From Mesonia mobilis DSM 19841 (GTDB taxonomy: Bacteria; Bacteroidota; Bacteroidia; Flavobacteriales; Flavobacteriaceae), in assembly GCF_000423405.1 (NCBI RefSeq), contig NZ_AUHX01000006.1:62001-126000 (forward strand): 64,000 nt of DNA. The letters are read 5' to 3'. Below the pieces are notes generated by a model. It saw nothing but the letters and a program-made list of their open reading frames with translations. It searched no databases and was not told the origin of the DNA. Position 1 is the first letter of the stretch. Each line of letters opens with the position of its first letter. The position numbers and the translations under genes were made by a program. Below are positions 1-64,000 of the stretch, piece after piece.

Positions 1-2
1 TG

Positions 3-104
3 CGAGTAGGTTATAGCACGGCGAGTCATTTTATCGCAGCTTTTAAAAAGAACTTTGGCACCACACCGAAAAAGTATATTCTGTCGTTACCCATTTCAAA
101 TTAA
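3..104 (+). CDS. AraC-family transcriptional regulator, C-terminal end (partial)
   Basis: The first 33 codons are the last part of an AraC-type DNA-binding domain. The reading frame gives VGYSTASHFIAAFKKNFGTT followed by PKKY, the signature of the second helix-turn-helix in AraC/XylS proteins, and ends with TAA at 102-104. The rest of the gene lies before the window, so its effector cannot be told. Next comes a ThuA-like gene 3 nt downstream and then hemH; in related genomes AraC regulators often sit beside hem genes, so control of haem genes is possible but is inference. Confidence 0.85.
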   Translation, partial: RVGYSTASHFIAAFKKNFGTTPKKYILSLPISN

Positions 105-107
105 TTC

Positions 108-827
108 ATGATGATGCGGTTTTTCTTATTCATAGTGAGTTGTTTTGTTTTCGGGATTTGCCAAGCTCAAGATGCAATATTGGTTTTTCATAAAACCGAA
201 GGCTTTCATCACGAATCGATCGAGGCCGGTCGTGCGTTTTTTCAGCAATTAGGAAAAGACAATAATTTTGAAGTGGTCACAAGTGAAGATGCTTCAATTT
301 TCAATAAGAAAGAACTAAAGGCTTTTAAATTGGTTGTTTTTTTGAATACCACAGGAAATATTCTTAACCGAAAACAAGAAAAAGCTTTTGAAAAATTTAT
401 AGCTAAAGGCGGAAGTTTTCTAGGAGTTCATTCTGCAGCAGACACAGAATATGATTGGGAATGGTATGGACAATTAGTTGGCGCTTATTTTGTAAGTCAT
501 CCGCAAGTTTGCGAAGCAGAAATTCAACTTAAAAAATCTTCTCACAAAACTGTTGAACACCTTCCGGAAGTTTGGAGACGAACCGACGAGTGGTATAATT
601 ATAAGTTTGTAAATCCCGATATCGAAGTTTTACTAAATTTAGATGAAACCACTTACGAAGGTGGCGAGAACGGAAAATATCATCCCGTTGCTTGGTATCA
701 AGAATTAGAAAATAATAATGTTGCCATTTATACCGGTGGCGGTCATACCCAAGAAGCTTACCAAGAATCTCATTTTAAAACCCATCTTTTACAATGCGTT
801 TTATGGGGACTTTCGAGAAATAAATAA
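108..827 (+). CDS. ThuA-like domain secreted protein
   Basis: This 239-aa protein has a signal peptide (about residues 1-20, cutting after CQA) followed by one ThuA-like, class-I glutamine-amidotransferase-fold domain. Family marks are the early VFHKTEGFHHESI segment, GVHSAADTEYDW in the middle and YTGGGHTQEAY near the end. ThuA proteins are linked to trehalose or other sugar use, and many Bacteroidetes members are secreted, but no reaction is established for this type. The start is one of three consecutive ATG codons. It stands 3 nt after the AraC gene and has no obvious link to the hem genes that follow. Confidence 0.8.
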   Translation: MMMRFFLFIVSCFVFGICQAQDAILVFHKTEGFHHESIEAGRAFFQQLGKDNNFEVVTSEDASIFNKKELKAFKLVVFLNTTGNILNRKQEKAFEKFIAKGGSFLGVHSAADTEYDWEWYGQLVGAYFVSHPQVCEAEIQLKKSSHKTVEHLPEVWRRTDEWYNYKFVNPDIEVLLNLDETTYEGGENGKYHPVAWYQELENNNVAIYTGGGHTQEAYQESHFKTHLLQCVLWGLSRNK

Positions 828-865
828 AATTGATGAAGCTTTAATTCAAGAGAAATTTATAGTTG

Positions 866-873
866 TATTTTTG
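866..873 (+). promoter_or_regulatory. -7 promoter box for hemH
   Basis: TATTTTTG fits the Bacteroidetes -7 consensus TAnnTTTG. It lies 21 nt before the hemH ATG, predicting a leader of roughly 15 nt. I do not see a clear TTTG -33 element at the right distance. Confidence 0.55.
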
Positions 874-894
874 TAATCAGGAAAAAGAAAAAAT

Positions 895-1932
895 ATGAGT
901 AAAGGAGTTTTACTGGTTAATTTAGGTTCACCTAAAAGTACCGATCCTAAAGACGTAAAAAAATACCTCGATCAGTTTTTAATGGATGAGCGCGTAATCG
1001 ACGTGCCTTATTTATTAAGAGCTTTTATTGTAAAAGGAATTGTCTTGAACACAAGACCTAAAAAATCTGCTGAAGCTTACCAGCGTATTTGGTGGGACGA
1101 AGGTTCACCGTTAATTGTACTTTCAGAACGTTTGCAAGAGAAAGTAGATAGTTATACCGGCGTGCCCATTGCTTTGGCCATGCGTTATGGCGAGCCTTCT
1201 ATTAAACAAGGTTTGCAAGAATTGGTCGATAAAGGTGTAGATGAAGTTTTGTTAATGCCGTTGTATCCGCAATTTGCGATGGCTACCACAGAAACCATTT
1301 TGGTGTTAGCAGAAGAATTGCAAAAAGAGTTTTTTCCGCAGATAAAATTTACCACCGTTCCGCCGTTTTACAATCATCCCGATTATATTAATGTACTTTC
1401 CAGAAGTATTGCAGAAAAGTTGGAAGGCGTAGATTACGAACATTTATTATTTAGTTATCACGGCGTTCCTGAGCGACATATTAAAAAGAGCGATGTCACC
1501 AATTCGCACTGTAAGATCGATGGTTCTTGTTGCAACACGCCATCACCGGCGCATCAATTTTGTTACCGTCATCAATGTTTAGAAACGACCAAGCAAGTAG
1601 CAAAAACCCTTCAGCTTAAAGAAGGAACGTTTAGCACTTCGTTTCAGTCTCGATTAGGTTTCGACCCGTGGTTAAAACCATACACCGACAGAACGATTGA
1701 GAATTTCGGTTTAAACGGAATGAAAAAAATGGCCATTGTTTCTCCTGCTTTTGTTTCAGATTGTTTAGAAACTCTAGAAGAATTAGGAATGGAAGGAAAA
1801 GAGATTTTTGAAGAAAATGGCGGAGAAGAATTTACACTTATTCCGTGTTTAAACGATCGTGAAGATTGGGTGAAAACCCTAAGTCGTTGGATTGACGAGT
1901 GGGCAATGCAACCAGAAACGCAAAACGCTTAA
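895..1932 (+). CDS. hemH: Ferrochelatase
   Basis: Ferrochelatase inserts Fe(II) into protoporphyrin IX, the last step of protohaem synthesis. The 345-aa length is normal for the family. The catalytic-site motif LFSYHGVPERH places the metal-insertion histidine at H189. A run of five cysteines (C206, C212, C213, C223, C228) follows directly in the NSHCKIDGSCC to YRHQC stretch; some bacterial ferrochelatases carry an internal cysteine set binding [2Fe-2S], and this could be such a site (inference). The stop codon overlaps the next ATG by one base (TAATG), so the MATE gene is probably translationally coupled. hemJ lies 2 kb downstream, making this a late haem-synthesis segment. Confidence 0.96.
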   Translation: MSKGVLLVNLGSPKSTDPKDVKKYLDQFLMDERVIDVPYLLRAFIVKGIVLNTRPKKSAEAYQRIWWDEGSPLIVLSERLQEKVDSYTGVPIALAMRYGEPSIKQGLQELVDKGVDEVLLMPLYPQFAMATTETILVLAEELQKEFFPQIKFTTVPPFYNHPDYINVLSRSIAEKLEGVDYEHLLFSYHGVPERHIKKSDVTNSHCKIDGSCCNTPSPAHQFCYRHQCLETTKQVAKTLQLKEGTFSTSFQSRLGFDPWLKPYTDRTIENFGLNGMKKMAIVSPAFVSDCLETLEELGMEGKEIFEENGGEEFTLIPCLNDREDWVKTLSRWIDEWAMQPETQNA

Positions 1933-3311
1933 TGCCAAAAGTAGACTCGGCCGCTTTAGGCAAAGAATCGATAAGTAAGTTATTAGTAAAACAATCGGCA
2001 CCGGCTTCAATTGGTATTCTGGTAATGTCGTTGAACATTGTTGTCGATACTATTTTTGTAGGAAACTGGATCGGCTCTACTGCTATCGCAGCGATTAATG
2101 TGGTTTTACCGATCTCATTTTTTATCGCCGCTTTAGGGATGGCTATTGGGATCGGAGGTTCTTCGATGATCTCTAGAGCTTTGGGTGCCAATGACAAAGA
2201 AAAGGCACTCAAAACCTTTGGGAACCAAATTACGCTTACCATTTTATTAACCACTGTTTTTGTGGCCGGAGGATTGTTTTTTGCGAACGATTTAATTCCT
2301 GCGTTTGGAGGTAAAGGTGAAATTTTTGAACCCGCCAAAATCTATTATCGTATTGTCTTGTATGGAGTTCCTGTTCTCGCATTAAATATGCTAGGGAATA
2401 ATGTCGTGCGAGCAGAAGGCAAACCCAATTTTGCGATGATCGCGATGATTATCCCTTCCGTAGGAAATTTAATTGCCGATTATGTCTTGATCAATATTTT
2501 TGACTTAGGAATGGCGGGCGCCGCTTGGGCAACTACAGGATCTTATTTGGTTTGTTTTCTCTATATATTTTGGTTTTTCTTATCGAAAAATTCTGAGTTA
2601 AAAATAGTTCCGCATCACTTCGGTTTAAATCTAACGATTTTAAAAGAAATTGGCGCGTTAGGCTTTGTAACCTTAGCCAGACAGGCGGTCGTTAGCGTTA
2701 CCTATTTATTAATGAATAATATTCTTTTTAAACTAGGTGGCGAATCTTCGGTAGCCGTTTACGCGATTATTGGCAGAATGCTCATATTTGCATTGTTCCC
2801 GGTATTGGGGGTGACGCAAGGCTTTTTGCCGATCGCAGGTTATAATTATGGCGCAGAACAACCACATCGTGTTCGAGAAAGCATTAATAAGGCAATTTTG
2901 TATGCAAGTATTTTAGCTTTAGTGGTGTTTTCGTTAATTATGATTTTTCCGAAGGAAATTGTTTCGGTATTCACAAAAGATCAACACATTTTAGAAGAAA
3001 CACCAAATGCCATGCGTTGGGTTTTTGCGGCCATTCCGATCATTGCTTTACAGTTAATCGGTTCAGCGTATTTTCAGGCAATTGGTAAAGCGGTACCGGC
3101 ACTTTTACTTACGTTAACCAGACAAGGTTTTTTCTTTATTCCGTTAATATTAATTCTTCCGAAGTATTTTGGAGAATTAGGAGTTTGGATCTCTTTTCCG
3201 TTGGCCGATGTGATCTCTACGATCGTTACAGGTTTCTTTCTAAATCGAGAAATTAGAATTCATTTAAAGCCGAAGGAAATGGAAGAAGTAGCAAGCTCAC
3301 AAAAACTTTAA
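1932..3311 (+). CDS. MATE-family efflux transporter
   Basis: This 459-aa integral membrane protein has about 12 hydrophobic segments arranged as two similar halves, typical of MATE (multidrug and toxin extrusion) carriers that exchange Na+ or H+ for an organic cation. Family cues are SAPASIGILVMSLNIVVDTI at the N-terminus, the GIGGSSMISRALGAND loop, and GVTQGFLPIAGYNYGA in the second half. I chose the ATG at 1932, which overlaps the hemH stop; an in-frame GTG at 1899 would lie inside hemH and add 11 unlikely residues. Its position directly behind hemH hints at export of a porphyrin or related compound, but that is guesswork. Confidence 0.93.
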   Translation: MPKVDSAALGKESISKLLVKQSAPASIGILVMSLNIVVDTIFVGNWIGSTAIAAINVVLPISFFIAALGMAIGIGGSSMISRALGANDKEKALKTFGNQITLTILLTTVFVAGGLFFANDLIPAFGGKGEIFEPAKIYYRIVLYGVPVLALNMLGNNVVRAEGKPNFAMIAMIIPSVGNLIADYVLINIFDLGMAGAAWATTGSYLVCFLYIFWFFLSKNSELKIVPHHFGLNLTILKEIGALGFVTLARQAVVSVTYLLMNNILFKLGGESSVAVYAIIGRMLIFALFPVLGVTQGFLPIAGYNYGAEQPHRVRESINKAILYASILALVVFSLIMIFPKEIVSVFTKDQHILEETPNAMRWVFAAIPIIALQLIGSAYFQAIGKAVPALLLTLTRQGFFFIPLILILPKYFGELGVWISFPLADVISTIVTGFFLNREIRIHLKPKEMEEVASSQKL

Positions 3312-3322
3312 AGCTTAATCTT

Positions 3323-3330
3323 TATATTTG
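3323..3330 (+). promoter_or_regulatory. -7 promoter box for the toxin-antitoxin pair
   Basis: TATATTTG matches TAnnTTTG and lies 15 nt before the antitoxin ATG at 3346, just after the MATE stop codon. It gives the pair its own promoter, as expected for an autoregulated addiction module. Confidence 0.5.
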
Positions 3331-3345
3331 TAAAAACGGGTGGTT

Positions 3346-3630
3346 ATGAATGAAGAAAAATTAAATGCTTTCAAAATTGAACTTTTACTAGCACTAATTG
3401 ATTGTAATGATGTAGAAAAGCTAAATAGGATAAAAGCTATATTGAATAAAAAACATTTTTCAGTTCGTGAAGAAACAAGTCAATATGCAGCAAAAAAGAA
3501 CGAAGAAGTAGTTCCTCAAAATTTTTATGATGAGCTGGAAAAAGATTTTGAACTTTATCAAAAAGGAAAATTAGAAGCAAAATCTTGGGATGAGGTCAAA
3601 CAAGGATTAAAAGAAAAATATGACTTTTAG
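3346..3630 (+). CDS. Antitoxin-like addiction module protein
   Basis: This 94-aa charged protein resembles Bacteroidetes antitoxins that pair with RelE/ParE toxins. It has an N-terminal helical part (LLALIDCNDVEKLNRIKAIL), a variable linker, and the C-terminal pattern FYDELEKDFELYQKGKLEAKSWDEVKQGLK, the usual toxin-wrapping tail of this type. I prefer the ATG at 3346 over an in-frame GTG at 3340, which lies too near the -7 box. The toxin frame starts at 3620, overlapping this gene's end by 11 nt, the standard antitoxin-first arrangement. Since the toxin is interrupted, this may be an orphan antitoxin that could still neutralise a related toxin elsewhere. Confidence 0.72.
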   Translation: MNEEKLNAFKIELLLALIDCNDVEKLNRIKAILNKKHFSVREETSQYAAKKNEEVVPQNFYDELEKDFELYQKGKLEAKSWDEVKQGLKEKYDF

Positions 3631-3910
3631 TTTGAACTTACTGTCGAGGGCCGAATTTGAAATTTCTAATGCAGCTTTATGGTATAAATTTAAAGAAGAA
3701 AAACTTTAAGTTAAATTTTTAAATGATTTACAGGAAATCTTAAACCGAATTGCACAAAACCCTTTTCAGTTTCAATTAAACAATCGAAAATTTAGACAGG
3801 CAAAGTTTACAAAATTTCCCTTCATAGTTATTTATAAAGTTATAGATGAAAACTTTATATTGATTTTTTCTATTTTTAACACCCATCAAAATCCTTCAAA
3901 GAAATCCTAA
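3620..3910 (+). pseudogene. RelE/ParE-family toxin, interrupted by an in-frame stop
   Basis: From the ATG at 3620 one frame runs 97 codons to a TAA at 3908-3910 with a single internal TAA at 3707-3709 (codon 30). Reading through the stop gives a complete RelE/ParE-like fold of 96 residues: an N-terminal RAEFEISNAALWYKFKEEKL, then VKFLNDLQEILNRIAQNPFQ, and the C-terminal FPFIVIYKVIDENFILIFSI ending NTHQNPSKK. The stop falls where most relatives have a glycine in a GLG-type turn. No frameshift is seen, so the damage looks recent, or it could be a sequencing error. A truncated 29-aa product would lack the whole beta-sheet active region. hemJ begins one base after its end. Confidence 0.78.
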
Positions 3911-4459
3911 ATGGAATATTATAACTACCTTAAATCGCTTCACTTAATTTTTGTAATAACCTGGTTCGCCGGTTTGTTTTACATTCCGCGTTTATTTGTT
4001 TACCAGATCGAAGCTTCGCAAAAACCATCGCCCGATAAAGAAATTTTAGGTGAACAATTAAAACTCATGGCAAAGCGATTATGGTTTATTATTACGTGGC
4101 CTTCCGCAGTTTTAGCGACTATTTTTGCCGTTTTACTATTAATTGCACAGCCGGTTTGGTTGCAACAAGGTTGGATGCACGTAAAACTTACGTTTGTAGT
4201 GTTGCTGTTTGCCTACCATTTTAAAACGCATCATATTTTTAAGCAGTTGCAAAACGACATGGTAAAATGGACGTCTAGCCAAATGCGATTATGGAATGAA
4301 GGTTCTACGCTTATTCTCTTTTCCGTAGTATTTTTAGTAATTTTAAAAAATTCTATCAATTGGATTTTTGGGGTTGTTGGCATTTTTGTTTTGGCGATTA
4401 TGCTAATGTTAGGTTTCAAAATTTATAAACGTTATCGTACGCGCAAGAAAGAAGAATAA
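3911..4459 (+). CDS. hemJ: HemJ-type protoporphyrinogen IX oxidase (CopD/UPF0093 family)
   Basis: This 182-aa membrane protein has four to five hydrophobic helices and the HemJ signature near its N-terminus: SLHLIFVITWFAGLFYIPRL. H11 corresponds to the histidine proposed as a haem ligand in HemJ proteins. HemJ oxidises protoporphyrinogen IX to protoporphyrin IX, the substrate of ferrochelatase, so its placement near hemH fits. The older name CopD-like comes from fold similarity only. The C-terminus after the last helix is short and basic (KRYRTRKKEE), expected to face the cytoplasm. It starts directly after the broken toxin, suggesting the toxin-antitoxin pair was inserted between the hem genes. 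Confidence 0.85.
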   Translation: MEYYNYLKSLHLIFVITWFAGLFYIPRLFVYQIEASQKPSPDKEILGEQLKLMAKRLWFIITWPSAVLATIFAVLLLIAQPVWLQQGWMHVKLTFVVLLFAYHFKTHHIFKQLQNDMVKWTSSQMRLWNEGSTLILFSVVFLVILKNSINWIFGVVGIFVLAIMLMLGFKIYKRYRTRKKEE

Positions 4460-4522
4460 TTTGGCGTTGATTTTGAAGAGCTTTAGAAAATTGATGAGGT
4501 AGAATTAGATTAAAAATTGGCT

Positions 4523-5986
4523 ATGAAGTTTTTTAAACGCTCTTTACGAACCCGTATTTTTTTCAGTATGATTTTTCTGGTTTTGGGAGCATCAATTCTC
4601 ATTGCCGGCGTTACCATAATTCAGTATAAGGACGAAGCTAAAGCTTATCAAAAAGATAAACTCAAGCGTAAAGAAGCTTCAATACGAGCTAGCATTAACT
4701 ACGAAATTAAATACACGACTTATCCGGTAAATACGAAATATATTCCGTTAATCTTTAAAGAAAAGATCTACGAGTTACAAAATATTCACGGAACCGAAAT
4801 TAATATTTACGATCTAGACGGGAAGCTTTTAAAATCTTCAAAAGCTACATTTTTTAGAGACAGTTTAAGTACAAAAATGCCTGCGGAAGCTTTAAAAGGT
4901 CTAAAAAGTTCTCAGAGTAACCGATTTGTACAATATCATTTTGGAGGCGAAGGCGAAGATTATCAATCGTCTTACAGCTATATTACCGACCAATATTTTA
5001 AACCATTAGCAATTTTAAATTTACCAAAAATTGAAGACGATGGTTTTGTCGATACGCAGTTAAAAAGTTTTTTGTCGATACTAGCACAAGTTTATATTGT
5101 GATGATCGTTGCGGCAATATTATTGTCGTATTTCTTATCTAAATATATCACTTCATCTTTAAAGGCGGTCAGTGAAAAAATTCATGCGACTCGCTTAGAC
5201 CGCAAGAATAAAAAAATTAAACTCAAAGACGCTTCAGAAGAAATTCGATCGCTGGTAAAAGCTTATAACTCGATGATCGATGAGTTAGAAGAAAGTGCCG
5301 TAAAATTAGCGCGAAGTGAACGAGAACAAGCCTGGCGAGAAATGGCTAAACAAGTTGCGCACGAAATCAAGAATCCGTTAACGCCAATGCGACTCAGCGT
5401 GCAAAGTTTTGAGCGTCGATTTGATCCTGAAGATCCCGATAGTAAAGAAAAACTTCGTGAATATAGTTCGACGTTAATTCAGCAAATCGATACGATGAGT
5501 TCGATCGCATCCGCTTTTTCAAACTTTGCTAAAATGCCTGCGCAGCAAAACGAAGAACTCAACGTTCCTAAAATCGTAAAACTGGGATTAGATATTTTCA
5601 ATGAACCTTATATTTATTTTGAAACTGAAGCCGAAGAGATCTTAGCCAAATTTGACCGTACTCAGCTAATTCGGGTAGTCACTAATTTGGTAAAAAATGC
5701 CATTCAGGCTTCCGAAGAAAAAGAAAATCCGAAGATTGAAGTTAAAGTAAAAACCGACGAAAAAGATGTGATTATCTTGGTGAAAGATAATGGCCACGGA
5801 ATTTCAGAAGAAAATAAACCTAAAATTTTCGAACCCAAGTTTACCACCAAATCTAGCGGAATGGGACTTGGACTCGGAATCATAAAAACTATTATTGAAG
5901 CCTACCAAGGAAGTATAAATTTTACTTCAGAAGAAGGAGAAGGCACGACTTTTATTGTTAAATTTCCAAAAATAATCAAACCATGA
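4523..5986 (+). CDS. Sensor histidine kinase, NtrY-like
   Basis: This 487-aa kinase has a first membrane helix at about residues 12-32, a periplasmic sensor of about 150 residues, a second helix near 180-205, a HAMP linker, and a HisKA domain with WREMAKQVAHEIKNPLTPMR, where H280 is the phosphorylation site. The ATPase part shows the N box (NLVKNAIQAS, about 389), G1 (DNGHGIS, about 422) and G2 (GMGLGLGI, about 446). The H-box wording is that of NtrY/AtoS-like kinases. I start at the ATG at 4523 rather than the TTG six bases earlier. No response regulator is adjacent, so the partner is unknown. Its last four bases overlap the enoyl-CoA hydratase start (ATGA), implying coupled translation. Confidence 0.9.
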   Translation: MKFFKRSLRTRIFFSMIFLVLGASILIAGVTIIQYKDEAKAYQKDKLKRKEASIRASINYEIKYTTYPVNTKYIPLIFKEKIYELQNIHGTEINIYDLDGKLLKSSKATFFRDSLSTKMPAEALKGLKSSQSNRFVQYHFGGEGEDYQSSYSYITDQYFKPLAILNLPKIEDDGFVDTQLKSFLSILAQVYIVMIVAAILLSYFLSKYITSSLKAVSEKIHATRLDRKNKKIKLKDASEEIRSLVKAYNSMIDELEESAVKLARSEREQAWREMAKQVAHEIKNPLTPMRLSVQSFERRFDPEDPDSKEKLREYSSTLIQQIDTMSSIASAFSNFAKMPAQQNEELNVPKIVKLGLDIFNEPYIYFETEAEEILAKFDRTQLIRVVTNLVKNAIQASEEKENPKIEVKVKTDEKDVIILVKDNGHGISEENKPKIFEPKFTTKSSGMGLGLGIIKTIIEAYQGSINFTSEEGEGTTFIVKFPKIIKP

Positions 5987-6765
5987 GTTATCAAAATATT
6001 TTAGTTGAAACCGAAAATTACATTACAACGCTAACCATTAATCGCCCTAAAAAGTTAAACGCTTTAAATCGTGAAACTTTAGCTGAAATTCACAATGCTT
6101 TTGTAGGGTTAGAAAGCGATGAAGAGACTAAAGTGATCATTATTACAGGAAGCGGAGAAAAAGCTTTTGTTGCCGGTGCAGATATTTCAGAATTTGCAAA
6201 TTATTCTGTAGCAGAAGGTAAAGACCTAGCGGCTCGCGGTCATCAAGAAGTGTTCGATTTTATTGCCAATTTTAAAAAGCCGGTAATTGCAGCCGTTAAT
6301 GGTTTTGCATTAGGTGGCGGTTTAGAATTAGCGATGGCAGCCCATTTTAGAATTGCCAGTGAGAATGCAAAATTAGGCTTGCCAGAAACCTCTTTAGGAG
6401 TAATTCCCGGTTACGGCGGTACGCAACGTTTGCCTCAATTAGTAGGTAAAGGTCGCGCGATGGAAATGATTATGACGGCAGGAATGATCGATGCTAATCA
6501 AGCTCTACAATATAATTTAGTAAATCACGTAACGTCATTAGAAGATCTTATCGATTTAGCTGAAAAGCTTGCCGGAAAGATCATGAGAAACTCGATGGTA
6601 GCGATCGCTCAGGCGATTGAAGCGATCAACGCCAATTATGAAGATGGCGTAAACGGTTTTGAACAAGAAATAGAAGGCTTCGGAAAAAGTTTTGGGACCG
6701 AAGATTTTAAAGAAGGAACTTCAGCCTTTTTAGAAAAACGCAAAGCAGATTTTCCAGGAGAATAA
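5983..6765 (+). CDS. Enoyl-CoA hydratase/isomerase (crotonase family)
   Basis: This 260-aa protein is a standard crotonase. The oxyanion-hole segments GADISEFAN and NGFALGGGLELAMAAHF are present, as are the acidic catalytic positions in GLPETSLGVIPGYGGTQRLP. Such enzymes hydrate 2-enoyl-CoA to 3-hydroxyacyl-CoA in beta-oxidation; in Flavobacteriaceae this single-domain form is usually the general short-chain hydratase. It overlaps the kinase gene by 4 nt. A strong terminator follows at 6786. Substrate chain length cannot be judged from sequence. Confidence 0.9.
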   Translation: MSYQNILVETENYITTLTINRPKKLNALNRETLAEIHNAFVGLESDEETKVIIITGSGEKAFVAGADISEFANYSVAEGKDLAARGHQEVFDFIANFKKPVIAAVNGFALGGGLELAMAAHFRIASENAKLGLPETSLGVIPGYGGTQRLPQLVGKGRAMEMIMTAGMIDANQALQYNLVNHVTSLEDLIDLAEKLAGKIMRNSMVAIAQAIEAINANYEDGVNGFEQEIEGFGKSFGTEDFKEGTSAFLEKRKADFPGE

Positions 6766-6785
6766 TTCAGAATAAATTCATTTCT

Positions 6786-6819
6786 AAAAGTCGAAACTTA
6801 TTAAGTTTCGACTTTTTTT
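6786..6819 (+). terminator. Rho-independent terminator after the enoyl-CoA hydratase gene
   Basis: A perfect 14-bp stem (6786-6799 with 6803-6816) closes a 3-nt loop and runs into seven T residues. It ends the kinase/hydratase transcript. Confidence 0.85.
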
Positions 6820-6880
6820 ATGAAAAGTTATTAAATTTTTAACAAAAAATGTATATTGCTGCAAACAAAAAACTCTTTTT

Positions 6881-8464
6881 ATGAAATTAAAACTACTCTT
6901 AGCAGTAATGCTATGCTTTTGCGTGGCTGTTCAGGCACAAGTGAGCCCAATTCAAGTTACAAAAAGTAAAATTGAAAAAGATAAACGAAAAGATACCGAG
7001 TTAATGTTTACTGCAGACGATGGTAAAGGGGGCTTTATTTCAGCTAGGCTCTATCGCGCCGGACTTATGAAAATGCCTAAAGGCTATTATATCGAACATT
7101 ATGATGCAGCGTTAAACTTAGTAAGCGAATACGAATACGAAATTGACGATAGCAGTATCAAAAGCTTATTTGTTAAAGATGGGAAGTTAAATTTAATAGA
7201 ATATAAGCGTAACCGTGATACCAATAACAACGATTACAATTTACTTACTTCTTCTCTAGACAAACTTGATTTTAGTGGGGAAGGGCAAAACATTTTTTCT
7301 GTATCCAGAAAAGACGTTAAAAAACCATTTTTCTTTGCAGTAGGTTTTATTCCGATTGGTAATTTAGGTCAGGTAGATCACGATCCTACAGGAGAAGTTT
7401 ATCTTTCACAAAATAGAAATCATATTGCATTTAACTTCGATATTAAAGACGATAAAGAAGAAACGCACTTGGTAAAAGTTTTTGATAATGACTTGAACTT
7501 AGTTTTTGAAAATGAGTTTAAACAAGAAGGAGTAAAAGATAATTTATTTCATTACAATTCCATTACGATAGACGATAGCAACGGCGATGCTTATTTCTTA
7601 GGAAAATTATATGAAAGCAGAAAAATGAAGAAGAAAGGAAAGTCTAATTACGTTTATAAATTATACCAACTCAACGCCAACGGAACCAAAGAACTTTCTT
7701 TCGATACTGCAGAAAACTTTGTAGGCTCAATGGAGCTAATTAATGATGATGAAAATTTAGTTTGTGTTGGTTTTTATTCAGAAAAAAATGATTTCCGCTA
7801 TAAAGGAACCGTTTATTATAATGTCAATAAAGAAGATTTTAGTGTTGGTGCATCTTCTTTCAACCCATTTACCAAACAATTTATGGTTGATAAGTACGGA
7901 GAAAAAAGAGGTTCTCGTAAAGAGAAAAAAGGAAAAGAACTTTCTAATTTAAGATATAGAGGCTTACATATTGGTACAGATGGCGGAGTTTATTTTACTG
8001 CTGAAGAATATTATATAACCACCACCTATGGTTATAACGGTACTCAAAACACCGTTTACCATTACAACGATATTTTTGCTTGTAAAATTAATACATTAGG
8101 CAAGATGGAATGGGCTAGAAATATTAATAAAAGACAAACTACAGGAGGTAATGCGATCGATTATTTCTCTTATCTTTCTACCGTGAAAGATGGTAGAATG
8201 CTAATTTTACTCAACGGTTCAGATAAGGTGAAAAAAATGCGTGACGACCGTATTCGTTTTAACGATAAACGTGTGAAAAAATTAAGTCTTTACGTTGTTG
8301 AAATTTTACCGGGTGGAGAATTTAACTACGACCAAGTTATTAATAATGATGAATCTAAAGTAACCTATAAAGTTGCTGAAGGGGTAATTAGCGATAATTA
8401 TGATGCCGTAATTTTAGAAGGAAATAAAGGAAAGAAAAAGCGAGTAGTAAAACTTACTCTGTAA
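6881..8464 (+). CDS. Secreted protein of unknown function
   Basis: This 527-aa protein has a clear signal peptide (residues 1-19, ending VQAQ) and no further membrane segments. The body is rich in beta-strand-like repeats of the form YFLGKLYESR, FDNDLNLVFENEFK and LLNGSDKVKK, suggesting a beta-propeller or beta-rich repeat protein, and it is strongly lysine-rich. I do not recognise a named family. It is probably exported to the periplasm or cell surface. It stands alone between two terminators and so is likely monocistronic. Confidence 0.7.
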   Translation: MKLKLLLAVMLCFCVAVQAQVSPIQVTKSKIEKDKRKDTELMFTADDGKGGFISARLYRAGLMKMPKGYYIEHYDAALNLVSEYEYEIDDSSIKSLFVKDGKLNLIEYKRNRDTNNNDYNLLTSSLDKLDFSGEGQNIFSVSRKDVKKPFFFAVGFIPIGNLGQVDHDPTGEVYLSQNRNHIAFNFDIKDDKEETHLVKVFDNDLNLVFENEFKQEGVKDNLFHYNSITIDDSNGDAYFLGKLYESRKMKKKGKSNYVYKLYQLNANGTKELSFDTAENFVGSMELINDDENLVCVGFYSEKNDFRYKGTVYYNVNKEDFSVGASSFNPFTKQFMVDKYGEKRGSRKEKKGKELSNLRYRGLHIGTDGGVYFTAEEYYITTTYGYNGTQNTVYHYNDIFACKINTLGKMEWARNINKRQTTGGNAIDYFSYLSTVKDGRMLILLNGSDKVKKMRDDRIRFNDKRVKKLSLYVVEILPGGEFNYDQVINNDESKVTYKVAEGVISDNYDAVILEGNKGKKKRVVKLTL

Positions 8465-8480
8465 GGATTAAATCCTTTTT
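8463..8480 (+). terminator. Short hairpin terminator overlapping the stop codon
   Basis: AAGGAT and ATCCTT pair around a 3-nt loop starting inside the TAA stop of the preceding gene, followed by a run of T. It is short but well placed. Confidence 0.55.
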
Positions 8481-8506
8481 TTAGGAATAATTCCAAATAA
8501 TTATAT

Positions 8507-8540
8507 TAACTTTGGTTCTGTAAAGAGCCAAAGTTTTTTT
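8507..8540 (+). promoter_or_regulatory. -7 box inside a hairpin whose T-run abuts the radical SAM start codon
   Basis: TAACTTTG at 8507-8514 fits TAnnTTTG. The same bases form the left arm of an 11-bp stem (8508-8518 with 8525-8535, one G-T pair) followed by five T residues ending exactly at the ATG at 8541. If transcription starts near 8520 only the right arm is in the mRNA; read-through RNA from upstream would fold the full hairpin and terminate at the start codon. Confidence 0.5.
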
Positions 8541-9614
8541 ATGTCGTTAAAAGATTACATTAAAGGTCGTGGAGCACAACAAAATGTGCATAATAAGTTT
8601 GAATCCTTAAAGCATACAACCGATCCCGAATTTTTAGAGCATTGTCACCAAGAGGGCGAAGAGCCCGACAATTTAAAAACTCGTTTTCAAGAAGTATATC
8701 CGAAAACGATCGTGAATAAAGTTAAAAGTCCCGATGTGGGGATGGAGTATTCGGTCAACCCTTATCAAGGTTGTGAACATGGTTGCATTTATTGTTATGC
8801 CAGAAATTCACACGAATATTGGGGTTACAGCGCCGGATTAGATTTTGAAAAACAAATTTTGGTAAAGAAAAACGCTCCACAATTACTTACTCAAAAACTT
8901 CAACAGAAAAATTGGGAACCTAATACTATTGTTTTTTCAGGTAATACCGATTGTTACCAACCAGCGGAAAAGAAGTTTGAACTCACTAGAAAATGTTTAG
9001 AAGTCATGCTTAATTTTAAACACCCAACCGGCATAATTACCAAAAATAGCTTAATACTTCGGGATTTAGATCTATTAAAAGAATTAGCAAAACTCAATTG
9101 CATTCGAGTTAGTATTTCGATTACTTCTTTAGCTGAAGAAACCCGACGCATTCTAGAACCACGTACTGCAAGTATCAAGCAACGTTTAAAAACGGTAGAA
9201 ACACTAGCAGAAAACGATATTCCTGTTAATGTGATGGTTGCGCCGATCATTCCGTTTATCAACAGTCACGAAATTTTACCGATCGTAAAAGCGGTTACTG
9301 AAGCAGGAGCGTCTTCTGTTGGTTATACAGTGGTTCGTTTAAACGGTGCGATTGCTGAAATTTTTAGCGATTGGATTAAAAAAACATTACCCGATAAGGC
9401 TGAAAGAGTTTTGCATCAAATAGAAGCTTGTCACGGCGGAAATTTAAACGACAGCCGCTTTGGAACGCGAATGAAAGGCGAAGGTGAATTCTCTAAACAA
9501 ATTGCACAACAATTTAAAATAGCAAAAGCAAAGTATCTAAAAAATAAAAAAGTATCCGAAATGGATACTTCTCATTATTTGCAGCTTAAAAATCCGCAGT
9601 ATGAGTTATTCTAA
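8541..9614 (+). CDS. Radical SAM protein, PA0069/spore-photolyase-like family
   Basis: This 357-aa protein carries the radical SAM cluster motif in the stretch NPYQGCEHGCIYCYAR, with C78, C82 and C85 binding the [4Fe-4S] that cleaves S-adenosylmethionine. The sequence type (start KDYIKGRGAQ, then FSGNTDCYQPAE and ITKNSLILRDLDLL) is that of the widespread PA0069/Rv2578c group, related to spore photoproduct lyase but with unknown reaction. The start is supported by the family-typical KGRGAQ N-terminus. The last 4 bases overlap the end of the convergent lipoprotein gene. Confidence 0.88.
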   Translation: MSLKDYIKGRGAQQNVHNKFESLKHTTDPEFLEHCHQEGEEPDNLKTRFQEVYPKTIVNKVKSPDVGMEYSVNPYQGCEHGCIYCYARNSHEYWGYSAGLDFEKQILVKKNAPQLLTQKLQQKNWEPNTIVFSGNTDCYQPAEKKFELTRKCLEVMLNFKHPTGIITKNSLILRDLDLLKELAKLNCIRVSISITSLAEETRRILEPRTASIKQRLKTVETLAENDIPVNVMVAPIIPFINSHEILPIVKAVTEAGASSVGYTVVRLNGAIAEIFSDWIKKTLPDKAERVLHQIEACHGGNLNDSRFGTRMKGEGEFSKQIAQQFKIAKAKYLKNKKVSEMDTSHYLQLKNPQYELF

Positions 9615-10063
9615 TTGCAAGTTACTTTTTTTAGTTTGGTAGTGGTTTCAAAATCAGAACCCGGGTCTAAGCTTACTTTGGCAGCATTTTCAGTCATTCT
9701 AATAATCATAACTTTAGATTGTTCTTGCCCTTCTTGCATGTAGATATATTTAGCTTTAATGGTATTTTTTGCTACTTTTTCTCCTTTAAAAGTTCCTTTA
9801 CGGGCATCTTTTTCTGCAGGAATCCAGTTATATTCACCTTTAATTCCGTCTCTTGTAAATTGTAGGCTTAATTCAGATGTGTCTCTTATATGCTCTTTTT
9901 CTCCGACTACAGCTAGATAGCAAAATTGTTCTAGAACAGTTTTTTTCTTTTCTTCAACCTCAATGGTTTTATTTTCTTTAGCTGAAACCGGTTCTTCTTT
10001 ATCCTCATTCTTGCAAGAAGAAAGAAGCGCAACTGCGATAAAAAGTATAGATAGTTTTTTCAT
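9611..10063 (-). CDS. Small lipoprotein of unknown function
   Basis: This 150-aa protein has a lipoprotein signal with lipobox LLSSC (Cys17), followed by a Lys/Glu-rich linker and a compact domain that ends KLKKVTCN. The domain contains two more cysteines (in QFCYLAV and at the end), which could form a disulfide. No named family is recognised. It is likely anchored in the outer or inner membrane facing the periplasm. It is the last gene of a probable three-gene minus-strand group with the HD hydrolase and the beta-barrel protein. Confidence 0.65.
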   Translation of the reverse strand: MKKLSILFIAVALLSSCKNEDKEEPVSAKENKTIEVEEKKKTVLEQFCYLAVVGEKEHIRDTSELSLQFTRDGIKGEYNWIPAEKDARKGTFKGEKVAKNTIKAKYIYMQEGQEQSKVMIIRMTENAAKVSLDPGSDFETTTKLKKVTCN

Positions 10064-10072
10064 AATGTAAAT

Positions 10073-10729
10073 TTATAAATTAGCATCCCATTCAGCATAA
10101 AACTGTTCAAGAAATTTTTCCATAAATAGATGGCGTTCTTGGGCAATTTGCTTTCCTTTTTGAGTGTTCATTCGGTCTTTTAAGAGTAGAAGCTTTTCGT
10201 AAAAATGATTAATCGTCGGGTTCTCTCCTTTTTTATATTCTTCTTTGGTCATATTTAATTTTGGAGAAATAGCAGGGTCGTAAAGTTTACGATTTTTAAA
10301 GCCTCCGTAATTGAAAGTTCTGGCAATACCAATAGCGCCTAAAGCATCTAAACGGTCGGCATCTTGCACGATAGCTAATTCTTTTGAATGAAATTGTTGT
10401 TGAAAATTACCACCTTTAAAAGAGATATTTTCAATGATATTGATCACGTGCTCGATAGTTGTAGGTTCAACATTTTGCTGTTGAAGAAATTGCTGAGCTT
10501 TCTTTGGACCAACAGTTTCGTCTCCTTGATGAAATTTAGCATCGGCAATATCGTGAAGAAGAGCTCCAAGGGCTACAATCTCAAGATTTACGTCTTCACC
10601 TTCAGCAATAACTAAAGCATTTTTATAAACTCGCTCAATATGAAACCAATCGTGGCCGCCTTCAGCATTTGCTAATTCTTGTTGAACAAAATTTTTTGTT
10701 ACGAGAATAAGTGGAGATTCTTTTATCAA
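10073..10729 (-). CDS. HD-domain phosphohydrolase (YedJ-like)
   Basis: This 218-aa protein has the HD metal-site order: GHDWFHIERV (first His), LLHDIADAKF (HD pair) and QDADRLDALGAIG (second Asp). This matches the YedJ/YpgQ type of small HD nucleotide or phosphate-ester hydrolases. No ATG is available near the N-terminus, so translation should begin at the TTG at 10729, which gives a natural first helix. It lies 14 nt downstream of the beta-barrel gene. Substrate unknown. Confidence 0.82.
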   Translation of the reverse strand: MIKESPLILVTKNFVQQELANAEGGHDWFHIERVYKNALVIAEGEDVNLEIVALGALLHDIADAKFHQGDETVGPKKAQQFLQQQNVEPTTIEHVINIIENISFKGGNFQQQFHSKELAIVQDADRLDALGAIGIARTFNYGGFKNRKLYDPAISPKLNMTKEEYKKGENPTINHFYEKLLLLKDRMNTQKGKQIAQERHLFMEKFLEQFYAEWDANL

Positions 10730-10743
10730 AGTTCAATAATATT

Positions 10744-11343
10744 TTATCTAAACGAGTAACCAACACTTAGCGTTAGCCAGTTTTTCTTTAAATCTTCTTC
10801 TAAGTTTTTACTAATATTCGTGACGCCTAAATTATATTTTAAATTGATATCGATCACTTCAGCAATAATATAACCAACACCAAAGTAAATGCTGGCATCA
10901 AAAGAAGTAAAGTTTTCGCTAAATTCAAAAGTATCGTAAAAAGGATCACTATTATTTGATAAAGGATATTTTCCGAAATAATTTGTTCCTAACTCGCCAC
11001 CCACAAAAGCTTGATATTTATAATCTTTAATATAATGTAAACCTAAAGGAAAGTTGATCGAATGTATCACGAGCGGTTCCTTATAACCATCGATTTTTGC
11101 CCCAATATTATTGTAAGTGGTCCCGTAACGCAAAGAGAAACTGTCACTAATTTCGTTGTAAACAAAAAAGCCAATATAAAAACCTGTTTTTGCTGAATTA
11201 TTTTCTAATCCTGAAATGTTAGATGAAATGCCACCAACCTCAATAGAAGTATAGCAGTCATAGCAAAAATAACCGTAGAATTGAGCATAAGATTGGTAAT
11301 AGATAAATATGGTAAACGTAAGGATGAGTAGTAGTTTTTTCAT
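10744..11343 (-). CDS. Outer-membrane beta-barrel protein
   Basis: This 199-aa protein has a signal peptide (1-20, ending SYAQ) and the alternating pattern of a porin-like eight-stranded barrel, with segments such as FSLRYGTTYNNIGAKI, FGVGYIIAEVIDINLKYNLG and a C-terminal LTLSVGYSFR closing on an aromatic/Arg pair as outer-membrane proteins do. Two cysteines (CYDCY) lie soon after the signal peptide. Specific role unknown. Confidence 0.7.
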   Translation of the reverse strand: MKKLLLILTFTIFIYYQSYAQFYGYFCYDCYTSIEVGGISSNISGLENNSAKTGFYIGFFVYNEISDSFSLRYGTTYNNIGAKIDGYKEPLVIHSINFPLGLHYIKDYKYQAFVGGELGTNYFGKYPLSNNSDPFYDTFEFSENFTSFDASIYFGVGYIIAEVIDINLKYNLGVTNISKNLEEDLKKNWLTLSVGYSFR

Positions 11344-11382
11344 AAAAAGTTATATAATTAGTAGTTAGGTAAAAATGAATAA

Positions 11383-11419
11383 AAAAAACCTGTTTTAAAA
11401 GTTTTAAAACAGGTTTTTT
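11383..11419 (-). terminator. Bidirectional terminator after the acyl-ACP desaturase gene
   Basis: Two perfect 18-base arms (11383-11400 and 11402-11419) surround a single base. The flanking A and T runs make it able to work on either strand; here it lies 25 nt past the stop of the minus-strand desaturase. Confidence 0.85.
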
Positions 11420-11443
11420 AAGATTTTATTAAGAAAAAAAACA

Positions 11444-12436
11444 TTACTTCACCATCGCCGGGTTTACCCATTTAAAGTGCGTGATCTTTTCAGAAATTTT
11501 AATTCGCTGGTTAATACGTTCCATTCTTGCCGGTAAGCTCATGACAAAATCACGAGCTTTTTCAGCCTCATCGGTAAGTCCGGTAATTTTTTCAATATCC
11601 CAACGAACGATAAGTTTTTTCATAATATCGATGTAATCTTGACCGGTGTAAACGCCAATACGTTGTGCGGCATTCGAAAACTCATCAAAAGCATCGCCAA
11701 TACTATCTCCAGATTCTCTTAAGAACATCGCTGGCATTACGATTTTATGCTTCATCATATCTTTAAAAGCGATCATCATTTGGCTTGGGTCAATCGTAAA
11801 GATTTCTTTTACGAAAGTGCTATAAGCGTTGTAATGTCTCATCTCATCACCAGAAATGATCTTACACATTTTCGCTAAAGATTTATTACCGTGTTGTCTT
11901 GCCAATTTAGCGACGCGGTTATGAGAAATGTAAGTCGCTAATTCTTGAAAACTGGTATACACAAAGTTTTTATAAGGATCACGATCAGTACCAATATCAA
12001 AACCATCGTTAATTAAATGCTGAGTCGTACGTTCTACCTCGATCATATTTACACGACCAGAAAGGTAAAGGTATTTATTAAGCACATCACCATGTCGGTT
12101 TTCTTCACCAGTCCAGTAACGTACCCAACGTGACCAGGCCGTTCCGCCATCGTGTTGGTTAATACCTTCTACATCCATCAACCAAGATTCGTAGGTTGGT
12201 AATGCTTCTTCGGTAATGGTATCTCCTACTAAAACTACCCAAAAATCATAAGGTAATTCTTTGGCTAATTCTCTAATTTCAGTGACTTCATCGTAAAAAG
12301 TTTCTTGTTGAGAGTTTGGCAAAAAATCGGTTGGTTGCCAAATTTTTTCAACAGGAATTAAAAATTCATCAATAAAGCCATCAACCTTTGGTTCTAGTTG
12401 CTGCATTACTTCCAATCTCACATTTTTTTCAGGCAT
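11444..12436 (-). CDS. Acyl-ACP desaturase (soluble di-iron, FA_desaturase_2)
   Basis: This 330-aa enzyme is a soluble stearoyl-ACP-type desaturase that places a cis double bond in acyl-ACP chains. The di-iron ligands are visible as EENRH (E112 and H115) and DEMRH (E198 and H201), with further acidic positions near E76 and E165. The length is close to that of the family. It lies 10 nt downstream of plsC in the same direction, so it is probably an operon making and esterifying unsaturated acyl chains. In cold-adapted marine bacteria this would help membrane fluidity. Confidence 0.92.
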   Translation of the reverse strand: MPEKNVRLEVMQQLEPKVDGFIDEFLIPVEKIWQPTDFLPNSQQETFYDEVTEIRELAKELPYDFWVVLVGDTITEEALPTYESWLMDVEGINQHDGGTAWSRWVRYWTGEENRHGDVLNKYLYLSGRVNMIEVERTTQHLINDGFDIGTDRDPYKNFVYTSFQELATYISHNRVAKLARQHGNKSLAKMCKIISGDEMRHYNAYSTFVKEIFTIDPSQMMIAFKDMMKHKIVMPAMFLRESGDSIGDAFDEFSNAAQRIGVYTGQDYIDIMKKLIVRWDIEKITGLTDEAEKARDFVMSLPARMERINQRIKISEKITHFKWVNPAMVK

Positions 12437-12446
12437 AATTTATAGT

Positions 12447-13184
12447 TTATTGATTGATAATATCTTTTATAATTTCTTGTTCTACTTTTTCTATTAAGGT
12501 ATCGGTATCAAATTGATGTACCAAAATAGGATCTTGTACGGTTAGTTTTACGTGTACTCCTAAATTTAACGGAAAAGAGCCAAACTTAACGATTTTCCAA
12601 GAGTTATTTATGGTAATCGGTACAATTACTGCTTTTGGGCAATAACGGAATAACATTTTTAATCCGTTAGGTGAAAATTTTCTCGGCATTCCTGTTTTAC
12701 TTCGTGTGCCTTCCGGAAATATCACCGCCGATCGATTAGTTTCATTTAAATATTCTGCAAAATTTTTAATCGCCGGTAAAGATTGTCGCGGGTTTTTACG
12801 ATCGATTAAAATGGAACCTCCTTTTCTTAAATTGTAAGAAATACTCGGGATGCCCCTTCCTAATTCTTGTTTACTTATAAATTTAGGATGTAACTTTCTT
12901 AGATACCAAATAATTGGCGGGATATCGTACGGACTTTGGTGATTGGCCACAATAATATGCGGAACACCTTCCGGTAAATCGTGCTTATTTTCAAACGTAA
13001 TTCTGGTGCCTAAAATATTTAAACAACGCAGTAAGCATAAGTTAAGGTAATCAACACTTTTTTTATGTGCTTGATAACCGAATACGTTGTAGCAAACCCA
13101 TTGAATAGGATGAAATACAACAAGCGTTAATCCGAAGAAAAAGTAATAAATTACAGAAATGGGGTACGAAATAATCTTCTTCAT
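12447..13184 (-). CDS. plsC: 1-acyl-sn-glycerol-3-phosphate acyltransferase
   Basis: This 245-aa membrane-associated enzyme has the acyltransferase HX4D motif NHQSPYD (H82 and D87) and the glycerol-phosphate binding block FPEGTRSKTG (about 157-166). It acylates lysophosphatidic acid to phosphatidic acid. An N-terminal hydrophobic helix (about 8-30) anchors it. It is the first gene of the pair with the desaturase; a -7 box lies 19 nt upstream. Confidence 0.9.
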   Translation of the reverse strand: MKKIISYPISVIYYFFFGLTLVVFHPIQWVCYNVFGYQAHKKSVDYLNLCLLRCLNILGTRITFENKHDLPEGVPHIIVANHQSPYDIPPIIWYLRKLHPKFISKQELGRGIPSISYNLRKGGSILIDRKNPRQSLPAIKNFAEYLNETNRSAVIFPEGTRSKTGMPRKFSPNGLKMLFRYCPKAVIVPITINNSWKIVKFGSFPLNLGVHVKLTVQDPILVHQFDTDTLIEKVEQEIIKDIINQ

Positions 13185-13203
13185 TCAAAACCAATTGAGA
13201 CGA

Positions 13204-13211
13204 CAAAAGTA
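13204..13211 (-). promoter_or_regulatory. -7 promoter box for plsC and the desaturase
   Basis: Read on the minus strand this is TACTTTTG, fitting TAnnTTTG, 19 nt before the plsC ATG. Confidence 0.5.
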
Positions 13212-13313
13212 GCTTATAAATGGCACTATTCTTAATATTTGCTTCAAAACAAATATGCGTGCATAATAAATTCAACTAGAACGAAAGCTTTACTTACTTG
13301 AAAAACTGAATTA

Positions 13314-13346
13314 TAAAAAAAGCCGCTTCATTAAGAAAGCGGCTTT
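13314..13346 (-). terminator. Terminator after the bacilliredoxin gene
   Basis: A 10-bp GC-containing stem (13319-13328 with 13337-13346) and an 8-nt loop is followed on the minus strand by a T run, 24 nt past the stop. Confidence 0.85.
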
Positions 13347-13369
13347 AAGAAATACTTTTCAGCTAAATT

Positions 13370-13780
13370 TTAGCAGAATTCGTTATAAGCATCACGAAGA
13401 TTTTCAGCAATCATATCAGCCGGTCTACCTTCAATGTGGTGACGCTCTAACATATGTACTAACTCACCATCTTTAAATAATGCCATCGATGGAGAACTTG
13501 GTGGGAATGGTACCATATGCGCTCTCGCTTTATCGGTAGCTTCTTTATCTACACCTGCAAAAACAGTGACTAAATGGTCTGGTTTTTTAGCGTTGTCTAA
13601 AGACATTCTAGCTCCCGGACGAGCGTTTGCCGCTGCACAACCACAAACAGAATTAACAACCACTAAGGTTGTACCTTCTTTAGCGATCGCTTGATCTACG
13701 GCTTCAACATTTTGTAATTCTTCAAAACCTACTGCCGTCAATTCTTCACGCATTGGTTTTACTAAATCTGCTGGATACAT
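13370..13780 (-). CDS. BrxA/BrxB-family bacilliredoxin
   Basis: This 136-aa protein is of the YphP/YqiW family, with the CGC active site in VVNSVCGCAAANARPG (C46 and C48). Bacilliredoxins remove bacillithiol from protein cysteines in Firmicutes; Bacteroidetes also make bacillithiol in many lineages, so the same role is plausible. The length is usual. A TATCTTTG -7 box on the minus strand (13816-13823) lies 35 nt upstream of the ATG, and a strong terminator follows, so it is probably transcribed alone. Confidence 0.9.
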   Translation of the reverse strand: MYPADLVKPMREELTAVGFEELQNVEAVDQAIAKEGTTLVVVNSVCGCAAANARPGARMSLDNAKKPDHLVTVFAGVDKEATDKARAHMVPFPPSSPSMALFKDGELVHMLERHHIEGRPADMIAENLRDAYNEFC

Positions 13781-13815
13781 ATTTTTAAATTTTTTCTGTA
13801 TTAATTTTAAGTGAA

Positions 13816-13823
13816 CAAAGATA
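13816..13823 (-). promoter_or_regulatory. -7 promoter box for the bacilliredoxin gene
   Basis: Minus-strand TATCTTTG fits TAnnTTTG, 35 nt before the ATG. Confidence 0.45.
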
Positions 13824-13969
13824 TTAAATAAGTTATGGCTTTAAGAACTCAGCATCAGTAAGTTTAGCTATAGGCTTATAAATACCTTTTATAAAGTCGA
13901 AAAACTAACTTCAGCATTACAATTAAATCATAAATCTCCCGAAAGTTTACATAGCTAGGCTAAGCTTTT

Positions 13970-13977
13970 TATATTTG
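13970..13977 (+). promoter_or_regulatory. -7 promoter box for the TerB/DnaJ gene
   Basis: TATATTTG fits TAnnTTTG and lies 17 nt before the ATG at 13995. Confidence 0.5.
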
Positions 13978-13994
13978 TAGTTCAATTTAAGTTT

Positions 13995-14756
13995 ATGATT
14001 AAATGGGTACTAGCGGTATTGGGATTAGTTTATATGCGTTTTCCCGGTGCGGTTATAGGTTTTTTGTTAGGTACTTTATTAGAACTGTTTATAAAAAAAG
14101 GCGGGAGTGCACATCGAAATGTGTCTAAAATGTTTGGGCAAGAGCAAGAAGTCACGATGGGAGATTTTGAGCTCAATTTGCTTTCACTTTCTACCATTGT
14201 CGTAAAAGCCGACGGTAAAGTAAGCCAGACCGAGTTAGATTATGTGCGTAGTTATTTTGTAAAAGCTTACGGTAAAGATCGTGCTAACGCCACGTTTAGA
14301 ACCTATAACGATGTGGTAAAGAAAAGGCAGATCGACGCCGGAAGAATTTGCGCTTACCTACATATGCGAACCACTTACGAAGTTCGCCTTCAAATTTTAC
14401 ACTTTTTATTCGGTATTGCGCAGGCAGACGGAAATGTCTCTAGCGGTGAGTTGCAACAACTTGCTAAAATTGCCGGACATTTACGCTTAAGTCAGCGTGA
14501 TTTTGAAAGTATAAAAGCCATGTTTACGATGGCAGGACGACCATCGGGCGATACTTCTTACGCCTATACGATTTTAGAGATCGATAAAAACGTATCAAAT
14601 GCTGAAGTAAAAAAAGCCTATCGAACGATGGTGAAAAAATACCATCCCGATAAGTTGCAACATATGGATAAAGTGCACCAACAAGGAGCGCGAGAAAAGT
14701 TTAATAAAGTGCAAGAAGCTTACGAGCAAATACAAAAAGAACGTGCTTTTTCTTAG
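13995..14756 (+). CDS. TerB/DnaJ-domain membrane protein (DjlA-like)
   Basis: This 253-aa protein has one N-terminal membrane helix (about residues 3-33), a TerB-like helical domain in the middle (LNLLSLSTIVVKADGKVSQ to LQQLAKIAGHL), and a C-terminal J domain of about 65 residues with the HPD tripeptide in KKYHPDK. The layout is that of DjlA, a membrane-anchored DnaJ co-chaperone that calls on DnaK. Its stop codon lies inside the structured repeat that follows. Confidence 0.88.
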   Translation: MIKWVLAVLGLVYMRFPGAVIGFLLGTLLELFIKKGGSAHRNVSKMFGQEQEVTMGDFELNLLSLSTIVVKADGKVSQTELDYVRSYFVKAYGKDRANATFRTYNDVVKKRQIDAGRICAYLHMRTTYEVRLQILHFLFGIAQADGNVSSGELQQLAKIAGHLRLSQRDFESIKAMFTMAGRPSGDTSYAYTILEIDKNVSNAEVKKAYRTMVKKYHPDKLQHMDKVHQQGAREKFNKVQEAYEQIQKERAFS

Positions 14757-14837
14757 GGCGTTCCCTTCGGGCGGGCTTTTCGTTACAATCTTTAGCTCCT
14801 AGCGTCGCTAAAGGATTTTCACTACAATCCCTAACGC
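14755..14837 (+). repeat. Structured intergenic repeat between two convergent genes
   Basis: An 83-base GC-richer block fills the gap between two convergent genes. Its ends are complementary (GCGTT at 14758-14762 and AACGC at 14833-14837). Inside are a CCCTTCGGG mini-hairpin and a CTTTAGC/GCTAAAG hairpin. It looks like a family of flavobacterial intergenic repeats I know from several genomes (ends GGGCGTT and CCCTAACGC), recalled from memory rather than searched. The stop codons of both flanking genes lie in its terminal arms, so it may serve as a two-way transcript end. Confidence 0.65.
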
Positions 14838-15304
14838 GAATATTTTAGAAATTCCAACATTTTATTAGAAGTAAGGTAGCTAAATTTCCTGTCGATCACT
14901 TTAAAATCTTTATTCAATAAAATTAGTGCCGGCAAACTAAAAGCTTCATTTTTTCTACTTGCTAATACTTTAGCGAGCTGATGTGTCGGGTTGCGATGCG
15001 TTTCAATTTCATCATTAATAAATGTTGTTCCGTCAAAAATGATCGTGTCTTTTGTTTCAGCATTCATTTTTACCGCATAAAAATCTTTTGCTAATAATTC
15101 AATAACTTTTTGATCTTTAAACGCGTGACGATCCATTTTTTTGCAATACGCACACCAATCTGCATAGAAATATATTAAAACCGGTTTGGGCTCTTCTTTT
15201 AATTTCAATTCTAACTGTTCAAAATTGAGCCAGTCAATTTTAGTTTGCGCAAAAGCATTTCCGCAGCTAAGTAATAAGAAAATATAAATTAGGAGTTTCA
15301 TCAT
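14831..15304 (-). CDS. Periplasmic thioredoxin-fold protein
   Basis: This 157-aa protein has a signal peptide (residues 1-19, ending AFAQ) and one thioredoxin fold with the active site WCAYCKK (C51 and C54), as in the DsbD C-terminal or thioredoxin_7 group. It should act in the periplasm as a disulfide reductase or isomerase. Its start codon directly follows the stop of the TonB receptor, so the two are one operon, and the receptor's plug carries a CxxC pair, a possible partner. The last codons lie in the structured repeat. Confidence 0.85.
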   Translation of the reverse strand: MMKLLIYIFLLLSCGNAFAQTKIDWLNFEQLELKLKEEPKPVLIYFYADWCAYCKKMDRHAFKDQKVIELLAKDFYAVKMNAETKDTIIFDGTTFINDEIETHRNPTHQLAKVLASRKNEAFSLPALILLNKDFKVIDRKFSYLTSNKMLEFLKYSR

Positions 15305-17665
15305 TTATAAATTATGCAGGTTGCCAAATTTAATTCCGAAGAAAAATGTTCTCGGTAGCGATGGACCATAAACATAATCTGAATCTCGGGTTGCGCCGGT
15401 ATCAAAATCGTCTTGGTAACTATTCAATATATTTTTAAAACCCGTAAAAATGTTCATTTGTAGGTTTTCACTTAAATCGAGATGATGATTAAGCTTTATA
15501 TTAAGATCAAAAAAAGGATCACTTTCATTTAGCTGAAGAAAACCGCTATCACTCACCACCAACGGAACGGTCATTTTCCCAGTGTATGTTCCGGTAACAT
15601 CGATACTCGATTCTTTAAAAACGCGTAGGTTAGTGTTGAGGTAACCATAAATAGTTGGATTTCGAACAAAGTCTTCGATCACAATATTGGTTTCAGCAGG
15701 ATTGTTGCCATCAGCTTGAAAAAGCACCTGACCTTCTCGGTATTTAGATTGCTGAATCGTTCCGCCCATTTGAAAAGTAAATTTAGAAGATGGCGAAATA
15801 CCCATTTCAAAATTAGTCCCGGCAACATAAGCTCCACTACCGTTTCTAACTTCTTCTAAAATTGAACCATTGGGTAAAGTTGCTCCTGTACTTACGGTGA
15901 TAAACGGATTTTCAAGATCGGTGTAAAAACCTTCTAGCAAAAAATTGGTTTGTAATTTTTTGAAGTTTTTCGAGTAGTTTAAAGAAGCGGTAAACGCATT
16001 TGAATATTCGGTTTCTAAATCTTCAGAAAGAATCACGAATTGAGGTTCGCCACCAACCGATGAAATATGTAAATCTTCATTAAAGGCTTGCGGTGCTCGA
16101 AATCCTCTGGCATAACCACCGCGTAATCGCCAATTTTCAGCAAAATTATAAAGCAAAGTAAACCGCGGACTCAACACGGTCTGATCGATATTTGAAGTCC
16201 TGTTGACTTGTTGTATGTTATAATTTCCTTCAACATTTACGTGATCTAATCTTGTGCCAACTAATGCAGAAAAAACTTCAGAAGGGTTCCATTCATATTG
16301 CGCAAAAGTCCCGATCGAGTTTACTTTTTGATCGATAAATCTATTGTAGCCGGCGATATTATCTTCGGTGCGATTCAAATTATATTCTGCGCCGACCGTA
16401 AGAACGTCATTGTTGTTGAAATATCGGGTAAATTGACCGCCAACTAAAATCGCAAGATCGTCGGTATTTCCGTAAGCGTTAGCAGCGGTGATGGAGTCTT
16501 GAGCTGTTCTTCCGCCACCTAAACCGCCGTAAAAACTTTTCCGATGGGTGTGTTGCCCGGAGATGTAAATTGAATAATTATTTGTTTTTTCAGCATTAGA
16601 AAATTCATAGGTAAGTCCGCCCATCAACGTATTGTGATCTAATTCTTCGGTAATATCGGTTAAATGTGGAGCAAGATCTAATCGGTCGCCGCCACGTCGG
16701 TATTCTTCAATCGCAGTAAGATCTAAGGTGATTTTGCTATTTTCATTGGGTTTAAAAAATGATTTGGTGCCCAGGCTAGTGTTGGTGAGTTCAGTGAGTT
16801 CAGAAAATCCATCGTTGTTGGCGTCATAGCTGTCTCGATCGCGTTTCATTCCGTAAACGGTAATGCCCGAATTTAAATCTTCACTCACTACCGTGGCATT
16901 GGCATTAAAAACACGATCTGTCGATTGGCCATCAATAATTCCGAAATTTGTAGCAATTTCCCAAGAATTTAAAATAGGATCTTTAGTAATAATATTTACC
17001 GTTCCTGCAATGGCATTAGAGCCGTAAAGAGCAGAACCGCCACTGCGAACAACTTCAATTCGATCTAAAATGGAAGTCGGTATTTGCTCTAAACCATACA
17101 CACTATTTAAAGCGCTAAAAACCGCTCGACTGTTAATAAGAACTTGGGTGTAACTCCCGTCTAAACCATTTAGACGAACTTGCGTAAAACCGCAATTTTG
17201 GCAATTGGTTTCAACACGAACGCCGGGTTGATAATTTAAACTTTCTGCCACGGCAATCGATTGAGTGGCGTAAAAAAGTTTTGGACTTAAGACATTCACC
17301 ACGACCGGAGTTTTCTTAACATTCACACGGTTTCGAGTTGCGCTGATCACAACATCATCGAGGCCAAGCATATCTTCCTGCAATTCGATATTGAGAGGTT
17401 GATTTTTATAGTTTTCTGTTAAAATCGTTTTTTGTTCTGTCTTAAAACCAACCGCTTGTATTTTTAAAGTATATGTTCCCGGTTCTATTTCTAAAACAAA
17501 ATTGCCCTCTAAATCTGCTGAAGTTCCTAACGTGCTATTTTCAATACTAATATTCGCAAACGGAATAGGTTTTCCTACGGAGGTTATACTTCCTTTAATT
17601 GTAGTTTTTTGCTGCGAATAACTCAGCATTGAAATTGTAAATATTAGAATATGAATAAGTTTCAT
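15305..17665 (-). CDS. TonB-dependent receptor with plug CxxC, metal-type
   Basis: This 786-aa outer-membrane receptor has a signal peptide (1-18), a CarboxypepD-like domain (about 20-95), a plug domain (about 105-230) and a 22-strand barrel ending in FFGIKFGNLHNL. The plug holds TNCQNCGFTQVRLNGLDGSY with C155 and C158, then LINSRAVFSALNSVYGLEQI, a form I associate with Bacteroidetes metal or haem receptors. TonB receptors import large or scarce ligands using the proton-motive force. It is divergent from an MntR-type regulator and a ZIP transporter, with a dyad operator between them, which argues for manganese, iron or zinc uptake; the exact ligand is not resolvable. Confidence 0.88.
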   Translation of the reverse strand: MKLIHILIFTISMLSYSQQKTTIKGSITSVGKPIPFANISIENSTLGTSADLEGNFVLEIEPGTYTLKIQAVGFKTEQKTILTENYKNQPLNIELQEDMLGLDDVVISATRNRVNVKKTPVVVNVLSPKLFYATQSIAVAESLNYQPGVRVETNCQNCGFTQVRLNGLDGSYTQVLINSRAVFSALNSVYGLEQIPTSILDRIEVVRSGGSALYGSNAIAGTVNIITKDPILNSWEIATNFGIIDGQSTDRVFNANATVVSEDLNSGITVYGMKRDRDSYDANNDGFSELTELTNTSLGTKSFFKPNENSKITLDLTAIEEYRRGGDRLDLAPHLTDITEELDHNTLMGGLTYEFSNAEKTNNYSIYISGQHTHRKSFYGGLGGGRTAQDSITAANAYGNTDDLAILVGGQFTRYFNNNDVLTVGAEYNLNRTEDNIAGYNRFIDQKVNSIGTFAQYEWNPSEVFSALVGTRLDHVNVEGNYNIQQVNRTSNIDQTVLSPRFTLLYNFAENWRLRGGYARGFRAPQAFNEDLHISSVGGEPQFVILSEDLETEYSNAFTASLNYSKNFKKLQTNFLLEGFYTDLENPFITVSTGATLPNGSILEEVRNGSGAYVAGTNFEMGISPSSKFTFQMGGTIQQSKYREGQVLFQADGNNPAETNIVIEDFVRNPTIYGYLNTNLRVFKESSIDVTGTYTGKMTVPLVVSDSGFLQLNESDPFFDLNIKLNHHLDLSENLQMNIFTGFKNILNSYQDDFDTGATRDSDYVYGPSLPRTFFFGIKFGNLHNL

Positions 17666-17690
17666 TTTAATTAGTTTTATAAAACTTAAT

Positions 17691-17709
17691 TTTTAGACAA
17701 AACTAAAAA
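17691..17709. promoter_or_regulatory. Candidate MntR-type operator
   Basis: TTTTTAGACAAACTAAAAA is a 19-base dyad with 7-base arms (TTTTTAG and CTAAAAA) and an odd centre. DtxR/MntR/IdeR boxes are often 19-base dyads with TTAG and CTAA halves, so the shape fits. It lies 25 nt before the TonB receptor ATG and directly before the -33 element of the regulator gene, so one bound dimer could control both directions. Confidence 0.55.
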
Positions 17710-17739
17710 TTTGTTTTTATATAAAAAAATGTATTTTTG
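17710..17739 (+). promoter_or_regulatory. Promoter of the MntR-type regulator and ZIP genes
   Basis: TTTG at 17710-17713 and TATTTTTG at 17732-17739 are separated by 18 nt, an almost ideal Bacteroidetes -33/-7 pair. The ATG at 17758 gives a leader of about 12-15 nt. Confidence 0.75.
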
Positions 17740-17757
17740 TGTAAGCAAAAATTTAGA

Positions 17758-18414
17758 ATGACACTTTCTGAAGAAAATTACTTAAAAGCGATCTTCAATT
17801 TAGAAGAACAAACGCATAAAGGCGTGCCAACGAATGCAATAGCAGAAATGATGGAAACCAAAGCCTCTTCGGCTACCGATATGGTCAAACGTCTCTCTGA
17901 AAAAGATCTGTTGAAGTACAAGCCTTATCAAGGAACGCGGCTCACTCCAAAAGGAAAAAGTCATGCGGTTAAAGTTATTCGTAAACACCGACTTTGGGAA
18001 ACTTTTTTAGTTGAGAACTTAGACTTTACTTGGGATGAGGTGCACGAAGTGGCAGAGCAACTAGAACATATTCAGTCAGATAAATTAATTCATCAGCTTG
18101 ATAAATTTTTAGGCTACCCTAAAACAGATCCACACGGAGATCCGATACCAGACGAAGAAGGAAATATAGCAAAGATCGAAAAGAAAGTGTTGGCAGAGCT
18201 TCAGCAGGAAGATGAAGGAGTTTGTGTTGGGGTAGACGATTCTTCTTCAGCATTTTTGAAATATTTAGATAAACTCGATATTTCTTTAGGTAATAAAATA
18301 AAAGTGATCGAAAAAGAAGCTTTTGATAATTCGATGGTGATTCAAGTAGAAGAAAATACCATTAGCATTTCAAGTTTAGCTTCAAAAAATATATACGTAA
18401 GAAAGACTTCTTGA
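17758..18414 (+). CDS. MntR/DtxR-family metal-dependent repressor
   Basis: This 218-aa regulator has the N-terminal winged helix (to about residue 70), a dimer/metal domain, and a C-terminal FeoA/SH3-like domain (about 150-215). Metal-ligand positions are visible as H77 in RKHRLWE and E100, E103 and H104 in AEQLEH. The residue equal to the DtxR Cys102 is a glutamate here, as in manganese-sensing MntR. I start at the ATG at 17758; a TTG at 17737 lies within the -7 box. The ZIP gene starts 1 nt after the stop, and a TonB receptor is divergent, so it likely represses metal uptake when metal is plentiful. Confidence 0.9.
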   Translation: MTLSEENYLKAIFNLEEQTHKGVPTNAIAEMMETKASSATDMVKRLSEKDLLKYKPYQGTRLTPKGKSHAVKVIRKHRLWETFLVENLDFTWDEVHEVAEQLEHIQSDKLIHQLDKFLGYPKTDPHGDPIPDEEGNIAKIEKKVLAELQQEDEGVCVGVDDSSSAFLKYLDKLDISLGNKIKVIEKEAFDNSMVIQVEENTISISSLASKNIYVRKTS

Positions 18415-18415
18415 T

Positions 18416-19237
18416 ATGGAAAGTATTGTAAATTATTTTGAAAGTATAGATCCGGTTTTGGCCGCGCTTTATGCTACATTGTTTACTTGGGGATTAACCG
18501 CTTTAGGTGCTTCTTTGGTATTCTTTTTTAAGAAAATGAACCGAAAATTATTTGACGGTATGCTCGGTTTTACGGGCGGTGTGATGGTTGCAGCGAGTTT
18601 TTGGAGCTTGCTTGCGCCGGGTATCGAAATGAGTCCCGGAGAAGGTTTCGAGAAAACCATTCCTGCGGTAGTTGGTTTTGGTTTAGGAGCTTTGTTTATT
18701 TTTTCGCTTGATAAAATTTTACCGCATTTACACGTAAACTTTAAGATGAGTGAGAAAGAAGGTGTAAAAACTCCTTGGCATAAATCGGTATTGTTAACGT
18801 TAGCAATTACTTTGCATAATATTCCTGAAGGTTTGGCGATCGGTGTTTTGTTTGGTGGCGTTGCTGCCGGTTTTGAAGGAGCAAGTATTGGCGGAGCGGT
18901 TGCTTTAGCAATCGGAATCGGTATTCAGAATTTCCCGGAAGGTTTTGCGGTAGCGATGCCTTTACGCGGACAAGGTTTAAGCCGTTGGAAGAGTTTTAAT
19001 TTTGGACAACTTTCTGCTATTGTAGAGCCTGTAGCCGCGGTGATCGGGGCTTATGCCGTAATGACATTTGAACCAATTTTACCCTATGCTTTATGTTTTG
19101 CAGCGGGTGCAATGATTTTTGTCGTGGTAGAAGAAGTAGTGCCGGAGTCGCAACAAGATAAATACACCGATATTTCTACACTAGGTTTTATAGGTGGCTT
19201 TATGGTAATGATGATTCTAGATGTTGGATTAGGTTAA
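18416..19237 (+). CDS. ZIP-family divalent metal transporter
   Basis: This 273-aa membrane protein has about eight helices and the paired ZIP metal-site motifs HNIPEGLAIG and QNFPEGFAVAMPL, plus a late EEVVPES segment; this is the GufA/ZupT-like type. ZIP carriers bring Zn2+, Mn2+ or Fe2+ into the cytoplasm. The gene follows the MntR-type regulator with a 1-nt gap, so co-transcription is nearly certain and manganese is the first guess. The TonB receptor on the other side could supply the same metal across the outer membrane. Confidence 0.9.
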   Translation: MESIVNYFESIDPVLAALYATLFTWGLTALGASLVFFFKKMNRKLFDGMLGFTGGVMVAASFWSLLAPGIEMSPGEGFEKTIPAVVGFGLGALFIFSLDKILPHLHVNFKMSEKEGVKTPWHKSVLLTLAITLHNIPEGLAIGVLFGGVAAGFEGASIGGAVALAIGIGIQNFPEGFAVAMPLRGQGLSRWKSFNFGQLSAIVEPVAAVIGAYAVMTFEPILPYALCFAAGAMIFVVVEEVVPESQQDKYTDISTLGFIGGFMVMMILDVGLG

Positions 19238-19255
19238 AATTTTTATCTTTAAAAG

Positions 19256-19711
19256 ATGAAAAAGATTCTGATATTTATAATAACGGTAGTGGCTTTCGGA
19301 AATTTGATGAATGCGCAACAGCAAAACGATTCAACAGCTATTCAAAAAGTTGAACCTCCTATAATCGTAGTTAAATTGCCGGAAGGAGAATCGTACAAAT
19401 GGAAAAACTATTGCTTAACGTTCACTAAAATGTTGGCAGATTCTCGATGCCCAAAAGATGCTACTTGCATTTGGCAAGGACAAGCAAAAGTAAAAATGAG
19501 CTTAGAAAAAGATGGAAGTTTGATCGATTCAAAAGAAATCGTACTTACTAATCCTGAGCAAAACGGAACTTCATTTAACTTAGCTGAAAAATCTTTTCGG
19601 GTGTATGGTTTAATGCCTTACCCAACCACAAAAATGAAAGAAGAAGGAAATATTGATTATTACCTTCGCGTTGAAATTCCTTCGGAAGCTTCTTCTGCTT
19701 CAGAAAAATAA
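19256..19711 (+). CDS. Secreted protein with SRCP-CIW motif, unknown function
   Basis: This 151-aa protein has a signal peptide (1-20, ending MNAQ) and a single domain with the conserved DSRCPKDATCIWQGQAKV segment, whose two cysteines (in RCP and TCIW) probably form a disulfide. Many Bacteroidetes have short exported proteins with this motif; no function is known to me. It lies 18 nt behind the ZIP gene and could be the third gene of that operon. Its stop is immediately followed, with no gap, by the end of the convergent FeoB-associated gene. Confidence 0.75.
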   Translation: MKKILIFIITVVAFGNLMNAQQQNDSTAIQKVEPPIIVVKLPEGESYKWKNYCLTFTKMLADSRCPKDATCIWQGQAKVKMSLEKDGSLIDSKEIVLTNPEQNGTSFNLAEKSFRVYGLMPYPTTKMKEEGNIDYYLRVEIPSEASSASEK

Positions 19712-19852
19712 TTAGTGGCAACCACAATCAGATTTTCCGCAGGCGCTTCCGGTATCGGTTGCTTTTTGTGGAGATTTCCAAAAGAATTTTTTCAATAGAA
19801 ATCCTACAGCGATTAAAAACGTTACTAAAACTAAAATTTCCTGTATCATCAT
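19712..19852 (-). CDS. FeoB-associated Cys-rich membrane protein
   Basis: This 46-aa gene is below the usual ORF length limit. The minus strand reads MMIQEILVLVTFLIAVGFLL, a single membrane helix, followed by a basic WKSPQK stretch and a Cys-rich tail SACGKSDCGCH with three cysteines and a terminal histidine. This is the standard layout of the small FeoB-associated protein, probably helping iron entry at the FeoB pore. The ATG lies 4 nt after the feoB stop, so feoA, feoB and this gene form one operon. Confidence 0.9.
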   Translation of the reverse strand: MMIQEILVLVTFLIAVGFLLKKFFWKSPQKATDTGSACGKSDCGCH

Positions 19853-19856
19853 CTCT

Positions 19857-21956
19857 TTATTTTAAAAGTTGAAAAGCTGCTAATGCTGCTACATAAGCTA
19901 TGCCAGACATCGCAACCAATTGCAAAGCCGGCCATTTCCAAGAGTTGGTTTCTCTTTTAACAATGGCAAGCGTGCTCATACATTGCATAGCAAAGGCATA
20001 AAAGAGCAATAAGCTAATTCCGCTGGCGAAGTTGAATAAAGGTCCGCCCAAAATTGGATTGGTTTCTGCCGCCATTCGATCTTTAATCGTTTTTTCTTCG
20101 TCGCTACCCACGCTATAAATCGTGGCCAACGTACCTACAAAAACCTCTCTTGCCGCAAAAGAACTCACAATGGCGATCCCAATTTTCCAATCGTAACCTA
20201 AAGGTCGAACGATAGGTTCGATACCTTTGCCCATCATCCCGATGTAGCTGTTTTCCAGCTTTACGGAAGCGACGTGATTTTCAAACTCTTCCGAAGATAA
20301 AGTTTCGCCATATTGTTCGCTCACAATTTCTTCAGCTCTATCAAATTCGTCGGTAGGACCATAGCTAGCTAACACCCAAAGGATGATAGAAATCGCTAAA
20401 ATTATTTTACCGGCACCAAAAACGAACGATTTGGTTTTTTCAACGACATTAATTCCTACGTTTTTAAATAGCGGGAGTTTATAATCGGGCATTTCGATCA
20501 CGAAATACGTCTTGCTTTTTATTTTTAAAATTTTGTTGAGTACCCAGGCTGAAAATACCGACATCCCAAAACCGAGTAAATACAGCAACATCAGTGTAAG
20601 TCCTTGTAAATTGAAAATACCTAAAACACGTTCATTGGGGATGACGAGCGCAATAATAATTAAGTAAACCGGAAGTCGCGCTGAACAAGTTGTAAACGGA
20701 ACCACGAGAATGGTAATTAAACGCTCTTTCCAATCTTCAATATTTCTGGTGGCCATTACAGCAGGAATCGCACAAGCAGTTCCTGAAACTAATGGAACGA
20801 CACTTTTACCACTTAAGCCGAAACGTCGCATTACACGATCCATTAAGAAAACAACTCGGCTCATATATCCACTTTCTTCTAATAAAGATATAAAGAGAAA
20901 TAAAAATGCGATCTGCGGAATAAAAATAACAATACCACCTAAACCGGGAATAATTCCTTCAGAAATGAGATTGGTAAAAACACCAGAAGGTAATGCATCT
21001 TTTGTCCATTCACCTAAAAAGGCAAAGGTAGAGTCGATCAAATCCATCGGGTAACTCGACCAGTCGTAAATGGCTTGAAAGATGAGTAATAAAATTCCGA
21101 AGAAAATAACATAACCCCAAACTTGGTGCGTAAGAATACGGTCTAAACGTGAGCGTAAATCTTTAGCGGCAGCAACATCTTTTTTAAAGGTTTCTTTTAA
21201 AACGCCATTGATAAATTGATAGCGAACAATGGTTTCTTTTTGCTGAAGCCGTTTAAGGTCGCTTTTCTTTTTAGTTTGAAAATCTGGAGTATTCTCTAAA
21301 CTGTTTCTATTTAAATTTCCAAAATTTACGTCTTGTGTGATCACTAACCAAAGTTTGTAAAGCGATTGGTTAGGGAAAGCTTTGCGAAGTCTATCGAAAT
21401 AATCGGGTGCGATCGAAGAAGCATTTACGCAAGGTTCTGTCGAAATTTGTCGGTGATTAATGATGAGTTCTTTTAACTCTTCGATCCCTGTTTTTTTACG
21501 AGCACTAACTAAAGCGATTTTCGTTTGTAATCGCTTTTCCATTAATTCGACATCTAGCGAAATCCCTTTACGCTCCATTCGATCTGCCATATTGATCACC
21601 AAAATCGTAGGAATGCCTAGGTCTTTTATTTGGGTAAATAGAAGTAAATTTCGTTTTAGATTTTCAACATCACTTACTACAACAGCAACATCTGGATAAT
21701 CTTTATCGTTTTTATTAAGCAATAACTCAATCACGATATTTTCATCGAGCGAAGATGCGTTTAGGCTGTAAGTTCCCGGCAAGTCTAAAATATGTGCTTT
21801 AAGTCCACGTGGGAGTTTACAAATACCTTCTTTTTTCTCGACGGTGATCCCAGGATAATTCCCTACTTGTTGGTTAAGACCGGTAAGGTGATTAAATACC
21901 GAAGTTTTTCCGGTATTGGGGTTTCCGATAAGGGCAACATTTATTTGTTTTGGCAT
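19857..21956 (-). CDS. feoB: Ferrous iron transport protein B
   Basis: This 699-aa protein has an N-terminal G domain with GNPNTGKTSVFNHLTG (G1, residues 9-24), the DLPGTYSL switch and NMADR (G4), then a membrane part with two Gate-type segments including SGTACAIPAVMATRNIEDW and FTTCSARLPVYL. FeoB is the main inner-membrane Fe2+ importer. Its ATG overlaps the feoA stop by one base. The gene is on the minus strand with FeoA before and the Cys-rich companion behind. It is complete. Confidence 0.96.
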   Translation of the reverse strand: MPKQINVALIGNPNTGKTSVFNHLTGLNQQVGNYPGITVEKKEGICKLPRGLKAHILDLPGTYSLNASSLDENIVIELLLNKNDKDYPDVAVVVSDVENLKRNLLLFTQIKDLGIPTILVINMADRMERKGISLDVELMEKRLQTKIALVSARKKTGIEELKELIINHRQISTEPCVNASSIAPDYFDRLRKAFPNQSLYKLWLVITQDVNFGNLNRNSLENTPDFQTKKKSDLKRLQQKETIVRYQFINGVLKETFKKDVAAAKDLRSRLDRILTHQVWGYVIFFGILLLIFQAIYDWSSYPMDLIDSTFAFLGEWTKDALPSGVFTNLISEGIIPGLGGIVIFIPQIAFLFLFISLLEESGYMSRVVFLMDRVMRRFGLSGKSVVPLVSGTACAIPAVMATRNIEDWKERLITILVVPFTTCSARLPVYLIIIALVIPNERVLGIFNLQGLTLMLLYLLGFGMSVFSAWVLNKILKIKSKTYFVIEMPDYKLPLFKNVGINVVEKTKSFVFGAGKIILAISIILWVLASYGPTDEFDRAEEIVSEQYGETLSSEEFENHVASVKLENSYIGMMGKGIEPIVRPLGYDWKIGIAIVSSFAAREVFVGTLATIYSVGSDEEKTIKDRMAAETNPILGGPLFNFASGISLLLFYAFAMQCMSTLAIVKRETNSWKWPALQLVAMSGIAYVAALAAFQLLK

Positions 21957-22186
21957 TACTCTACAACTTCAATTTCTATCAACAGTGCCGTTTCTTTTCT
22001 TATGGCTAAGTGGCTTCCGTTTATGTTTAGATACATAGGATCTCTAAACGGAGCGGTTTGTACCAACTCTACTTTATTACCAGGTAAGCATCCCATTTCT
22101 AGCAGCTTAAGAGGAATATCGTCGTGGGAAAATTGTTTAATGATCCCTTTTTGCCCCTTTTTTAATGATGCGATGGTAAGTTTCAA
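21956..22186 (-). CDS. feoA: Ferrous iron transport protein A
   Basis: This 76-aa protein is a single SH3-like FeoA domain, with the conserved KLLEMGCLPGNKVELVQTAPF segment and DPMYLNINGSHLAIRKE. It assists FeoB in Fe2+ uptake. It is the first gene of feoA-feoB-(46-aa protein); a -7 box and a 12-base candidate iron box lie just upstream. Confidence 0.95.
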   Translation of the reverse strand: MKLTIASLKKGQKGIIKQFSHDDIPLKLLEMGCLPGNKVELVQTAPFRDPMYLNINGSHLAIRKETALLIEIEVVE

Positions 22187-22188
22187 GT

Positions 22189-22222
22189 TTTATTTAGATT
22201 GAATTTAAACAATGCAAAAGTA
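22189..22222 (-). promoter_or_regulatory. feoAB promoter and candidate iron box
   Basis: On the minus strand TACTTTTG (22215-22222) is a -7 box. Downstream of it, at 22189-22200, the minus strand reads AATCTAAATAAA, lying between the likely start of transcription and the feoA ATG, where a repressor would block elongation. The same 12 bases occur before the siderophore receptor at 57755-57766. Confidence 0.45.
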
Positions 22223-22265
22223 AAAGAAAAAATATTCTTAGAAAAACTTATTTAACAGAAGAATA

Positions 22266-22943
22266 TTAGTGTTCTTTCTCTAGTTTTTTCAGCAGTTTTA
22301 CATCTTCTACCAATTGCTTAATAGCTTCTGGATTAGTGCCGTCGTAAAAACCTCGAACACGCTTGCTTTTATCGATCAACGCAAAATTTTCTGTATGCAC
22401 CATATCGTATTTACCGCCGTTTCCTTGAGATTTGGCAACGAGGTATGATTTTCTGGCAAGATCGTAGATCTGTTTTTTGTCTCCGGTAACTAAATTCCAC
22501 TTTTCATCGATAACCCCTTTTTCTTCAGCATATTTTTTTAGTTGTGCAACGCTGTCGATCTCTGGCGTAACCGAATGAGAGAGCAGTAAAACTTCTGGAT
22601 CGTCTTTAAATTCTTCTTGAATTTTCACCATATGATCGGTCATGATCGGGCAAATACCTTGACAGGTAGTAAAAAAGAAATCGGCAATATAAATCTTGTC
22701 TTCGTAATCTTTTTGAGTAATGGTATCGCCGTTTTGATTAACCAATTTAAAATCGGGCACTTTATGATATTTTCTTACATATTGTACGGTGGTATCTACC
22801 AATTCTTTATTCACCATATCGGGTTGATAGATAGGCAGCGTGGGTGCAGGCTTAAGAAGTTGATAAATAATGGTAATGATGATTGCTGAAAGTACGAAGA
22901 GTACAATGGCAAAATATTTATACTTGGTAAAAAACTTCAGCAT
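22266..22943 (-). CDS. SCO1/SenC-family protein
   Basis: This 225-aa protein has one N-terminal membrane helix (about 8-30) and a thioredoxin-fold SCO domain with the copper-binding CxxxC in FTTCQGICPIM (C94 and C98) and the later ligand His in MVHTENFAL (about H181). SCO proteins deliver copper to cytochrome c oxidase CuA. It has its own -7 box (minus TAATTTTG, 22963-22970) and stands downstream of rseP in divergent orientation. Its relation to feoAB is only proximity. Confidence 0.9.
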   Translation of the reverse strand: MLKFFTKYKYFAIVLFVLSAIIITIIYQLLKPAPTLPIYQPDMVNKELVDTTVQYVRKYHKVPDFKLVNQNGDTITQKDYEDKIYIADFFFTTCQGICPIMTDHMVKIQEEFKDDPEVLLLSHSVTPEIDSVAQLKKYAEEKGVIDEKWNLVTGDKKQIYDLARKSYLVAKSQGNGGKYDMVHTENFALIDKSKRVRGFYDGTNPEAIKQLVEDVKLLKKLEKEH

Positions 22944-23066
22944 AGCTTCTGTAACTTTTTGGCAAAATTACAACCTATTGGGCAGATGAAAATTGATTTT
23001 GGTCAATTATTTGCTATACAAAGCACTATTGAAGTCACATTTTTTTTCTAAGCAGATTTAAAAGGT

Positions 23067-23074
23067 TACTTTTG
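23067..23074 (+). promoter_or_regulatory. -7 promoter box for rseP
   Basis: TACTTTTG fits TAnnTTTG, 36 nt before the rseP ATG. Confidence 0.45.
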
Positions 23075-23110
23075 TGCGATTTTTTACACTAGAATATTGA
23101 AATTAAGACT

Positions 23111-24454
23111 ATGAGTCCATTTTTTATAAAAGCACTTCAGCTAATATTAAGTTTATCTATTTTAATTGTTTTACACGAAATGGGACATTTTATCCCTGCT
23201 AAATTATTTAAAACTCGTGTAGAAAAATTCTTTTTGTTTTTTGATGTCAAATTTGCGCTTTTCAAAAAGAAAATAGGAGAGACCGTTTATGGTTTAGGTT
23301 GGTTACCCTTAGGAGGTTATGTGAAAATTTCTGGGATGATCGATGAAAGTATGGATAAAGAACAAATGGCAAAACCTCCACAAGAATGGGAATTTAGAAG
23401 CAAACCCGCTTGGCAAAGATTGATCATTATGATCGGTGGAGTTACCGTAAATATTATTTTAGGTTTCTTAATCTATATGATGGTGCTATTTGTTTGGGGA
23501 AGTCAAGAATTAAGCAACGATGATGTACAGGGCGGACTTTCAGTTTCTGAAAATGTAAAAGAATACGGTTTTAGAGACGGCGATCTAATTACCAAAATCG
23601 ATGACGAAGAGTTAGATAATATTCTTTCGATGAATGGTGGTTTAAAGATCAACCGTTACTTAATGATGCGTGATATAAAAACTGTTGAAGTTTTACATAG
23701 CGACGGAAGCAAAGAAACTATCGAAATTCCTGAAGATATCGATACTAAATTATTTAAGGCCGGCGATATGAATCCGTTTGCTTTTGAAGCCGATCCACTT
23801 TTAAATGGTATTACTGAAGGAAGTAATGCTGAAAAAGCAGGCTTAAAACCGGGAGACCGAATTTTAGCGGTGAATGGAGATGCGTTAGCATCTTGGCAAG
23901 ACTTTGATAGGTATAAAAAAGAGAATCTAAATAAGGAGCTTATTTTAACCGTAGAAACCGAAAATAATGAGCGTAAAGAAGTGGTAGTCACAGCCGATTC
24001 AACAGGAATGGTGGGAATGAGTGTAAATCCTTATAATAGAATTAGTCCACGAGAACGAGAATATTCTTTAGGTGAAAGTTTAACGAAAGGTTTTGATTAT
24101 GCGTATTGGACGTTGCACGATTATGTAGCGCAATTTAAATTTGTGTTTACCAAAGAAGGAGCAACACAAGTAGGTGGTTTTGGAGCGATTGGTAATATGT
24201 TCGCACCAATTTGGGATTGGCATAGCTTCTGGATGCAAACCGCATTATTATCGATTATTTTAGCCTTTATGAATATTCTACCAATACCGGCTTTAGATGG
24301 TGGTCACGTAATGTTTTTACTTTATGAAATTATTACCGGAAGAAAACCGAACGATAAATTTATGGAGTACGCTCAAATGGTTGGATTCTTCATTCTCATA
24401 GGCTTAGTGTTATTTGCAAACGGTAATGATGTTTACCGTTGGTTATTTGATTAA
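23111..24454 (+). CDS. rseP: Site-2 metalloprotease
   Basis: This 447-aa membrane protease has the zinc motif HEMGH (H22, E23, H26) in its first helix, two PDZ domains in the middle (about 130-330) and the C-terminal LPIPALDGGHVMF with the third zinc ligand Asp. RseP cuts transmembrane anti-sigma factors and signal-peptide remnants. It is 447 residues, as usual. No anti-sigma gene is near. The stop is followed directly by the promoter of tRNA-Asn. Confidence 0.93.
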   Translation: MSPFFIKALQLILSLSILIVLHEMGHFIPAKLFKTRVEKFFLFFDVKFALFKKKIGETVYGLGWLPLGGYVKISGMIDESMDKEQMAKPPQEWEFRSKPAWQRLIIMIGGVTVNIILGFLIYMMVLFVWGSQELSNDDVQGGLSVSENVKEYGFRDGDLITKIDDEELDNILSMNGGLKINRYLMMRDIKTVEVLHSDGSKETIEIPEDIDTKLFKAGDMNPFAFEADPLLNGITEGSNAEKAGLKPGDRILAVNGDALASWQDFDRYKKENLNKELILTVETENNERKEVVVTADSTGMVGMSVNPYNRISPREREYSLGESLTKGFDYAYWTLHDYVAQFKFVFTKEGATQVGGFGAIGNMFAPIWDWHSFWMQTALLSIILAFMNILPIPALDGGHVMFLLYEIITGRKPNDKFMEYAQMVGFFILIGLVLFANGNDVYRWLFD

Positions 24455-24472
24455 AAAAAATTAAAAAAATAT

Positions 24473-24502
24473 TTTGTGAATTGTAAAAAGTATTTATATT
24501 TG
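24473..24502 (+). promoter_or_regulatory. Promoter of tRNA-Asn
   Basis: TTTG at 24473-24476 and TATATTTG at 24495-24502 are 18 nt apart, a near-consensus pair 38 nt before the tRNA. Confidence 0.75.
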
Positions 24503-24540
24503 CATCCGCTAAGCAATTAAACGCAAAGCAAAACATAAAC

Positions 24541-24614
24541 TCCTCTTTAGCTCAGTTGGTTAGAGCATCTGACTGTTAATCAGAGGGTCCTTGGTTCGAG
24601 CCCAAGAAGAGGAG
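24541..24614 (+). tRNA. tRNA-Asn (GTT anticodon)
   Basis: The 74-nt stretch folds as a cloverleaf. The acceptor arms are TCCTCTT (24541-24547) and AAGAGGA (24607-24613) with discriminator G. The D-arm is AGCTCAGTTGGTTAGAGC, the anticodon loop CTGTTAA carries GTT, flanked by TCTGA and TCAGA, and the T-arm contains GGTTCGAGCC. The CCA end is not encoded. A terminator follows 9 nt later. Confidence 0.97.
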
Positions 24615-24622
24615 CAAAAAGT

Positions 24623-24652
24623 AAAGCCTTACAGAAATGTAAGGCTTTTTTT
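24623..24652 (+). terminator. Terminator of tRNA-Asn
   Basis: An 11-bp stem (24623-24633 with 24638-24648) closed by a GAAA tetraloop leads into a T run. Confidence 0.9.
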
Positions 24653-24689
24653 GTGACTTATTTTATGAATTGATTATTCTGTATAATAG

Positions 24690-24714
24690 AAAAACCGCTA
24701 CCCAAGCGGTTTTT
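24690..24714. terminator. Second hairpin terminator, possibly two-way
   Basis: A perfect 10-bp stem AAAAACCGCT/AGCGGTTTTT encloses a 5-nt loop, with A and T runs on both sides. It may back up the tRNA terminator or catch transcripts from pncA on the minus strand. The rest of 24615-24901 is AT-rich without a credible gene. Confidence 0.7.
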
Positions 24715-24901
24715 CGTTAATTGTCGAGTACATAAAATTACAAAGTACTCTAGTTTATACGCTATGAAATGCATTCAACTGATAACAAGATAGTTAATAA
24801 TAGCTTCTGAAAAATTTATAAAGAACTAATTTTGATTGAACAAGAAGATTTAACTTTTTGAATTTAATTGTTCAACAAGATAGAATAATTAATTGAAAAA
24901 T

Positions 24902-25513
24902 TTATTCTAACACCTCTTCCGCTAAAATCACATTTCCTCCCAAATCTTTAATTTGTTGCTTAGTTTTTCTGAAATTTTCTTCATTTAAAGCCTTGCAAGC
25001 ATCTTCAATTAGAACAGGTTGAAAGCCTTCATTCAGTGCATCGATTACGGTAAAGCTTACGCAAATATCTCCCGCAAGTCCACAGAAGTAAAGTTCTTTA
25101 GCTTCTTTTTCTTTTAGATAGCCGGCAAGTCCTGTCGATTTTAAATGGGCATTATCATAAAAGCCACTATAGCTGTCAATTTTAGGACTGGTTCCTTTTC
25201 TAAAAATAGCTTCAATAGCGATGGTATTTAATTCAGGATGAAAATCGGCACCTTTGGTGTTTTGAATACAATGCGCCGGCCAAAGTGTTTGTTGAATTCC
25301 TTCTACTTGAATAGTTTCAAATTCCTTTTTACCTAAATGATTTTTAGCAAAACTTATATGGTTTTCGGGATGCCAGTCTTGCGTAGCGATCACAAGATCA
25401 AATTTAGGCTGTAACCGATTGATTACCGGAATAATTTCATCGCCTTTAGGAACTTCTAAAGCGCCGCCGGGCATAAAATCGTTTTGTGCATCTACAATGA
25501 TAAGAACTTTCAT
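24902..25513 (-). CDS. pncA: Nicotinamidase
   Basis: This 203-aa isochorismatase-fold enzyme converts nicotinamide to nicotinate. The catalytic Asp lies in VDAQNDF (D8), the metal ligands in TQDWHPENHISF, and the nucleophile Cys in FCGLAGDICV (about C146). Length and motifs fit PncA. It follows pncB by 3 nt, so the operon makes a two-step NAD salvage route: nicotinamide to nicotinate, then to nicotinate mononucleotide. Confidence 0.95.
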   Translation of the reverse strand: MKVLIIVDAQNDFMPGGALEVPKGDEIIPVINRLQPKFDLVIATQDWHPENHISFAKNHLGKKEFETIQVEGIQQTLWPAHCIQNTKGADFHPELNTIAIEAIFRKGTSPKIDSYSGFYDNAHLKSTGLAGYLKEKEAKELYFCGLAGDICVSFTVIDALNEGFQPVLIEDACKALNEENFRKTKQQIKDLGGNVILAEEVLE

Positions 25514-25516
25514 ATA

Positions 25517-26920
25517 CTAGCTTTTATGGGCATTAATTAATCGATCACGTTCTTGTTTAAGCGCATCACTGATTCCTACTTTATAAATATGTGGATTGTC
25601 GAAGCGCTTATATTCTAAAGGAAGTAATGCCAGTCTGCTTTTACTAAAATTAGCAATTTCTTCTAAACTTGAATTCGTAGTTAAATTTTGACCGTTTTCC
25701 ATGACTAAATGAAGTAAAGGCTCTTGCTCAAAATTTTCAACATTCATCTTTTTAAAAGGTTCTGACGGATGATGTATCTGTTTTGGTTGATCTTCATTTT
25801 TTAGCGCAATTGCATCAGCTCCATTAAATTGACCGTTAGTATCGTAAGTTCTAAAAACTTGTTTCACGTGCGGGATGGTGGTTTTTGCTAAACTTTCAGA
25901 TAGTTTAATTCTGGGTTTTCCGGCAGCATAGGCTAATTTATAAACTCCATCTAAAGCTCCGTCGGGTTTGCCAATTACTAAATTGGTGCCAACGCCATAA
26001 ATATCTATAGACGCATTTTGTTCTTGTAAACTTTTGATCACATATTCATCTAACTGATTAGAAGCTGCGATTTTCACATAAGATAAGCCGGCAGCATCTA
26101 ATTGCTTTCTGCTTTCTTTTGCAAAATATGCCAAATCACCACTATCTAACCGAATGGCTAAAAGCTTGTTTCCGCGTTCTTCCATTTCTTTAGCAACTTT
26201 AATTGCGTTTGGCACTCCGCTATTCAGCGTATCATAAGTATCGACCAATAGCACACAGTTCTTAGGACGCTTCAAAGCAAAATCTCGAAAGGCCTCTAAC
26301 TCACTATCGTAACTTTGTATAAACGAATGCGCCATAGTACCGGAAATCGGAATCTTAAAATCTCTTCCTACAACCACGTTACTTGTACCATTAAAACCAC
26401 CGATAACTGCTGCTTTACTTGCATAATAACCGCCGGGACCTTGCGCTCTTCTCAATCCAAAATCTAGTAAAGTTTTGTCTTTTGCAATTAGTCTAATTCT
26501 GCTGGCTTTGGTAGCAACCAAAGTCTGAAAGTTAAGTAAGTTGAGTAAAATTGTCTCAATGAGCTGAGCTTCTATTAAAGATGCTTCTACTTGAAGAATT
26601 GGCGCTGTTGAAAATACTACTTCTCCTTCTCGGCAAGCACGTATATTTCCTTTAAACTGAAAATCTCGTAAATATTCTAAAAATGAATCTTCAAAATCTT
26701 GAGTTTTTAAATAATCAAGATCTTCATCAGAAAAAGAAAGTTGCTCTAATTGTTTTAGAAAATCTTGAAGACCGGCAAAAATAGCGTAACCACCTTGGTA
26801 CGGAATTTTTCTAAAGTAATAATCAAATACTGCTTTTTCATCTGCTTTACCTTTTAAAAAGTAAACTTGCGCCATACTTAATTGGTAAAGATCGGTATAG
26901 GTAAGGGAGTAATTAAACAT
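25517..26920 (-). CDS. pncB: Nicotinate phosphoribosyltransferase
   Basis: This 467-aa enzyme joins nicotinate to PRPP. Marks of the family are the early TDLYQLSMAQVYF, FGLRRAQGPGGYYASKAA, GTMAHSFIQSY and LLVDTYDTLNSGVPNAI. It has its own -7 box 17 nt before the ATG and is the first gene of the salvage operon with pncA. Confidence 0.95.
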   Translation of the reverse strand: MFNYSLTYTDLYQLSMAQVYFLKGKADEKAVFDYYFRKIPYQGGYAIFAGLQDFLKQLEQLSFSDEDLDYLKTQDFEDSFLEYLRDFQFKGNIRACREGEVVFSTAPILQVEASLIEAQLIETILLNLLNFQTLVATKASRIRLIAKDKTLLDFGLRRAQGPGGYYASKAAVIGGFNGTSNVVVGRDFKIPISGTMAHSFIQSYDSELEAFRDFALKRPKNCVLLVDTYDTLNSGVPNAIKVAKEMEERGNKLLAIRLDSGDLAYFAKESRKQLDAAGLSYVKIAASNQLDEYVIKSLQEQNASIDIYGVGTNLVIGKPDGALDGVYKLAYAAGKPRIKLSESLAKTTIPHVKQVFRTYDTNGQFNGADAIALKNEDQPKQIHHPSEPFKKMNVENFEQEPLLHLVMENGQNLTTNSSLEEIANFSKSRLALLPLEYKRFDNPHIYKVGISDALKQERDRLINAHKS

Positions 26921-26937
26921 AAGGAAAGGGCTTTCTA

Positions 26938-26945
26938 CAAAATTA
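26938..26945 (-). promoter_or_regulatory. -7 promoter box for pncB-pncA
   Basis: Minus-strand TAATTTTG fits TAnnTTTG, 17 nt before the pncB ATG. Confidence 0.45.
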
Positions 26946-26994
26946 ATGAATGTAGTTTAAGATTTCCCTTTTGCTTTGCTAAAAATGAATTAAA

Positions 26995-27029
26995 AAAGCC
27001 TTCATTCTCAATTTAAAAATGAAGGCTTT
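26995..27029 (-). terminator. Terminator after the 121-aa gene
   Basis: A 12-bp stem (26995-27006 with 27018-27029) and 11-nt loop is followed by T residues on the minus strand, 27 nt past the stop. Confidence 0.8.
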
Positions 27030-27055
27030 CTTATGCTTTTCGAAGTCTGTCATAA

Positions 27056-27421
27056 CTATCGAATAACTCTTATTTCGGTATTAATATCGTTTTGTTGCCC
27101 GTTTAGAAATTTACCAAAATAGGTAAGCTCTTTACCACTATAATTATTAAAGCTTTTACCTAATTCTTGTTCTGCTTGTTCTAACGAATAAGAATAGGTT
27201 TTAATATCGTCATAAAAAGAATTTTCGTTCTCTTGTTTCACACCAACCTCAATAGTTCTTGTTTCTTCATTATAATTAGCATACTTCGCTTTTAAAGTAT
27301 ATCGAATTAATTCTACAAATTCATCTGAAAGTTGGTGGCAGTTTTTACAGTTTTCTAAATACTGTTTTACTAAAGTTTTTAAACTTGTTTTAATTTCATA
27401 CTCTGTTAAATACGCCGTCAT
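27056..27421 (-). CDS. Hypothetical protein
   Basis: This 121-aa cytoplasmic protein has no signal peptide or membrane helix. It has an N-terminal helical half with two cysteines (LENCKNCHQL) and a C-terminal part with a probable beta-strand ending INTEIRVIR. I do not recognise the family. It is monocistronic, with a terminator behind it and a LacI-like palindrome about 55 nt before its ATG, so it may be under sugar-responsive control. Confidence 0.6.
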   Translation of the reverse strand: MTAYLTEYEIKTSLKTLVKQYLENCKNCHQLSDEFVELIRYTLKAKYANYNEETRTIEVGVKQENENSFYDDIKTYSYSLEQAEQELGKSFNNYSGKELTYFGKFLNGQQNDINTEIRVIR

Positions 27422-27475
27422 TGCTGTTGTGTTTTTTTGATTTGCATAGATAAAAGTAGAAATAATTATTCTTTC

Positions 27476-27489
27476 CGAAAACGTTTTCG
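27476..27489. promoter_or_regulatory. Candidate LacI-family operator
   Basis: CGAAAACGTTTTCG is a perfect 14-base palindrome with the central CG typical of LacI/CcpA-type sites. It is about 55 nt before the 121-aa gene. Ten of its bases (CGAAAACGTT) recur on the minus strand at 45070-45079 in the region between SusC and its regulator. Confidence 0.4.
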
Positions 27490-27798
27490 ATAATTTTTAA
27501 CGGGAAGCATTAAATTTTTATTAATCTATAAAAAACTACCTATCAATATTTTAATAACTTAAATTTATGATAGGTTAAATTGTAAAGTTGAAAATGAAAT
27601 TTAGCAACAAAATATTGATTTTTAGAGTTCTATAGTCGCCATTTATTATAAAGAAGAAATGGTTATTAATATTTAATTATAAGAATATATTGAAAATTTC
27701 AGCTATTATTTACTTAGAGTTCCTACTAAATTTTTTCAAGGAATTAACTTTTAGAAATCTAATTTAAATTGATTGGAAGCTTGAAATAATTTAAAAAG

Positions 27799-27828
27799 AA
27801 AACCCTGAGCTTAACAACTCAGGGTTTA
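27799..27828 (-). terminator. Terminator of the GH97 gene and end of the PUL
   Basis: A perfect 10-bp stem AAACCCTGAG/CTCAGGGTTT with 8-nt loop is followed on the minus strand by a T-rich run. Confidence 0.88.
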
Positions 27829-27834
27829 AAAATT

Positions 27835-29925
27835 TTATTGTTTCAATATTGAAATGGCAACGCCGCCACCTCTAGCTAAGTTAGCTTTATAAACGGTAGT
27901 TGAATTTACTTCCATCTCTTCAATAGTGTAAGCGGAAGGGTTTTTCTCGAAATCGGCATCTGCTGCATCTTGATAAATTCTAGCTTTATACATTGAATTT
28001 TCATCTAAAAAGTCAAAAGAAATTTCAATATTTCTAGCTTCTTCATCGGTTACACTTCCTACAAACCAATTATCGCTATCACGTTGTTTTCTGGCAATAG
28101 TAATATGGTCGCCAATTTTAGCATCGATCACTTTGGTAGTTTCCCAATCGACCGCAACTTCTTCAATAAACTGAAATGCATCTTCATATTTATTATAGTT
28201 TTCAGGCAAATCTGCTGCCATTTGCATGGGGCTGTATAAAATCACATACAACGCCAATTGGTTGGCTAGAGTAGATTGAATAGCTTGCCCGTCACGATAT
28301 TCAGCTAGATCGATCTGAAAAATTCCCGGCGTATAATCTACCGGACCTCCAAGAATTCTGGTGAAAGGTAAAATGGTGGTGTGGGAAGGCGGATTTTCAT
28401 CTGCCCATCCGTTAAATTCCATCCCACGAACACCTTCACGCGTCATAAAATTAGGGTATGTTCTGCGTAATCCTGTTGCTTTAATGGGTTCGTGCGCATC
28501 GATAGCCAGCTGATGTTTTGCAGCCGTTTCTATAACTTTTTGGTGGTGACGAACCATATATTGACCGTGATGAAATTCTCCTTTGGGTACTAAACCCCCG
28601 GCATAACCGGTTTTAATAGCGTGAATTCCTAAATCTTCGTAGTATTGATAAGCTTTTTCTAATCGGTTTTCATAATTGTTTGCATCTCCAGAAGTTTCGT
28701 GATGACCAATAATTTCAATACCATTTTCTTTAGCGGTCTTGACTACTTTCTTAATATCAAAATCGTCATACGGAGTAATAAAATCGAAAAAACCGATGGT
28801 GTCTTGCGCTCCCCAATATTCCCAACCGGTATTCCAACCTTCGATCAACAAACCTTCGATATCGTGTTTTTTATTGAAATCGATATAAGATAAAGCATTT
28901 TCTGTAGTTGCGCCGTGAGTCGTGTAATTTCCTTCGGCGTCTTTTCTACCCCAAGTACTTTTACCTAAGTGCATTTCCCACCAAATACCGGTGTATTTCA
29001 TCGGTTTGGCGTAAGAAGTATTTTCTAATTTATTAGGTTCATTCAAGTTCAGAATAAGGTAATTGGTCACCAAATCTTTAGCCTCATCGTTAATCATAAT
29101 ACTTCTCCAGGGCGAAACAAATGGTGCTTGTGTTCTTACTTTATCGCCATTTTCCCACGGAACCAATTCTGTACTCAACGTATTGTTTTTTGTAACCCCA
29201 AGCGTCATTCCCGCATAATCGGTAAGATTAGCTTCGTGAATACTCACGTAAAAACCATCTTCCGTTTCCATGGTGATTGGCGTATTTACTGCGTGAAAAT
29301 TGGTAATATTTCTATCGTGACGTTGAGCATAACCTGCCTTTTGCGCATCGATCTCAGAAAGTTTAGTTTCAGAATAAGTATATTCGTAACTATCGTAATC
29401 GGCAGGAATCCACCAGGATTTGTGATCGTTCGTGAGTTTAAACTGTGTAACTTCATCTGAAATTACTAAATCTCCTTTTAAATATTCTTGCTGCGGAATA
29501 TCGTATCGAAAACCTACTCCGTCGTTAAAAACCTTAAAAATGATATTCAACTTTCTTGACTTATCGGTGGTTTCTTCTAAATGAAGATGAAGTTGCTTGT
29601 GATGATCTCGAATTACTCGTTGCTCGCCCCAAGGTTGTTCCCAAGTTTCGTCTGCTTCAGTAGTAGTTACTTCAGCAATTTTAAAGTTTTGATTAAGATC
29701 TGATTGGTTCTTAAACTTTAACCCTAAATAAGAAGTATCGATAACGGTGGTGTTATTCTTCTTTACTAGATAGAATGGTTTCCCATTGTTATCTAATTGA
29801 AATTGGACTTCTAAATTTCCGTTAGGAGAAGTGATAGAAGCGCTAGTTTGTTCTTGTTTTTTAGATCCTTCAGCACAACCTGATAGAAGCAGAATTATGC
29901 TGAAGAAACTCAATAATTTTCTCAC
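27835..29925 (-). CDS. GH97 alpha-glucosidase lipoprotein, SusB-like
   Basis: This 696-aa enzyme has a lipoprotein signal (lipobox LLSGC, Cys17), an N-terminal beta-sandwich, a (beta/alpha)8 catalytic barrel and a C-terminal sheet, the GH97 order. HHETSG (about residue 405) and DAHEPIK (about 475) match glutamates of the inverting SusB branch, and IKTGYAGG stands where the retaining branch has an Asp nucleophile, so alpha-glucosidase is favoured over alpha-galactosidase. It starts with GTG and overlaps the symporter stop (GTGA). It is the last gene of the PUL. Confidence 0.9.
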   Translation of the reverse strand: MRKLLSFFSIILLLSGCAEGSKKQEQTSASITSPNGNLEVQFQLDNNGKPFYLVKKNNTTVIDTSYLGLKFKNQSDLNQNFKIAEVTTTEADETWEQPWGEQRVIRDHHKQLHLHLEETTDKSRKLNIIFKVFNDGVGFRYDIPQQEYLKGDLVISDEVTQFKLTNDHKSWWIPADYDSYEYTYSETKLSEIDAQKAGYAQRHDRNITNFHAVNTPITMETEDGFYVSIHEANLTDYAGMTLGVTKNNTLSTELVPWENGDKVRTQAPFVSPWRSIMINDEAKDLVTNYLILNLNEPNKLENTSYAKPMKYTGIWWEMHLGKSTWGRKDAEGNYTTHGATTENALSYIDFNKKHDIEGLLIEGWNTGWEYWGAQDTIGFFDFITPYDDFDIKKVVKTAKENGIEIIGHHETSGDANNYENRLEKAYQYYEDLGIHAIKTGYAGGLVPKGEFHHGQYMVRHHQKVIETAAKHQLAIDAHEPIKATGLRRTYPNFMTREGVRGMEFNGWADENPPSHTTILPFTRILGGPVDYTPGIFQIDLAEYRDGQAIQSTLANQLALYVILYSPMQMAADLPENYNKYEDAFQFIEEVAVDWETTKVIDAKIGDHITIARKQRDSDNWFVGSVTDEEARNIEISFDFLDENSMYKARIYQDAADADFEKNPSAYTIEEMEVNSTTVYKANLARGGGVAISILKQ

Positions 29926-31328
29926 GATTTATGTTTTTTAATCCAAAGTTGACGTACATCTTTTAAGTCACGACCTTTGGTTTCCGGTATAAATTTCCAG
30001 ACGAATAACGACATGGCAATACAACTTACGCCGTAAATCCAATATGGGAAAGTACCATTACTCATTTCGAAAACAGCACTTTCTTTATCCATCATCATCG
30101 GGAAGGTTTGAGACACTAAGTAATTGAATAGCCATTGTGCAGCTACTGCAATACCCATCGCAAGCCCTCTTACTCTGTCTGGGAAAATTTCTGATAACAA
30201 TACCCAAGTTACCGGACCCCAAGTCATCGCAAAGCCGGCAATAAATAGTAAAATACCAAATACAGCGACTAAGCTAAATTGTTGTGTGTAGATATCGTAG
30301 GTAAGCAATGCTAAAGCGATAGCCATCACAAAACCTCCTAAAATTAGTAAAGGTTTTCTTCCCCATTTATCTACGGTAAAAATTGCAATAATGGTAAACG
30401 AGAAGTTAACCACGGCAATTAAAATATTTTGAAAAATGGCACTTTCTGCGGAATTACCTAGCGCCTGAAAAATGGTAGAGCCATAATATAAAATGGCATT
30501 AATACCTGTTAATTGTTGAAAAATTGAAAGCATGACTCCTACAAAAACAGCAAAACCTAAGCCTTTAAACGCTGCCCAGTTGCTGCTTTCTTTTTCTTCA
30601 AGTGAGTTTTCAATTTCTTTTACTTTTTGTTGAGCAACTTCATTGCTATACCCAAGTTTTTCTAGTGCTACAATAGCGTGGTTATATTTTTCTTTAATTA
30701 CATACCAACGTGGAGAACCCGGTACAAAAAAGAGTAATACAAAAAATAAAACTGCCGGGATAATTTCTAGTCCAAACATATAGCGCCAACCTTCATCAAT
30801 GTTCCATTGGCTTAAAGATTCTGTTGTGATATCTCCGGTAATCATGGATTCAGAAAGGTGATTACCCACCCAATAATTAGCGAAGAACACGACTAAAAAT
30901 CCGGTAACGATGGCCATTTGGTTTAGGGAAACCATTGCGCCACGTTTTTCTTTTGGAGAAACTTCAGAAATATACATTGGAGAAAGGAGTGAAGCCAAAC
31001 CAATACCAATACCGCCTAAAATTCTATAAATTGAAAGACCTAGAAGAGAATCTGCTAAGGCGCTTCCTATTGCGGAGATTGAAAATAAAAATGCGGCTAA
31101 AAGAAGTGATTTTTTTCTACCGATAGCTTCTGCAAGAACACCCGCTCCTAAACCACCAAAAATACAGCCAATTAAAGCTGAACCAACTGCCCAACCTTGT
31201 TCTGCAGTAGAAAAACCAAAATAGTCTTTAAAGTAAAGCTGTGCTCCGTTAATTACCCCGGTATCATAACCAAATAGAAAACCTCCTAAAGTAGATATGA
31301 TAATCGGTAAAATTAATTTTCTGCTCAT
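29922..31328 (-). CDS. Sugar:proton symporter, MFS sugar-porter family
   Basis: This 468-aa protein has 12 membrane helices and sugar-porter marks: GGFLFGYDTGVINGA at the start, EAIGRKKSLLL after helix 2, QQLTGINAILYYG in helix 7, and PETKGRDLKDV at the C-terminus. It imports a monosaccharide such as glucose or xylose, the end product of the PUL. It lies 191 nt behind the GH3 gene and shares its last 4 bases with the GH97 start. Confidence 0.93.
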   Translation of the reverse strand: MSRKLILPIIISTLGGFLFGYDTGVINGAQLYFKDYFGFSTAEQGWAVGSALIGCIFGGLGAGVLAEAIGRKKSLLLAAFLFSISAIGSALADSLLGLSIYRILGGIGIGLASLLSPMYISEVSPKEKRGAMVSLNQMAIVTGFLVVFFANYWVGNHLSESMITGDITTESLSQWNIDEGWRYMFGLEIIPAVLFFVLLFFVPGSPRWYVIKEKYNHAIVALEKLGYSNEVAQQKVKEIENSLEEKESSNWAAFKGLGFAVFVGVMLSIFQQLTGINAILYYGSTIFQALGNSAESAIFQNILIAVVNFSFTIIAIFTVDKWGRKPLLILGGFVMAIALALLTYDIYTQQFSLVAVFGILLFIAGFAMTWGPVTWVLLSEIFPDRVRGLAMGIAVAAQWLFNYLVSQTFPMMMDKESAVFEMSNGTFPYWIYGVSCIAMSLFVWKFIPETKGRDLKDVRQLWIKKHKS

Positions 31329-31458
31329 AGTATAATTGTGTTTGTGTGATAAGAATATTAACCTGTAAAGATAAGGTTTAAAAAATTCTCATTGCTTCAA
31401 AAAGAATAATTGTTTCTTTCTTGAATTATTGCTTTTGCTTCACTTCTTTTTAAGTAAT

Positions 31459-31497
31459 GAAATGAGTAGCGTTTTAGAGAAAACAACTACTCACTTC
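31459..31497 (-). promoter_or_regulatory. Long nested stem-loop between GH3 and the symporter gene
   Basis: Arms 31459-31469 and 31487-31497 pair over 11 positions with one mismatch; inside them GTTTT and AAAAC (31471-31475, 31480-31484) form a second stem with an AGAG loop. It lies 22 nt past the GH3 stop. There is no strong T run, so it may mark RNA processing or partial termination within the PUL. Confidence 0.5.
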
Positions 31498-31519
31498 ATC
31501 AACTTAACACTAACTTATT

Positions 31520-33829
31520 TTACTTTTTTAAATTGAAAGTACTTGTAAATTCAAAATCTGAACTTGGCGCAATTCCTACTTCAAATTCACCTGGTTCTGC
31601 TACATATTCTAAGCTGCTGTTGTAGAATTTTAAATCTTCTGCTGAAATGGTAAATTCTACCGTTTTCGATTCTCCTTTCTTTAAACTGATCTTTTGGAAA
31701 CCAATAAGTTGCTTTTGTGGTGGCGTAATACTTCTCACTTTATCGTGAATGTAAAGCTGAACTACTTCTTCACCATCATAATCTCCGGTATTGGTAACCG
31801 TAGTACTTACGGTGATGTTGCCGCTCATATTCATTTCTTCAGAAGAAAGTTTTGTTGCTCCATATTCAAATTCAGTATAACTTAAACCATAACCAAAAGG
31901 ATAAAGCGGAGAGTTATCTACATCTAAATATTTCGATTTAAATTTTTCGAAACCTTCTTGAGTCCCCGGTCTCCCGGTAGTTTTCATTGAATAATATACC
32001 GGTACTTGCCCTACATTTCTTGGCCAAGATGCCGTTAATTTTCCTGAAGGATTGTAATCTCCAAAAATCACATCTCCAATTGCATTCCCGGCTTCAACAC
32101 CCGAATGCCAAACCTGAAGAATATCTACCGGAAGTTGTGCTTCTTCTGAAATATTTAAAGGACGACCACTCATTAATACCAATACCATCGGTTTTCCTGT
32201 TTTAGCCAATTCACGAATCAATACTTTTTGACTTTCCGGGATTAACAGATCGGTTTTACTAGAGGCTTCACCACTCATTTCTGAAGCTTCACCAACCGCT
32301 GCCACAATTACATCGGCATCTTTAGCCACTTTTAAGGCTTTTGCTAAAAGTTCTTCTGGTGATTCTTCGCTAATTTCAACTTTAGGTCCAAAAACATTTA
32401 CGTTTTTAGCCATTTGCTCATCATTTGTAATATTTGCTCCTTTAGCGTAAGTGATTTTCGCTTTTGGAGCTACATTTTTTAAACCTTCTAACACCGGAAT
32501 TGCGTTCTTGAAGTCGCCTGTTGGAGACCAAGTTCCCGGCATATTAGATTGGTTATTTCCTAACGGACCGATTAAGGCAATTTTAGCTTTCTTATCGATC
32601 GGAAGTACGTTTTGATCATTCTTCAACAACACAAAAGAACGCGCTGCTGCTTTTCTCGCTAGAGCTCTGTGTTCTTTGGTTAGAATGTCTTTTTTAACAC
32701 GCTTTTTATCTAAGTATTTGTAAGGATCTTCAAATAAACCTAGCTTATATTTTGCTTCTAAAATTCTTCTGGCAGCAGTGGTAATTTCTTCTTCGGTTAC
32801 TCTTCCTTCTTCTAAAGATTTTTTCAAAGTGGTTACAAATCCTTCACCTACCATATCCATATCTAAACCTGCTTTTAAAGCTAAAGCAGAAACGTCTTGT
32901 AAATCTCCCATTCCGTGGGCGATCATTTCATTTAAAGAAGTATAATCTGAAACTACAAAACCATCAAAACCCCATTGCTCACGTAATAATTCGGTTAACA
33001 ACCATCTGTTTCCTGTGGCAGGAACACCATCTACATCGTTAAATGAGCTCATTACACTCGCCACACCGGCATCGACTGCTGCTTTGTAAGGAGGTAAATA
33101 TTGGTTAAACATTTTTACACGGCTCATATCTACCGTGTTGTAATCTCTTCCTGCTTCTGGAGCTCCGTATAAAGCAAAGTGTTTTACGGTTGCCAGCATC
33201 GTATTGGTTTCGGTTAGATCCATACCTTGGTAACCTTCTACCATCGCACGAGCGATCTGCGAACCTAAATACGCATCTTCTCCGGCGCCTTCAGCTACAC
33301 GACCCCAACGCGGATCGCGAGAAACATCGACCATTGGAGAAAAGTTCCAGTTAATACCATCGGCAGTTGCTTCTTTAGCGGCCACTTGCGCGGTTTGCTT
33401 TAATAACTCCATATCCCAACTTGAAGCTGAACCTAACGGAATTGGAAAGGTGGTTTTGTACCCGTGAATTACATCGGAACCGATCAATAACGGAATACCT
33501 AAACGGGTATCGTTTACCGCATATTCTTGAGCGATCTTAATTTTCTCTGGACCTGAAACACCGAATAAACCGCCTACTTTTCCGTCTTTAATTTTTTGCT
33601 GAACGTTATCACTTACTACAGCTCCAGTAGCAACGCCGCCACCGGGAGTTAATAAGTTTAACTGACCTATTTTTTCATCAATCGTCATTTTTTCTAATAG
33701 CGAATTGACTTTTTGGTCCATCTCGGTTTTGTTGATTTTTGGACCGGTATAGGTATTTTCTTTTTGCTGCGCGCTAAGTGTAAAACTTAGGAAACTTAAC
33801 GAAACCGCTGCGATTGTTTTCTTGATCAT
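31520..33829 (-). CDS. GH3 beta-glucosidase, BglX-like
   Basis: This 769-aa enzyme has a signal peptide (1-20) and the GH3 order: TIM-barrel domain, alpha/beta sandwich, then a fibronectin-III-like end. The nucleophile Asp is in FVVSDYTSL (about 293) and the likely acid/base Glu in EMSGEASSKTD (about 515-520). It cuts terminal beta-glucose from oligosaccharides in the periplasm. GH3 enzymes of this type are known to act on sophorooligosaccharides in Bacteroides, which agrees with the GH144 neighbours. It is 10 nt behind the sulfatase gene. Confidence 0.93.
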   Translation of the reverse strand: MIKKTIAAVSLSFLSFTLSAQQKENTYTGPKINKTEMDQKVNSLLEKMTIDEKIGQLNLLTPGGGVATGAVVSDNVQQKIKDGKVGGLFGVSGPEKIKIAQEYAVNDTRLGIPLLIGSDVIHGYKTTFPIPLGSASSWDMELLKQTAQVAAKEATADGINWNFSPMVDVSRDPRWGRVAEGAGEDAYLGSQIARAMVEGYQGMDLTETNTMLATVKHFALYGAPEAGRDYNTVDMSRVKMFNQYLPPYKAAVDAGVASVMSSFNDVDGVPATGNRWLLTELLREQWGFDGFVVSDYTSLNEMIAHGMGDLQDVSALALKAGLDMDMVGEGFVTTLKKSLEEGRVTEEEITTAARRILEAKYKLGLFEDPYKYLDKKRVKKDILTKEHRALARKAAARSFVLLKNDQNVLPIDKKAKIALIGPLGNNQSNMPGTWSPTGDFKNAIPVLEGLKNVAPKAKITYAKGANITNDEQMAKNVNVFGPKVEISEESPEELLAKALKVAKDADVIVAAVGEASEMSGEASSKTDLLIPESQKVLIRELAKTGKPMVLVLMSGRPLNISEEAQLPVDILQVWHSGVEAGNAIGDVIFGDYNPSGKLTASWPRNVGQVPVYYSMKTTGRPGTQEGFEKFKSKYLDVDNSPLYPFGYGLSYTEFEYGATKLSSEEMNMSGNITVSTTVTNTGDYDGEEVVQLYIHDKVRSITPPQKQLIGFQKISLKKGESKTVEFTISAEDLKFYNSSLEYVAEPGEFEVGIAPSSDFEFTSTFNLKK

Positions 33830-33839
33830 AACTGTAGGT

Positions 33840-35486
33840 TTATTTTATAGGGGTTCCTCTTAATCTTTCAAAATTTTTATAGGCTTGATCTACTTTTTCT
33901 TTTGGAGTAGTTTCAAACTCTTTTTCGGTAACTTGATAATGTTGCTGAACTGAATCTAATTTTTGATGCATCATTTCAACTTCATCTTGATATTCTTCGG
34001 CATTAATCAGGTTGTTTTGTTCTTTTGGGTCTTTTTCTAAATCGTAAAATTCCCAAGTATCAATATCATCGTAAAAATGAATAAGCTTGTAGCGATCGGT
34101 TTTAATTCCGTATTGCCGTTTTACCATATGAAATGCCGGGAAATCGTAGTAATGATAATAAATAACATCTCTACCAATTTCAGCTTCTTCACCGTAAAGC
34201 ACTTTTTTAAATGAAATTCCTTGCATGTCTTCCGGAATTTCTATTCCTGCCATATCTAAAAAGGTAGGAGCGAAATCTAAATTTTGTGTCATTTCAGAAA
34301 TCACTGAACCGGCTTCAATCTCTTTAGGATATTGCATTAACAGCGGCATTCTAAACGAAGTTTCGTACATATAACGCTTGTCGAACCAACCGTTTTCGCC
34401 TAAATAGAATCCTTGATCTGAAGTGTAAACCACTAAGGTATTTTCATCTAAACCTTGGGCTTCTAAGTAATCTAAAATGCGCCCAACGCTTTCATCTACT
34501 GAAGCGATCGTTGCCATATATTCTCTTAAGTAGCGCTGACCTTTCCACTTGGCTAAATCTTTACCGTGTAGATCTTTTTCCCAAAACGCATCGTTTTTAG
34601 GTCGGTAAGCAGCATTCCATTTTTCTTTTTGCTCAGCGGTCATTCGCTTAAAATCATCTTTCCAAGGATTGGCTGCTAACGAGTCGGTCCCTTTATGTTT
34701 GCTTAGTTTTAGGTCGTGACCTTCATACATATCTTCATAAATGGTTTGCAATTGCTCTTCTGCCGCTTGCTGATTTTCAAAATCTGGGAAATATGTATCC
34801 GGCAAAGGAAATTCAACTGAATCGTACAAAGTAGTATGGCGTAAAGCAGGCATCCAATTACGGTGCGGCGCTTTGTGATGAACCATTAAAAAGAAGGGTT
34901 GTTCTTCATTTCGCTGCTTCATCCAATCGATAGAATAATCGGTGATGAGATCTTGCGCATAACCGGTAACTCGTGTGGTATCTTCCGCAGTAATAAAATC
35001 TGGATTATAATATTTTCCCTGATCGTCTAAAATTTTCCAATAATCGAAACCTGTAGGTTCGTCAGACAAATGCCATTTACCAATAACCGCGGTTTGATAA
35101 CCATTTTGCTGAAGAATTTTCGGCAAAGTTTGCTGCGTGTTATCGAAGCGTTCACCATTCATTCTAAAACCGTTTTGGTGACTGTGTTTCCCGGTTAAAA
35201 TTACTGCACGACTTGGCCCACAAAGTGAATTGGTATTGTAATTTTGGTTGAAAATAGCTCCGTTCTTAGCCAAACGATCGATGTTGGGAGTAGGAGCAAG
35301 TTTACCTATTTCGCTTCCGTAAGCACTTATCGCTTTCACCGCGTGATCATCGGCCATAATAAACACGATATTCGGCTTTTGATTTGCTTCTGTCTTTTCA
35401 GCTTTTTTTTCTTCGGAAGAATTGTCTTTACAACCGATTAAAACTGTTAAGCAAAGAAATGCGAATATGTTGAGGCTAAATTTCAT
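33840..35486 (-). CDS. Sulfatase (S1 family, formylglycine-type) lipoprotein
   Basis: This 548-aa lipoprotein (lipobox LIGC, Cys19) has the sulfatase signature LCGPSRAVILTGK with C89 as the residue turned into formylglycine, metal-site aspartates in IMADDHA, and IGKWHLSDEP. The C-terminal half ends in YDLEKDPKEQNNL, common in sulfatases of the N-acetylglucosamine-6-sulfate or N-sulfoglucosamine type. No sulfatase-maturing enzyme is in the window. It is 6 nt behind the second GH144 gene and so in the PUL operon, odd for a beta-glucan; a phosphodiester or other ester is another possible substrate. Confidence 0.9.
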   Translation of the reverse strand: MKFSLNIFAFLCLTVLIGCKDNSSEEKKAEKTEANQKPNIVFIMADDHAVKAISAYGSEIGKLAPTPNIDRLAKNGAIFNQNYNTNSLCGPSRAVILTGKHSHQNGFRMNGERFDNTQQTLPKILQQNGYQTAVIGKWHLSDEPTGFDYWKILDDQGKYYNPDFITAEDTTRVTGYAQDLITDYSIDWMKQRNEEQPFFLMVHHKAPHRNWMPALRHTTLYDSVEFPLPDTYFPDFENQQAAEEQLQTIYEDMYEGHDLKLSKHKGTDSLAANPWKDDFKRMTAEQKEKWNAAYRPKNDAFWEKDLHGKDLAKWKGQRYLREYMATIASVDESVGRILDYLEAQGLDENTLVVYTSDQGFYLGENGWFDKRYMYETSFRMPLLMQYPKEIEAGSVISEMTQNLDFAPTFLDMAGIEIPEDMQGISFKKVLYGEEAEIGRDVIYYHYYDFPAFHMVKRQYGIKTDRYKLIHFYDDIDTWEFYDLEKDPKEQNNLINAEEYQDEVEMMHQKLDSVQQHYQVTEKEFETTPKEKVDQAYKNFERLRGTPIK

Positions 35487-35492
35487 TTCTTA

Positions 35493-36890
35493 TTATTTTG
35501 AATAGGTAAAACCAAGTTTATCTAAACCTTGCTGAACTTCTGGAGCTTGCATAAACAAGTCCCAAATTAATCCGGTTCTGTAATTCTCGATCATCACGAT
35601 CATCGGCCCTTGATCGATCGCTAAATATCTTTTGGCTGCCCATTCACCGTTATCTAAGCTAAAAGCATCGTAAAATCCGGCAGGACCCCAAGTAAGTTCA
35701 TTTAAATCGGTATAAAAATGACGAATAGCACGCATCGATTCTTCCGGCGTATATGGCAAAGAACTCACAGCTGCGGTTGGAGAGACTACTCCACGATCAT
35801 CATCTGGAGAATGTGCTGCATAGCCAATACCACCATCTTTATTCTTCGTATAACTAGCGGTTAATCCCCAGGAATCTTTACCGTAAGTTTTTGAATTTTT
35901 CGGGTTTTCTTGGCAGTATTCGTAATTGATCTTTGAGTGATTTACATTTAAATCCCAATAATTGGCGTATTTGTCTTCTAATCCTTTTGGATTTAAACCT
36001 AAATACGAGTAATGTGCCCAAAATAAAGGCCCACCTTTGTCGCCAACGGTATTGTGTTTTAAAATTAGTGGAATTCCGTAGGCTTCTTTATCGGTGGTGA
36101 TGTTTCCGCCACGTGCCCAACCTTCGTGGTAAACTTCCGGTTTGATGCTATGTTTTGGAGAGGATGCTGCCATTACGTAAGTAATTAAACATTCATTATA
36201 ACCTTCAATCATAAAATTCTTTTCGAACTCATAATCTGGTGACCAGTGCCAAAAGATGCCGTTTTTGTTATTCGTGTACCAATTCCATTCGATACCGTTC
36301 CACAGCTTATTGAATTTTTCAGCTACGGCTTTTTCTTTCTCGTTTCCGTTTTTAAGGTATTCTCTTACCACGATAAAACCTTGTGCTAAAAAAGAGGTTT
36401 CAACAATATCGCCACCATTATCTTTACTATCTGAACCGAAACTTTCGGTATTGGCAGTTTCCCCATCGATCCAATGTGGCCAAGCTCCGTGATAACGAGG
36501 TGTATTTTCTAAGAAATTGGCAATTTTGTCTAAACGATTTACGGCTTCTTCACGATCGATAAAGTTTCTCTCCATGCCGACAACGATGCCCATTAAACCA
36601 AAGCCAGAACCTCCGGTGGTAACCGTTTGAGGATCTTTGTTTGGATAATTACCATCAGGATGAAAACGCTCTCTTCCTAAGCCTGAGTTAGGTTCAGCAT
36701 AATCCCAAAAATATTTTAAGGCTTGCTTTTGTACGATATCTAAAAGCTCGTCATCGCTTAATTGCGTAGCATCTTTTTCAGTTTTATTAATCTCTTCAGA
36801 AGTAGTTTCACTTGTCTTCGTGTTCTCTTTACAAGCGAAAAAGAATATTAAAGTAAAAACAGTGAATATGTTTAAGCTTAATTTTTTCAT
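35493..36890 (-). CDS. GH144-type glucanase lipoprotein, copy 2
   Basis: This 465-aa protein has a lipoprotein signal (FFFAC, Cys19) and a single (alpha/alpha)6-barrel Glycoamylase domain (PF10091). Marks are LKYFWDYAEPNSGLGRERFH, TTGGSGFGLMGIVVGMER, WAHYSYLGLNP and EESMRAIRHFY. The group founding GH144 is endo-beta-1,2-glucanase. I start at the ATG at 36890 before MKKLSLNIF; an upstream in-frame start at 36974 would lie inside the esterase gene. It is closely related to copy 1 at 37621-38991 and separated from it by the esterase. Confidence 0.85.
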   Translation of the reverse strand: MKKLSLNIFTVFTLIFFFACKENTKTSETTSEEINKTEKDATQLSDDELLDIVQKQALKYFWDYAEPNSGLGRERFHPDGNYPNKDPQTVTTGGSGFGLMGIVVGMERNFIDREEAVNRLDKIANFLENTPRYHGAWPHWIDGETANTESFGSDSKDNGGDIVETSFLAQGFIVVREYLKNGNEKEKAVAEKFNKLWNGIEWNWYTNNKNGIFWHWSPDYEFEKNFMIEGYNECLITYVMAASSPKHSIKPEVYHEGWARGGNITTDKEAYGIPLILKHNTVGDKGGPLFWAHYSYLGLNPKGLEDKYANYWDLNVNHSKINYEYCQENPKNSKTYGKDSWGLTASYTKNKDGGIGYAAHSPDDDRGVVSPTAAVSSLPYTPEESMRAIRHFYTDLNELTWGPAGFYDAFSLDNGEWAAKRYLAIDQGPMIVMIENYRTGLIWDLFMQAPEVQQGLDKLGFTYSK

Positions 36891-36897
36891 TGTAAGT

Positions 36898-37611
36898 TTA
36901 TTGTTTTTGGCTGAGTAACCACTCGTAAAATTCGGGATTGTTGTAGGTCTCTGTCCAACTGTTATGATTGGCAAAAGGATAAACTGTGTATTTTACATGT
37001 TGATTTCCGGCTTTGTGTAAGGCCATTACCATCTTATTACTGTTTTCTGGCAGGACAACATCGTCTAAAGCTCCGTGGAAAATCCAGATCGGCATATTTT
37101 TTAGATGTTGCGCATTTCTATAAATAGGTCTGTAAATAGCTCCGCAAACCGGTGCCATTGCTGCAAAAAGTTCTGGATATTCACCTCCGACAGCCCAAGT
37201 ACCATAACCACCCATACTTAAACCGGTGAGATAAACTCTAGACGCATCGATGTTGTATTTTTTGATGATCGATTTAATTAATCCTGCTACTTGATGAGGT
37301 TGCCAATAAGTTTCAGCAGGACATTGTGGAGCAAGAATAACCGCATCGATCTCATTTCCTTTTTGCATATAATCAAAAGGACCGTGAACTTTTACTTTAT
37401 CTAGATCTCTACCTCTCTCGCCGGCTCCATGCAGAAAAACGATTAACGGATAATCTTTTTTTGAAGATTTATAATCTTCCGGAGTGTAAAGCAGATAGCC
37501 TAATTCGGTTTCGATTTCTACTTTCTCTTTAAATTTTTTCTTCTCTATTTGAGCAGAGGCAGAATTAATTCCGAAGGCTATAAATAAGAGTAAAAGCGTT
37601 AATTTTTTCAT
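36898..37611 (-). CDS. Secreted alpha/beta-hydrolase (esterase)
   Basis: This 237-aa protein has a signal peptide (1-20, ending SASAQ) and one alpha/beta-hydrolase fold with the nucleophile elbow GLSMGGYGTW, the acid in ALDDVVLP and His in FANHNSWTE. Such small secreted prolyl-oligopeptidase-like or carboxylesterase-type proteins in PULs usually remove acyl groups. It lies between the two GH144 genes, spaced 7 and 9 nt, clearly in the same operon. On beta-1,2-glucans it might remove succinyl or acetyl groups (inference). Confidence 0.85.
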   Translation of the reverse strand: MKKLTLLLLFIAFGINSASAQIEKKKFKEKVEIETELGYLLYTPEDYKSSKKDYPLIVFLHGAGERGRDLDKVKVHGPFDYMQKGNEIDAVILAPQCPAETYWQPHQVAGLIKSIIKKYNIDASRVYLTGLSMGGYGTWAVGGEYPELFAAMAPVCGAIYRPIYRNAQHLKNMPIWIFHGALDDVVLPENSNKMVMALHKAGNQHVKYTVYPFANHNSWTETYNNPEFYEWLLSQKQ

Positions 37612-37620
37612 TTGATTTTT

Positions 37621-38991
37621 TTAATAGGTAAATCCTAGATTATCAAGTCCGTTTTGTATTTCGGGTGCTTGCATAAATAGATCCCAGATTAAACCGGTTC
37701 TATAATTTTCAATCATTACGATCATTGGTCCTTGATCGATCGCTAAGTAGCGCTCTGCTGCCCAATCGTTTCCGATTAAACTTACTGCATCATAAAAACC
37801 AGCCGGACCCCAGCTAAGGCTATGGTGGTTTTCATATAAATTATGCATAAACGCAAGTGATTCTTCCGGAGTATATGGGATGGAACTCACTGCTGCGGTT
37901 GGAGAAATGATACCACGATCGTTGGTTGGCGAATGTGCGGTATAACCAATTGTACCATCATCATTTCTGGTATAACTTGCGGTTAAGCCCCAAAAGTCTT
38001 CGCCGTAACCTGCAAAATTTGAAGGATTATCAACACAATAATTGTAGTTAATTAATGTGTGATTTTGGTTGAGTTGCCAGTAGTTTGCGTACTGATCTGA
38101 TAAGTTTCTAGGATCTAAACCTAAATACGAATAGTGTGCCCAGAATAAAGGTCCGCCATATTGTAAATGACCATTATGTCTTAAAACAAGTGGTAAACCA
38201 TAGGTTGAATTACTAGCTGTAATATTACCATTTCTAGCCCAACCTTGATGATAGGCTTGTGCATCAATCGCGTGATCTGGAGAGGAAGCTGCCATGACGT
38301 AAGTGATTAAACATTCGTTATAACCTTCGAGTGGCATATTCATTTGAAATTGGTAGTTTGGTGACCAATGCCAGTATAGAACATCTTCACCATTAGTATA
38401 CCATTCCCAGTCGATCCCTTTCCAAAGCTCGTCGTATTTTTGTGCAATCGCCTGTTCTTCTGGCGTACCGTTTTTCAGGTATTCTCTTACCACAATCATC
38501 CCTTGTGCTAAAAAAGAAGTTTCAACTAAATCTCCGCCATCATCCATTGGGCTAAAGGGTTGTGTGTTTCCTGTTTCGCCATTGATCCAATGTGACCAAG
38601 CGCCGTGAAAACGATCGGTGTTTGCTAAAAAATCTGCAATATTATCTAAACGCTCTAAAGCTTCTGCTCTAGACACAATACCTCTTTCTACACCTACAAT
38701 CATTGCCATTAAACCAAAGCCGGAACCACCGGTAGTAACAGTTGGGTCTGTACCTTCATTTGGGTGATAACGTTCCCTGGCCATTTGCGAATTAGGTTCT
38801 GCAAAATCCCAGAAATATTTGAAAGTTTCTGTTTGTACGATATCTAATAACTCTTCGTCGCTAACAGGATCTACTTCGGGACCTTCTTCACCAGTATATG
38901 GATCTTCATAAGTATAGTTATCTTCTTCAGAACAACTAATAAAAAAAATTAGGCTGAATAAAAATAGTATTGAAATGCGTAGGTTTTTCAT
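37621..38991 (-). CDS. GH144-type glucanase lipoprotein, copy 1
   Basis: This 456-aa protein has a lipoprotein signal (FFISC, Cys20) with an acidic linker after it (SEEDNYTYED), typical of surface-exposed Bacteroidetes lipoproteins, and a Glycoamylase/GH144 domain with TTGGSGFGLMAMIVGVERG and the near-identical tail RYLAIDQGPMIVMIENYRTG of copy 2. I use the ATG at 38991 because the longer frame (to 39036) adds residues before a perfect lipoprotein signal. As the outer-surface copy it may make the first cuts of the polymer; it follows a 148-nt gap with a hairpin. Confidence 0.85.
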   Translation of the reverse strand: MKNLRISILFLFSLIFFISCSEEDNYTYEDPYTGEEGPEVDPVSDEELLDIVQTETFKYFWDFAEPNSQMARERYHPNEGTDPTVTTGGSGFGLMAMIVGVERGIVSRAEALERLDNIADFLANTDRFHGAWSHWINGETGNTQPFSPMDDGGDLVETSFLAQGMIVVREYLKNGTPEEQAIAQKYDELWKGIDWEWYTNGEDVLYWHWSPNYQFQMNMPLEGYNECLITYVMAASSPDHAIDAQAYHQGWARNGNITASNSTYGLPLVLRHNGHLQYGGPLFWAHYSYLGLDPRNLSDQYANYWQLNQNHTLINYNYCVDNPSNFAGYGEDFWGLTASYTRNDDGTIGYTAHSPTNDRGIISPTAAVSSIPYTPEESLAFMHNLYENHHSLSWGPAGFYDAVSLIGNDWAAERYLAIDQGPMIVMIENYRTGLIWDLFMQAPEIQNGLDNLGFTY

Positions 38992-39063
38992 AGAAATTAC
39001 AGATAATCTTGAAGAAAGAAAAGTTACTTTCAACAAGTTAATATTGATGAATTTTTAAAATGA

Positions 39064-39104
39064 GATCCCGGAACTAAAAGTTATAGTTCGATTGTTCCGG
39101 GATC
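39064..39104 (-). promoter_or_regulatory. Intercistronic hairpin between the binding and enzyme genes
   Basis: An 11-bp perfect GC-rich stem GATCCCGGAAC/GTTCCGGGATC (39064-39074 with 39094-39104) spans a 19-nt loop. Inside it GAACTA and TAGTTC could pair instead, so two folds compete. The minus-strand 3' side is only weakly T-rich, so it may be a stability or partial termination element dividing SusCD-LamG from the hydrolases. Confidence 0.6.
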
Positions 39105-39139
39105 ATAGCTAATTCAAGTGTTTTAATTAAACACACATT

Positions 39140-40234
39140 TTATTCTTCTGTATACCCCATCACCTCGTTTACTTCTTCCGCAGTTAAAGCTTTATTGAAA
39201 AACCTAAGATCATCCATATAGCTTAAATCAGAAAGGTGTCCCCATTCGGTAAATCCTGGCGCACCAGACATTATAGAAATAAGATCTACACCTTCCCAAC
39301 TCATAGGAGCGTCTAAAGTTGAAGTATTTATAGCCTCTCCGTTAAAATATATAACAGTTTCTGTTTCAGAGATAGTAAAAGCAATATGTGTCCATTCACC
39401 TGAAGATATGTTTGAAGAGCCCGGATCGTTCCAAGCTTCAGCTGAACCATTACCAATATTAAGTTTAAAAACGTCTGTACCTTCTCTGAAAAATCTAAAG
39501 CCACTTGTTCTAAGGTTTTGTGGTCCTTCAGGATTTTCTGGGTTCTGTAATGCACTTGCAGTTATAATGCCTGCTTTTTCTTGATCAGCATCTAATTTAT
39601 ACCAAAAAGTAGCACTAAAAGTTAATGATGTTAAACCCTCGACAGGAGCGGTAAGATATGAATCTGTATTTCCTGCATACGCATTAGAGCCAATTTGTGC
39701 TTCGCCTGCAAAGCCTGGTTCACCAACTGCTGTAATTTCTCGATTGGAAATTAAGTCAGCGTAACCGCCGTTTAAATTCATATAAAAAGCTTCTCCGTCA
39801 AATTGCGGAACATACGGCACTGTTTCTTTACTGAAATTAATGGTTTCTGAAGTAGTATTCCCCGCAATATCGGTTACTGTTACAGTAAGGGTGTATTCTC
39901 CATCACTAAGTTCGTAAGGGACTTCTTTATCTACAATTCTGTAATCCGTAAATTCATCGTAAAATTCGAGTTCTTCGCCGTTTAAGTCTACAGAAATTTC
40001 AGTGATTTCTATATCGTCGGTGGCTTCAAAGGCAATATTAATCATCACAGTTTCAGTAGTGGTCTGGAAATCTGTATCATCACCTGGTGATGTAATTTCT
40101 ACTTCCGGAGCTGCTTGATCTTCTCCCGGATCTACTTTTGTAATATCGTCGATCTCTTCTTGTTGACATGCTGCCGCAATCACTAAAACTAACGATAGCA
40201 AGCTTAATTTTTTAACTATATACTGTTTAAACAT
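39140..40234 (-). CDS. LamG-domain surface lipoprotein (SusE-position)
   Basis: This 364-aa lipoprotein (lipobox AAAC, Cys23) has an acidic surface-export-like tail after the Cys, a bacterial Ig-like domain (about 45-135, ending DIAGNTTSETINF), and a concanavalin-like LamG domain (about 150-355) with FSATFWYKLDAD and WTHIAFTISETETVIYFNGE. It occupies the place of SusE/F-type glycan-binding proteins after SusD, so it probably holds the glucan at the cell surface. It is 20 nt behind the susD gene. Confidence 0.85.
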   Translation of the reverse strand: MFKQYIVKKLSLLSLVLVIAAACQQEEIDDITKVDPGEDQAAPEVEITSPGDDTDFQTTTETVMINIAFEATDDIEITEISVDLNGEELEFYDEFTDYRIVDKEVPYELSDGEYTLTVTVTDIAGNTTSETINFSKETVPYVPQFDGEAFYMNLNGGYADLISNREITAVGEPGFAGEAQIGSNAYAGNTDSYLTAPVEGLTSLTFSATFWYKLDADQEKAGIITASALQNPENPEGPQNLRTSGFRFFREGTDVFKLNIGNGSAEAWNDPGSSNISSGEWTHIAFTISETETVIYFNGEAINTSTLDAPMSWEGVDLISIMSGAPGFTEWGHLSDLSYMDDLRFFNKALTAEEVNEVMGYTEE

Positions 40235-40254
40235 GATCTTCCTTTTTTTAGTTA

Positions 40255-41775
40255 TTAATTAGTTAATGGTAACGCATCAACTTGTTCTTGAGGATAAGGC
40301 AAGTATTCTGAACTTTCTGAAAAAGATCTTCCGTCATAACTAAGCTCTGAATAGTTGTTTAATCGTATCATATCATAATATCGGATACCCCATTCCATAG
40401 CTAATTCTGCAAACTTTTCATCCATTACATCTTCTGATGTTACACTTGGTAAATCTGCTAATCCTGCTCTATTTCTAACCTGGTTAACCGCTTCTGCAGC
40501 ACTACCTGCTGTTGGAGTTGCTCCTCTTGTCACAGCTTCAGCATACATTAATAATACTTCTGCATATCGAGTAACAATAAAGTTTTTAGCAGAACCGTAG
40601 CTATTTTGCTCTTCTGGTAACTGATCTGATGGTAAATAATGTTTTCCACTAGCAAAATATGCTCTTTCATAATCGTTGATCACATCTCCACTTGGCGTTG
40701 TATTAGATACAAATGCTGGTAAATCTGTATAACCATCTTCATTTAATTCATTTATTCCTCTATCGGTAAATAAAACACTTGTTTCTAAACGTACAGTTTC
40801 ATTACGATCTAGCATAAATTTAATGTACTTCATACTTGGCTCGAAGAAGCCCCAACCAGATGATGCATTTTCTCTGGCAGGAGTCCAACCTTGTGGTCCA
40901 AAAGGAGCGAAATTGTGATAAAAAGTACCTCCAACATCAGAACCTAATTCATCAAACTGCATTTCTAATAAAGACTCATTACTAAGCTCTCCAGGAATTT
41001 TAAATAATTGGTAGAAATCAGGATATAAAGAAAATCTTCCGCTATTAATAATTTCTCCGGCAGCATCGGCAACACCTTGATAATTTTCTAATTCTAGATT
41101 CGCCATGGCCTTTAAAGCATAAGCCGTATAAGCAGTTACACCACCAGGAAAATCTGTACGCTCGTTTGGTCGTACGTTAGGTAGGTTAGGTATTGCTTCA
41201 TCCATTTCATCGATGATAAATTGCATTACTTCTTCTTTAGACGAAACTCCATTTGCCTCGATCTCTTCGAATGGGTTGTTAGTTCTGTAAATGAACACAT
41301 CTTCCCAGGTTCTAGCTACGTTAAGATGTAACCAAGCACGAAGAACTCTAACTTCTGCGATATATTGCTGAGCACGAAGATCATCTTCACCCTCCATAAA
41401 CTCTCTATAACGTTCTAACTGAACGATAGCAGTGTTTAGGTCGATAATGTCTGAATAATGTAAATTCCATAAAGAATTGTACATCCAATACCCGTTATTG
41501 TAAATGAAGTTATCTGTATCTGCAAATGGCTGTTGATCACCCAGACCACCTGCATTAACATCGTCACCACGAACGGCTAAAAGAAGAGCTTCTTCCCAGC
41601 CTCTTGTAGAAAATGCATTGTAAGCTCCTACTAAAGCTCCGCTCATTTCTGAAGGATCTGTATAATCTAGGTCTCCGGTATTTAATTGTCCGGTTCTTGT
41701 ATCAAATTCATCACTACAAGAGAATATGCTTGCAGACAAACCGAATACTAATAAAACTTTATATATATTTTTCAT
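40255..41775 (-). CDS. SusD/RagB-family surface glycan-binding lipoprotein
   Basis: This 506-aa lipoprotein (lipobox IFSC) is of the RagB/SusD family: a tetratricopeptide-like scaffold with RVLRAWLHLNVARTWEDV and the C-terminal YAEVLLMYAEAVTRG, VRNRAG and EWGIRYYDMIRL segments typical of SusD. It caps the SusC barrel and binds the oligosaccharide. It is 11 nt behind susC. Confidence 0.95.
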   Translation of the reverse strand: MKNIYKVLLVFGLSASIFSCSDEFDTRTGQLNTGDLDYTDPSEMSGALVGAYNAFSTRGWEEALLLAVRGDDVNAGGLGDQQPFADTDNFIYNNGYWMYNSLWNLHYSDIIDLNTAIVQLERYREFMEGEDDLRAQQYIAEVRVLRAWLHLNVARTWEDVFIYRTNNPFEEIEANGVSSKEEVMQFIIDEMDEAIPNLPNVRPNERTDFPGGVTAYTAYALKAMANLELENYQGVADAAGEIINSGRFSLYPDFYQLFKIPGELSNESLLEMQFDELGSDVGGTFYHNFAPFGPQGWTPARENASSGWGFFEPSMKYIKFMLDRNETVRLETSVLFTDRGINELNEDGYTDLPAFVSNTTPSGDVINDYERAYFASGKHYLPSDQLPEEQNSYGSAKNFIVTRYAEVLLMYAEAVTRGATPTAGSAAEAVNQVRNRAGLADLPSVTSEDVMDEKFAELAMEWGIRYYDMIRLNNYSELSYDGRSFSESSEYLPYPQEQVDALPLTN

Positions 41776-41786
41776 AGTTGTTTTTT

Positions 41787-44700
41787 TTAGATTTTAACAT
41801 TTAAGCCCACAGTATAAACTGCCGGAATAGGATATGTCTGGCGATCTACACCATCTGTAATTTCTGGGGTGAAACCATTATACTTGAAAAAAGTTAAAGG
41901 TCTTTCTGCGGTAAAGTTTAAACGAATTTCAGGCAATTTTTCGTTACGAATGGTGTAACCTACTTGAAGATTCTGAATTCTGAAGAAATCTCCATCTTCG
42001 ATCCAGAAATCACTTAACTGTTGGTTCCAAGATTTACGTAAACCTGCAGAAGAAGGGTAGCTGTTACTTGTACCTTCACCATGCCATCTGTTAATTGCTA
42101 AATCTGCATCCATATTGGTATCGTTGGTATAAATAATCTCACCTCTTTTTCTGTTTAAAATTTTATTACCACCTTGACCATAAACACTTAGAGAAAAATC
42201 CCAGTTTTTATAATTTAAGCTAATATTTCCTCCATAAGTGTAGGTCGGTAAAAAGTTACCTAAGAAAACTCTATCTTCATCGTTAATCACCCCATCACCA
42301 TTTTGATCTCTAAAGATTAAATCTCCCGGTTGTAATTGTGCTTCCGGGTTATTTCCTAAAAATGGACTATTACTTACCTGAGTCTCATTTTGGAAAACAC
42401 CTACAACTTCTAAACCATAAAAAGATTGAAGAGGCTCTCCTACGACAGTTCTTTGTCTAAATTCTGCAGAACCACTGTTAATGTAACCTTGTTCATTTTG
42501 AATAGCAGTTACTTCATTTTTGATCGATGTAAAGTTACCTCCCACAGAATAGCTAAAATCTTCATTAATATTATCACTCCAAGTTGCAGAAAGTTCTATA
42601 CCTTGGTTACGTATAGTACCAGCATTTTGGTTTAAAACTTGATTAATTACAGGGATTGTAATTGGTAAAATAGCATTTTCTGTATCTCTTATAAAATAAT
42701 CTGCACTTAATGATAATCTATTGTTTAGAGTCTCTGCGTCTAAACCGAAGTTAAATTCTTCTACTAATTCCCATTCATTATCAGTGAATACACTAGAAGA
42801 AGTGTAGCCTGTATAAGGCTGTCCGCCAAAAATTCCATAAACATTATTTATAGTGTTAGACCCTGAACTTGCACCAACATTATCATTACCTAATTGCCCC
42901 CAACTTGCTCTTAACTTAAGAAAGTTTAATGCACTACTATCTTTCAAAAAGTCTTCTTTAGAAAGTACCCATCCTGTACCTACAGAAGGGAATAACCCCC
43001 AAGGATCTTGTGTAAACTTAGAAGAACCGTCATAACGTAAAGTACCATATAATAAATATTTGCTATCAAAATTATAGGCAGCTCTACCAAAGAATGACAA
43101 TCCATAAATTCTTGCACCATTTTCGTTAACATTACCGCTAAATGAAGAAGGGTCTGCAAAATTTAAAAATTGACTAGTTTCTAAACGTATTCCTCGGATG
43201 TCTCTACCTGTTGCGCTAAACGTATTAGCAGCCTCATCTCTATACGAGTGACCCGCCATTAATGTTAGGTTATGCTTACCATAACTATCTTCGTAAGTAA
43301 GAGTATTATCCCAGTATTGATTAGAGTAATTGTTTTGTTCTCTTCTTATACTTGAAAAACCTTCCACATTATTACCTAATGTATAAGGTAAATTCACATA
43401 ATGGCCTTCTATTGTTGAATAATCGTGACTATACGAAGTTCTAAAAGTTAATTTATCTTCGATAATCTCTGTTTCTAAATAAGTGTTCGCTAAAATCTTT
43501 CTTACTTTTAACTGGTTCTTATTGTAACGCATATCTGGAAAAGGGTTTTGAGTACCTCTGTATCCTAATAATTGAGCGTTAGAATATCTTGTAGGAAATG
43601 CATCTGTATTTTGCGGATCGATCACCGGCATAATTGGCACTGCGTGATAAGCTTTAAACCAAGCAGAACCTTCAGGACTGTATTGTGTAGCATTACTAAA
43701 AATAAAGCTGCTTCCTACCTTAATTCTGTCAGTTACATTAATATCTAACTTAGAACGAAGGTTTAATCTTTCGTATTCATTTTTCATATCAAGAATACCT
43801 TCTTGATCAAAGTAATTTGCTCCTACCGAATAAGTAGAGTTTTCACCACCACCGGTAACGCTTATTCCGTGACTAGTAATAATACCTTCTCTAAGAATTT
43901 CATTATACCAATCTGTATTTACATCTGGCACATTAGGGTTTAATTCACTACGACCATAACGCTGCATTGCGTTTAAAATGAATTGAGCATCTGCTTCTGA
44001 ACCTGACTCGTAAGCCATTGTAGCAAATTGCTCTGCGTTTGCCATTTTTAAAACATTTTGAGCAACTTGGATACCAGTGTACGTATCATATTCAATCACA
44101 GGTTTTTTGTTTCTTGTTCCTTTTTTAGTTTCGATAATTACAACTCCATTAGCTGCACGAACACCGTAAATAGCTGCAGAAGAAGCATCTTTAAGCACGT
44201 TAATAGATTTAATATCTTTTGAATCTAAAAAGTCAATATTATTGTAAAATGCTCCGTCTACTACGTATAATACGCTAGAACTTCCTGAGTTAAAAGAGCC
44301 CAAACCACGAATACGCACTGTAGGTGAAGCTCCAGGAGAACCTGCTGATACAATCTGAACTCCAGGTACTTTTCCTTGAACGGATTGCATCACGTTTGAG
44401 TTAGGTGTTTTTTGAATTTCTTCAGAATCGATCGTTGCAATCGATCCGGTTAAATCTTCTCTTTTTTGTTCACCATAACCAACAACCACTACTTCACTTA
44501 AAGATTCTAGATCTGGCTTTAGTGAAACATCTATTATTTCTTGACCATCAACAGAAACTTCTTGTGTTACAAAACCAATATAGCTAAAGGTAAGAACATC
44601 GCCTTCTTCTAATACGATTTCGTAAATACCATCAAAATCTGTAGTGGTTCCGGTTGTAGAACCTTGAACAGATACATTCGCTCCAGGCAATGGCATACCA

Positions 44701-44798
44701 TCGTCTGCTGAAGTTACCGTACCTGTAACTGTCTTTTCTTGTGCAAATAGCGTAAATCCTGTGAAAAGGAATAGCAATGCAAGTAAATGTGTTTTCAT
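41787..44798 (-). CDS. SusC/RagA-family TonB-linked outer-membrane transporter
   Basis: This 1003-aa protein has a signal peptide (1-19), a CarboxypepD-like domain (about 22-100) with the repeated VTGTVTSADDGMPLPGANVS form, the SusC plug with INVLKDASSAAIYGVRAANG, and a barrel ending VYTVGLNVKI. It imports oligosaccharides with SusD. It is the first gene of the PUL operon; a -7 box lies about 95 nt upstream. Confidence 0.96.
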   Translation of the reverse strand: MKTHLLALLFLFTGFTLFAQEKTVTGTVTSADDGMPLPGANVSVQGSTTGTTTDFDGIYEIVLEEGDVLTFSYIGFVTQEVSVDGQEIIDVSLKPDLESLSEVVVVGYGEQKREDLTGSIATIDSEEIQKTPNSNVMQSVQGKVPGVQIVSAGSPGASPTVRIRGLGSFNSGSSSVLYVVDGAFYNNIDFLDSKDIKSINVLKDASSAAIYGVRAANGVVIIETKKGTRNKKPVIEYDTYTGIQVAQNVLKMANAEQFATMAYESGSEADAQFILNAMQRYGRSELNPNVPDVNTDWYNEILREGIITSHGISVTGGGENSTYSVGANYFDQEGILDMKNEYERLNLRSKLDINVTDRIKVGSSFIFSNATQYSPEGSAWFKAYHAVPIMPVIDPQNTDAFPTRYSNAQLLGYRGTQNPFPDMRYNKNQLKVRKILANTYLETEIIEDKLTFRTSYSHDYSTIEGHYVNLPYTLGNNVEGFSSIRREQNNYSNQYWDNTLTYEDSYGKHNLTLMAGHSYRDEAANTFSATGRDIRGIRLETSQFLNFADPSSFSGNVNENGARIYGLSFFGRAAYNFDSKYLLYGTLRYDGSSKFTQDPWGLFPSVGTGWVLSKEDFLKDSSALNFLKLRASWGQLGNDNVGASSGSNTINNVYGIFGGQPYTGYTSSSVFTDNEWELVEEFNFGLDAETLNNRLSLSADYFIRDTENAILPITIPVINQVLNQNAGTIRNQGIELSATWSDNINEDFSYSVGGNFTSIKNEVTAIQNEQGYINSGSAEFRQRTVVGEPLQSFYGLEVVGVFQNETQVSNSPFLGNNPEAQLQPGDLIFRDQNGDGVINDEDRVFLGNFLPTYTYGGNISLNYKNWDFSLSVYGQGGNKILNRKRGEIIYTNDTNMDADLAINRWHGEGTSNSYPSSAGLRKSWNQQLSDFWIEDGDFFRIQNLQVGYTIRNEKLPEIRLNFTAERPLTFFKYNGFTPEITDGVDRQTYPIPAVYTVGLNVKI

Positions 44799-44892
44799 GT
44801 GTGTTTAAATAGCTTTAATTAATAAGATTATTAACCTTTCAATAAGAAGCCTAAATATTAACGATATGTTAATTTAAAGCCTTATTGATTGT

Positions 44893-44900
44893 CAAATTTA
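44893..44900 (-). promoter_or_regulatory. -7 promoter box for the SusC operon
   Basis: Minus-strand TAAATTTG fits TAnnTTTG. It predicts a leader of roughly 90 nt. The 292-nt gap 44799-45090 otherwise holds AT-rich sequence, the half-palindrome CGAAAACGTT on the minus strand at 45070-45079 and no gene. Confidence 0.5.
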
Positions 44901-45090
44901 TAAAGAGGATGTTTTCGAAGATTATTTTAAAATATATCTAAACTCATCAAGAAGTAAAAAATATATAAATTATTTAATATCAGTAATTTATATATTCTTT
45001 TGATGAATAATATTTTGCCGAAATATCTCAAATGATGTGTTATTGATGAGTTTTAAAACTGTTAATTACAACGTTTTCGCTTTAACTCTT

Positions 45091-47850
45091 CTAGTCTATC
45101 GACAATAAAAACTTAACTAGATTTTCTTTTTTATCGAGGTCAAGCTTTTTTCTTAAGCGATAACGATGTAGTTCTACACTTCTGTAAGTAATGCCTATTA
45201 GTGGTGCAATTTCTTTAGAACTTAAATTCATTTTTAAGTAGGCACATAATTTTAGATCTTTTGGAGTAAGCTCGGGGAATTGCTCCTGTAATTTTTTGAA
45301 GAAATCATCGTGAACCTCATTGAAGTTTCGTTCAAAAAGTTTCCAATCATCATCCGAGTGAGATTGATTTTCTTTGAAATTGTTTAAACGATCATAAAGT
45401 TTACTATGCTCATTTTTAATTTCTTCCTTGTTAATTTCACTTTCAAGCTGATTCAGAATTTCTTCTTTTTTCGCCATACTTGCTGCATAAGTAGCCAGCT
45501 CTCTACGTTTAGAATCTAACTGGTCTTTTAGCTGTTTCTTTTCTAATTCAGCTAAGCGTTTATTGTTTTCTAGTTTTTCTTCTTTTAATTCGAGTTCGTT
45601 TTTATAAGCCAGTTCTCGCTCAAAACGCTTTTGCTTTCTGTTATACCTTTTCTTGTTGTAAAGGTTAACGAGGTAAAAAGAAAGGATCGCTAAAATGATA
45701 TAACCTATAATCGCTTGATTGCTAAAGTACCAAGGAGGCAAAATTATAAATTGGTAATGGAGTGTTTTGCTCTCTCTGTTTCCGGAGATATTTTTCACCA
45801 AAAGTTCATAATCACCACGCGGAAGATTTTCAAAATTTAATTTATTATCGTCTAACGTGTTCCAAGATTTGTCGTAACCCACCAACTTATATTTATATTG
45901 ATGCTGAATGTAATTGGCAGGTTTATAATTGGTAAGCGAAATATTGATAGAGTTCTTTTTATACGGAATTTCATATAAGCTATCTATCTTCTTTAATTCA
46001 CCGTTAATGCTTAAACTTGAAATCGATGGCGAAGTATTTTCTTGCACTTCTATTTCGTGACTGCTCATATCTGCTAACAAATAACCGTCATCTAAAAAAA
46101 GATAGATAGAATCGTTGATAGCCTTGGCGTAGTCAAAATCTTGCACCAGTTTATTTTCGGTAATTTTAGCAGAAAGTTTTAAGGTTTTGCTAGAAGTGAT
46201 ATCTAAAATATTAACGTTACTCCCGTTTTTGGTGACAATAAATTTATCCTGAAATGCCATCACATCTTCAAAAGGGAATAGCTTATCGGTTAACAATTGA
46301 TCTTTAATAATCGTGTCGTTAATAATGTCGTATTTTAGAATTTTGTTTTTAGAAGTTAGGTAAACCACATTTTTTAATTGAAATATATGTTTTACCTCAT
46401 TCTCATCGTAAAAACGCTCTAATTGCAAAGAGTTATTTTTGAATTTGTAATGACTAACACCATTGTGAGGAGAGTTTACCCAATAGTTTCCGTTTTCATC
46501 GATGGCTACTTCATTAATTCTAAATTTAACCTTATCATAGCTATCGATTTCCCAAGAATCGTTAGTTTTTTTAAATTCACTTAGGCCTGTGTAATTCGCC
46601 TGTAAATAGGTGTTTTCTTCTTCCGTAGTAATAAAACGTACACCACCACTTAAATCACTAATAGGCTTAAAAACCTTATTCTTAATCAGAAAAGTACCAT
46701 TGTTGTGCCCGCAAATTATTTCATCATCAATTCGGTTTAAATTCCAAACTTGTCCGTTAGAGTTTTCAAGAAAATGAAGTCCGTTTTGATTTTTTATAAA
46801 TACTCCGTGGTTACTTCCTAGATACTCCGTGTATTTGTCGTTACCACGTTCCACAGCATAAAGCGTTCCTAATTGACCGCTTTTATCGGTAAACATATAC
46901 AAGGGCGAGCTAAGAAAAACACACGCCAAACCATTATCTAAACCAAGCCATAGATTACCGTTTTTATCTTCAAACTGACTCAAAATAGTATTGTTCAACA
47001 ATCCGTTGGTCGTGTTAATGGTGTATAACAATTCCTTTTCAGCATTAACGATTAATAAACCATTATTAATGGTACCAATACATAATTTGTTATCGATCCA
47101 GCTTAAATTATTAATTTCTATCCCGTTAATAATCTCAGAATCTTTAGGGATCCATTCAGTAATCTCTCCGTTTTTTACGTAGTAAATTCCGTTGAGCTGA
47201 GTTCCCAATAAAACTCCTCCTTTGTACGCAACAAGTGATTGTAAAGTATAATTTTGAAGCGGTAAACTCCAGGTTTCAAACTCAAAAACCCCATCTTTCA
47301 GTTTAAAAACACCGGCGTTTTTTGTAGTTAAATAAATCTGATCATTAAACTCATACGTGAAAATTGCTGAGACCTCCGGAAAAGCGATTTTACTCACTTG
47401 TTTCGTACGGTTATTCAACATATAAATCCCTTTAAACGATTGAAATACGATATTTTCTTTATACGGAAAAATCTTCCAAATCTCATCGTTTTTAAAAAAA
47501 CCACTTTTCAGTTTTGGGGATAAGCTGGTGTAAATTAATTCATTCTTTTCATTATGCGTCCAATATCCAAATTCCTGATAAGCTCCTGTATATAAAGTGT
47601 CGTTAATCACTTCTGTAGAACGAATAACCACATCTTTTGGCAAGCTGTATTTCTTCCATTCATCACCATTAAATTCTAACAACTTATAATTATTGGCCGT
47701 GTAAATGGTACCGCAACTATCTTGAGAAATATCCCAATTCGAATTTTCTCCCTGATAGTCATTTTTTGTATAACTTTTAAAAAAAGGAGTCGTCTGTTGC
47801 GAAAAACCAACAAAACTTACCAATAGAAATAACAGAATTAGCTTATTCAT
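45091..47850 (-). CDS. PUL sensor-regulator: propeller, Y_Y_Y, membrane helix, LuxR HTH
   Basis: This 919-aa protein has a signal peptide (1-17), two periplasmic beta-propeller blocks (about 20-620), a Y_Y_Y domain (about 640-710, QYKYKLVGYDKSWNTLDD), one membrane helix (about 715-735), a long coiled coil (about 740-830) and a C-terminal LuxR-type helix-turn-helix (about 855-915, LSSKEIAPLIGITYRSVELH). It lacks a kinase, so it is a one-component transmembrane transcription factor, unlike the usual hybrid two-component PUL regulators. It is on the same strand as, and upstream of, SusC. I use the ATG at 47850 that gives a normal signal peptide. It likely senses an oligosaccharide of the PUL target. 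Confidence 0.9.
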   Translation of the reverse strand: MNKLILLFLLVSFVGFSQQTTPFFKSYTKNDYQGENSNWDISQDSCGTIYTANNYKLLEFNGDEWKKYSLPKDVVIRSTEVINDTLYTGAYQEFGYWTHNEKNELIYTSLSPKLKSGFFKNDEIWKIFPYKENIVFQSFKGIYMLNNRTKQVSKIAFPEVSAIFTYEFNDQIYLTTKNAGVFKLKDGVFEFETWSLPLQNYTLQSLVAYKGGVLLGTQLNGIYYVKNGEITEWIPKDSEIINGIEINNLSWIDNKLCIGTINNGLLIVNAEKELLYTINTTNGLLNNTILSQFEDKNGNLWLGLDNGLACVFLSSPLYMFTDKSGQLGTLYAVERGNDKYTEYLGSNHGVFIKNQNGLHFLENSNGQVWNLNRIDDEIICGHNNGTFLIKNKVFKPISDLSGGVRFITTEEENTYLQANYTGLSEFKKTNDSWEIDSYDKVKFRINEVAIDENGNYWVNSPHNGVSHYKFKNNSLQLERFYDENEVKHIFQLKNVVYLTSKNKILKYDIINDTIIKDQLLTDKLFPFEDVMAFQDKFIVTKNGSNVNILDITSSKTLKLSAKITENKLVQDFDYAKAINDSIYLFLDDGYLLADMSSHEIEVQENTSPSISSLSINGELKKIDSLYEIPYKKNSINISLTNYKPANYIQHQYKYKLVGYDKSWNTLDDNKLNFENLPRGDYELLVKNISGNRESKTLHYQFIILPPWYFSNQAIIGYIILAILSFYLVNLYNKKRYNRKQKRFERELAYKNELELKEEKLENNKRLAELEKKQLKDQLDSKRRELATYAASMAKKEEILNQLESEINKEEIKNEHSKLYDRLNNFKENQSHSDDDWKLFERNFNEVHDDFFKKLQEQFPELTPKDLKLCAYLKMNLSSKEIAPLIGITYRSVELHRYRLRKKLDLDKKENLVKFLLSID

Positions 47851-47878
47851 AAAATGAAATTGGGGCAACTACATTATT

Positions 47879-47886
47879 CAAAGATA
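47879..47886 (-). promoter_or_regulatory. -7 promoter box for the PUL regulator
   Basis: Minus-strand TATCTTTG fits TAnnTTTG, 28 nt before the ATG at 47850. Confidence 0.45.
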
Positions 47887-47969
47887 AAATATTCTTAAAC
47901 ATATAATTTACTTCAAAAAAAATCGAAATACATCTTGTACCTTAACAATTCAATTTAAATAAATTCATA

Positions 47970-48345
47970 ATGAAGCCCAAAACACTGTTTTTTTGATGTA
48001 AATGAAACCTTGCTAGATTTAAACCCGCTCAAAGTTTCTGTTGAAAATTATTTGAATAATGAATCCAATTTAGCTAAATTAACTTCTCTTTTCGATGAAA
48101 TTATTAGCGTTGAAAAATTTCAGACCTACAAACCAAATCAAAAAGTGTATAAGAAAATTCAACCAAAATCTATTGAAGCTAAAGAGTGTTTGCTGGTCGC
48201 CGCACACGCTTGGGACATTATGGGAGCAAAATCGTGTGGTTGGCAAACTGCTTTTGTAAAACGAGAAGGTAAAAGTTGGTTTCCGTTAGCAGAAAAACCA
48301 ACTTACAACATTAAAAACATAGAAGAATTAGCCGATTTACTTTAA
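47970..48345 (+). pseudogene. Haloacid dehalogenase type II, frameshifted and internally deleted
   Basis: The ATG at 47970 starts MKPKTLFF, then a run of seven T (47988-47994) shifts the frame. Removing one T gives FFDVNETLLDLNPLKVSVEN, the N-terminal Asp motif of HAD-family 2-haloacid dehalogenases. Later TYKPNQKVYKKI and LLVAAHAWDIMGAKSCGWQT match the C-terminal half. About 90 residues between LNNES and LAKLTSLF, including the cap domain, are missing. Full-length relatives are about 220 residues. The frame-corrected remnant is about 124 aa, so it is a decaying pseudogene. Its last 9 bases overlap the convergent transporter gene. Confidence 0.88.
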
Positions 48346-49809
48346 ATACTTCGGAAATTCATTCAGCTCTAAACCCCAAATAATAGGCAACCCCAAATAA
48401 ATTAACAGCACAATTAGAATAATCGAAAGAATATTCATCCAAACGCCGGTTTTCAGCATATTGGGTATGGTCAAATATCCTGAACCGAACACAATCGCAT
48501 TCGGCGGTGTTGCCACCGGAAGCATAAACGCACAAGAAGCGGCCAAAGCAACGCCGATCATTAACGGATAAGGATGAACATTTAAAACCAAAGCGGTTGG
48601 CACAATAACCGGTAACATCATCGAAGTTGTGGCGGTGTTCGAAGTAATTTCAGTTAAAAAGTTTACGGATGCTACAATCAAAATCAGCATCAAGAATAAC
48701 GAAATATGCTCGAAAGACGTCATTTGTTGACCGATCCATTCTGCTAAACCAGTAGTTGCAAATCCTTCTGCTAAAGCCAAACCGCCACCAAATAATAGCA
48801 AAACTCCCCACGGTAATTCTACCGCTTGTTCCCAGGTTAATAAACTTTTCTGCGTTTTATTTTTTGTAGGTAATAAGAAAATAAGTAATGCCGCGGCAAT
48901 AGCAATAATGGTATCATCGATTCCCGGTAAAATAGGCGCTAATAAATAGCTTCTCGTCATCCAACAAATTGCGGTCAAGCAAAATACCACTAAAACAGTT
49001 TTTTCTTCAAAACCTAGCGGACCTAATTCTTTCTGTAAACGTTTAATTTCTTCTTTCCCTCCAGGGAATTGATTCTGCTGAAAGCTAAACGCGAACGAGG
49101 TTAAATACTTCCAAGCGATAAACATTAATAAAACCGCTAACGGAACCCCTAACAACATCCATTGAAAAAATGAAATTTCAACCTGATAAGTTTTTTCTAA
49201 AATACTCGCCAAAACAATATTTGGCGGCGTTCCGATGAGTGTTGCCATTCCGCCGATCGATGCTGAATAGCCAATACCTAACATCAAAGCTTTGGCAAAA
49301 CGCTCACTTTCTTTTTGATCGGTTTTTGTTTCTTTAAGCTGAGAAATAATTGCCATACCGATCGGTAACATCATTACGGCGGTTGCAGTATTAGAGATCC
49401 ACATCGAGAGAAAACCTGTAGCAACCATAAAACCGAGAATAATTTTTTTCAGTCCCGTACCGATCACACTTATAATATAAAGTGCGATCCTTTTATGTAA
49501 ATTCCATCGTTCTATAGAGATCGCAAGAATAAATCCGCCTAAATACAAAAACACATATTTATGACCATAAGCTTGGGTAGTCGTGCTAATATCGATCGCA
49601 CCGGTTAACGGAAAAAGTATAATGGGCAGTAAGGATGTAACTGCGATCGGCACCACTTCTAGCGTCCACCAAACGGCCACCCAAAGTGTGATCGCTAATA
49701 CAGAAATTGCTTTTTCTGAAAGTCCTTCCGGTTGAAAAAATAATTGGGTAAGTAAAAATAATAGCGGACCGGCAACCAGTCCTATCTTTTTATAAATTGA
49801 ATTTCCCAT
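48337..49809 (-). CDS. SLC13/DASS-family anion:sodium symporter
   Basis: This 490-aa membrane protein has about 11-12 helices with the two sodium-site SNT motifs, SNTATAVMMLPIGMAI and TSNTATTSMMLPVIVP, that define divalent-anion/sodium symporters for succinate, citrate or similar acids. It lies 7 nt behind tadA, in the same direction. The specific acid is not clear. Its 3' end overlaps the haloacid dehalogenase remnant. Confidence 0.92.
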   Translation of the reverse strand: MGNSIYKKIGLVAGPLLFLLTQLFFQPEGLSEKAISVLAITLWVAVWWTLEVVPIAVTSLLPIILFPLTGAIDISTTTQAYGHKYVFLYLGGFILAISIERWNLHKRIALYIISVIGTGLKKIILGFMVATGFLSMWISNTATAVMMLPIGMAIISQLKETKTDQKESERFAKALMLGIGYSASIGGMATLIGTPPNIVLASILEKTYQVEISFFQWMLLGVPLAVLLMFIAWKYLTSFAFSFQQNQFPGGKEEIKRLQKELGPLGFEEKTVLVVFCLTAICWMTRSYLLAPILPGIDDTIIAIAAALLIFLLPTKNKTQKSLLTWEQAVELPWGVLLLFGGGLALAEGFATTGLAEWIGQQMTSFEHISLFLMLILIVASVNFLTEITSNTATTSMMLPVIVPTALVLNVHPYPLMIGVALAASCAFMLPVATPPNAIVFGSGYLTIPNMLKTGVWMNILSIILIVLLIYLGLPIIWGLELNEFPKYLK

Positions 49810-49816
49810 TACGTGT

Positions 49817-50266
49817 TTAATTCAAATTTCGTTTTTTAATAAAAAACTTTTTCAGCAATGTAGAAGCTTCTTCTTCTAGTAAACCTTCGGTGATTTTTGT
49901 TTTCGGGTGTAATTTTCCACCCATTACGCGATAGCCGCGATGTTCATCCTTTGCCGCAAAAACTACGTGAGAGATCTGGCTCCAATACAACGCACCGGCA
50001 CACATTTGGCAAGGCTCTAAAGTCACGTAAAGGGTGCAATTGGTTAAATACTTTCCGCCTAAAAAATTAGCAGCAGCAGTAATGGCTTGCATTTCTGCGT
50101 GAGCAGTCACATCGTTAAGCATTTCTGTAAGATTATGCCCACGAGCGATCACTGTATTGTTACTCACAATAATTGCTCCTACCGGAATTTCATTACGGTC
50201 GTAAGCCTCTTGCGCTTCGATAAGCGCTTTTTTCATAAAATAAGTATCGTCAAAAGGAGTTAACAT
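49817..50266 (-). CDS. tadA: tRNA adenosine(34) deaminase
   Basis: This 149-aa enzyme makes inosine at the wobble position of tRNA-Arg. The zinc site is HAEMQAI (about 55) with the PCQMCAG pair (about 86-89). I start at the ATG at 50266 (MLTPFDDTYFMKKAL), matching the FDDxYF start usual in this phylum. The -7 box ends only 4 nt before this ATG, so the mRNA may be leaderless. Confidence 0.93.
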   Translation of the reverse strand: MLTPFDDTYFMKKALIEAQEAYDRNEIPVGAIIVSNNTVIARGHNLTEMLNDVTAHAEMQAITAAANFLGGKYLTNCTLYVTLEPCQMCAGALYWSQISHVVFAAKDEHRGYRVMGGKLHPKTKITEGLLEEEASTLLKKFFIKKRNLN

Positions 50267-50270
50267 AAGC

Positions 50271-50278
50271 CAAAAATA
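50271..50278 (-). promoter_or_regulatory. -7 promoter box for tadA, 4 nt from the ATG
   Basis: Minus-strand TATTTTTG fits TAnnTTTG with four bases between it and the tadA ATG, predicting transcription start at or next to the A of the ATG. Confidence 0.6.
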
Positions 50279-50291
50279 CAATTTCAAACTT

Positions 50292-50299
50292 TACCTTTG
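50292..50299 (+). promoter_or_regulatory. -7 promoter box for dxs, 4 nt from the ATG
   Basis: TACCTTTG fits TAnnTTTG with four bases between it and the dxs ATG. It faces away from the tadA box inside a 37-nt divergent gap. Confidence 0.6.
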
Positions 50300-50303
50300 T
50301 CGT

Positions 50304-52079
50304 ATGGCATCAAGATTATTGCAAAACATCAATTCTCCGGAAGATTTAAGAAAGCTCGACAAGCAAGACTTGTTGCAAGTCGCTAAAGAATTACGAGAAT
50401 TTATTATAGATATTGTGGCTACCAAAGAAGGGCATTTGGGAGCGAGTTTGGGCGTGGTTGAATTAACCATTGCTTTGCATTATTATTTTAAAACCCCGGA
50501 AGATCTGTTGGTTTGGGATGTTGGTCATCAAGCTTACGGACATAAAATTTTAACCGGTCGCCGAGATATTTTTGAAACGAACAGAAAACTGAATGGTTTA
50601 AGCGGTTTTCCAAAACGCAATGAAAGTATTTTTGATACATTTGGAGTTGGCCATAGTTCAACTTCAATATCTGCCGCATTGGGGATGGCGATTGCCTCGA
50701 AGTTAAATGGAAAATCAGAAAAAAATCATATTGCAGTGATCGGTGATGCTTCGATCGCTAGCGGAATGGCTTTTGAAGGTCTTAATCACGCCGGGGTCAC
50801 GAAAGTGAATTTATGGGTGATTTTAAATGATAATGCGATTGGAATCGACCCAAGTGTTGGTGCGTTGAAAGCATATTTATCAAAATCAAAGATTGGCGTA
50901 AAACCCAAGCAAGATAATATGATCGAAGCTTTAAATTTTCATTATTCCGGACCTATCGACGGGCACGATTTTGAAGCTATTTTTAAAGCTTTTGAAGAGT
51001 TAGAAAAGGTGAAAGGACCTAAATTTCTTCATCTCATCACCAAAAAAGGAAAAGGTTTACAGCAAGCGGAAGAAAACCAAGTGACTTATCACGCTCCGGG
51101 GAAATTTGATAAGACCACAGGTGAATTACTTCCGAAGAATAATGAAAATTTATCCCCTAAATTTCAAGACGTTTTTGGTCTCACGCTCGTTGAATTAGCA
51201 AAAACCAACGAGCAAATTATCGGGATTACTCCGGCAATGCCTACGGGAAGTTCTTTAAAATATATGATGAATGAGTTTCCCGATCGTGCTTTTGATGTTG
51301 GTATTGCAGAACAACACGCGGTAACACTCGCTGCAGGAATGGCTACGCAGGGAAAAATCGTTTTTTGCACGATCTATTCAACATTTTTACAACGCGCTTA
51401 CGATCAATTAATTCACGATGTGGCTTTGCAAAATTTACCGGTAATATTTTGTATAGACCGAGCCGGCTTAGTGGGTGCCGATGGCGCTACGCATCACGGA
51501 GTTTTTGATCTTGCGTATTTACGTTGCATTCCCAATTTAATTATTGCAACCCCTTCAAATGAAATTGAACTTCGCAATATTCTTTACACCGCATCTTTAG
51601 GTTTGGAAAATCCGATCGCAATTCGCTACCCAAGAGGTCGAGGATTAATAACCGATTGGCAAAAAGATTTTCAGAAAGTTGAAATTGGTAAAGGAAAAAA
51701 ACTTCAAAGCGGAAGTGAACTCGCGATTATTTCTGTCGGAACGATTAGAACAGAAGTTGAAGAAGCGCTCCAACAACTTCAACAACCGGAAAAAGTTGCG
51801 CATTATGATCTAGGATTTGTAAAACCTTTAGATGAAGAAATGCTCGTTGAAATTTTTCAGCAATACAAAACAGTGATCACGGTCGAAGATGGTGTGATTT
51901 CCGGTGGAGCGGGAGAAGCGGTTTTAGCTTTCGCTAATCAACATCAATTCACTTCAAAAATTATCAACCTAGGAATCCCAGATGAATTCATCGAGCAAGG
52001 AACCACAGCCGAACTAAGAGATCTAGCTGGCATTTCTGCGGAAAGGATTCAACAAAAAATAGAAGAGGTATTATCCTAA
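50304..52079 (+). CDS. dxs: 1-deoxy-D-xylulose-5-phosphate synthase
   Basis: This 591-aa thiamin-diphosphate enzyme joins pyruvate and glyceraldehyde-3-phosphate in the first step of the MEP isoprenoid pathway. Marks are GHLGASLGVVELTIALHY, the ThDP motif GDASIASGMAFEG to NDNAIGI, catalytic Glu in FDVGIAEQHAV and GADGATHHGVFD. Length is slightly short of E. coli Dxs, as usual in this phylum. Its 3' end overlaps the convergent dgt gene by 9 nt. The -7 box is 4 nt from the ATG. Confidence 0.96.
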   Translation: MASRLLQNINSPEDLRKLDKQDLLQVAKELREFIIDIVATKEGHLGASLGVVELTIALHYYFKTPEDLLVWDVGHQAYGHKILTGRRDIFETNRKLNGLSGFPKRNESIFDTFGVGHSSTSISAALGMAIASKLNGKSEKNHIAVIGDASIASGMAFEGLNHAGVTKVNLWVILNDNAIGIDPSVGALKAYLSKSKIGVKPKQDNMIEALNFHYSGPIDGHDFEAIFKAFEELEKVKGPKFLHLITKKGKGLQQAEENQVTYHAPGKFDKTTGELLPKNNENLSPKFQDVFGLTLVELAKTNEQIIGITPAMPTGSSLKYMMNEFPDRAFDVGIAEQHAVTLAAGMATQGKIVFCTIYSTFLQRAYDQLIHDVALQNLPVIFCIDRAGLVGADGATHHGVFDLAYLRCIPNLIIATPSNEIELRNILYTASLGLENPIAIRYPRGRGLITDWQKDFQKVEIGKGKKLQSGSELAIISVGTIRTEVEEALQQLQQPEKVAHYDLGFVKPLDEEMLVEIFQQYKTVITVEDGVISGGAGEAVLAFANQHQFTSKIINLGIPDEFIEQGTTAELRDLAGISAERIQQKIEEVLS

Positions 52080-53417
52080 TTTACTTCCCGATAATTTCTG
52101 AAAAGTTCTTAGCGCATTCCCGTCGGTGAGTGACGCTACTTCAGAACTTAATTGAATAAGCCATTGGTAAGTCGATTTTTCTTCTACTTCAAAATCTTTG
52201 AGAAAGCTGTTTAAAATGAGTTGATCATAATTCGTTTCTTCATGTTTCACACTATTTTCAATGGCTTTGGTGTAAGTGTCTAAAAGCGTAGCGATAATTT
52301 TATAACCGGCAATTTCTTTTTCGATTACTTCTTGGCTTTGATAAATTTTTTCAACACTTAAGCTAATAATATCTTTTATTTGAGCGGTATAATTCGATCT
52401 GTCTAATAGAGATTCGTGAAAATTCCCTTCAAGAATGGCTTCTTCATTTTCAATAAAAACACGTGCAGCATCTTTTATAAGCGTATTGATGGCGAGAGAA
52501 CGTAAATAACTTAATCTGCTTTGCGTGTTGGTTAACGCGTGAAATTTTTCAGTATTAATATTGTTTTTTACGAGTTTAATAAGGTATTCTAAGGCAAAAC
52601 TTTCGTCGATAAGTCCAAGATTAATGCCGTCTTCAAAATCGATAATCGTGTAACAAATATCATCGGCAGCTTCAACTAAAAAAGTGAGCGGATGACGTTT
52701 AAAGTGAATGTCGCCACTTTTGCCGGATTCAATTAAACCTAATTCTTCAGCAACGTCTTTAAAAATAATTTTTTCACTTTGAAAGTAACCGAATTTCTTA
52801 TCGGCAATTTCTGTGGTAGGTTTGTGTGGTAAAGATTCTTTAGGGTATTTGGTAAAAGCTCCTAAGGTAGCGTAAGATAATCGGAGTCCGTCTTTATTTC
52901 CGTTTTTTGTTTCAGTTAATAATTTAAAGCCATTTGCATTACCTTCAAAATGGGTAAGATCGTGATATTCTTTTTCACTTAATTGTGCTTTAAAACGCTT
53001 GCCATTTCCGTTTTTAAAATATTCGCCAATAGCTTTTTCACCGGAGTGACCGAAAGGCGGATTGCCAATATCGTGTGCCAATGCTGCTGCGGCAACAATA
53101 GCACCAAAATCATTAAAATGATAACCGTGCGTGGCTGATAGATGAGGATGTTTTTCAATTACTTTTTTACCAACAATCCTTCCTAAAGATCTTCCGACAA
53201 CAGAAACTTCTAAACTATGCGTGAGCCTGGTGTGAACAAAGTCTGTCTTTGAAAGTGGGATTACCTGCGTTTTGTCTTGTAAACTTCTAAAAGCTGAAGA
53301 GAAAATCACACGATCATAATCTACCTCAAAGCCTAATCGGGTGTCATCTTGAGCTATACGTAATCGTTTGGTGGTATCGCCATAACGTTTTAAAGAAAGT
53401 AATTGTTCCCAGTTCAT
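52071..53417 (-). CDS. dgt: Deoxyguanosinetriphosphate triphosphohydrolase-like protein
   Basis: This 448-aa HD-fold enzyme has the dGTPase motifs FRSLQDKTQVIPL, THSLEVSVVGRSLG, and AHDIGNPPFGHSGE with the metal His-Asp pair. dGTPases convert dGTP to deoxyguanosine and triphosphate and help control nucleotide pools. It is convergent with dxs, ending inside it, and there is no visible terminator between them. Confidence 0.93.
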   Translation of the reverse strand: MNWEQLLSLKRYGDTTKRLRIAQDDTRLGFEVDYDRVIFSSAFRSLQDKTQVIPLSKTDFVHTRLTHSLEVSVVGRSLGRIVGKKVIEKHPHLSATHGYHFNDFGAIVAAAALAHDIGNPPFGHSGEKAIGEYFKNGNGKRFKAQLSEKEYHDLTHFEGNANGFKLLTETKNGNKDGLRLSYATLGAFTKYPKESLPHKPTTEIADKKFGYFQSEKIIFKDVAEELGLIESGKSGDIHFKRHPLTFLVEAADDICYTIIDFEDGINLGLIDESFALEYLIKLVKNNINTEKFHALTNTQSRLSYLRSLAINTLIKDAARVFIENEEAILEGNFHESLLDRSNYTAQIKDIISLSVEKIYQSQEVIEKEIAGYKIIATLLDTYTKAIENSVKHEETNYDQLILNSFLKDFEVEEKSTYQWLIQLSSEVASLTDGNALRTFQKLSGSKLG

Positions 53418-53478
53418 CTACATTATTTTTAGAAGGCTAAAAATAGTAAACTAACTAGAACTATGAAGAATTGCGAGC

Positions 53479-54048
53479 TTACTTCTTATAATTTTCAGCA
53501 ACTTTTTCTACTTCTAAATACCAATCTTCGCCAAATTTTTTAATGAGCGCTTCTTTTACAAACTTGTAAATAGGCGTTTGTAGTTCTTTTCCTAAAGAAC
53601 AGGCATCGTCGCAAATTGGCCAACGATGATAATTTACAGCTGCAAATTGAGAATACGATTGTACGCGAACCGGATAAAGCTCGCAAGAAATAGGTTTTTT
53701 CCAATCTATTTTTCCGGCGCGGTAAGCACCTTCAATTCCGCAAAGGGCGGTTCCTTTATCATCGAAAGTAACATAAGCACATTCGGCGCCATTTACGAGC
53801 GGAGTTTCATATTCACCAAAATCATTTTTAATATGTGTGCCTTGTGCTTCAATCGCTTCAATGCCTTCTTTTCTTAAAAAAGGTTTCACTGCAGCATACA
53901 CTTCTTTTAGTTTTTCAATTTCCTCTTCTTCTACGGGAGCGCCGGCTTCACCTTCTACACAACACGCACCTTTACAAGCAGAAAGATTACACACAAAATC
54001 TTTCTCTATAATATCTTCTGAAACTATGGTTTTTCCTATCTGAAACAT
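53479..54048 (-). CDS. DUF3109 family protein
   Basis: This 189-aa protein matches the DUF3109 family, with an early cysteine set CNLSACKGACC (residues about 19-29), further cysteines in SCELYPVRV and CDDACSLG, and WPICDD. These look like a metal or Fe-S cluster site. No function is known. I start at the ATG at 54048 (MFQIGKTIVSEDI), since a longer frame runs across the -7 box. The -7 box ends 4 nt before this ATG, as with dxs and tadA. Confidence 0.88.
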   Translation of the reverse strand: MFQIGKTIVSEDIIEKDFVCNLSACKGACCVEGEAGAPVEEEEIEKLKEVYAAVKPFLRKEGIEAIEAQGTHIKNDFGEYETPLVNGAECAYVTFDDKGTALCGIEGAYRAGKIDWKKPISCELYPVRVQSYSQFAAVNYHRWPICDDACSLGKELQTPIYKFVKEALIKKFGEDWYLEVEKVAENYKK

Positions 54049-54052
54049 TTGG

Positions 54053-54060
54053 CAAAGGTA
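54053..54060 (-). promoter_or_regulatory. -7 promoter box for the DUF3109 gene, 4 nt from the ATG
   Basis: Minus-strand TACCTTTG fits TAnnTTTG with four bases between it and the ATG at 54048. Confidence 0.6.
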
Positions 54061-54162
54061 ATATGATTTTTTTGTAAGCAATAAAATTTTAGCCGACAAT
54101 CTTAGCTGAAAATTTTATAAAATATTTTACAAATTATTGCTGGCAAGTGTTTGAAAATAAAA

Positions 54163-54170
54163 TACTTTTG
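54163..54170 (+). promoter_or_regulatory. -7 promoter box for the MarC gene
   Basis: TACTTTTG fits TAnnTTTG, 24 nt before the ATG at 54195. Confidence 0.45.
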
Positions 54171-54194
54171 CGCGCATTTTGAAAAACGTTAGTT

Positions 54195-54770
54195 ATGGGT
54201 TTTGACTTTAAAGAAATTTTTACTGCCGGAATGATTCTATTTGCGGTGATCGATATTATTGGTAGCATCCCAATTATTGTAGATCTACGAAAAAAAGTAG
54301 GGCATATACAGAGTGAAAAAGCTTCTGTAGTGGCGGCTATTTTAATGATCGTTTTTCTTTTTGTTGGGGAAGAAATTCTTAATCTTATCGGGATCGATGT
54401 CAACTCGTTTGCCGTAGCCGGTTCTTTTATTTTGTTCTTTTTAGCGATCGAAATGATTTTAGGTGTTCAACTTTATAAAGATGATGCACCAGAAACTGCT
54501 GCGATAGTTCCGCTGGCATTTCCATTAGTTGCCGGGGCGGGAACGATGACTTCTATACTTTCACTTCGGGCAGAATACCATACGATCAATATTATTATTG
54601 CAATTTTAATAAATATTATCATTGTTTATTTAGTATTGAAATCTTCCGGAAAAATTGAACGCGTGTTAGGAAAACAAGGAATTAATGTGATACGTAAAAT
54701 TTTTGGTGTAGTTTTGTTAGCCATAGCGGTAAAATTATTTGCGGCCAACATTCAAAATTTATTCAATTAA
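54195..54770 (+). CDS. MarC-family integral membrane protein
   Basis: This 191-aa protein has six hydrophobic helices and the MarC-family marks FAVIDIIGSIPIIVDL and PLAFPLVAGAGTMTSIL. The biological role of MarC proteins is still unsettled, despite an early and withdrawn link to antibiotic resistance. A 65-aa membrane protein gene follows 1 nt after the stop. Confidence 0.92.
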   Translation: MGFDFKEIFTAGMILFAVIDIIGSIPIIVDLRKKVGHIQSEKASVVAAILMIVFLFVGEEILNLIGIDVNSFAVAGSFILFFLAIEMILGVQLYKDDAPETAAIVPLAFPLVAGAGTMTSILSLRAEYHTINIIIAILINIIIVYLVLKSSGKIERVLGKQGINVIRKIFGVVLLAIAVKLFAANIQNLFN

Positions 54771-54771
54771 A

Positions 54772-54969
54772 ATGAAGTATTTTATTTACTTTTTAATGCT
54801 TTGCGCATTAGGATTATTAATTTACAACGTCACGATAATCGATTTTAGCGACCTGATGGCAAAAGACAGTAAAGTAGCTGTAGCTTGTGTTCTGTCTTCT
54901 TTATGCGTAATTGTGTTGATGCTAATCTTGCTAATTTCCAGAGAAATTAAGAAAAAAGCTGAAGCTTAA
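54772..54969 (+). CDS. Small two-helix membrane protein
   Basis: This 65-aa protein has two membrane helices (about residues 3-22 and 36-57) and a basic tail SREIKKKAEA. I start at the ATG at 54772, one nt after the MarC stop, instead of an in-frame start within marC. No family is recognised; its place behind MarC suggests a shared transcript. Its last four bases overlap the convergent ctpA-type gene. Confidence 0.75.
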   Translation: MKYFIYFLMLCALGLLIYNVTIIDFSDLMAKDSKVAVACVLSSLCVIVLMLILLISREIKKKAEA

Positions 54970-56549
54970 TCGAGCGCAAGTAATTTCTGAATCATTTTAT
55001 CGTCTTCACCAATAATTCTTTGAGCTGCATTGGTGCCAAAAAGTTGTTCAGCCATCGTGGCTCTTAAATACTTTTTGAGTAAATAACGGTAATTCTTGGT
55101 TCTAAAATCGAAATTGAATTCTTTTAAGTAGTCAATATAATTCTGAAGTGTTTTATCGGTAACTAATTCGCTTTCGTTAAATTCTTCTTGAGTTATATTG
55201 TTGAAGTAATTTCTGTCTTTTTCAAGAATATTGAAGATAAAGCGATCCATTACACCGCCTTTCAACATATAATTGAGACTTTCTTTTTCGTAATCGGTAT
55301 CTTTTGCAACAAAAACGTCGGGAATAATTCCGCCGCCGCCGTAGACTACTTTTCCCCCGGGAGTTTCGTAACGCAACGAATCGTTAACACTAATGCTATC
55401 TCTACTTTGAAGTTCGCCATTACTGTAACGGCTTAAGTATTCTTCAAAGTATTCTTTGTTGTTTCCGTGATCATAGGGTTTCTGGATAGAACGACCGGTT
55501 GGCGTGTAATAACGTGCAACAGTTAGTCTAACGGCACTACCATCTCCTAAATTCATCTCACGTTGCACCAAACCTTTACCATAAGATCTTCTTCCTACAA
55601 TCGTGCCTACGTCGTTATCTTGTAGCGCTCCGGCAACAATCTCACTCGCCGATGCTGAATTTTCATTGATCAACACAAAAACTTTTGAATTTTCGAATCG
55701 GCCTTTTTTGGTGGCAAAAGTTTTCTTGATCTCGCCTGATTTATTCTTCGTGAAAACAATTAGTTTTTTATCGCTTAAAAATTCATCTGCAATTTTTACG
55801 GCCTGGTCTAAATATCCGCCGCCATTATCTCTTAAATCTAGTGCTAATTCTTTAGCCCCTTGAGCGATTAAACTTTCGATTGCAGTTTCAAACTCTTTGT
55901 ATGTACTTTCTGCGAAGCGATTCACTTTAATGTAACCTAACTTTTTATTCAGCATATAAGCGGCATCGACACTTTTAATAGGAATCGTGCCTCGTTTCAC
56001 TTTAAAATCTAGCAGTTTTTCGCTTCCGTTACGTTTAATCTTTAAGTTAACGGTGGTGTTTATTTTTCCTTTTAATAAAGATGAAAGAGAATCTGTGTTA
56101 ATTGTTTTTTGTGCTAACTCTATTCCGTCTGCATAAAGAATGCGGTCTCCGGCTTTAATACCTACTTTTTCACTTGGGCCGTTCGCTAAAGGTTTGATCA
56201 CAGCGATCGTGTCATTCAGCGTATAAAAACTTATACCGATGCCTACAAAATCTCCTTTCATATTTTCGGCAAGCGCATCGTATTTTTGCTTCGGAATATA
56301 AGTTGAATGCGGATCTAGATCTTCTAAAATACTATTCACCGTAACATCAACAATACTATCGGTATTTACATTGTCGACATATTCGTAGTCGATGTAGTCG
56401 ATAAGTCGGTTGAGCTTTTCTTTTTTGGCATTAGCGGTAAAAAGACCTTCAGAAGAATCTGAAAAATCTAAACTGGCACCAATAAAAACACCAAAAGCGC
56501 AAGCTGCGCCAATAATTAAAGGAAGATATTTTTTAGAGTAACCGCTCAA
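54966..56549 (-). CDS. S41 C-terminal processing peptidase (CtpA-like)
   Basis: This 527-aa protease has an N-terminal membrane or signal segment (about 8-27), a PDZ domain (about 75-165) and the S41 catalytic domain, with the serine in NENSASASEIVAGAL (about 300) and the lysine in YGKGLVQREM (about 325). It trims C-termini of exported proteins in the periplasm. The dCMP deaminase gene lies 6 nt upstream in the same direction, so they form an operon. Confidence 0.93.
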   Translation of the reverse strand: MSGYSKKYLPLIIGAACAFGVFIGASLDFSDSSEGLFTANAKKEKLNRLIDYIDYEYVDNVNTDSIVDVTVNSILEDLDPHSTYIPKQKYDALAENMKGDFVGIGISFYTLNDTIAVIKPLANGPSEKVGIKAGDRILYADGIELAQKTINTDSLSSLLKGKINTTVNLKIKRNGSEKLLDFKVKRGTIPIKSVDAAYMLNKKLGYIKVNRFAESTYKEFETAIESLIAQGAKELALDLRDNGGGYLDQAVKIADEFLSDKKLIVFTKNKSGEIKKTFATKKGRFENSKVFVLINENSASASEIVAGALQDNDVGTIVGRRSYGKGLVQREMNLGDGSAVRLTVARYYTPTGRSIQKPYDHGNNKEYFEEYLSRYSNGELQSRDSISVNDSLRYETPGGKVVYGGGGIIPDVFVAKDTDYEKESLNYMLKGGVMDRFIFNILEKDRNYFNNITQEEFNESELVTDKTLQNYIDYLKEFNFDFRTKNYRYLLKKYLRATMAEQLFGTNAAQRIIGEDDKMIQKLLALD

Positions 56550-56555
56550 GTATTT

Positions 56556-56987
56556 TTAGTCGTTTAAGTCTGTAATTTGTTCGATGGTAACGCCGGCTTT
56601 TTCTAGAAAGCCTAAACCGGAATTATCTTTATATCCGTTTTGATACACTACACGTTTTATGCCAGCTTGATGAATAAGCTTGCTACATTCTTTACAAGGC
56701 GACATCGTAATGTATAACGTCGCATTTTTACAGGATTGTGTAGAGCCGGCAACTTTTAATATTGCGTTTGCTTCAGCGTGTAAAACATACCACTTAGTTA
56801 AACCTTCTTGATCTTCACAGCAATTCTCGAAACCGCTGGGCGTACCGTTATACCCGTCTGAAATGATCATGCGGTCTTTTACAATAATAGCACCTACTTG
56901 CTTGCGCTTACAATGAGATAGTTTACCCCATTCTACGGCCATTCTTAAATAAGCTTTATCAAACTTTAGCTGTTTTTCTGCAGACAT
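56556..56987 (-). CDS. Deoxycytidylate deaminase family protein
   Basis: This 143-aa zinc deaminase has HAEANAIL (about 71) and PCKEC (about 98-102) as the zinc site and a N-terminal AVEWGKLSHCKRKQVGAIIV start common to dCMP deaminases and ComEB. It would make dUMP from dCMP. It is upstream of the S41 peptidase with a 6-nt gap. Confidence 0.92.
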   Translation of the reverse strand: MSAEKQLKFDKAYLRMAVEWGKLSHCKRKQVGAIIVKDRMIISDGYNGTPSGFENCCEDQEGLTKWYVLHAEANAILKVAGSTQSCKNATLYITMSPCKECSKLIHQAGIKRVVYQNGYKDNSGLGFLEKAGVTIEQITDLND

Positions 56988-57061
56988 TTTTCAGCATTTA
57001 GAACTGTAAATTTAAAAGAATAATTTTTCTTTTTCAGCCTTTAAAAAACAATAACAAGATT

Positions 57062-57646
57062 TTACCAAATATTACTTTCTAATAACATAGGAATAACCAG
57101 TCCGATCACAATAGAAGAAACGACCAAAACCCAGTCTCTTTTTGAATAGTTGAAAATTGACTGAAAGATCAAAGCTAGAATTAATACCACAATAACTACA
57201 ATGGCTTGTGCAGCTTCAATACCCAATGCAAATTCTAAAAGCCAAACAAATTTATCGGTACCGGAACCTACAGAACCCATAAAGAATGAAGAAAAACCTA
57301 AGCCGTGAATCACACCAAAGAAAAGTGTTGTAGCAATAAGAACACCCATCCCGCCATCTTTTGGCGTTTTGCCGGCGCGAATTAAATTATAAAGCGCAGT
57401 AATAAATATAGTTACCGGTATTAAAAATTCAACATAAGCAGAATTTACTTTTACAATATTAAAAGTCGCTAAAATTAAGGCTAAAGTGTGACCTAAAGTA
57501 AAGGTGGTGACTAGCCAAAACACGCGTTTCCATTCTAAAAAAGTATATGATGCTACTAATACAATTAAAAATAGCACGTGATCGTAAGCATTCAAATCTA
57601 AAACATGGGTAAGGCCAAGCTTAAAGTAAATCCAAAATTCGTTCAT
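57062..57646 (-). CDS. HupE/UreJ-family membrane protein
   Basis: This 194-aa protein has six helices and the HupE marks LNAYDHVLFLIVLVAS and TFTLGHTLALILA, with a later FFGVIHGLGFSSFFMG. HupE/UreJ members are linked to nickel or cobalt transport, but the Bacteroidetes form has no proven substrate, and no hydrogenase or urease genes are near. A minus-strand -7 box lies 26 nt upstream. Confidence 0.88.
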   Translation of the reverse strand: MNEFWIYFKLGLTHVLDLNAYDHVLFLIVLVASYTFLEWKRVFWLVTTFTLGHTLALILATFNIVKVNSAYVEFLIPVTIFITALYNLIRAGKTPKDGGMGVLIATTLFFGVIHGLGFSSFFMGSVGSGTDKFVWLLEFALGIEAAQAIVVIVVLILALIFQSIFNYSKRDWVLVVSSIVIGLVIPMLLESNIW

Positions 57647-57672
57647 AAGGTTGATAAGATTAAGGGGTTATT

Positions 57673-57680
57673 CAAACTTA
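57673..57680 (-). promoter_or_regulatory. -7 promoter box for the HupE-like gene
   Basis: Minus-strand TAAGTTTG fits TAnnTTTG, 26 nt before the ATG. Confidence 0.4.
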
Positions 57681-57740
57681 CATTATTCTTAATAGATTTT
57701 CTAAAAATTTGTTAAAAAATGATTTCGGCTAAGCAGTAAA

Positions 57741-57798
57741 ATTTATTTGAAATAAATCTAAATAAATTTTAAATATCTAAACATGATCTATATTTTTG
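57741..57798 (+). promoter_or_regulatory. Control region of the siderophore-type receptor
   Basis: TATTTTTG at 57791-57798 is a -7 box. Upstream there is a 17-base palindrome (ATTTATTT-G-AAATAAAT, 57741-57757) and a repeat of AAATAAAT ten bases on (57760-57767). The stretch 57755-57766 reads AATCTAAATAAA, identical to a site before feoA. The sites cover the place of the -33 element, where a repressor would block polymerase. Confidence 0.45.
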
Positions 57799-57833
57799 CA
57801 AGCAATTTTAAATCAGTCTAAATTATAATTATT

Positions 57834-60212
57834 ATGAAAAAGGCTTTATGGGTTTGTTTATTATTGTTCTCAAACCTTATAATTGCGCAAGAGCTGGCAA
57901 CTATAAATGGAAAAGTGCTAGACGATCAAGATAATCCAATTCCGTTTGCAAGCGTATATGTTGGTGAGTTACAAAAAGGAAATGCAGCCAACGAAAACGG
58001 AGAATTTACCATAACCAACGTTCCTTACGGTAACTGGAATATTTTTGCAAGTGCGGTTGGTTTTAAAACCGTTTCTGTTGAGGTTAATATCAATTCAGCT
58101 CAAATTAACGGAGTTACCTTTCAATTAGAAGTAGATAGCGAATTAGATGCTGTTGAAGTTTTTGGAAATCGCTACAGCCATCCCGATAAAATTGAAGCCT
58201 TAACCAGACTACCATTAGAACCTTACGAACAAATACAAAGTATCTCTATTATTGGTGAAAAAGTAATTGAAGACCAGGGCGCGTTAACAATTTCTCAAGC
58301 GACGAAAAACGTACCGGGTGTTTATACTTTTGCTACTTATGGTAATAAACGAGAAAGTATGTCTTCTAGAGGTTTTAGAGGTATTCCTATCTTAAAAAAC
58401 GGAGTGCGTGTGCATTCAGATTTTAGAGGAGTAGGTATTTTAACCGATATGCAAGGAGTCGATAATATTCAGGTATTAAAAGGTTCAGCATCGATCACCC
58501 AAGGAGTGGCAACCGATTTAGGAAGTCCCGGAGGTGTAGTAAATATTGTGACTAAAACGCCAAAATATCAATTTGGAGGAAATGCTTCTTTGCGTGTAGG
58601 TAGTTTTGGGCAAGTAAGACCTACATTCGATGTTTACGGTCCGTTAGATAAAAAGAAAAATGTTGCTTTTAGATTAAACGGAGCTTTAGAAAGAGCCGAT
58701 AGCTATAGATCGATGATCTCTTCAGAAAGATTTTACATTAATCCATCATTGCAATGGCGTATCGACGATAAAACAAAAGTCACCTTAGAGATGGATCATT
58801 TTAACGATGCCAGAACTCCAGATGTTGGTACAGTTAATTTAGGTGAAAATAATGTAAACGCAATTTACGATTTACCTTATAACCAATATTTAGGATTTGA
58901 AAACGATCGCTCGATCACCGAAAACACTACATATTCTCTCCGTTTTGATCGTGCTTTAAACGATAAACTTACGTTGAAGGGAGCTTTTTATAAATCTGAA
59001 TTAGACCTAAACGATAAAGGTTCAAGCTTAGGAGGCGCAATAGATGTTGAAGGAGAAACTATGTATAACTTAAGACAAAGAGGTTATTCAAACTCTACAA
59101 GAAGCGACAACAATAGTGTTGTGCAATTTGATTTAATTGGAGATGAAGTGGCTACCGGAAGCATCAAACACACTTTTCAAGTAGGTTTTGATTATAGAAC
59201 TACAGATTTTTCTACCCGAAGTGAATCAATGAGTGTTGTCGATACCATCGATGTGTTTTCAGCAAACAGTCATAATTTACCTTCTATTTCTTTTGGGAAT
59301 GCAAGAGTAAGTTCAGGTAAATCTAAATCGATTGGTTTTGTTGCGCAAGATGTGATCTCGTTTACAGATTGGTTTAAAACCTTTTTAGGTGTTCGTTACA
59401 GTACCACCGAAACTATTTCCGGGGAAGAAAATAACAGAAGTGACGCTTTTAATCCGTTAGGAGGGATTATCGTTTCGCCAACAAAAAACATTAATGTATT
59501 TGCTTCTTACACTAATAGTGCTTACCCAAGAACTGCTGCTCGTTTAGGAGAAAACGGAGAAGAATTAGGAAATGAGCGTTACGACCAATTAGAAGCCGGT
59601 ATTAAAACCAACTGGTTAGATAACCGTTTACGTTTCAACCTAACTTTATATAAGATCAATAACAGAAATATTAACCTACCGGTTTACGACGAAACTTGGA
59701 CAAATATTATTTATTACCAACAAGGAGGTAACGACCAACGTCAAGGTGTTGAGGTAGAACTTACCGGAAGACCTTTAGAAAACTTAGAACTTATTGCCGG
59801 TTATGCATATATCGATGCAGATTATAAAGATCACACTTCGTTTGTTTATAATTCGGCGCCTTTAAATACACCAGAACATACATTTAATTTCTATGCAAAT
59901 TATATGTTTAGAGGCGACTTAGATGGTTTGTCTGTTGGTGCGGGAGCTTATTATACAGGAGAGCGACCAATCAATGACTGGTCTAAAGGCCCGGTAACTC
60001 ACGAAGGGATCGTACCTAACCAAAAACCTTTCGATGTAGAAGCTTACACGTTAGTCAACTTTCAAGCAGGTTATAAGTTCAATGAGCATTGGTCGGTTAG
60101 ATTTTTAATGAATAATGTGTTCGATGAAATTGGTTATAATGCTTACAGAACAAGATTTATTAATCAAACAGATCCTAGAAGTTATGCAGGAGTACTTAGT
60201 TATTCCTTCTAA
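57834..60212 (+). CDS. TonB-dependent siderophore-type receptor
   Basis: This 792-aa receptor has a signal peptide (1-19), a CarboxypepD-like domain (about 22-105), a plug with SSRGFRGIPILKNGVRVHSD and QGVATDLGSPGGVVNIVTK, and a barrel ending in SYAGVLSYSF with the C-terminal aromatic. The RGFRG and GSPGG forms are typical of ferric-siderophore receptors (FhuA/FpvA type). It starts a plus-strand locus with the ankyrin, DUF2271 and PepSY-reductase genes, though a terminator-like hairpin follows it. Confidence 0.9.
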   Translation: MKKALWVCLLLFSNLIIAQELATINGKVLDDQDNPIPFASVYVGELQKGNAANENGEFTITNVPYGNWNIFASAVGFKTVSVEVNINSAQINGVTFQLEVDSELDAVEVFGNRYSHPDKIEALTRLPLEPYEQIQSISIIGEKVIEDQGALTISQATKNVPGVYTFATYGNKRESMSSRGFRGIPILKNGVRVHSDFRGVGILTDMQGVDNIQVLKGSASITQGVATDLGSPGGVVNIVTKTPKYQFGGNASLRVGSFGQVRPTFDVYGPLDKKKNVAFRLNGALERADSYRSMISSERFYINPSLQWRIDDKTKVTLEMDHFNDARTPDVGTVNLGENNVNAIYDLPYNQYLGFENDRSITENTTYSLRFDRALNDKLTLKGAFYKSELDLNDKGSSLGGAIDVEGETMYNLRQRGYSNSTRSDNNSVVQFDLIGDEVATGSIKHTFQVGFDYRTTDFSTRSESMSVVDTIDVFSANSHNLPSISFGNARVSSGKSKSIGFVAQDVISFTDWFKTFLGVRYSTTETISGEENNRSDAFNPLGGIIVSPTKNINVFASYTNSAYPRTAARLGENGEELGNERYDQLEAGIKTNWLDNRLRFNLTLYKINNRNINLPVYDETWTNIIYYQQGGNDQRQGVEVELTGRPLENLELIAGYAYIDADYKDHTSFVYNSAPLNTPEHTFNFYANYMFRGDLDGLSVGAGAYYTGERPINDWSKGPVTHEGIVPNQKPFDVEAYTLVNFQAGYKFNEHWSVRFLMNNVFDEIGYNAYRTRFINQTDPRSYAGVLSYSF

Positions 60213-60239
60213 TAGAAGATGTTGAATTAGTCTAGCAAT

Positions 60240-60264
60240 AAGGTACAATATAGTTGTGCCTTTT
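60240..60264 (+). terminator. Weak terminator after the siderophore-type receptor
   Basis: A 9-bp stem (60240-60248 with 60254-60262, one G-T pair) with a 5-nt loop is followed by only four T, suggesting partial read-through to the ankyrin gene. Confidence 0.55.
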
Positions 60265-60349
60265 GCTGTTTAAATAGCAATTGCTAAAATTTTTTAAAGT
60301 GAATTAAGCTTTAAGAAGTTTTTTTGTGAAATTTGTAAAAGAAAAAGAA

Positions 60350-61849
60350 ATGAAAAAAATATTAATCATCACCGTTTTAGCATTAATGTCTTCAGGCATT
60401 TTTGCACAAGATAATGTGTTTCTTCAACGAGATTTTTGGTCTCAACAGCCTTCTGTTGAAGACGTAAAAGCAAAAATAAAAGCCGGTCACGATCCTAAAG
60501 AATTCAATCGGTCACATTTTGATGGTATTACGATCGCAATTTTAGCCGATGCTCCTCAAAAAGCGATAGAATATTTACTTGCTTTAGAGGGAGTAGATCT
60601 AGATACTCGCACTCACGATGCTAGAACTTATTTAATTTGGGCAGCCTACAAAGGGAACTTTCCGGTGGTGAAATACTTAGTAGATCAAAAAGCAGATGTA
60701 AATTTAAAAGGTTCTCACGGTTTTGGCGCCATTACTTTCGCTGCATTTGCCGGAGTAGAAGATCAGCGCATTTACGATTATCTAACCGCTAACGGACTTT
60801 CAATTCAGCAGGAAAATAAAGGTGGAGCAAATGCGATGTTGCTCATTATGCAAAAGCTGAAAAATTTAGAAATGATCGATTACTTTCAGCAAAAAGGACT
60901 CGATTTAAATAGCAAAGATCACGAAGGCAATAATGCATTTAGTTATGCAGCCAAAGGCGGAAACATTGAAGTAATGAACGCGCTTATCGAAAAAGGAGTT
61001 GATTACAAATCTAAAAATAATCTGGGCGGAAACGCCATTCTAGTGGCTAGTCAAGGTATTCGTGGGGCAACTCCTAAACTTGAAACCTTTAAGTTTTTAG
61101 TTGAAAAAGGGATCGATCCTAACGTGGTAAATAAAAACGGAGAAACACCATTAATTCTTTTAAGCGGAAGAAATCAAGATGCAACTTTAATTCAATATTT
61201 CTTAGAAAAAGGTGTCGATGCTAACCAAACGAATACTGAAGGGAATAATGCATTAATCAATGCAGCCGCAGGAAATTCGTTAGAAATTGTAAAGATTTTA
61301 GAAGAAGAAACTAAAAACATCAACCATAAGAATAACGAAGGGCAAACCGCATTAATGTTGGCCGTTAAAGGAAATTCAGAGGATGTGGTTTCGTATTTGA
61401 TCGAGAACGCAGCAAAAGTAAATGTAGCCGATAAAGACGGAAATAACCTTGTTTATTACTGGGCAAATTCAGCTAAGAGAGGTCGCGATGGTAAAGTTAC
61501 TGCGCCAAGCGAAGAGAAATTATCAGTTCTAGAAGCTCAAGGCTTCCCTTTCACCAAGCCACAACCTAACGGAAATACTTTGTTACACGTTGCGGTTCAA
61601 AACAACGATTTAGCTTTGGTAAAAAAAGCAATCGAATGGAATGTTGCTGTTAACGCTAAAAATAATGAAGGTAACACCGCTTTATTATTAGCAGCTTTAA
61701 ACTCAAAGAATACCGAGATTTTAAAGTATTTATTAAAGAATGGAGCCGACAAATCGATTACCACAGATTTTGAAGAAAGTGCTTACGATTTAGCAAATGA
61801 AAACGAAGTGTTAACCAATAATGGCGAATCACTAGAGTTTTTAAAATAA
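60350..61849 (+). CDS. Periplasmic ankyrin-repeat protein
   Basis: This 499-aa protein has a signal peptide (about 1-20, ending IFAQ) and about a dozen ankyrin repeats with the core forms TRTHDARTYLIWAAYKGNFP, NKNGETPLILLSGRN and NNEGNTALLLAALN. I start at the ATG at 60350 (MKKILII), not the earlier ATG at 60326, because only the later one gives a normal signal peptide. It is exported, and ankyrin arrays mediate protein binding; the partner may be the receptor or the DUF2271/reductase pair. The DUF2271 gene follows 59 nt later. Confidence 0.9.
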   Translation: MKKILIITVLALMSSGIFAQDNVFLQRDFWSQQPSVEDVKAKIKAGHDPKEFNRSHFDGITIAILADAPQKAIEYLLALEGVDLDTRTHDARTYLIWAAYKGNFPVVKYLVDQKADVNLKGSHGFGAITFAAFAGVEDQRIYDYLTANGLSIQQENKGGANAMLLIMQKLKNLEMIDYFQQKGLDLNSKDHEGNNAFSYAAKGGNIEVMNALIEKGVDYKSKNNLGGNAILVASQGIRGATPKLETFKFLVEKGIDPNVVNKNGETPLILLSGRNQDATLIQYFLEKGVDANQTNTEGNNALINAAAGNSLEIVKILEEETKNINHKNNEGQTALMLAVKGNSEDVVSYLIENAAKVNVADKDGNNLVYYWANSAKRGRDGKVTAPSEEKLSVLEAQGFPFTKPQPNGNTLLHVAVQNNDLALVKKAIEWNVAVNAKNNEGNTALLLAALNSKNTEILKYLLKNGADKSITTDFEESAYDLANENEVLTNNGESLEFLK

Positions 61850-61908
61850 TAGAAGAAAATCTTATAAGTGGAGTGAAATTTGTAAGATGAAATAAAAATT
61901 CAAAAAAA

Positions 61909-62415
61909 ATGAAAAAGTATATTTTAACGAGTGTAAGTCTTTGCTTAACGGCTTTTATGTTGTTGGCATTTACCGCTCCTCAAAACGAAAATAAAGCCAA
62001 AGCAACAACCGTAAAATGTTTGTTGCAGCTCAAAAACTATTCTGGTAAAAAGCCTTACGTGGTGGTTTCTATTGTAGATGAAAATGAAAAATACCAGCAA
62101 ACCTTGTATATGCAGGGACAAGATGACGAATGGTATAACACTTTAAAAGAATGGTGGGCGCAATTAGGCAAAGACGGTAAAGAAAATATCGATGCCATAA
62201 GTGGTGCGACAATTAATCCGGGAGCAAGATCGATCATCGCTTTTGAAATTCCTGAAGATAAAATCGGCAAGAATTACAAACTGCGTTTTGAAAGCGCGGT
62301 AGAAGATCAAGATTACCATAAAAAAGACTTAGAAGTAGCGCTTACCAAAGAAAATTTAAAAGGAAAATTCGACGGTTCGGGGTACATTCGTTACGTGAGA
62401 TTAATTGCGAATTAA
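61909..62415 (+). CDS. DUF2271 protein with a predicted covalent flavin site
   Basis: This 168-aa exported protein (signal peptide about 1-22) is of the DUF2271 family, with VVVSIVDENEKYQQTLYMQG and a C-terminal SGYIRYVRLI. The segment NIDAISGATINPG holds D95-A-I-S-G-A-T101, which matches the Dxx(S/T)GA(T/S) flavinylation motif where ApbE attaches FMN through the final threonine. It would be a periplasmic flavin electron carrier. It is 59 nt after the ankyrin gene and 12 nt before the PepSY-reductase gene. No apbE is in the window; one is expected just downstream. Confidence 0.85.
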   Translation: MKKYILTSVSLCLTAFMLLAFTAPQNENKAKATTVKCLLQLKNYSGKKPYVVVSIVDENEKYQQTLYMQGQDDEWYNTLKEWWAQLGKDGKENIDAISGATINPGARSIIAFEIPEDKIGKNYKLRFESAVEDQDYHKKDLEVALTKENLKGKFDGSGYIRYVRLIAN

Positions 62416-62427
62416 AATCATTTTTAA

Positions 62428-64000
62428 ATGATTATTTCAGTTTGGAGATACAGTCATTTAGCGTTGGCCGTATCTTCATTTTTGTTTGTGCTAACTGCTT
62501 CCTTAACTGGAATCGTCTTAGCGTTTGAGCCTATTCAGCAAGAAATAGAAACGCAAACTTTCCCTGTGGAAGAAACCTCTACGGCAACTCTAATTTCAAA
62601 CTTAAAAGAAAATTACCTAGAAGTTTTTGGAGTAAAAGTAGATGCTTATCAGCGCGTTTCGGTGTCGGTGCTTACCGAAGATGGCGAGATGGCAGAGTTT
62701 TATGTGAATCCGCAAACGGGAGAAAAAGTAGGAGAATTAGCGCAAGAATCTTCTGTTTTTCAGTTTGCTCGTAGTTTGCACCGCTCCTTATTTTTAAAAA
62801 CTACCGGAAGGTTTTTTGTTGGCCTTACTTCCTTTTTACTCTTTTTGATCAGTGCCAGCGGGCTTATACTTCTATTCAAACGCCAGCAAGGTTTTCGAAA
62901 GCTATTTTCAAAAATTATAAAAGAAAACTTCTTTCAATACGGGCACGTTTATTTAGGAAGATTATTTCTTGTTCCGATCATCATTATCAGTATTTCCGGA
63001 GTTTATTTGTCGCTTTTTCAATTCAACGTTTTAAAACATCCCGTTTTTAATGCTGAATTTGATACTGAAAAAATTAGCGCAACTCCACAACTCGAAATTG
63101 CTGAAATTCCCATTTTTAAAAACACTCCGGTTGCTGAAGTAAAAAGTATTGAGTTTCCTTTTTCAACAGAAGTGAACGATTATTATGTGTTACAACTTCA
63201 AGAAGGAAGCTTTGCGGTGAACCAATTTACTGGAGAAATTTTAGATGAAAGTCTGCTTCCTGCAAGTGAAAAACTTTTTAATTACAGCTATAATTTGCAC
63301 ACCGGTGAAGGCAATCTCATTTGGTCGTTCGTGTTGTTATTGTCTTGTGTGAGTTTATTGTTTTTTATCTATTCAGGATTTAAGATCACTTTCAAAAGAA
63401 AAGCGGCTAAAATTAAAAATAAGTTCAAGCTTAAAGATTGTTCGCATCTTATTTTAGTAGGATCAGAAACAGGAAGCACGTTGCAGTTTGCGGTTTGGTT
63501 TCAGCAAGAACTTCAGCAAAAAGGAATAAAAGCTTTTGTGGCACAAATGAATGAATTTGAAGTTCATCAAAACCTTCAGCAACTCATCGTTTTTACCGCA
63601 ACTTATGGCGTTGGAGAACCACCAACAAACGCTACAAAATTTGAAGCAAAGTTGAAAGAAACTCATTTCAAAAACCCGATTCAATATAGTGTGGTTGGTT
63701 TTGGCTCGTTTGCTTATCCCGATTTTTGCAAATTTGCATACACTACAGAACAGTTGTTAGATGAAAAACAAAATGCCAATTGCTTTTTGTCGCTACACAC
63801 GATCAATAACAAATCGACAGAATCGTTTAACCGATGGTTAGCGCAATGGGGTCGATTGAGCGAGATAAATCTTCCTAAGTTTGAAGGTGAAATTGAAACT
63901 GAAAAAAGAAAAAAAGTCGCTTATCAAGTCGTAAGAAAAACAGCATTAATCTCTAACCATCAGAGTTTTTTAGTTGAATTAAAACCGGTAAAGAAACAAA
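62428..64000 (+). CDS. PepSY-membrane/flavodoxin reductase (partial, 3' end outside)
   Basis: The ATG at 62428 opens a frame without stop for 524 codons to the window edge. It is a PepSY_TM protein: four membrane helices (about 10-35, 125-150, 175-195, 295-320), each near a histidine (H10, H118, H173, H291) that could bind haem. A flavodoxin domain starts near residue 336 (LILVGSETGSTLQ) with FTATYGVGEPPTNATKF, and from about 485 a FAD/NADPH oxidoreductase part begins. It should carry electrons from NADPH through flavin to the periplasm, most likely to the DUF2271 protein. The remainder and the probable apbE lie beyond 64000. Confidence 0.88.
   Translation, partial: MIISVWRYSHLALAVSSFLFVLTASLTGIVLAFEPIQQEIETQTFPVEETSTATLISNLKENYLEVFGVKVDAYQRVSVSVLTEDGEMAEFYVNPQTGEKVGELAQESSVFQFARSLHRSLFLKTTGRFFVGLTSFLLFLISASGLILLFKRQQGFRKLFSKIIKENFFQYGHVYLGRLFLVPIIIISISGVYLSLFQFNVLKHPVFNAEFDTEKISATPQLEIAEIPIFKNTPVAEVKSIEFPFSTEVNDYYVLQLQEGSFAVNQFTGEILDESLLPASEKLFNYSYNLHTGEGNLIWSFVLLLSCVSLLFFIYSGFKITFKRKAAKIKNKFKLKDCSHLILVGSETGSTLQFAVWFQQELQQKGIKAFVAQMNEFEVHQNLQQLIVFTATYGVGEPPTNATKFEAKLKETHFKNPIQYSVVGFGSFAYPDFCKFAYTTEQLLDEKQNANCFLSLHTINNKSTESFNRWLAQWGRLSEINLPKFEGEIETEKRKKVAYQVVRKTALISNHQSFLVELKPVKKQ

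Follow-up and report, generated by a model that had tools for sequence, protein, structure and literature searches.

Within the window, the 64,000-nucleotide stretch of Mesonia mobilis DSM 19841 DNA that was analysed, four genes stand in the same direction from 57834 onwards, the last of them running past the window end to 64623. ORF calls and Pfam searches identify their products as a TonB-dependent siderophore receptor, an exported ankyrin-repeat protein, a DUF2271 protein and a PepSY-flavodoxin reductase. Together they probably make up an iron-acquisition operon under Fur control, whose back end would release the iron reductively and in which the ankyrin protein would act as the periplasmic docking partner of the DUF2271 protein. 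The initial annotation had reported the same four genes, and that observation is confirmed; its interpretation, in which electrons from NADPH reach a covalent FMN on the DUF2271 protein and reduce iron delivered by the receptor, is partly supported. The interval to which it assigned the system (61909-64000) contains the DUF2271 and reductase genes, but the receptor and ankyrin genes fall outside it.

The receptor gene (57834..60212, + strand, 792 aa) and the ankyrin gene (60350..61849, + strand, 499 aa; Ank_2 E 1.8e-73) are followed by the gene for the DUF2271 protein, a predicted covalent FMN carrier (61909..62415, + strand, 168 aa), and by the 5' part of the gene for the PepSY_TM-flavodoxin-FNR (diflavin) reductase (62428..64000, + strand), which is truncated by the window end and continues in the contig to a length of 731 aa. 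The successive intergenic gaps measure 137, 59 and 12 bases. The gene 3' of the reductase is convergent and, as named by eye, of the MBL/rhodanese type.

According to the preferred reading, the receptor would carry a ferric chelate into the periplasm, while electrons from NADPH would be taken up at the cytoplasmic side by the FNR domain of the reductase (FAD) and passed, via the FMN of the flavodoxin domain, to a pair of hemes b that four invariant histidines would hold in the PepSY membrane part. The hemes would hand them to an FMN that ApbE, acting in trans, would have placed on T101 of the exported DUF2271 protein, and this flavin would in turn reduce the ferric chelate (or heme). Fe(II) would be released, for which the ferrous-iron importer encoded by feoB (19857..21956, - strand, from the ORF; FeoB_C over its cut-off at G000:C5:82436-82594) may provide an entry route. 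The ankyrin solenoid, as the fixed partner of the DUF2271 protein, would most likely dock or position it in the periplasm.

Iron control of the operon

Two Fur-box-like palindromes lie upstream of the receptor on the + strand: ATTTGAAATAAATCTAAAT at 57745..57763, with 2 mismatches to ATTTAGANTNANTCTAAAT, and a second at 57805..57823, 10 bases before the receptor start and likewise with 2 mismatches. The consensus used for scoring is our own symmetrised form of published Riemerella boxes, from a genus other than that of the window organism; the best match to it before the receptor reaches 15/18, and 0 of 50 shuffles were as good. Across the window, 5 sites with at most 2 mismatches were found against 2.09 expected, and 8 of 100 shuffles contained as many. 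Among related operons, collected by tblastn with the ankyrin protein (see below), a score of at least 14/18 is found in 95 of 111 promoters, compared with 31 of 488 control intergenic regions, and in 93 of 111 when the promoters are cut to 155 bases; these 111 derive from 120 loci and comprise 105 different promoters. The strict pattern without mismatches gave 0 matches in the organism's own genome and is uninformative.

A cluster of Riemerella anatipestifer, B739_0173-0177, is listed as a CirA TonB receptor, a hypothetical protein, Ankyrin, a predicted periplasmic protein and a 'nitric oxide synthase', and is up in low iron (PMC5429918); PMC7976709 shows Fur binding to the promoter of B739_0173, the first gene of the cluster. 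The likeness of this cluster to the window operon is one of gene names and order, and the ankyrin appears there as a row of a table (PMC5429918). The Fur-box-like sites and the published Riemerella data suggest that the operon is under iron control.

Exchangeable uptake genes beside a conserved triad

The receptor contains CarbopepD_reg_2, Plug and TonB receptor barrel domains (Pfam) and scores 272.6 bits against TIGR01783 (TonB-dependent siderophore receptor, NCBIfam; cut-off 223.5). Its PDB relatives are the CntO/FoxA, ferripyoverdine, pyochelin and ferrichrome receptors. The siderophore assignment made earlier thus holds for the window receptor but is too narrow for the system, as related triads of ankyrin, DUF2271 and reductase genes are more often accompanied by HmuY-type genes. 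The related loci number 123, of which 120 were counted (in L095, L112 and L126 the ankyrin frame was missed by ORF calling); near-copies are included, with 114 different ankyrin rows. HmuY-type genes are present in 68 of these 120 loci, and DUF6607, for which no paper was found within the literature searched, is directly upstream in 68 of 120. Pfam confirmed HmuY in 7/7 long forms and in the single short form tested (1/1), and one further member of the long group matched only by its secretion tail. Siderophore-like receptors are the less frequent neighbours, and at least four switches between the two kinds were found. The comparison with other Flavobacteriaceae that the initial annotation had proposed therefore finds the triad kept, but the uptake genes beside it exchanged, with the HmuY type commonest. 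Because the receptor is not a constant part and HmuY-type neighbours are commoner, a siderophore may be only one of the triad's substrates.

It is conceivable, if doubtful, that the triad works mainly on heme throughout the family. After import by HmuR/HmuY, the flavin system would reduce the heme or strip it of its iron inside the periplasm, and the siderophore receptor of the window would be a swapped front end. Besides the HmuY and DUF6607 counts, two findings fit such a role: the ankyrin-DUF2271 pair of Capnocytophaga adjoins a ferrochelatase and a flavodoxin, and a CobN/HmuS-like protein is encoded by just 9 of 120 family genomes and is absent from that of the window. The receptors argue otherwise. 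That of the window is of the siderophore type, those of other loci resemble the siderophore receptor MxcH (4/4 tested, 357-390 bits, all below the 925-bit cut-off), and for the five HmuY-linked receptors tested, hemin and B12 receptor models fit about equally well, in each case below the cut-off. DUF4374 (XusB-type) lipoproteins are encoded in L085 (a sister locus), L093, L100 and L107, and the heme-type neighbourhood may mirror shared iron control only. Replacement of HmuS/CobN by the triad was considered and stays an idea: a CobN-like protein is present in 5 of the 42 genomes with the ankyrin gene and is thus compatible with it, and since these are 5 of the 9 CobN genomes, there is no clear exclusion of one by the other.

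A family of lipoproteins of about 450 aa, with nine members in the first locus set and later found in 18 of 120 loci, was initially taken as XusB-like. Only the member in L107, of 7 scanned, matches DUF4374 (27.7 bits, cut-off 25), and a profile of nine of these proteins revealed no DUF4374 structure. As the DUF4374 test mostly fails, they are treated as lipoproteins of no assigned family beside siderophore-like receptors.

The reductase and its predicted electron path

The part of the reductase inside the window matches PepSY_TM (E 4.8e-35) and Flavodoxin_1 in Pfam; the full-length protein matches PF03929 (PepSY_TM) at E 1e-34 and also contains NAD_binding_1. Four hydrophobic segments precede residue 323, and His10, His118, His173 and His291 are invariant in 42/42 relatives. 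By analogy with FoxB, these four histidines are candidate heme ligands, although a phmmer search of residues 1-331 against the PDB returned no FoxB up to E 10. The C-terminal portion is a diflavin NADPH reductase module, in which Flavodoxin_1 is joined to an FNR NAD-binding domain with FAD/NADPH motifs: R543-x-Y545-S546, G605, S660, Y667 and the C-terminal Tyr are present in 42/42 relatives, R631 in 39/42 and R661 in 26/42. The PDB relatives include cytochrome P450 reductase and sulfite reductase. The domains required by the electron path first proposed from the sequence are accordingly in place, both in Pfam and in the alignment.

The reductase may instead reduce ferric siderophores alone, in the manner proposed for FoxB, with the DUF2271 and ankyrin proteins otherwise occupied in the periplasm, in protection, folding or the delivery of another redox enzyme; we regard this as unlikely. 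In PMC13001220, which names no DUF2271 protein, PepSY proteins of the FoxB type are presented as reductases of ferri-siderophores. The possibility of such direct action on the chelate counts against the preferred reading. Two more PepSY_TM matches occur in the window genome, one of them a 393-aa frame, and the reductase and DUF2271 genes lie apart in Capnocytophaga and in one other genome (G020). Against this, the two genes are separated in the window by only 12 bases, and DUF2271 is present in 20/20 phylum genomes that hold the long reductase (like all linkage and co-occurrence counts here, a raw number uncorrected for shared descent).

The DUF2271 protein and its flavinylation motif

The DUF2271 domain (PF10029) is matched at 125 bits (E 2.3e-36; curated cut-off 27.3). 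The flavinylation motif DAISGAT, noted earlier from the sequence, is borne out at residues 95-101 (62191..62211, + strand), with FMN predicted on T101 (codon 62209-62211). For a protein of this length, about 0.0007 matches to Dxx[ST]GA[ST] would be expected by chance. The strict motif stands at this column in 38 of 45 aligned DUF2271 relatives and is broken in 7, five of which have GET instead of GAT. PMC8238504 reports a DUF2271 protein as a substrate of ApbE, modified at the corresponding Thr.

An apbE gene, which the initial annotation had suggested looking for past 64000, is absent from the 12 kb read beyond the window, and this reading of the contig rules out an apbE gene beside the cluster. 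The other expectation, that the genome would encode ApbE, is borne out by two genes, both away from the cluster, whose N-termini look by eye like a Sec signal and a lipoprotein signal. Flavinylation would consequently occur in trans, by one of these two ApbE proteins. As judged from the loci, apbE falls inside the stretch read at 2 of 120 (L058 and L120; a weak ApbE profile from three sequences), and a Spirosoma plasmid with the triad (L165) has it too. The distance of apbE from the triad and the 7 relatives off the strict motif count against the preferred reading. An AlphaFold2 model of the DUF2271 protein has a mean pLDDT of 82.0, with the motif loop (95-101) below 50; Foldseek found nothing in the PDB at E <=0.001, its best match being a C2 domain at E 0.01, and the fold was kept out of the evidence.

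The ankyrin-repeat protein

The ankyrin protein begins with a signal peptide, MKKILIITVLALMSSGIFAQ, read by eye. Its gene is directly upstream of DUF2271 in all 43 matches (43/43), found in 42 of 120 family genomes, and in the phylum sample of 296 genomes the protein and the long reductase occur in an identical set of 20. Among the tblastn loci, DUF2271 is next to the ankyrin gene in 119 of the 120 called, the exception (L055) being an ORF-calling miss in which DUF2271 is present. The two genes adjoin in 80/80 kept GTDB loci, and the reductase is next in 77/80: 75 pass a test of spacing, and in L107 and L117 it is listed next, with overlapping or touching genes. The three others are two Capnocytophaga loci, with the reductase elsewhere in the genome, and one contig end.

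An AlphaFold2 model of the ankyrin protein (mean pLDDT 94.9) contains 14 helix pairs by our own grouping of the helices; the alignments for structure prediction comprised 57/75 and 60/80 of the available rows, picked by hand. The alignment and model identify a tip (T88-H89-D90-x-R92) and a C-cap as conserved. The best 50 PDB matches of the model are designed and animal ankyrin-repeat proteins and therefore carry no information on function. AnkB of Pseudomonas aeruginosa is another exported ankyrin protein linked to a redox enzyme, the catalase KatB; it is smaller than the window ankyrin and has a different partner.

That the ankyrin gene is a functionally irrelevant chance neighbour is strongly disfavoured and very improbable: its link to the system is so far genomic and 6 of the 49 DUF2271 sites sampled in the family lack it, but the constant order in 43/43 matches, the 119 of 120 loci, the shared 20 genomes and the conserved tip and C-cap all speak against it. 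The six places without ankyrin, two of which fall below the Pfam cut-off, also count against the preferred reading; one (L071) is near HmuY/DUF6607-type genes and another (L079) directly precedes a short 473-aa PepSY gene.

A possible general machine for iron release

In Bacteroidota, which include marine, soil and gut bacteria, it is not well understood how periplasmic carriers are made to give up their iron. Tentatively, the ankyrin protein could be the docking scaffold in a machine that this phylum uses generally for reductive iron release. Between the NADPH-heme reductase of the inner membrane and the delivered iron carrier, ferric siderophore or heme, it would keep the flavinylated DUF2271 shuttle in place, with swappable front ends and a fixed back end. 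If so, it would represent a periplasmic ankyrin scaffold for electron transfer, and the machine would include flavin-driven removal of iron from heme in the periplasm. The co-inherited ankyrin partner thereby offers a concrete missing component of periplasmic iron release that is open to test: because one back end is common to heme-type and siderophore-type uptake genes, one knockout is predicted to affect both iron sources.

Relation to known systems

As far as could be searched, the ankyrin partner is new and the general DUF2271/PepSY/ApbE system is not. Combinations of PepSY, DUF2271 and ApbE, some with TonB, were proposed for iron reduction, including that of siderophore iron, by Meheust et al. 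2021, who count 1077 PepSY-like genes with a NAD-binding domain and 231 clusters that include a TonB gene (PMC8238504). As in the window, a PepSY-like protein is found there with a DUF2271 protein carrying [S/T]GA[S/T]; in contrast to the window, apbE is often inside the cluster, and DUF4198, present in 1500 clusters there (PMC8238504), was not seen here. A role for an ankyrin partner of DUF2271/PepSY was not found described within the open-licence literature searched, in which PMC5429918 was the sole relevant paper. The word 'ankyrin' is absent from the main text of PMC8238504, PMC11334425, PMC13001220, PMC13142918 and PMC10434189, and its mentions in PMC9123166 and PMC6801697 are unrelated to the DUF2271/PepSY link.

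FoxB of Pseudomonas and HiuABC of Caulobacter resemble the window in combining a TonB receptor with a PepSY reductase, which there has heme-binding histidines, as predicted for the window reductase; these systems are Fur-regulated and serve hydroxamate xenosiderophores, and the main text on HiuABC, with 0 occurrences of 'DUF2271' as well, has HiuC in place of the two proteins (PMC13001220). XusABC of Bacteroides likewise joins a TonB transporter to a PepSY inner-membrane reductase but includes the DUF4374 protein XusB (PMC13142918). No DUF4374/XusB lipoprotein gene lies in the 137 bases between the window receptor and the ankyrin gene, whereas some related loci carry one beside the triad.

Gene set and conservation of the ankyrin-DUF2271 pair

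The main finding of this analysis is an exported ankyrin protein that accompanies a flavodoxin-type reductase system. At the right end of the window (C5:62001-126000 of a 3.2 Mb draft genome), four genes lie in one direction on the forward strand, in agreement with the initial annotation: a TonB receptor of 792 aa (57834-60212), an ankyrin protein of 499 aa with a signal peptide (60350-61849), a DUF2271 protein of 168 aa (61909-62415), and a reductase with PepSY_TM, Flavodoxin_1 and NAD_binding_1 domains (from 62428), which has 731 aa in the contig and is cut by the window end. The receptor scores over the TIGR01783 cut-off, consistent with the siderophore type proposed earlier, and among PDB entries it is related to CntO/FoxA and to the receptors for ferripyoverdine, pyochelin and ferrichrome. 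A convergent MBL/rhodanese-type gene lies just past the reductase (L003:8696-10111, window numbering 64696-66111); in Riemerella, a Fur box is found at a rhodanese-like protein. The window also carries feoB (19857-21956) and, nearby, a ZIP-like transporter gene named by eye (18416-19237).

Comparison of the neighborhood in 120 Flavobacteriaceae genomes, as suggested in the initial annotation, placed the ankyrin gene directly upstream of the DUF2271 gene, on the same strand, for all 43 ankyrin matches. DUF2271 matches were present in 47 genomes (45 over the cut-off), the ankyrin in 42 (E 1e-40 or better), and the reductase in 44 (E 1e-30 or better; G084 has only a 473-aa form). Both partners were <1 kb away at 41 of 49 DUF2271 places; the ankyrin was missing at six, namely G020, the second copy in G001, G095, G084, G081, and G117, the last two falling under the Pfam cut-off. 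In the phylum sample, ankyrin and reductase occurred in the identical 20 of 296 genomes (nine genera each by tallies). DUF2271 adjoined 19 of 21 ankyrin matches, and the other two are tandem copies at a contig end in G367, whose DUF2271 starts another contig. DUF2271 without the ankyrin was found in G264 and G303, in frames of 516 and 507 aa, about the size of the 522-aa G095 frame, which has weak ApbE similarity. At locus L076 of G095, a 507-aa protein lies over the DUF2271 match, weakly resembles ApbE, and precedes a short PepSY-like gene; it has the appearance of the ApbE-DUF2271 fusion described in 2021.

A scan of GTDB contigs gave at least 593 pattern matches, at least 491 of them encoding a relative (tblastn E 1e-3; this set may contain other ankyrins). 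The best 80 of these were retained and come from Flavobacteriaceae, Saprospiraceae, Flexithrix, Pedobacter, Dyadobacter, Maribellus, Capnocytophaga, and others. DUF2271 followed the ankyrin in 80/80 retained loci and the reductase came next in 77, 75 by the spacing test and two (L107 and L117) by gene listing, where the genes overlap or touch. Both GTDB and sample linkage counts are raw tallies, uncorrected for shared descent. Within the gene set, ankyrin and DUF2271 are the most tightly linked, because the pair persists in two Capnocytophaga loci (L122 and L145) with no reductase alongside; both genomes encode a PepSY reductase elsewhere (731 or 734 aa). In L122, Pfam identifies the genes right before the pair as a ferrochelatase and a Flavodoxin_5 gene, and L145 has similar-looking frames at this position; these neighbors possibly reflect a heme link. 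On a Spirosoma plasmid, the triad (ankyrin, DUF2271, and reductase) is accompanied by an FMN transferase gene and a siderophore receptor.

Clusters of this general type are already known (PMC8238504), and the literature searches and papers covered here gave no mention of the ankyrin partner, apart from a row in a Riemerella table. The predicted ankyrin model (pLDDT 94.9) forms a solenoid in which we grouped the helices into 14 pairs. Conservation peaks in the third hairpin, T88-H89-D90-x-R92-x-Y94-x-x-W97, and is also high in the C-terminal cap (472-488). A partner site might be sought at either place; a docking role is a tentative assignment, at somewhat under even odds.

Predicted flavin site and electron path, and ApbE

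The flavinylation motif noted initially was recovered as DAISGAT at residues 95-101 of the DUF2271 protein, and strict Dxx[ST]GA[ST] is kept in 38 of 45 aligned relatives; the seven others read SAKTGAS, DAIAGET, DAIVGET (two), DAITGET, DAISGET, and DAISGPT. In PMC8238504, a DUF2271 protein was shown to be flavinylated by its cognate ApbE at the Thr of the same motif. A Lys-Cys pair, K36-C37 in the window protein, is invariant among the relatives, and C37 is the sole Cys of the mature protein.

In all 42 aligned reductases, His 10, 118, 173, and 291, the FAD motif RxYS, and a C-terminal Tyr are invariant. The soluble half is akin to cytochrome P450 reductase and sulfite reductase flavoprotein, which makes NADPH the likely donor. 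Electrons would pass from NADPH through FAD, FMN, and heme to the FMN of the DUF2271 protein and then to Fe(III), a route that we consider reasonably probable; a role of the gene set in iron is considered highly probable. Heme is possibly also a substrate of the same machine.

The apbE gene sought past 64000 did not appear: none adjoins the window cluster. Two copies lie elsewhere in the genome, one with DUF3570 and thioredoxin-like genes and one adjoining an nqrF-like gene (named by eye), and both products appear exported, judging by eye from their N-termini. ApbE was found in 120/120 sampled family genomes.

Probable iron control

Two Fur-box-like palindromes precede the window receptor. The whole window contains five such sites against 2.09 expected, a count equalled in 8 of 100 shuffles; they are not rare enough to convince alone. 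Across loci, matches of at least 14/18 to a symmetrised consensus of published Riemerella boxes occurred in 95 of 111 operon promoters versus 31 of 488 intergenic regions taken from elsewhere in these loci, and 79 of the 111 were equalled or beaten by at most one of 50 own shuffles. After trimming to 155 bases, the mean control length, 93 of 111 promoters (88 of 105 different ones) still matched. By gene names and order, the cluster resembles Riemerella anatipestifer B739_0173-0177, listed consecutively in PMC5429918 as TonB receptor, hypothetical, Ankyrin, predicted periplasmic protein, and 'nitric oxide synthase', and up in low iron (table values 3.31, 3.64, 2.41, 3.06, and 1.05). The B739_0173 promoter is bound and repressed by Fur, according to PMC7976709.

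Front ends

Where an ankyrin frame was called (120 loci), an HmuY-type gene was present in 68, and DUF6607, a family for which our literature search found no paper, lay directly upstream of the ankyrin in 68 (for example, L040:8968-9876), including most heme-type loci. Pfam recognized HmuY in 7/7 long forms and one short form; one earlier-scanned member of the long group showed a secretion tail only. Five HmuY-adjoining receptors hit models for hemin and B12 receptors, none reaching the cut-off, so the label 'heme-type' rests on HmuY. A different family, of lipoproteins of approximately 450 aa, lies between an MxcH-like receptor and the ankyrin gene in 18 of the 120 loci (for example, L096:8293-9744); most of the members tested have no Pfam match, and the family is possibly a new kind of siderophore-binding surface lipoprotein. 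All four receptors examined beside these lipoproteins have the siderophore receptor MxcH as best model (357-390 bits versus a cut-off of 925). The name 'XusB-like' was dropped for this family, DUF4374 being found in only one of seven members tested; genuine DUF4374 genes occur in L085, L093, L100, and L107. This loss leaves our assessment of the iron role, electron path, and docking unchanged, because the receptors still point to siderophores.

On an ankyrin tree (FastTree, 120 rows), labels were heme-type (75), siderophore-type by lipoproteins (20), receptor only (3), or absent (22). The heme-type and siderophore-type labels need at least four changes, and the triad thus seems to be combined with varying receptors. 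The sister of the window ankyrin is that of Salegentibacter R32 (78% identity), whereas the ankyrin of a genome from the same genus as the window (G048, locus L064) is only 39% identical, which hints at separate acquisition or paralogous operon versions within the genus.
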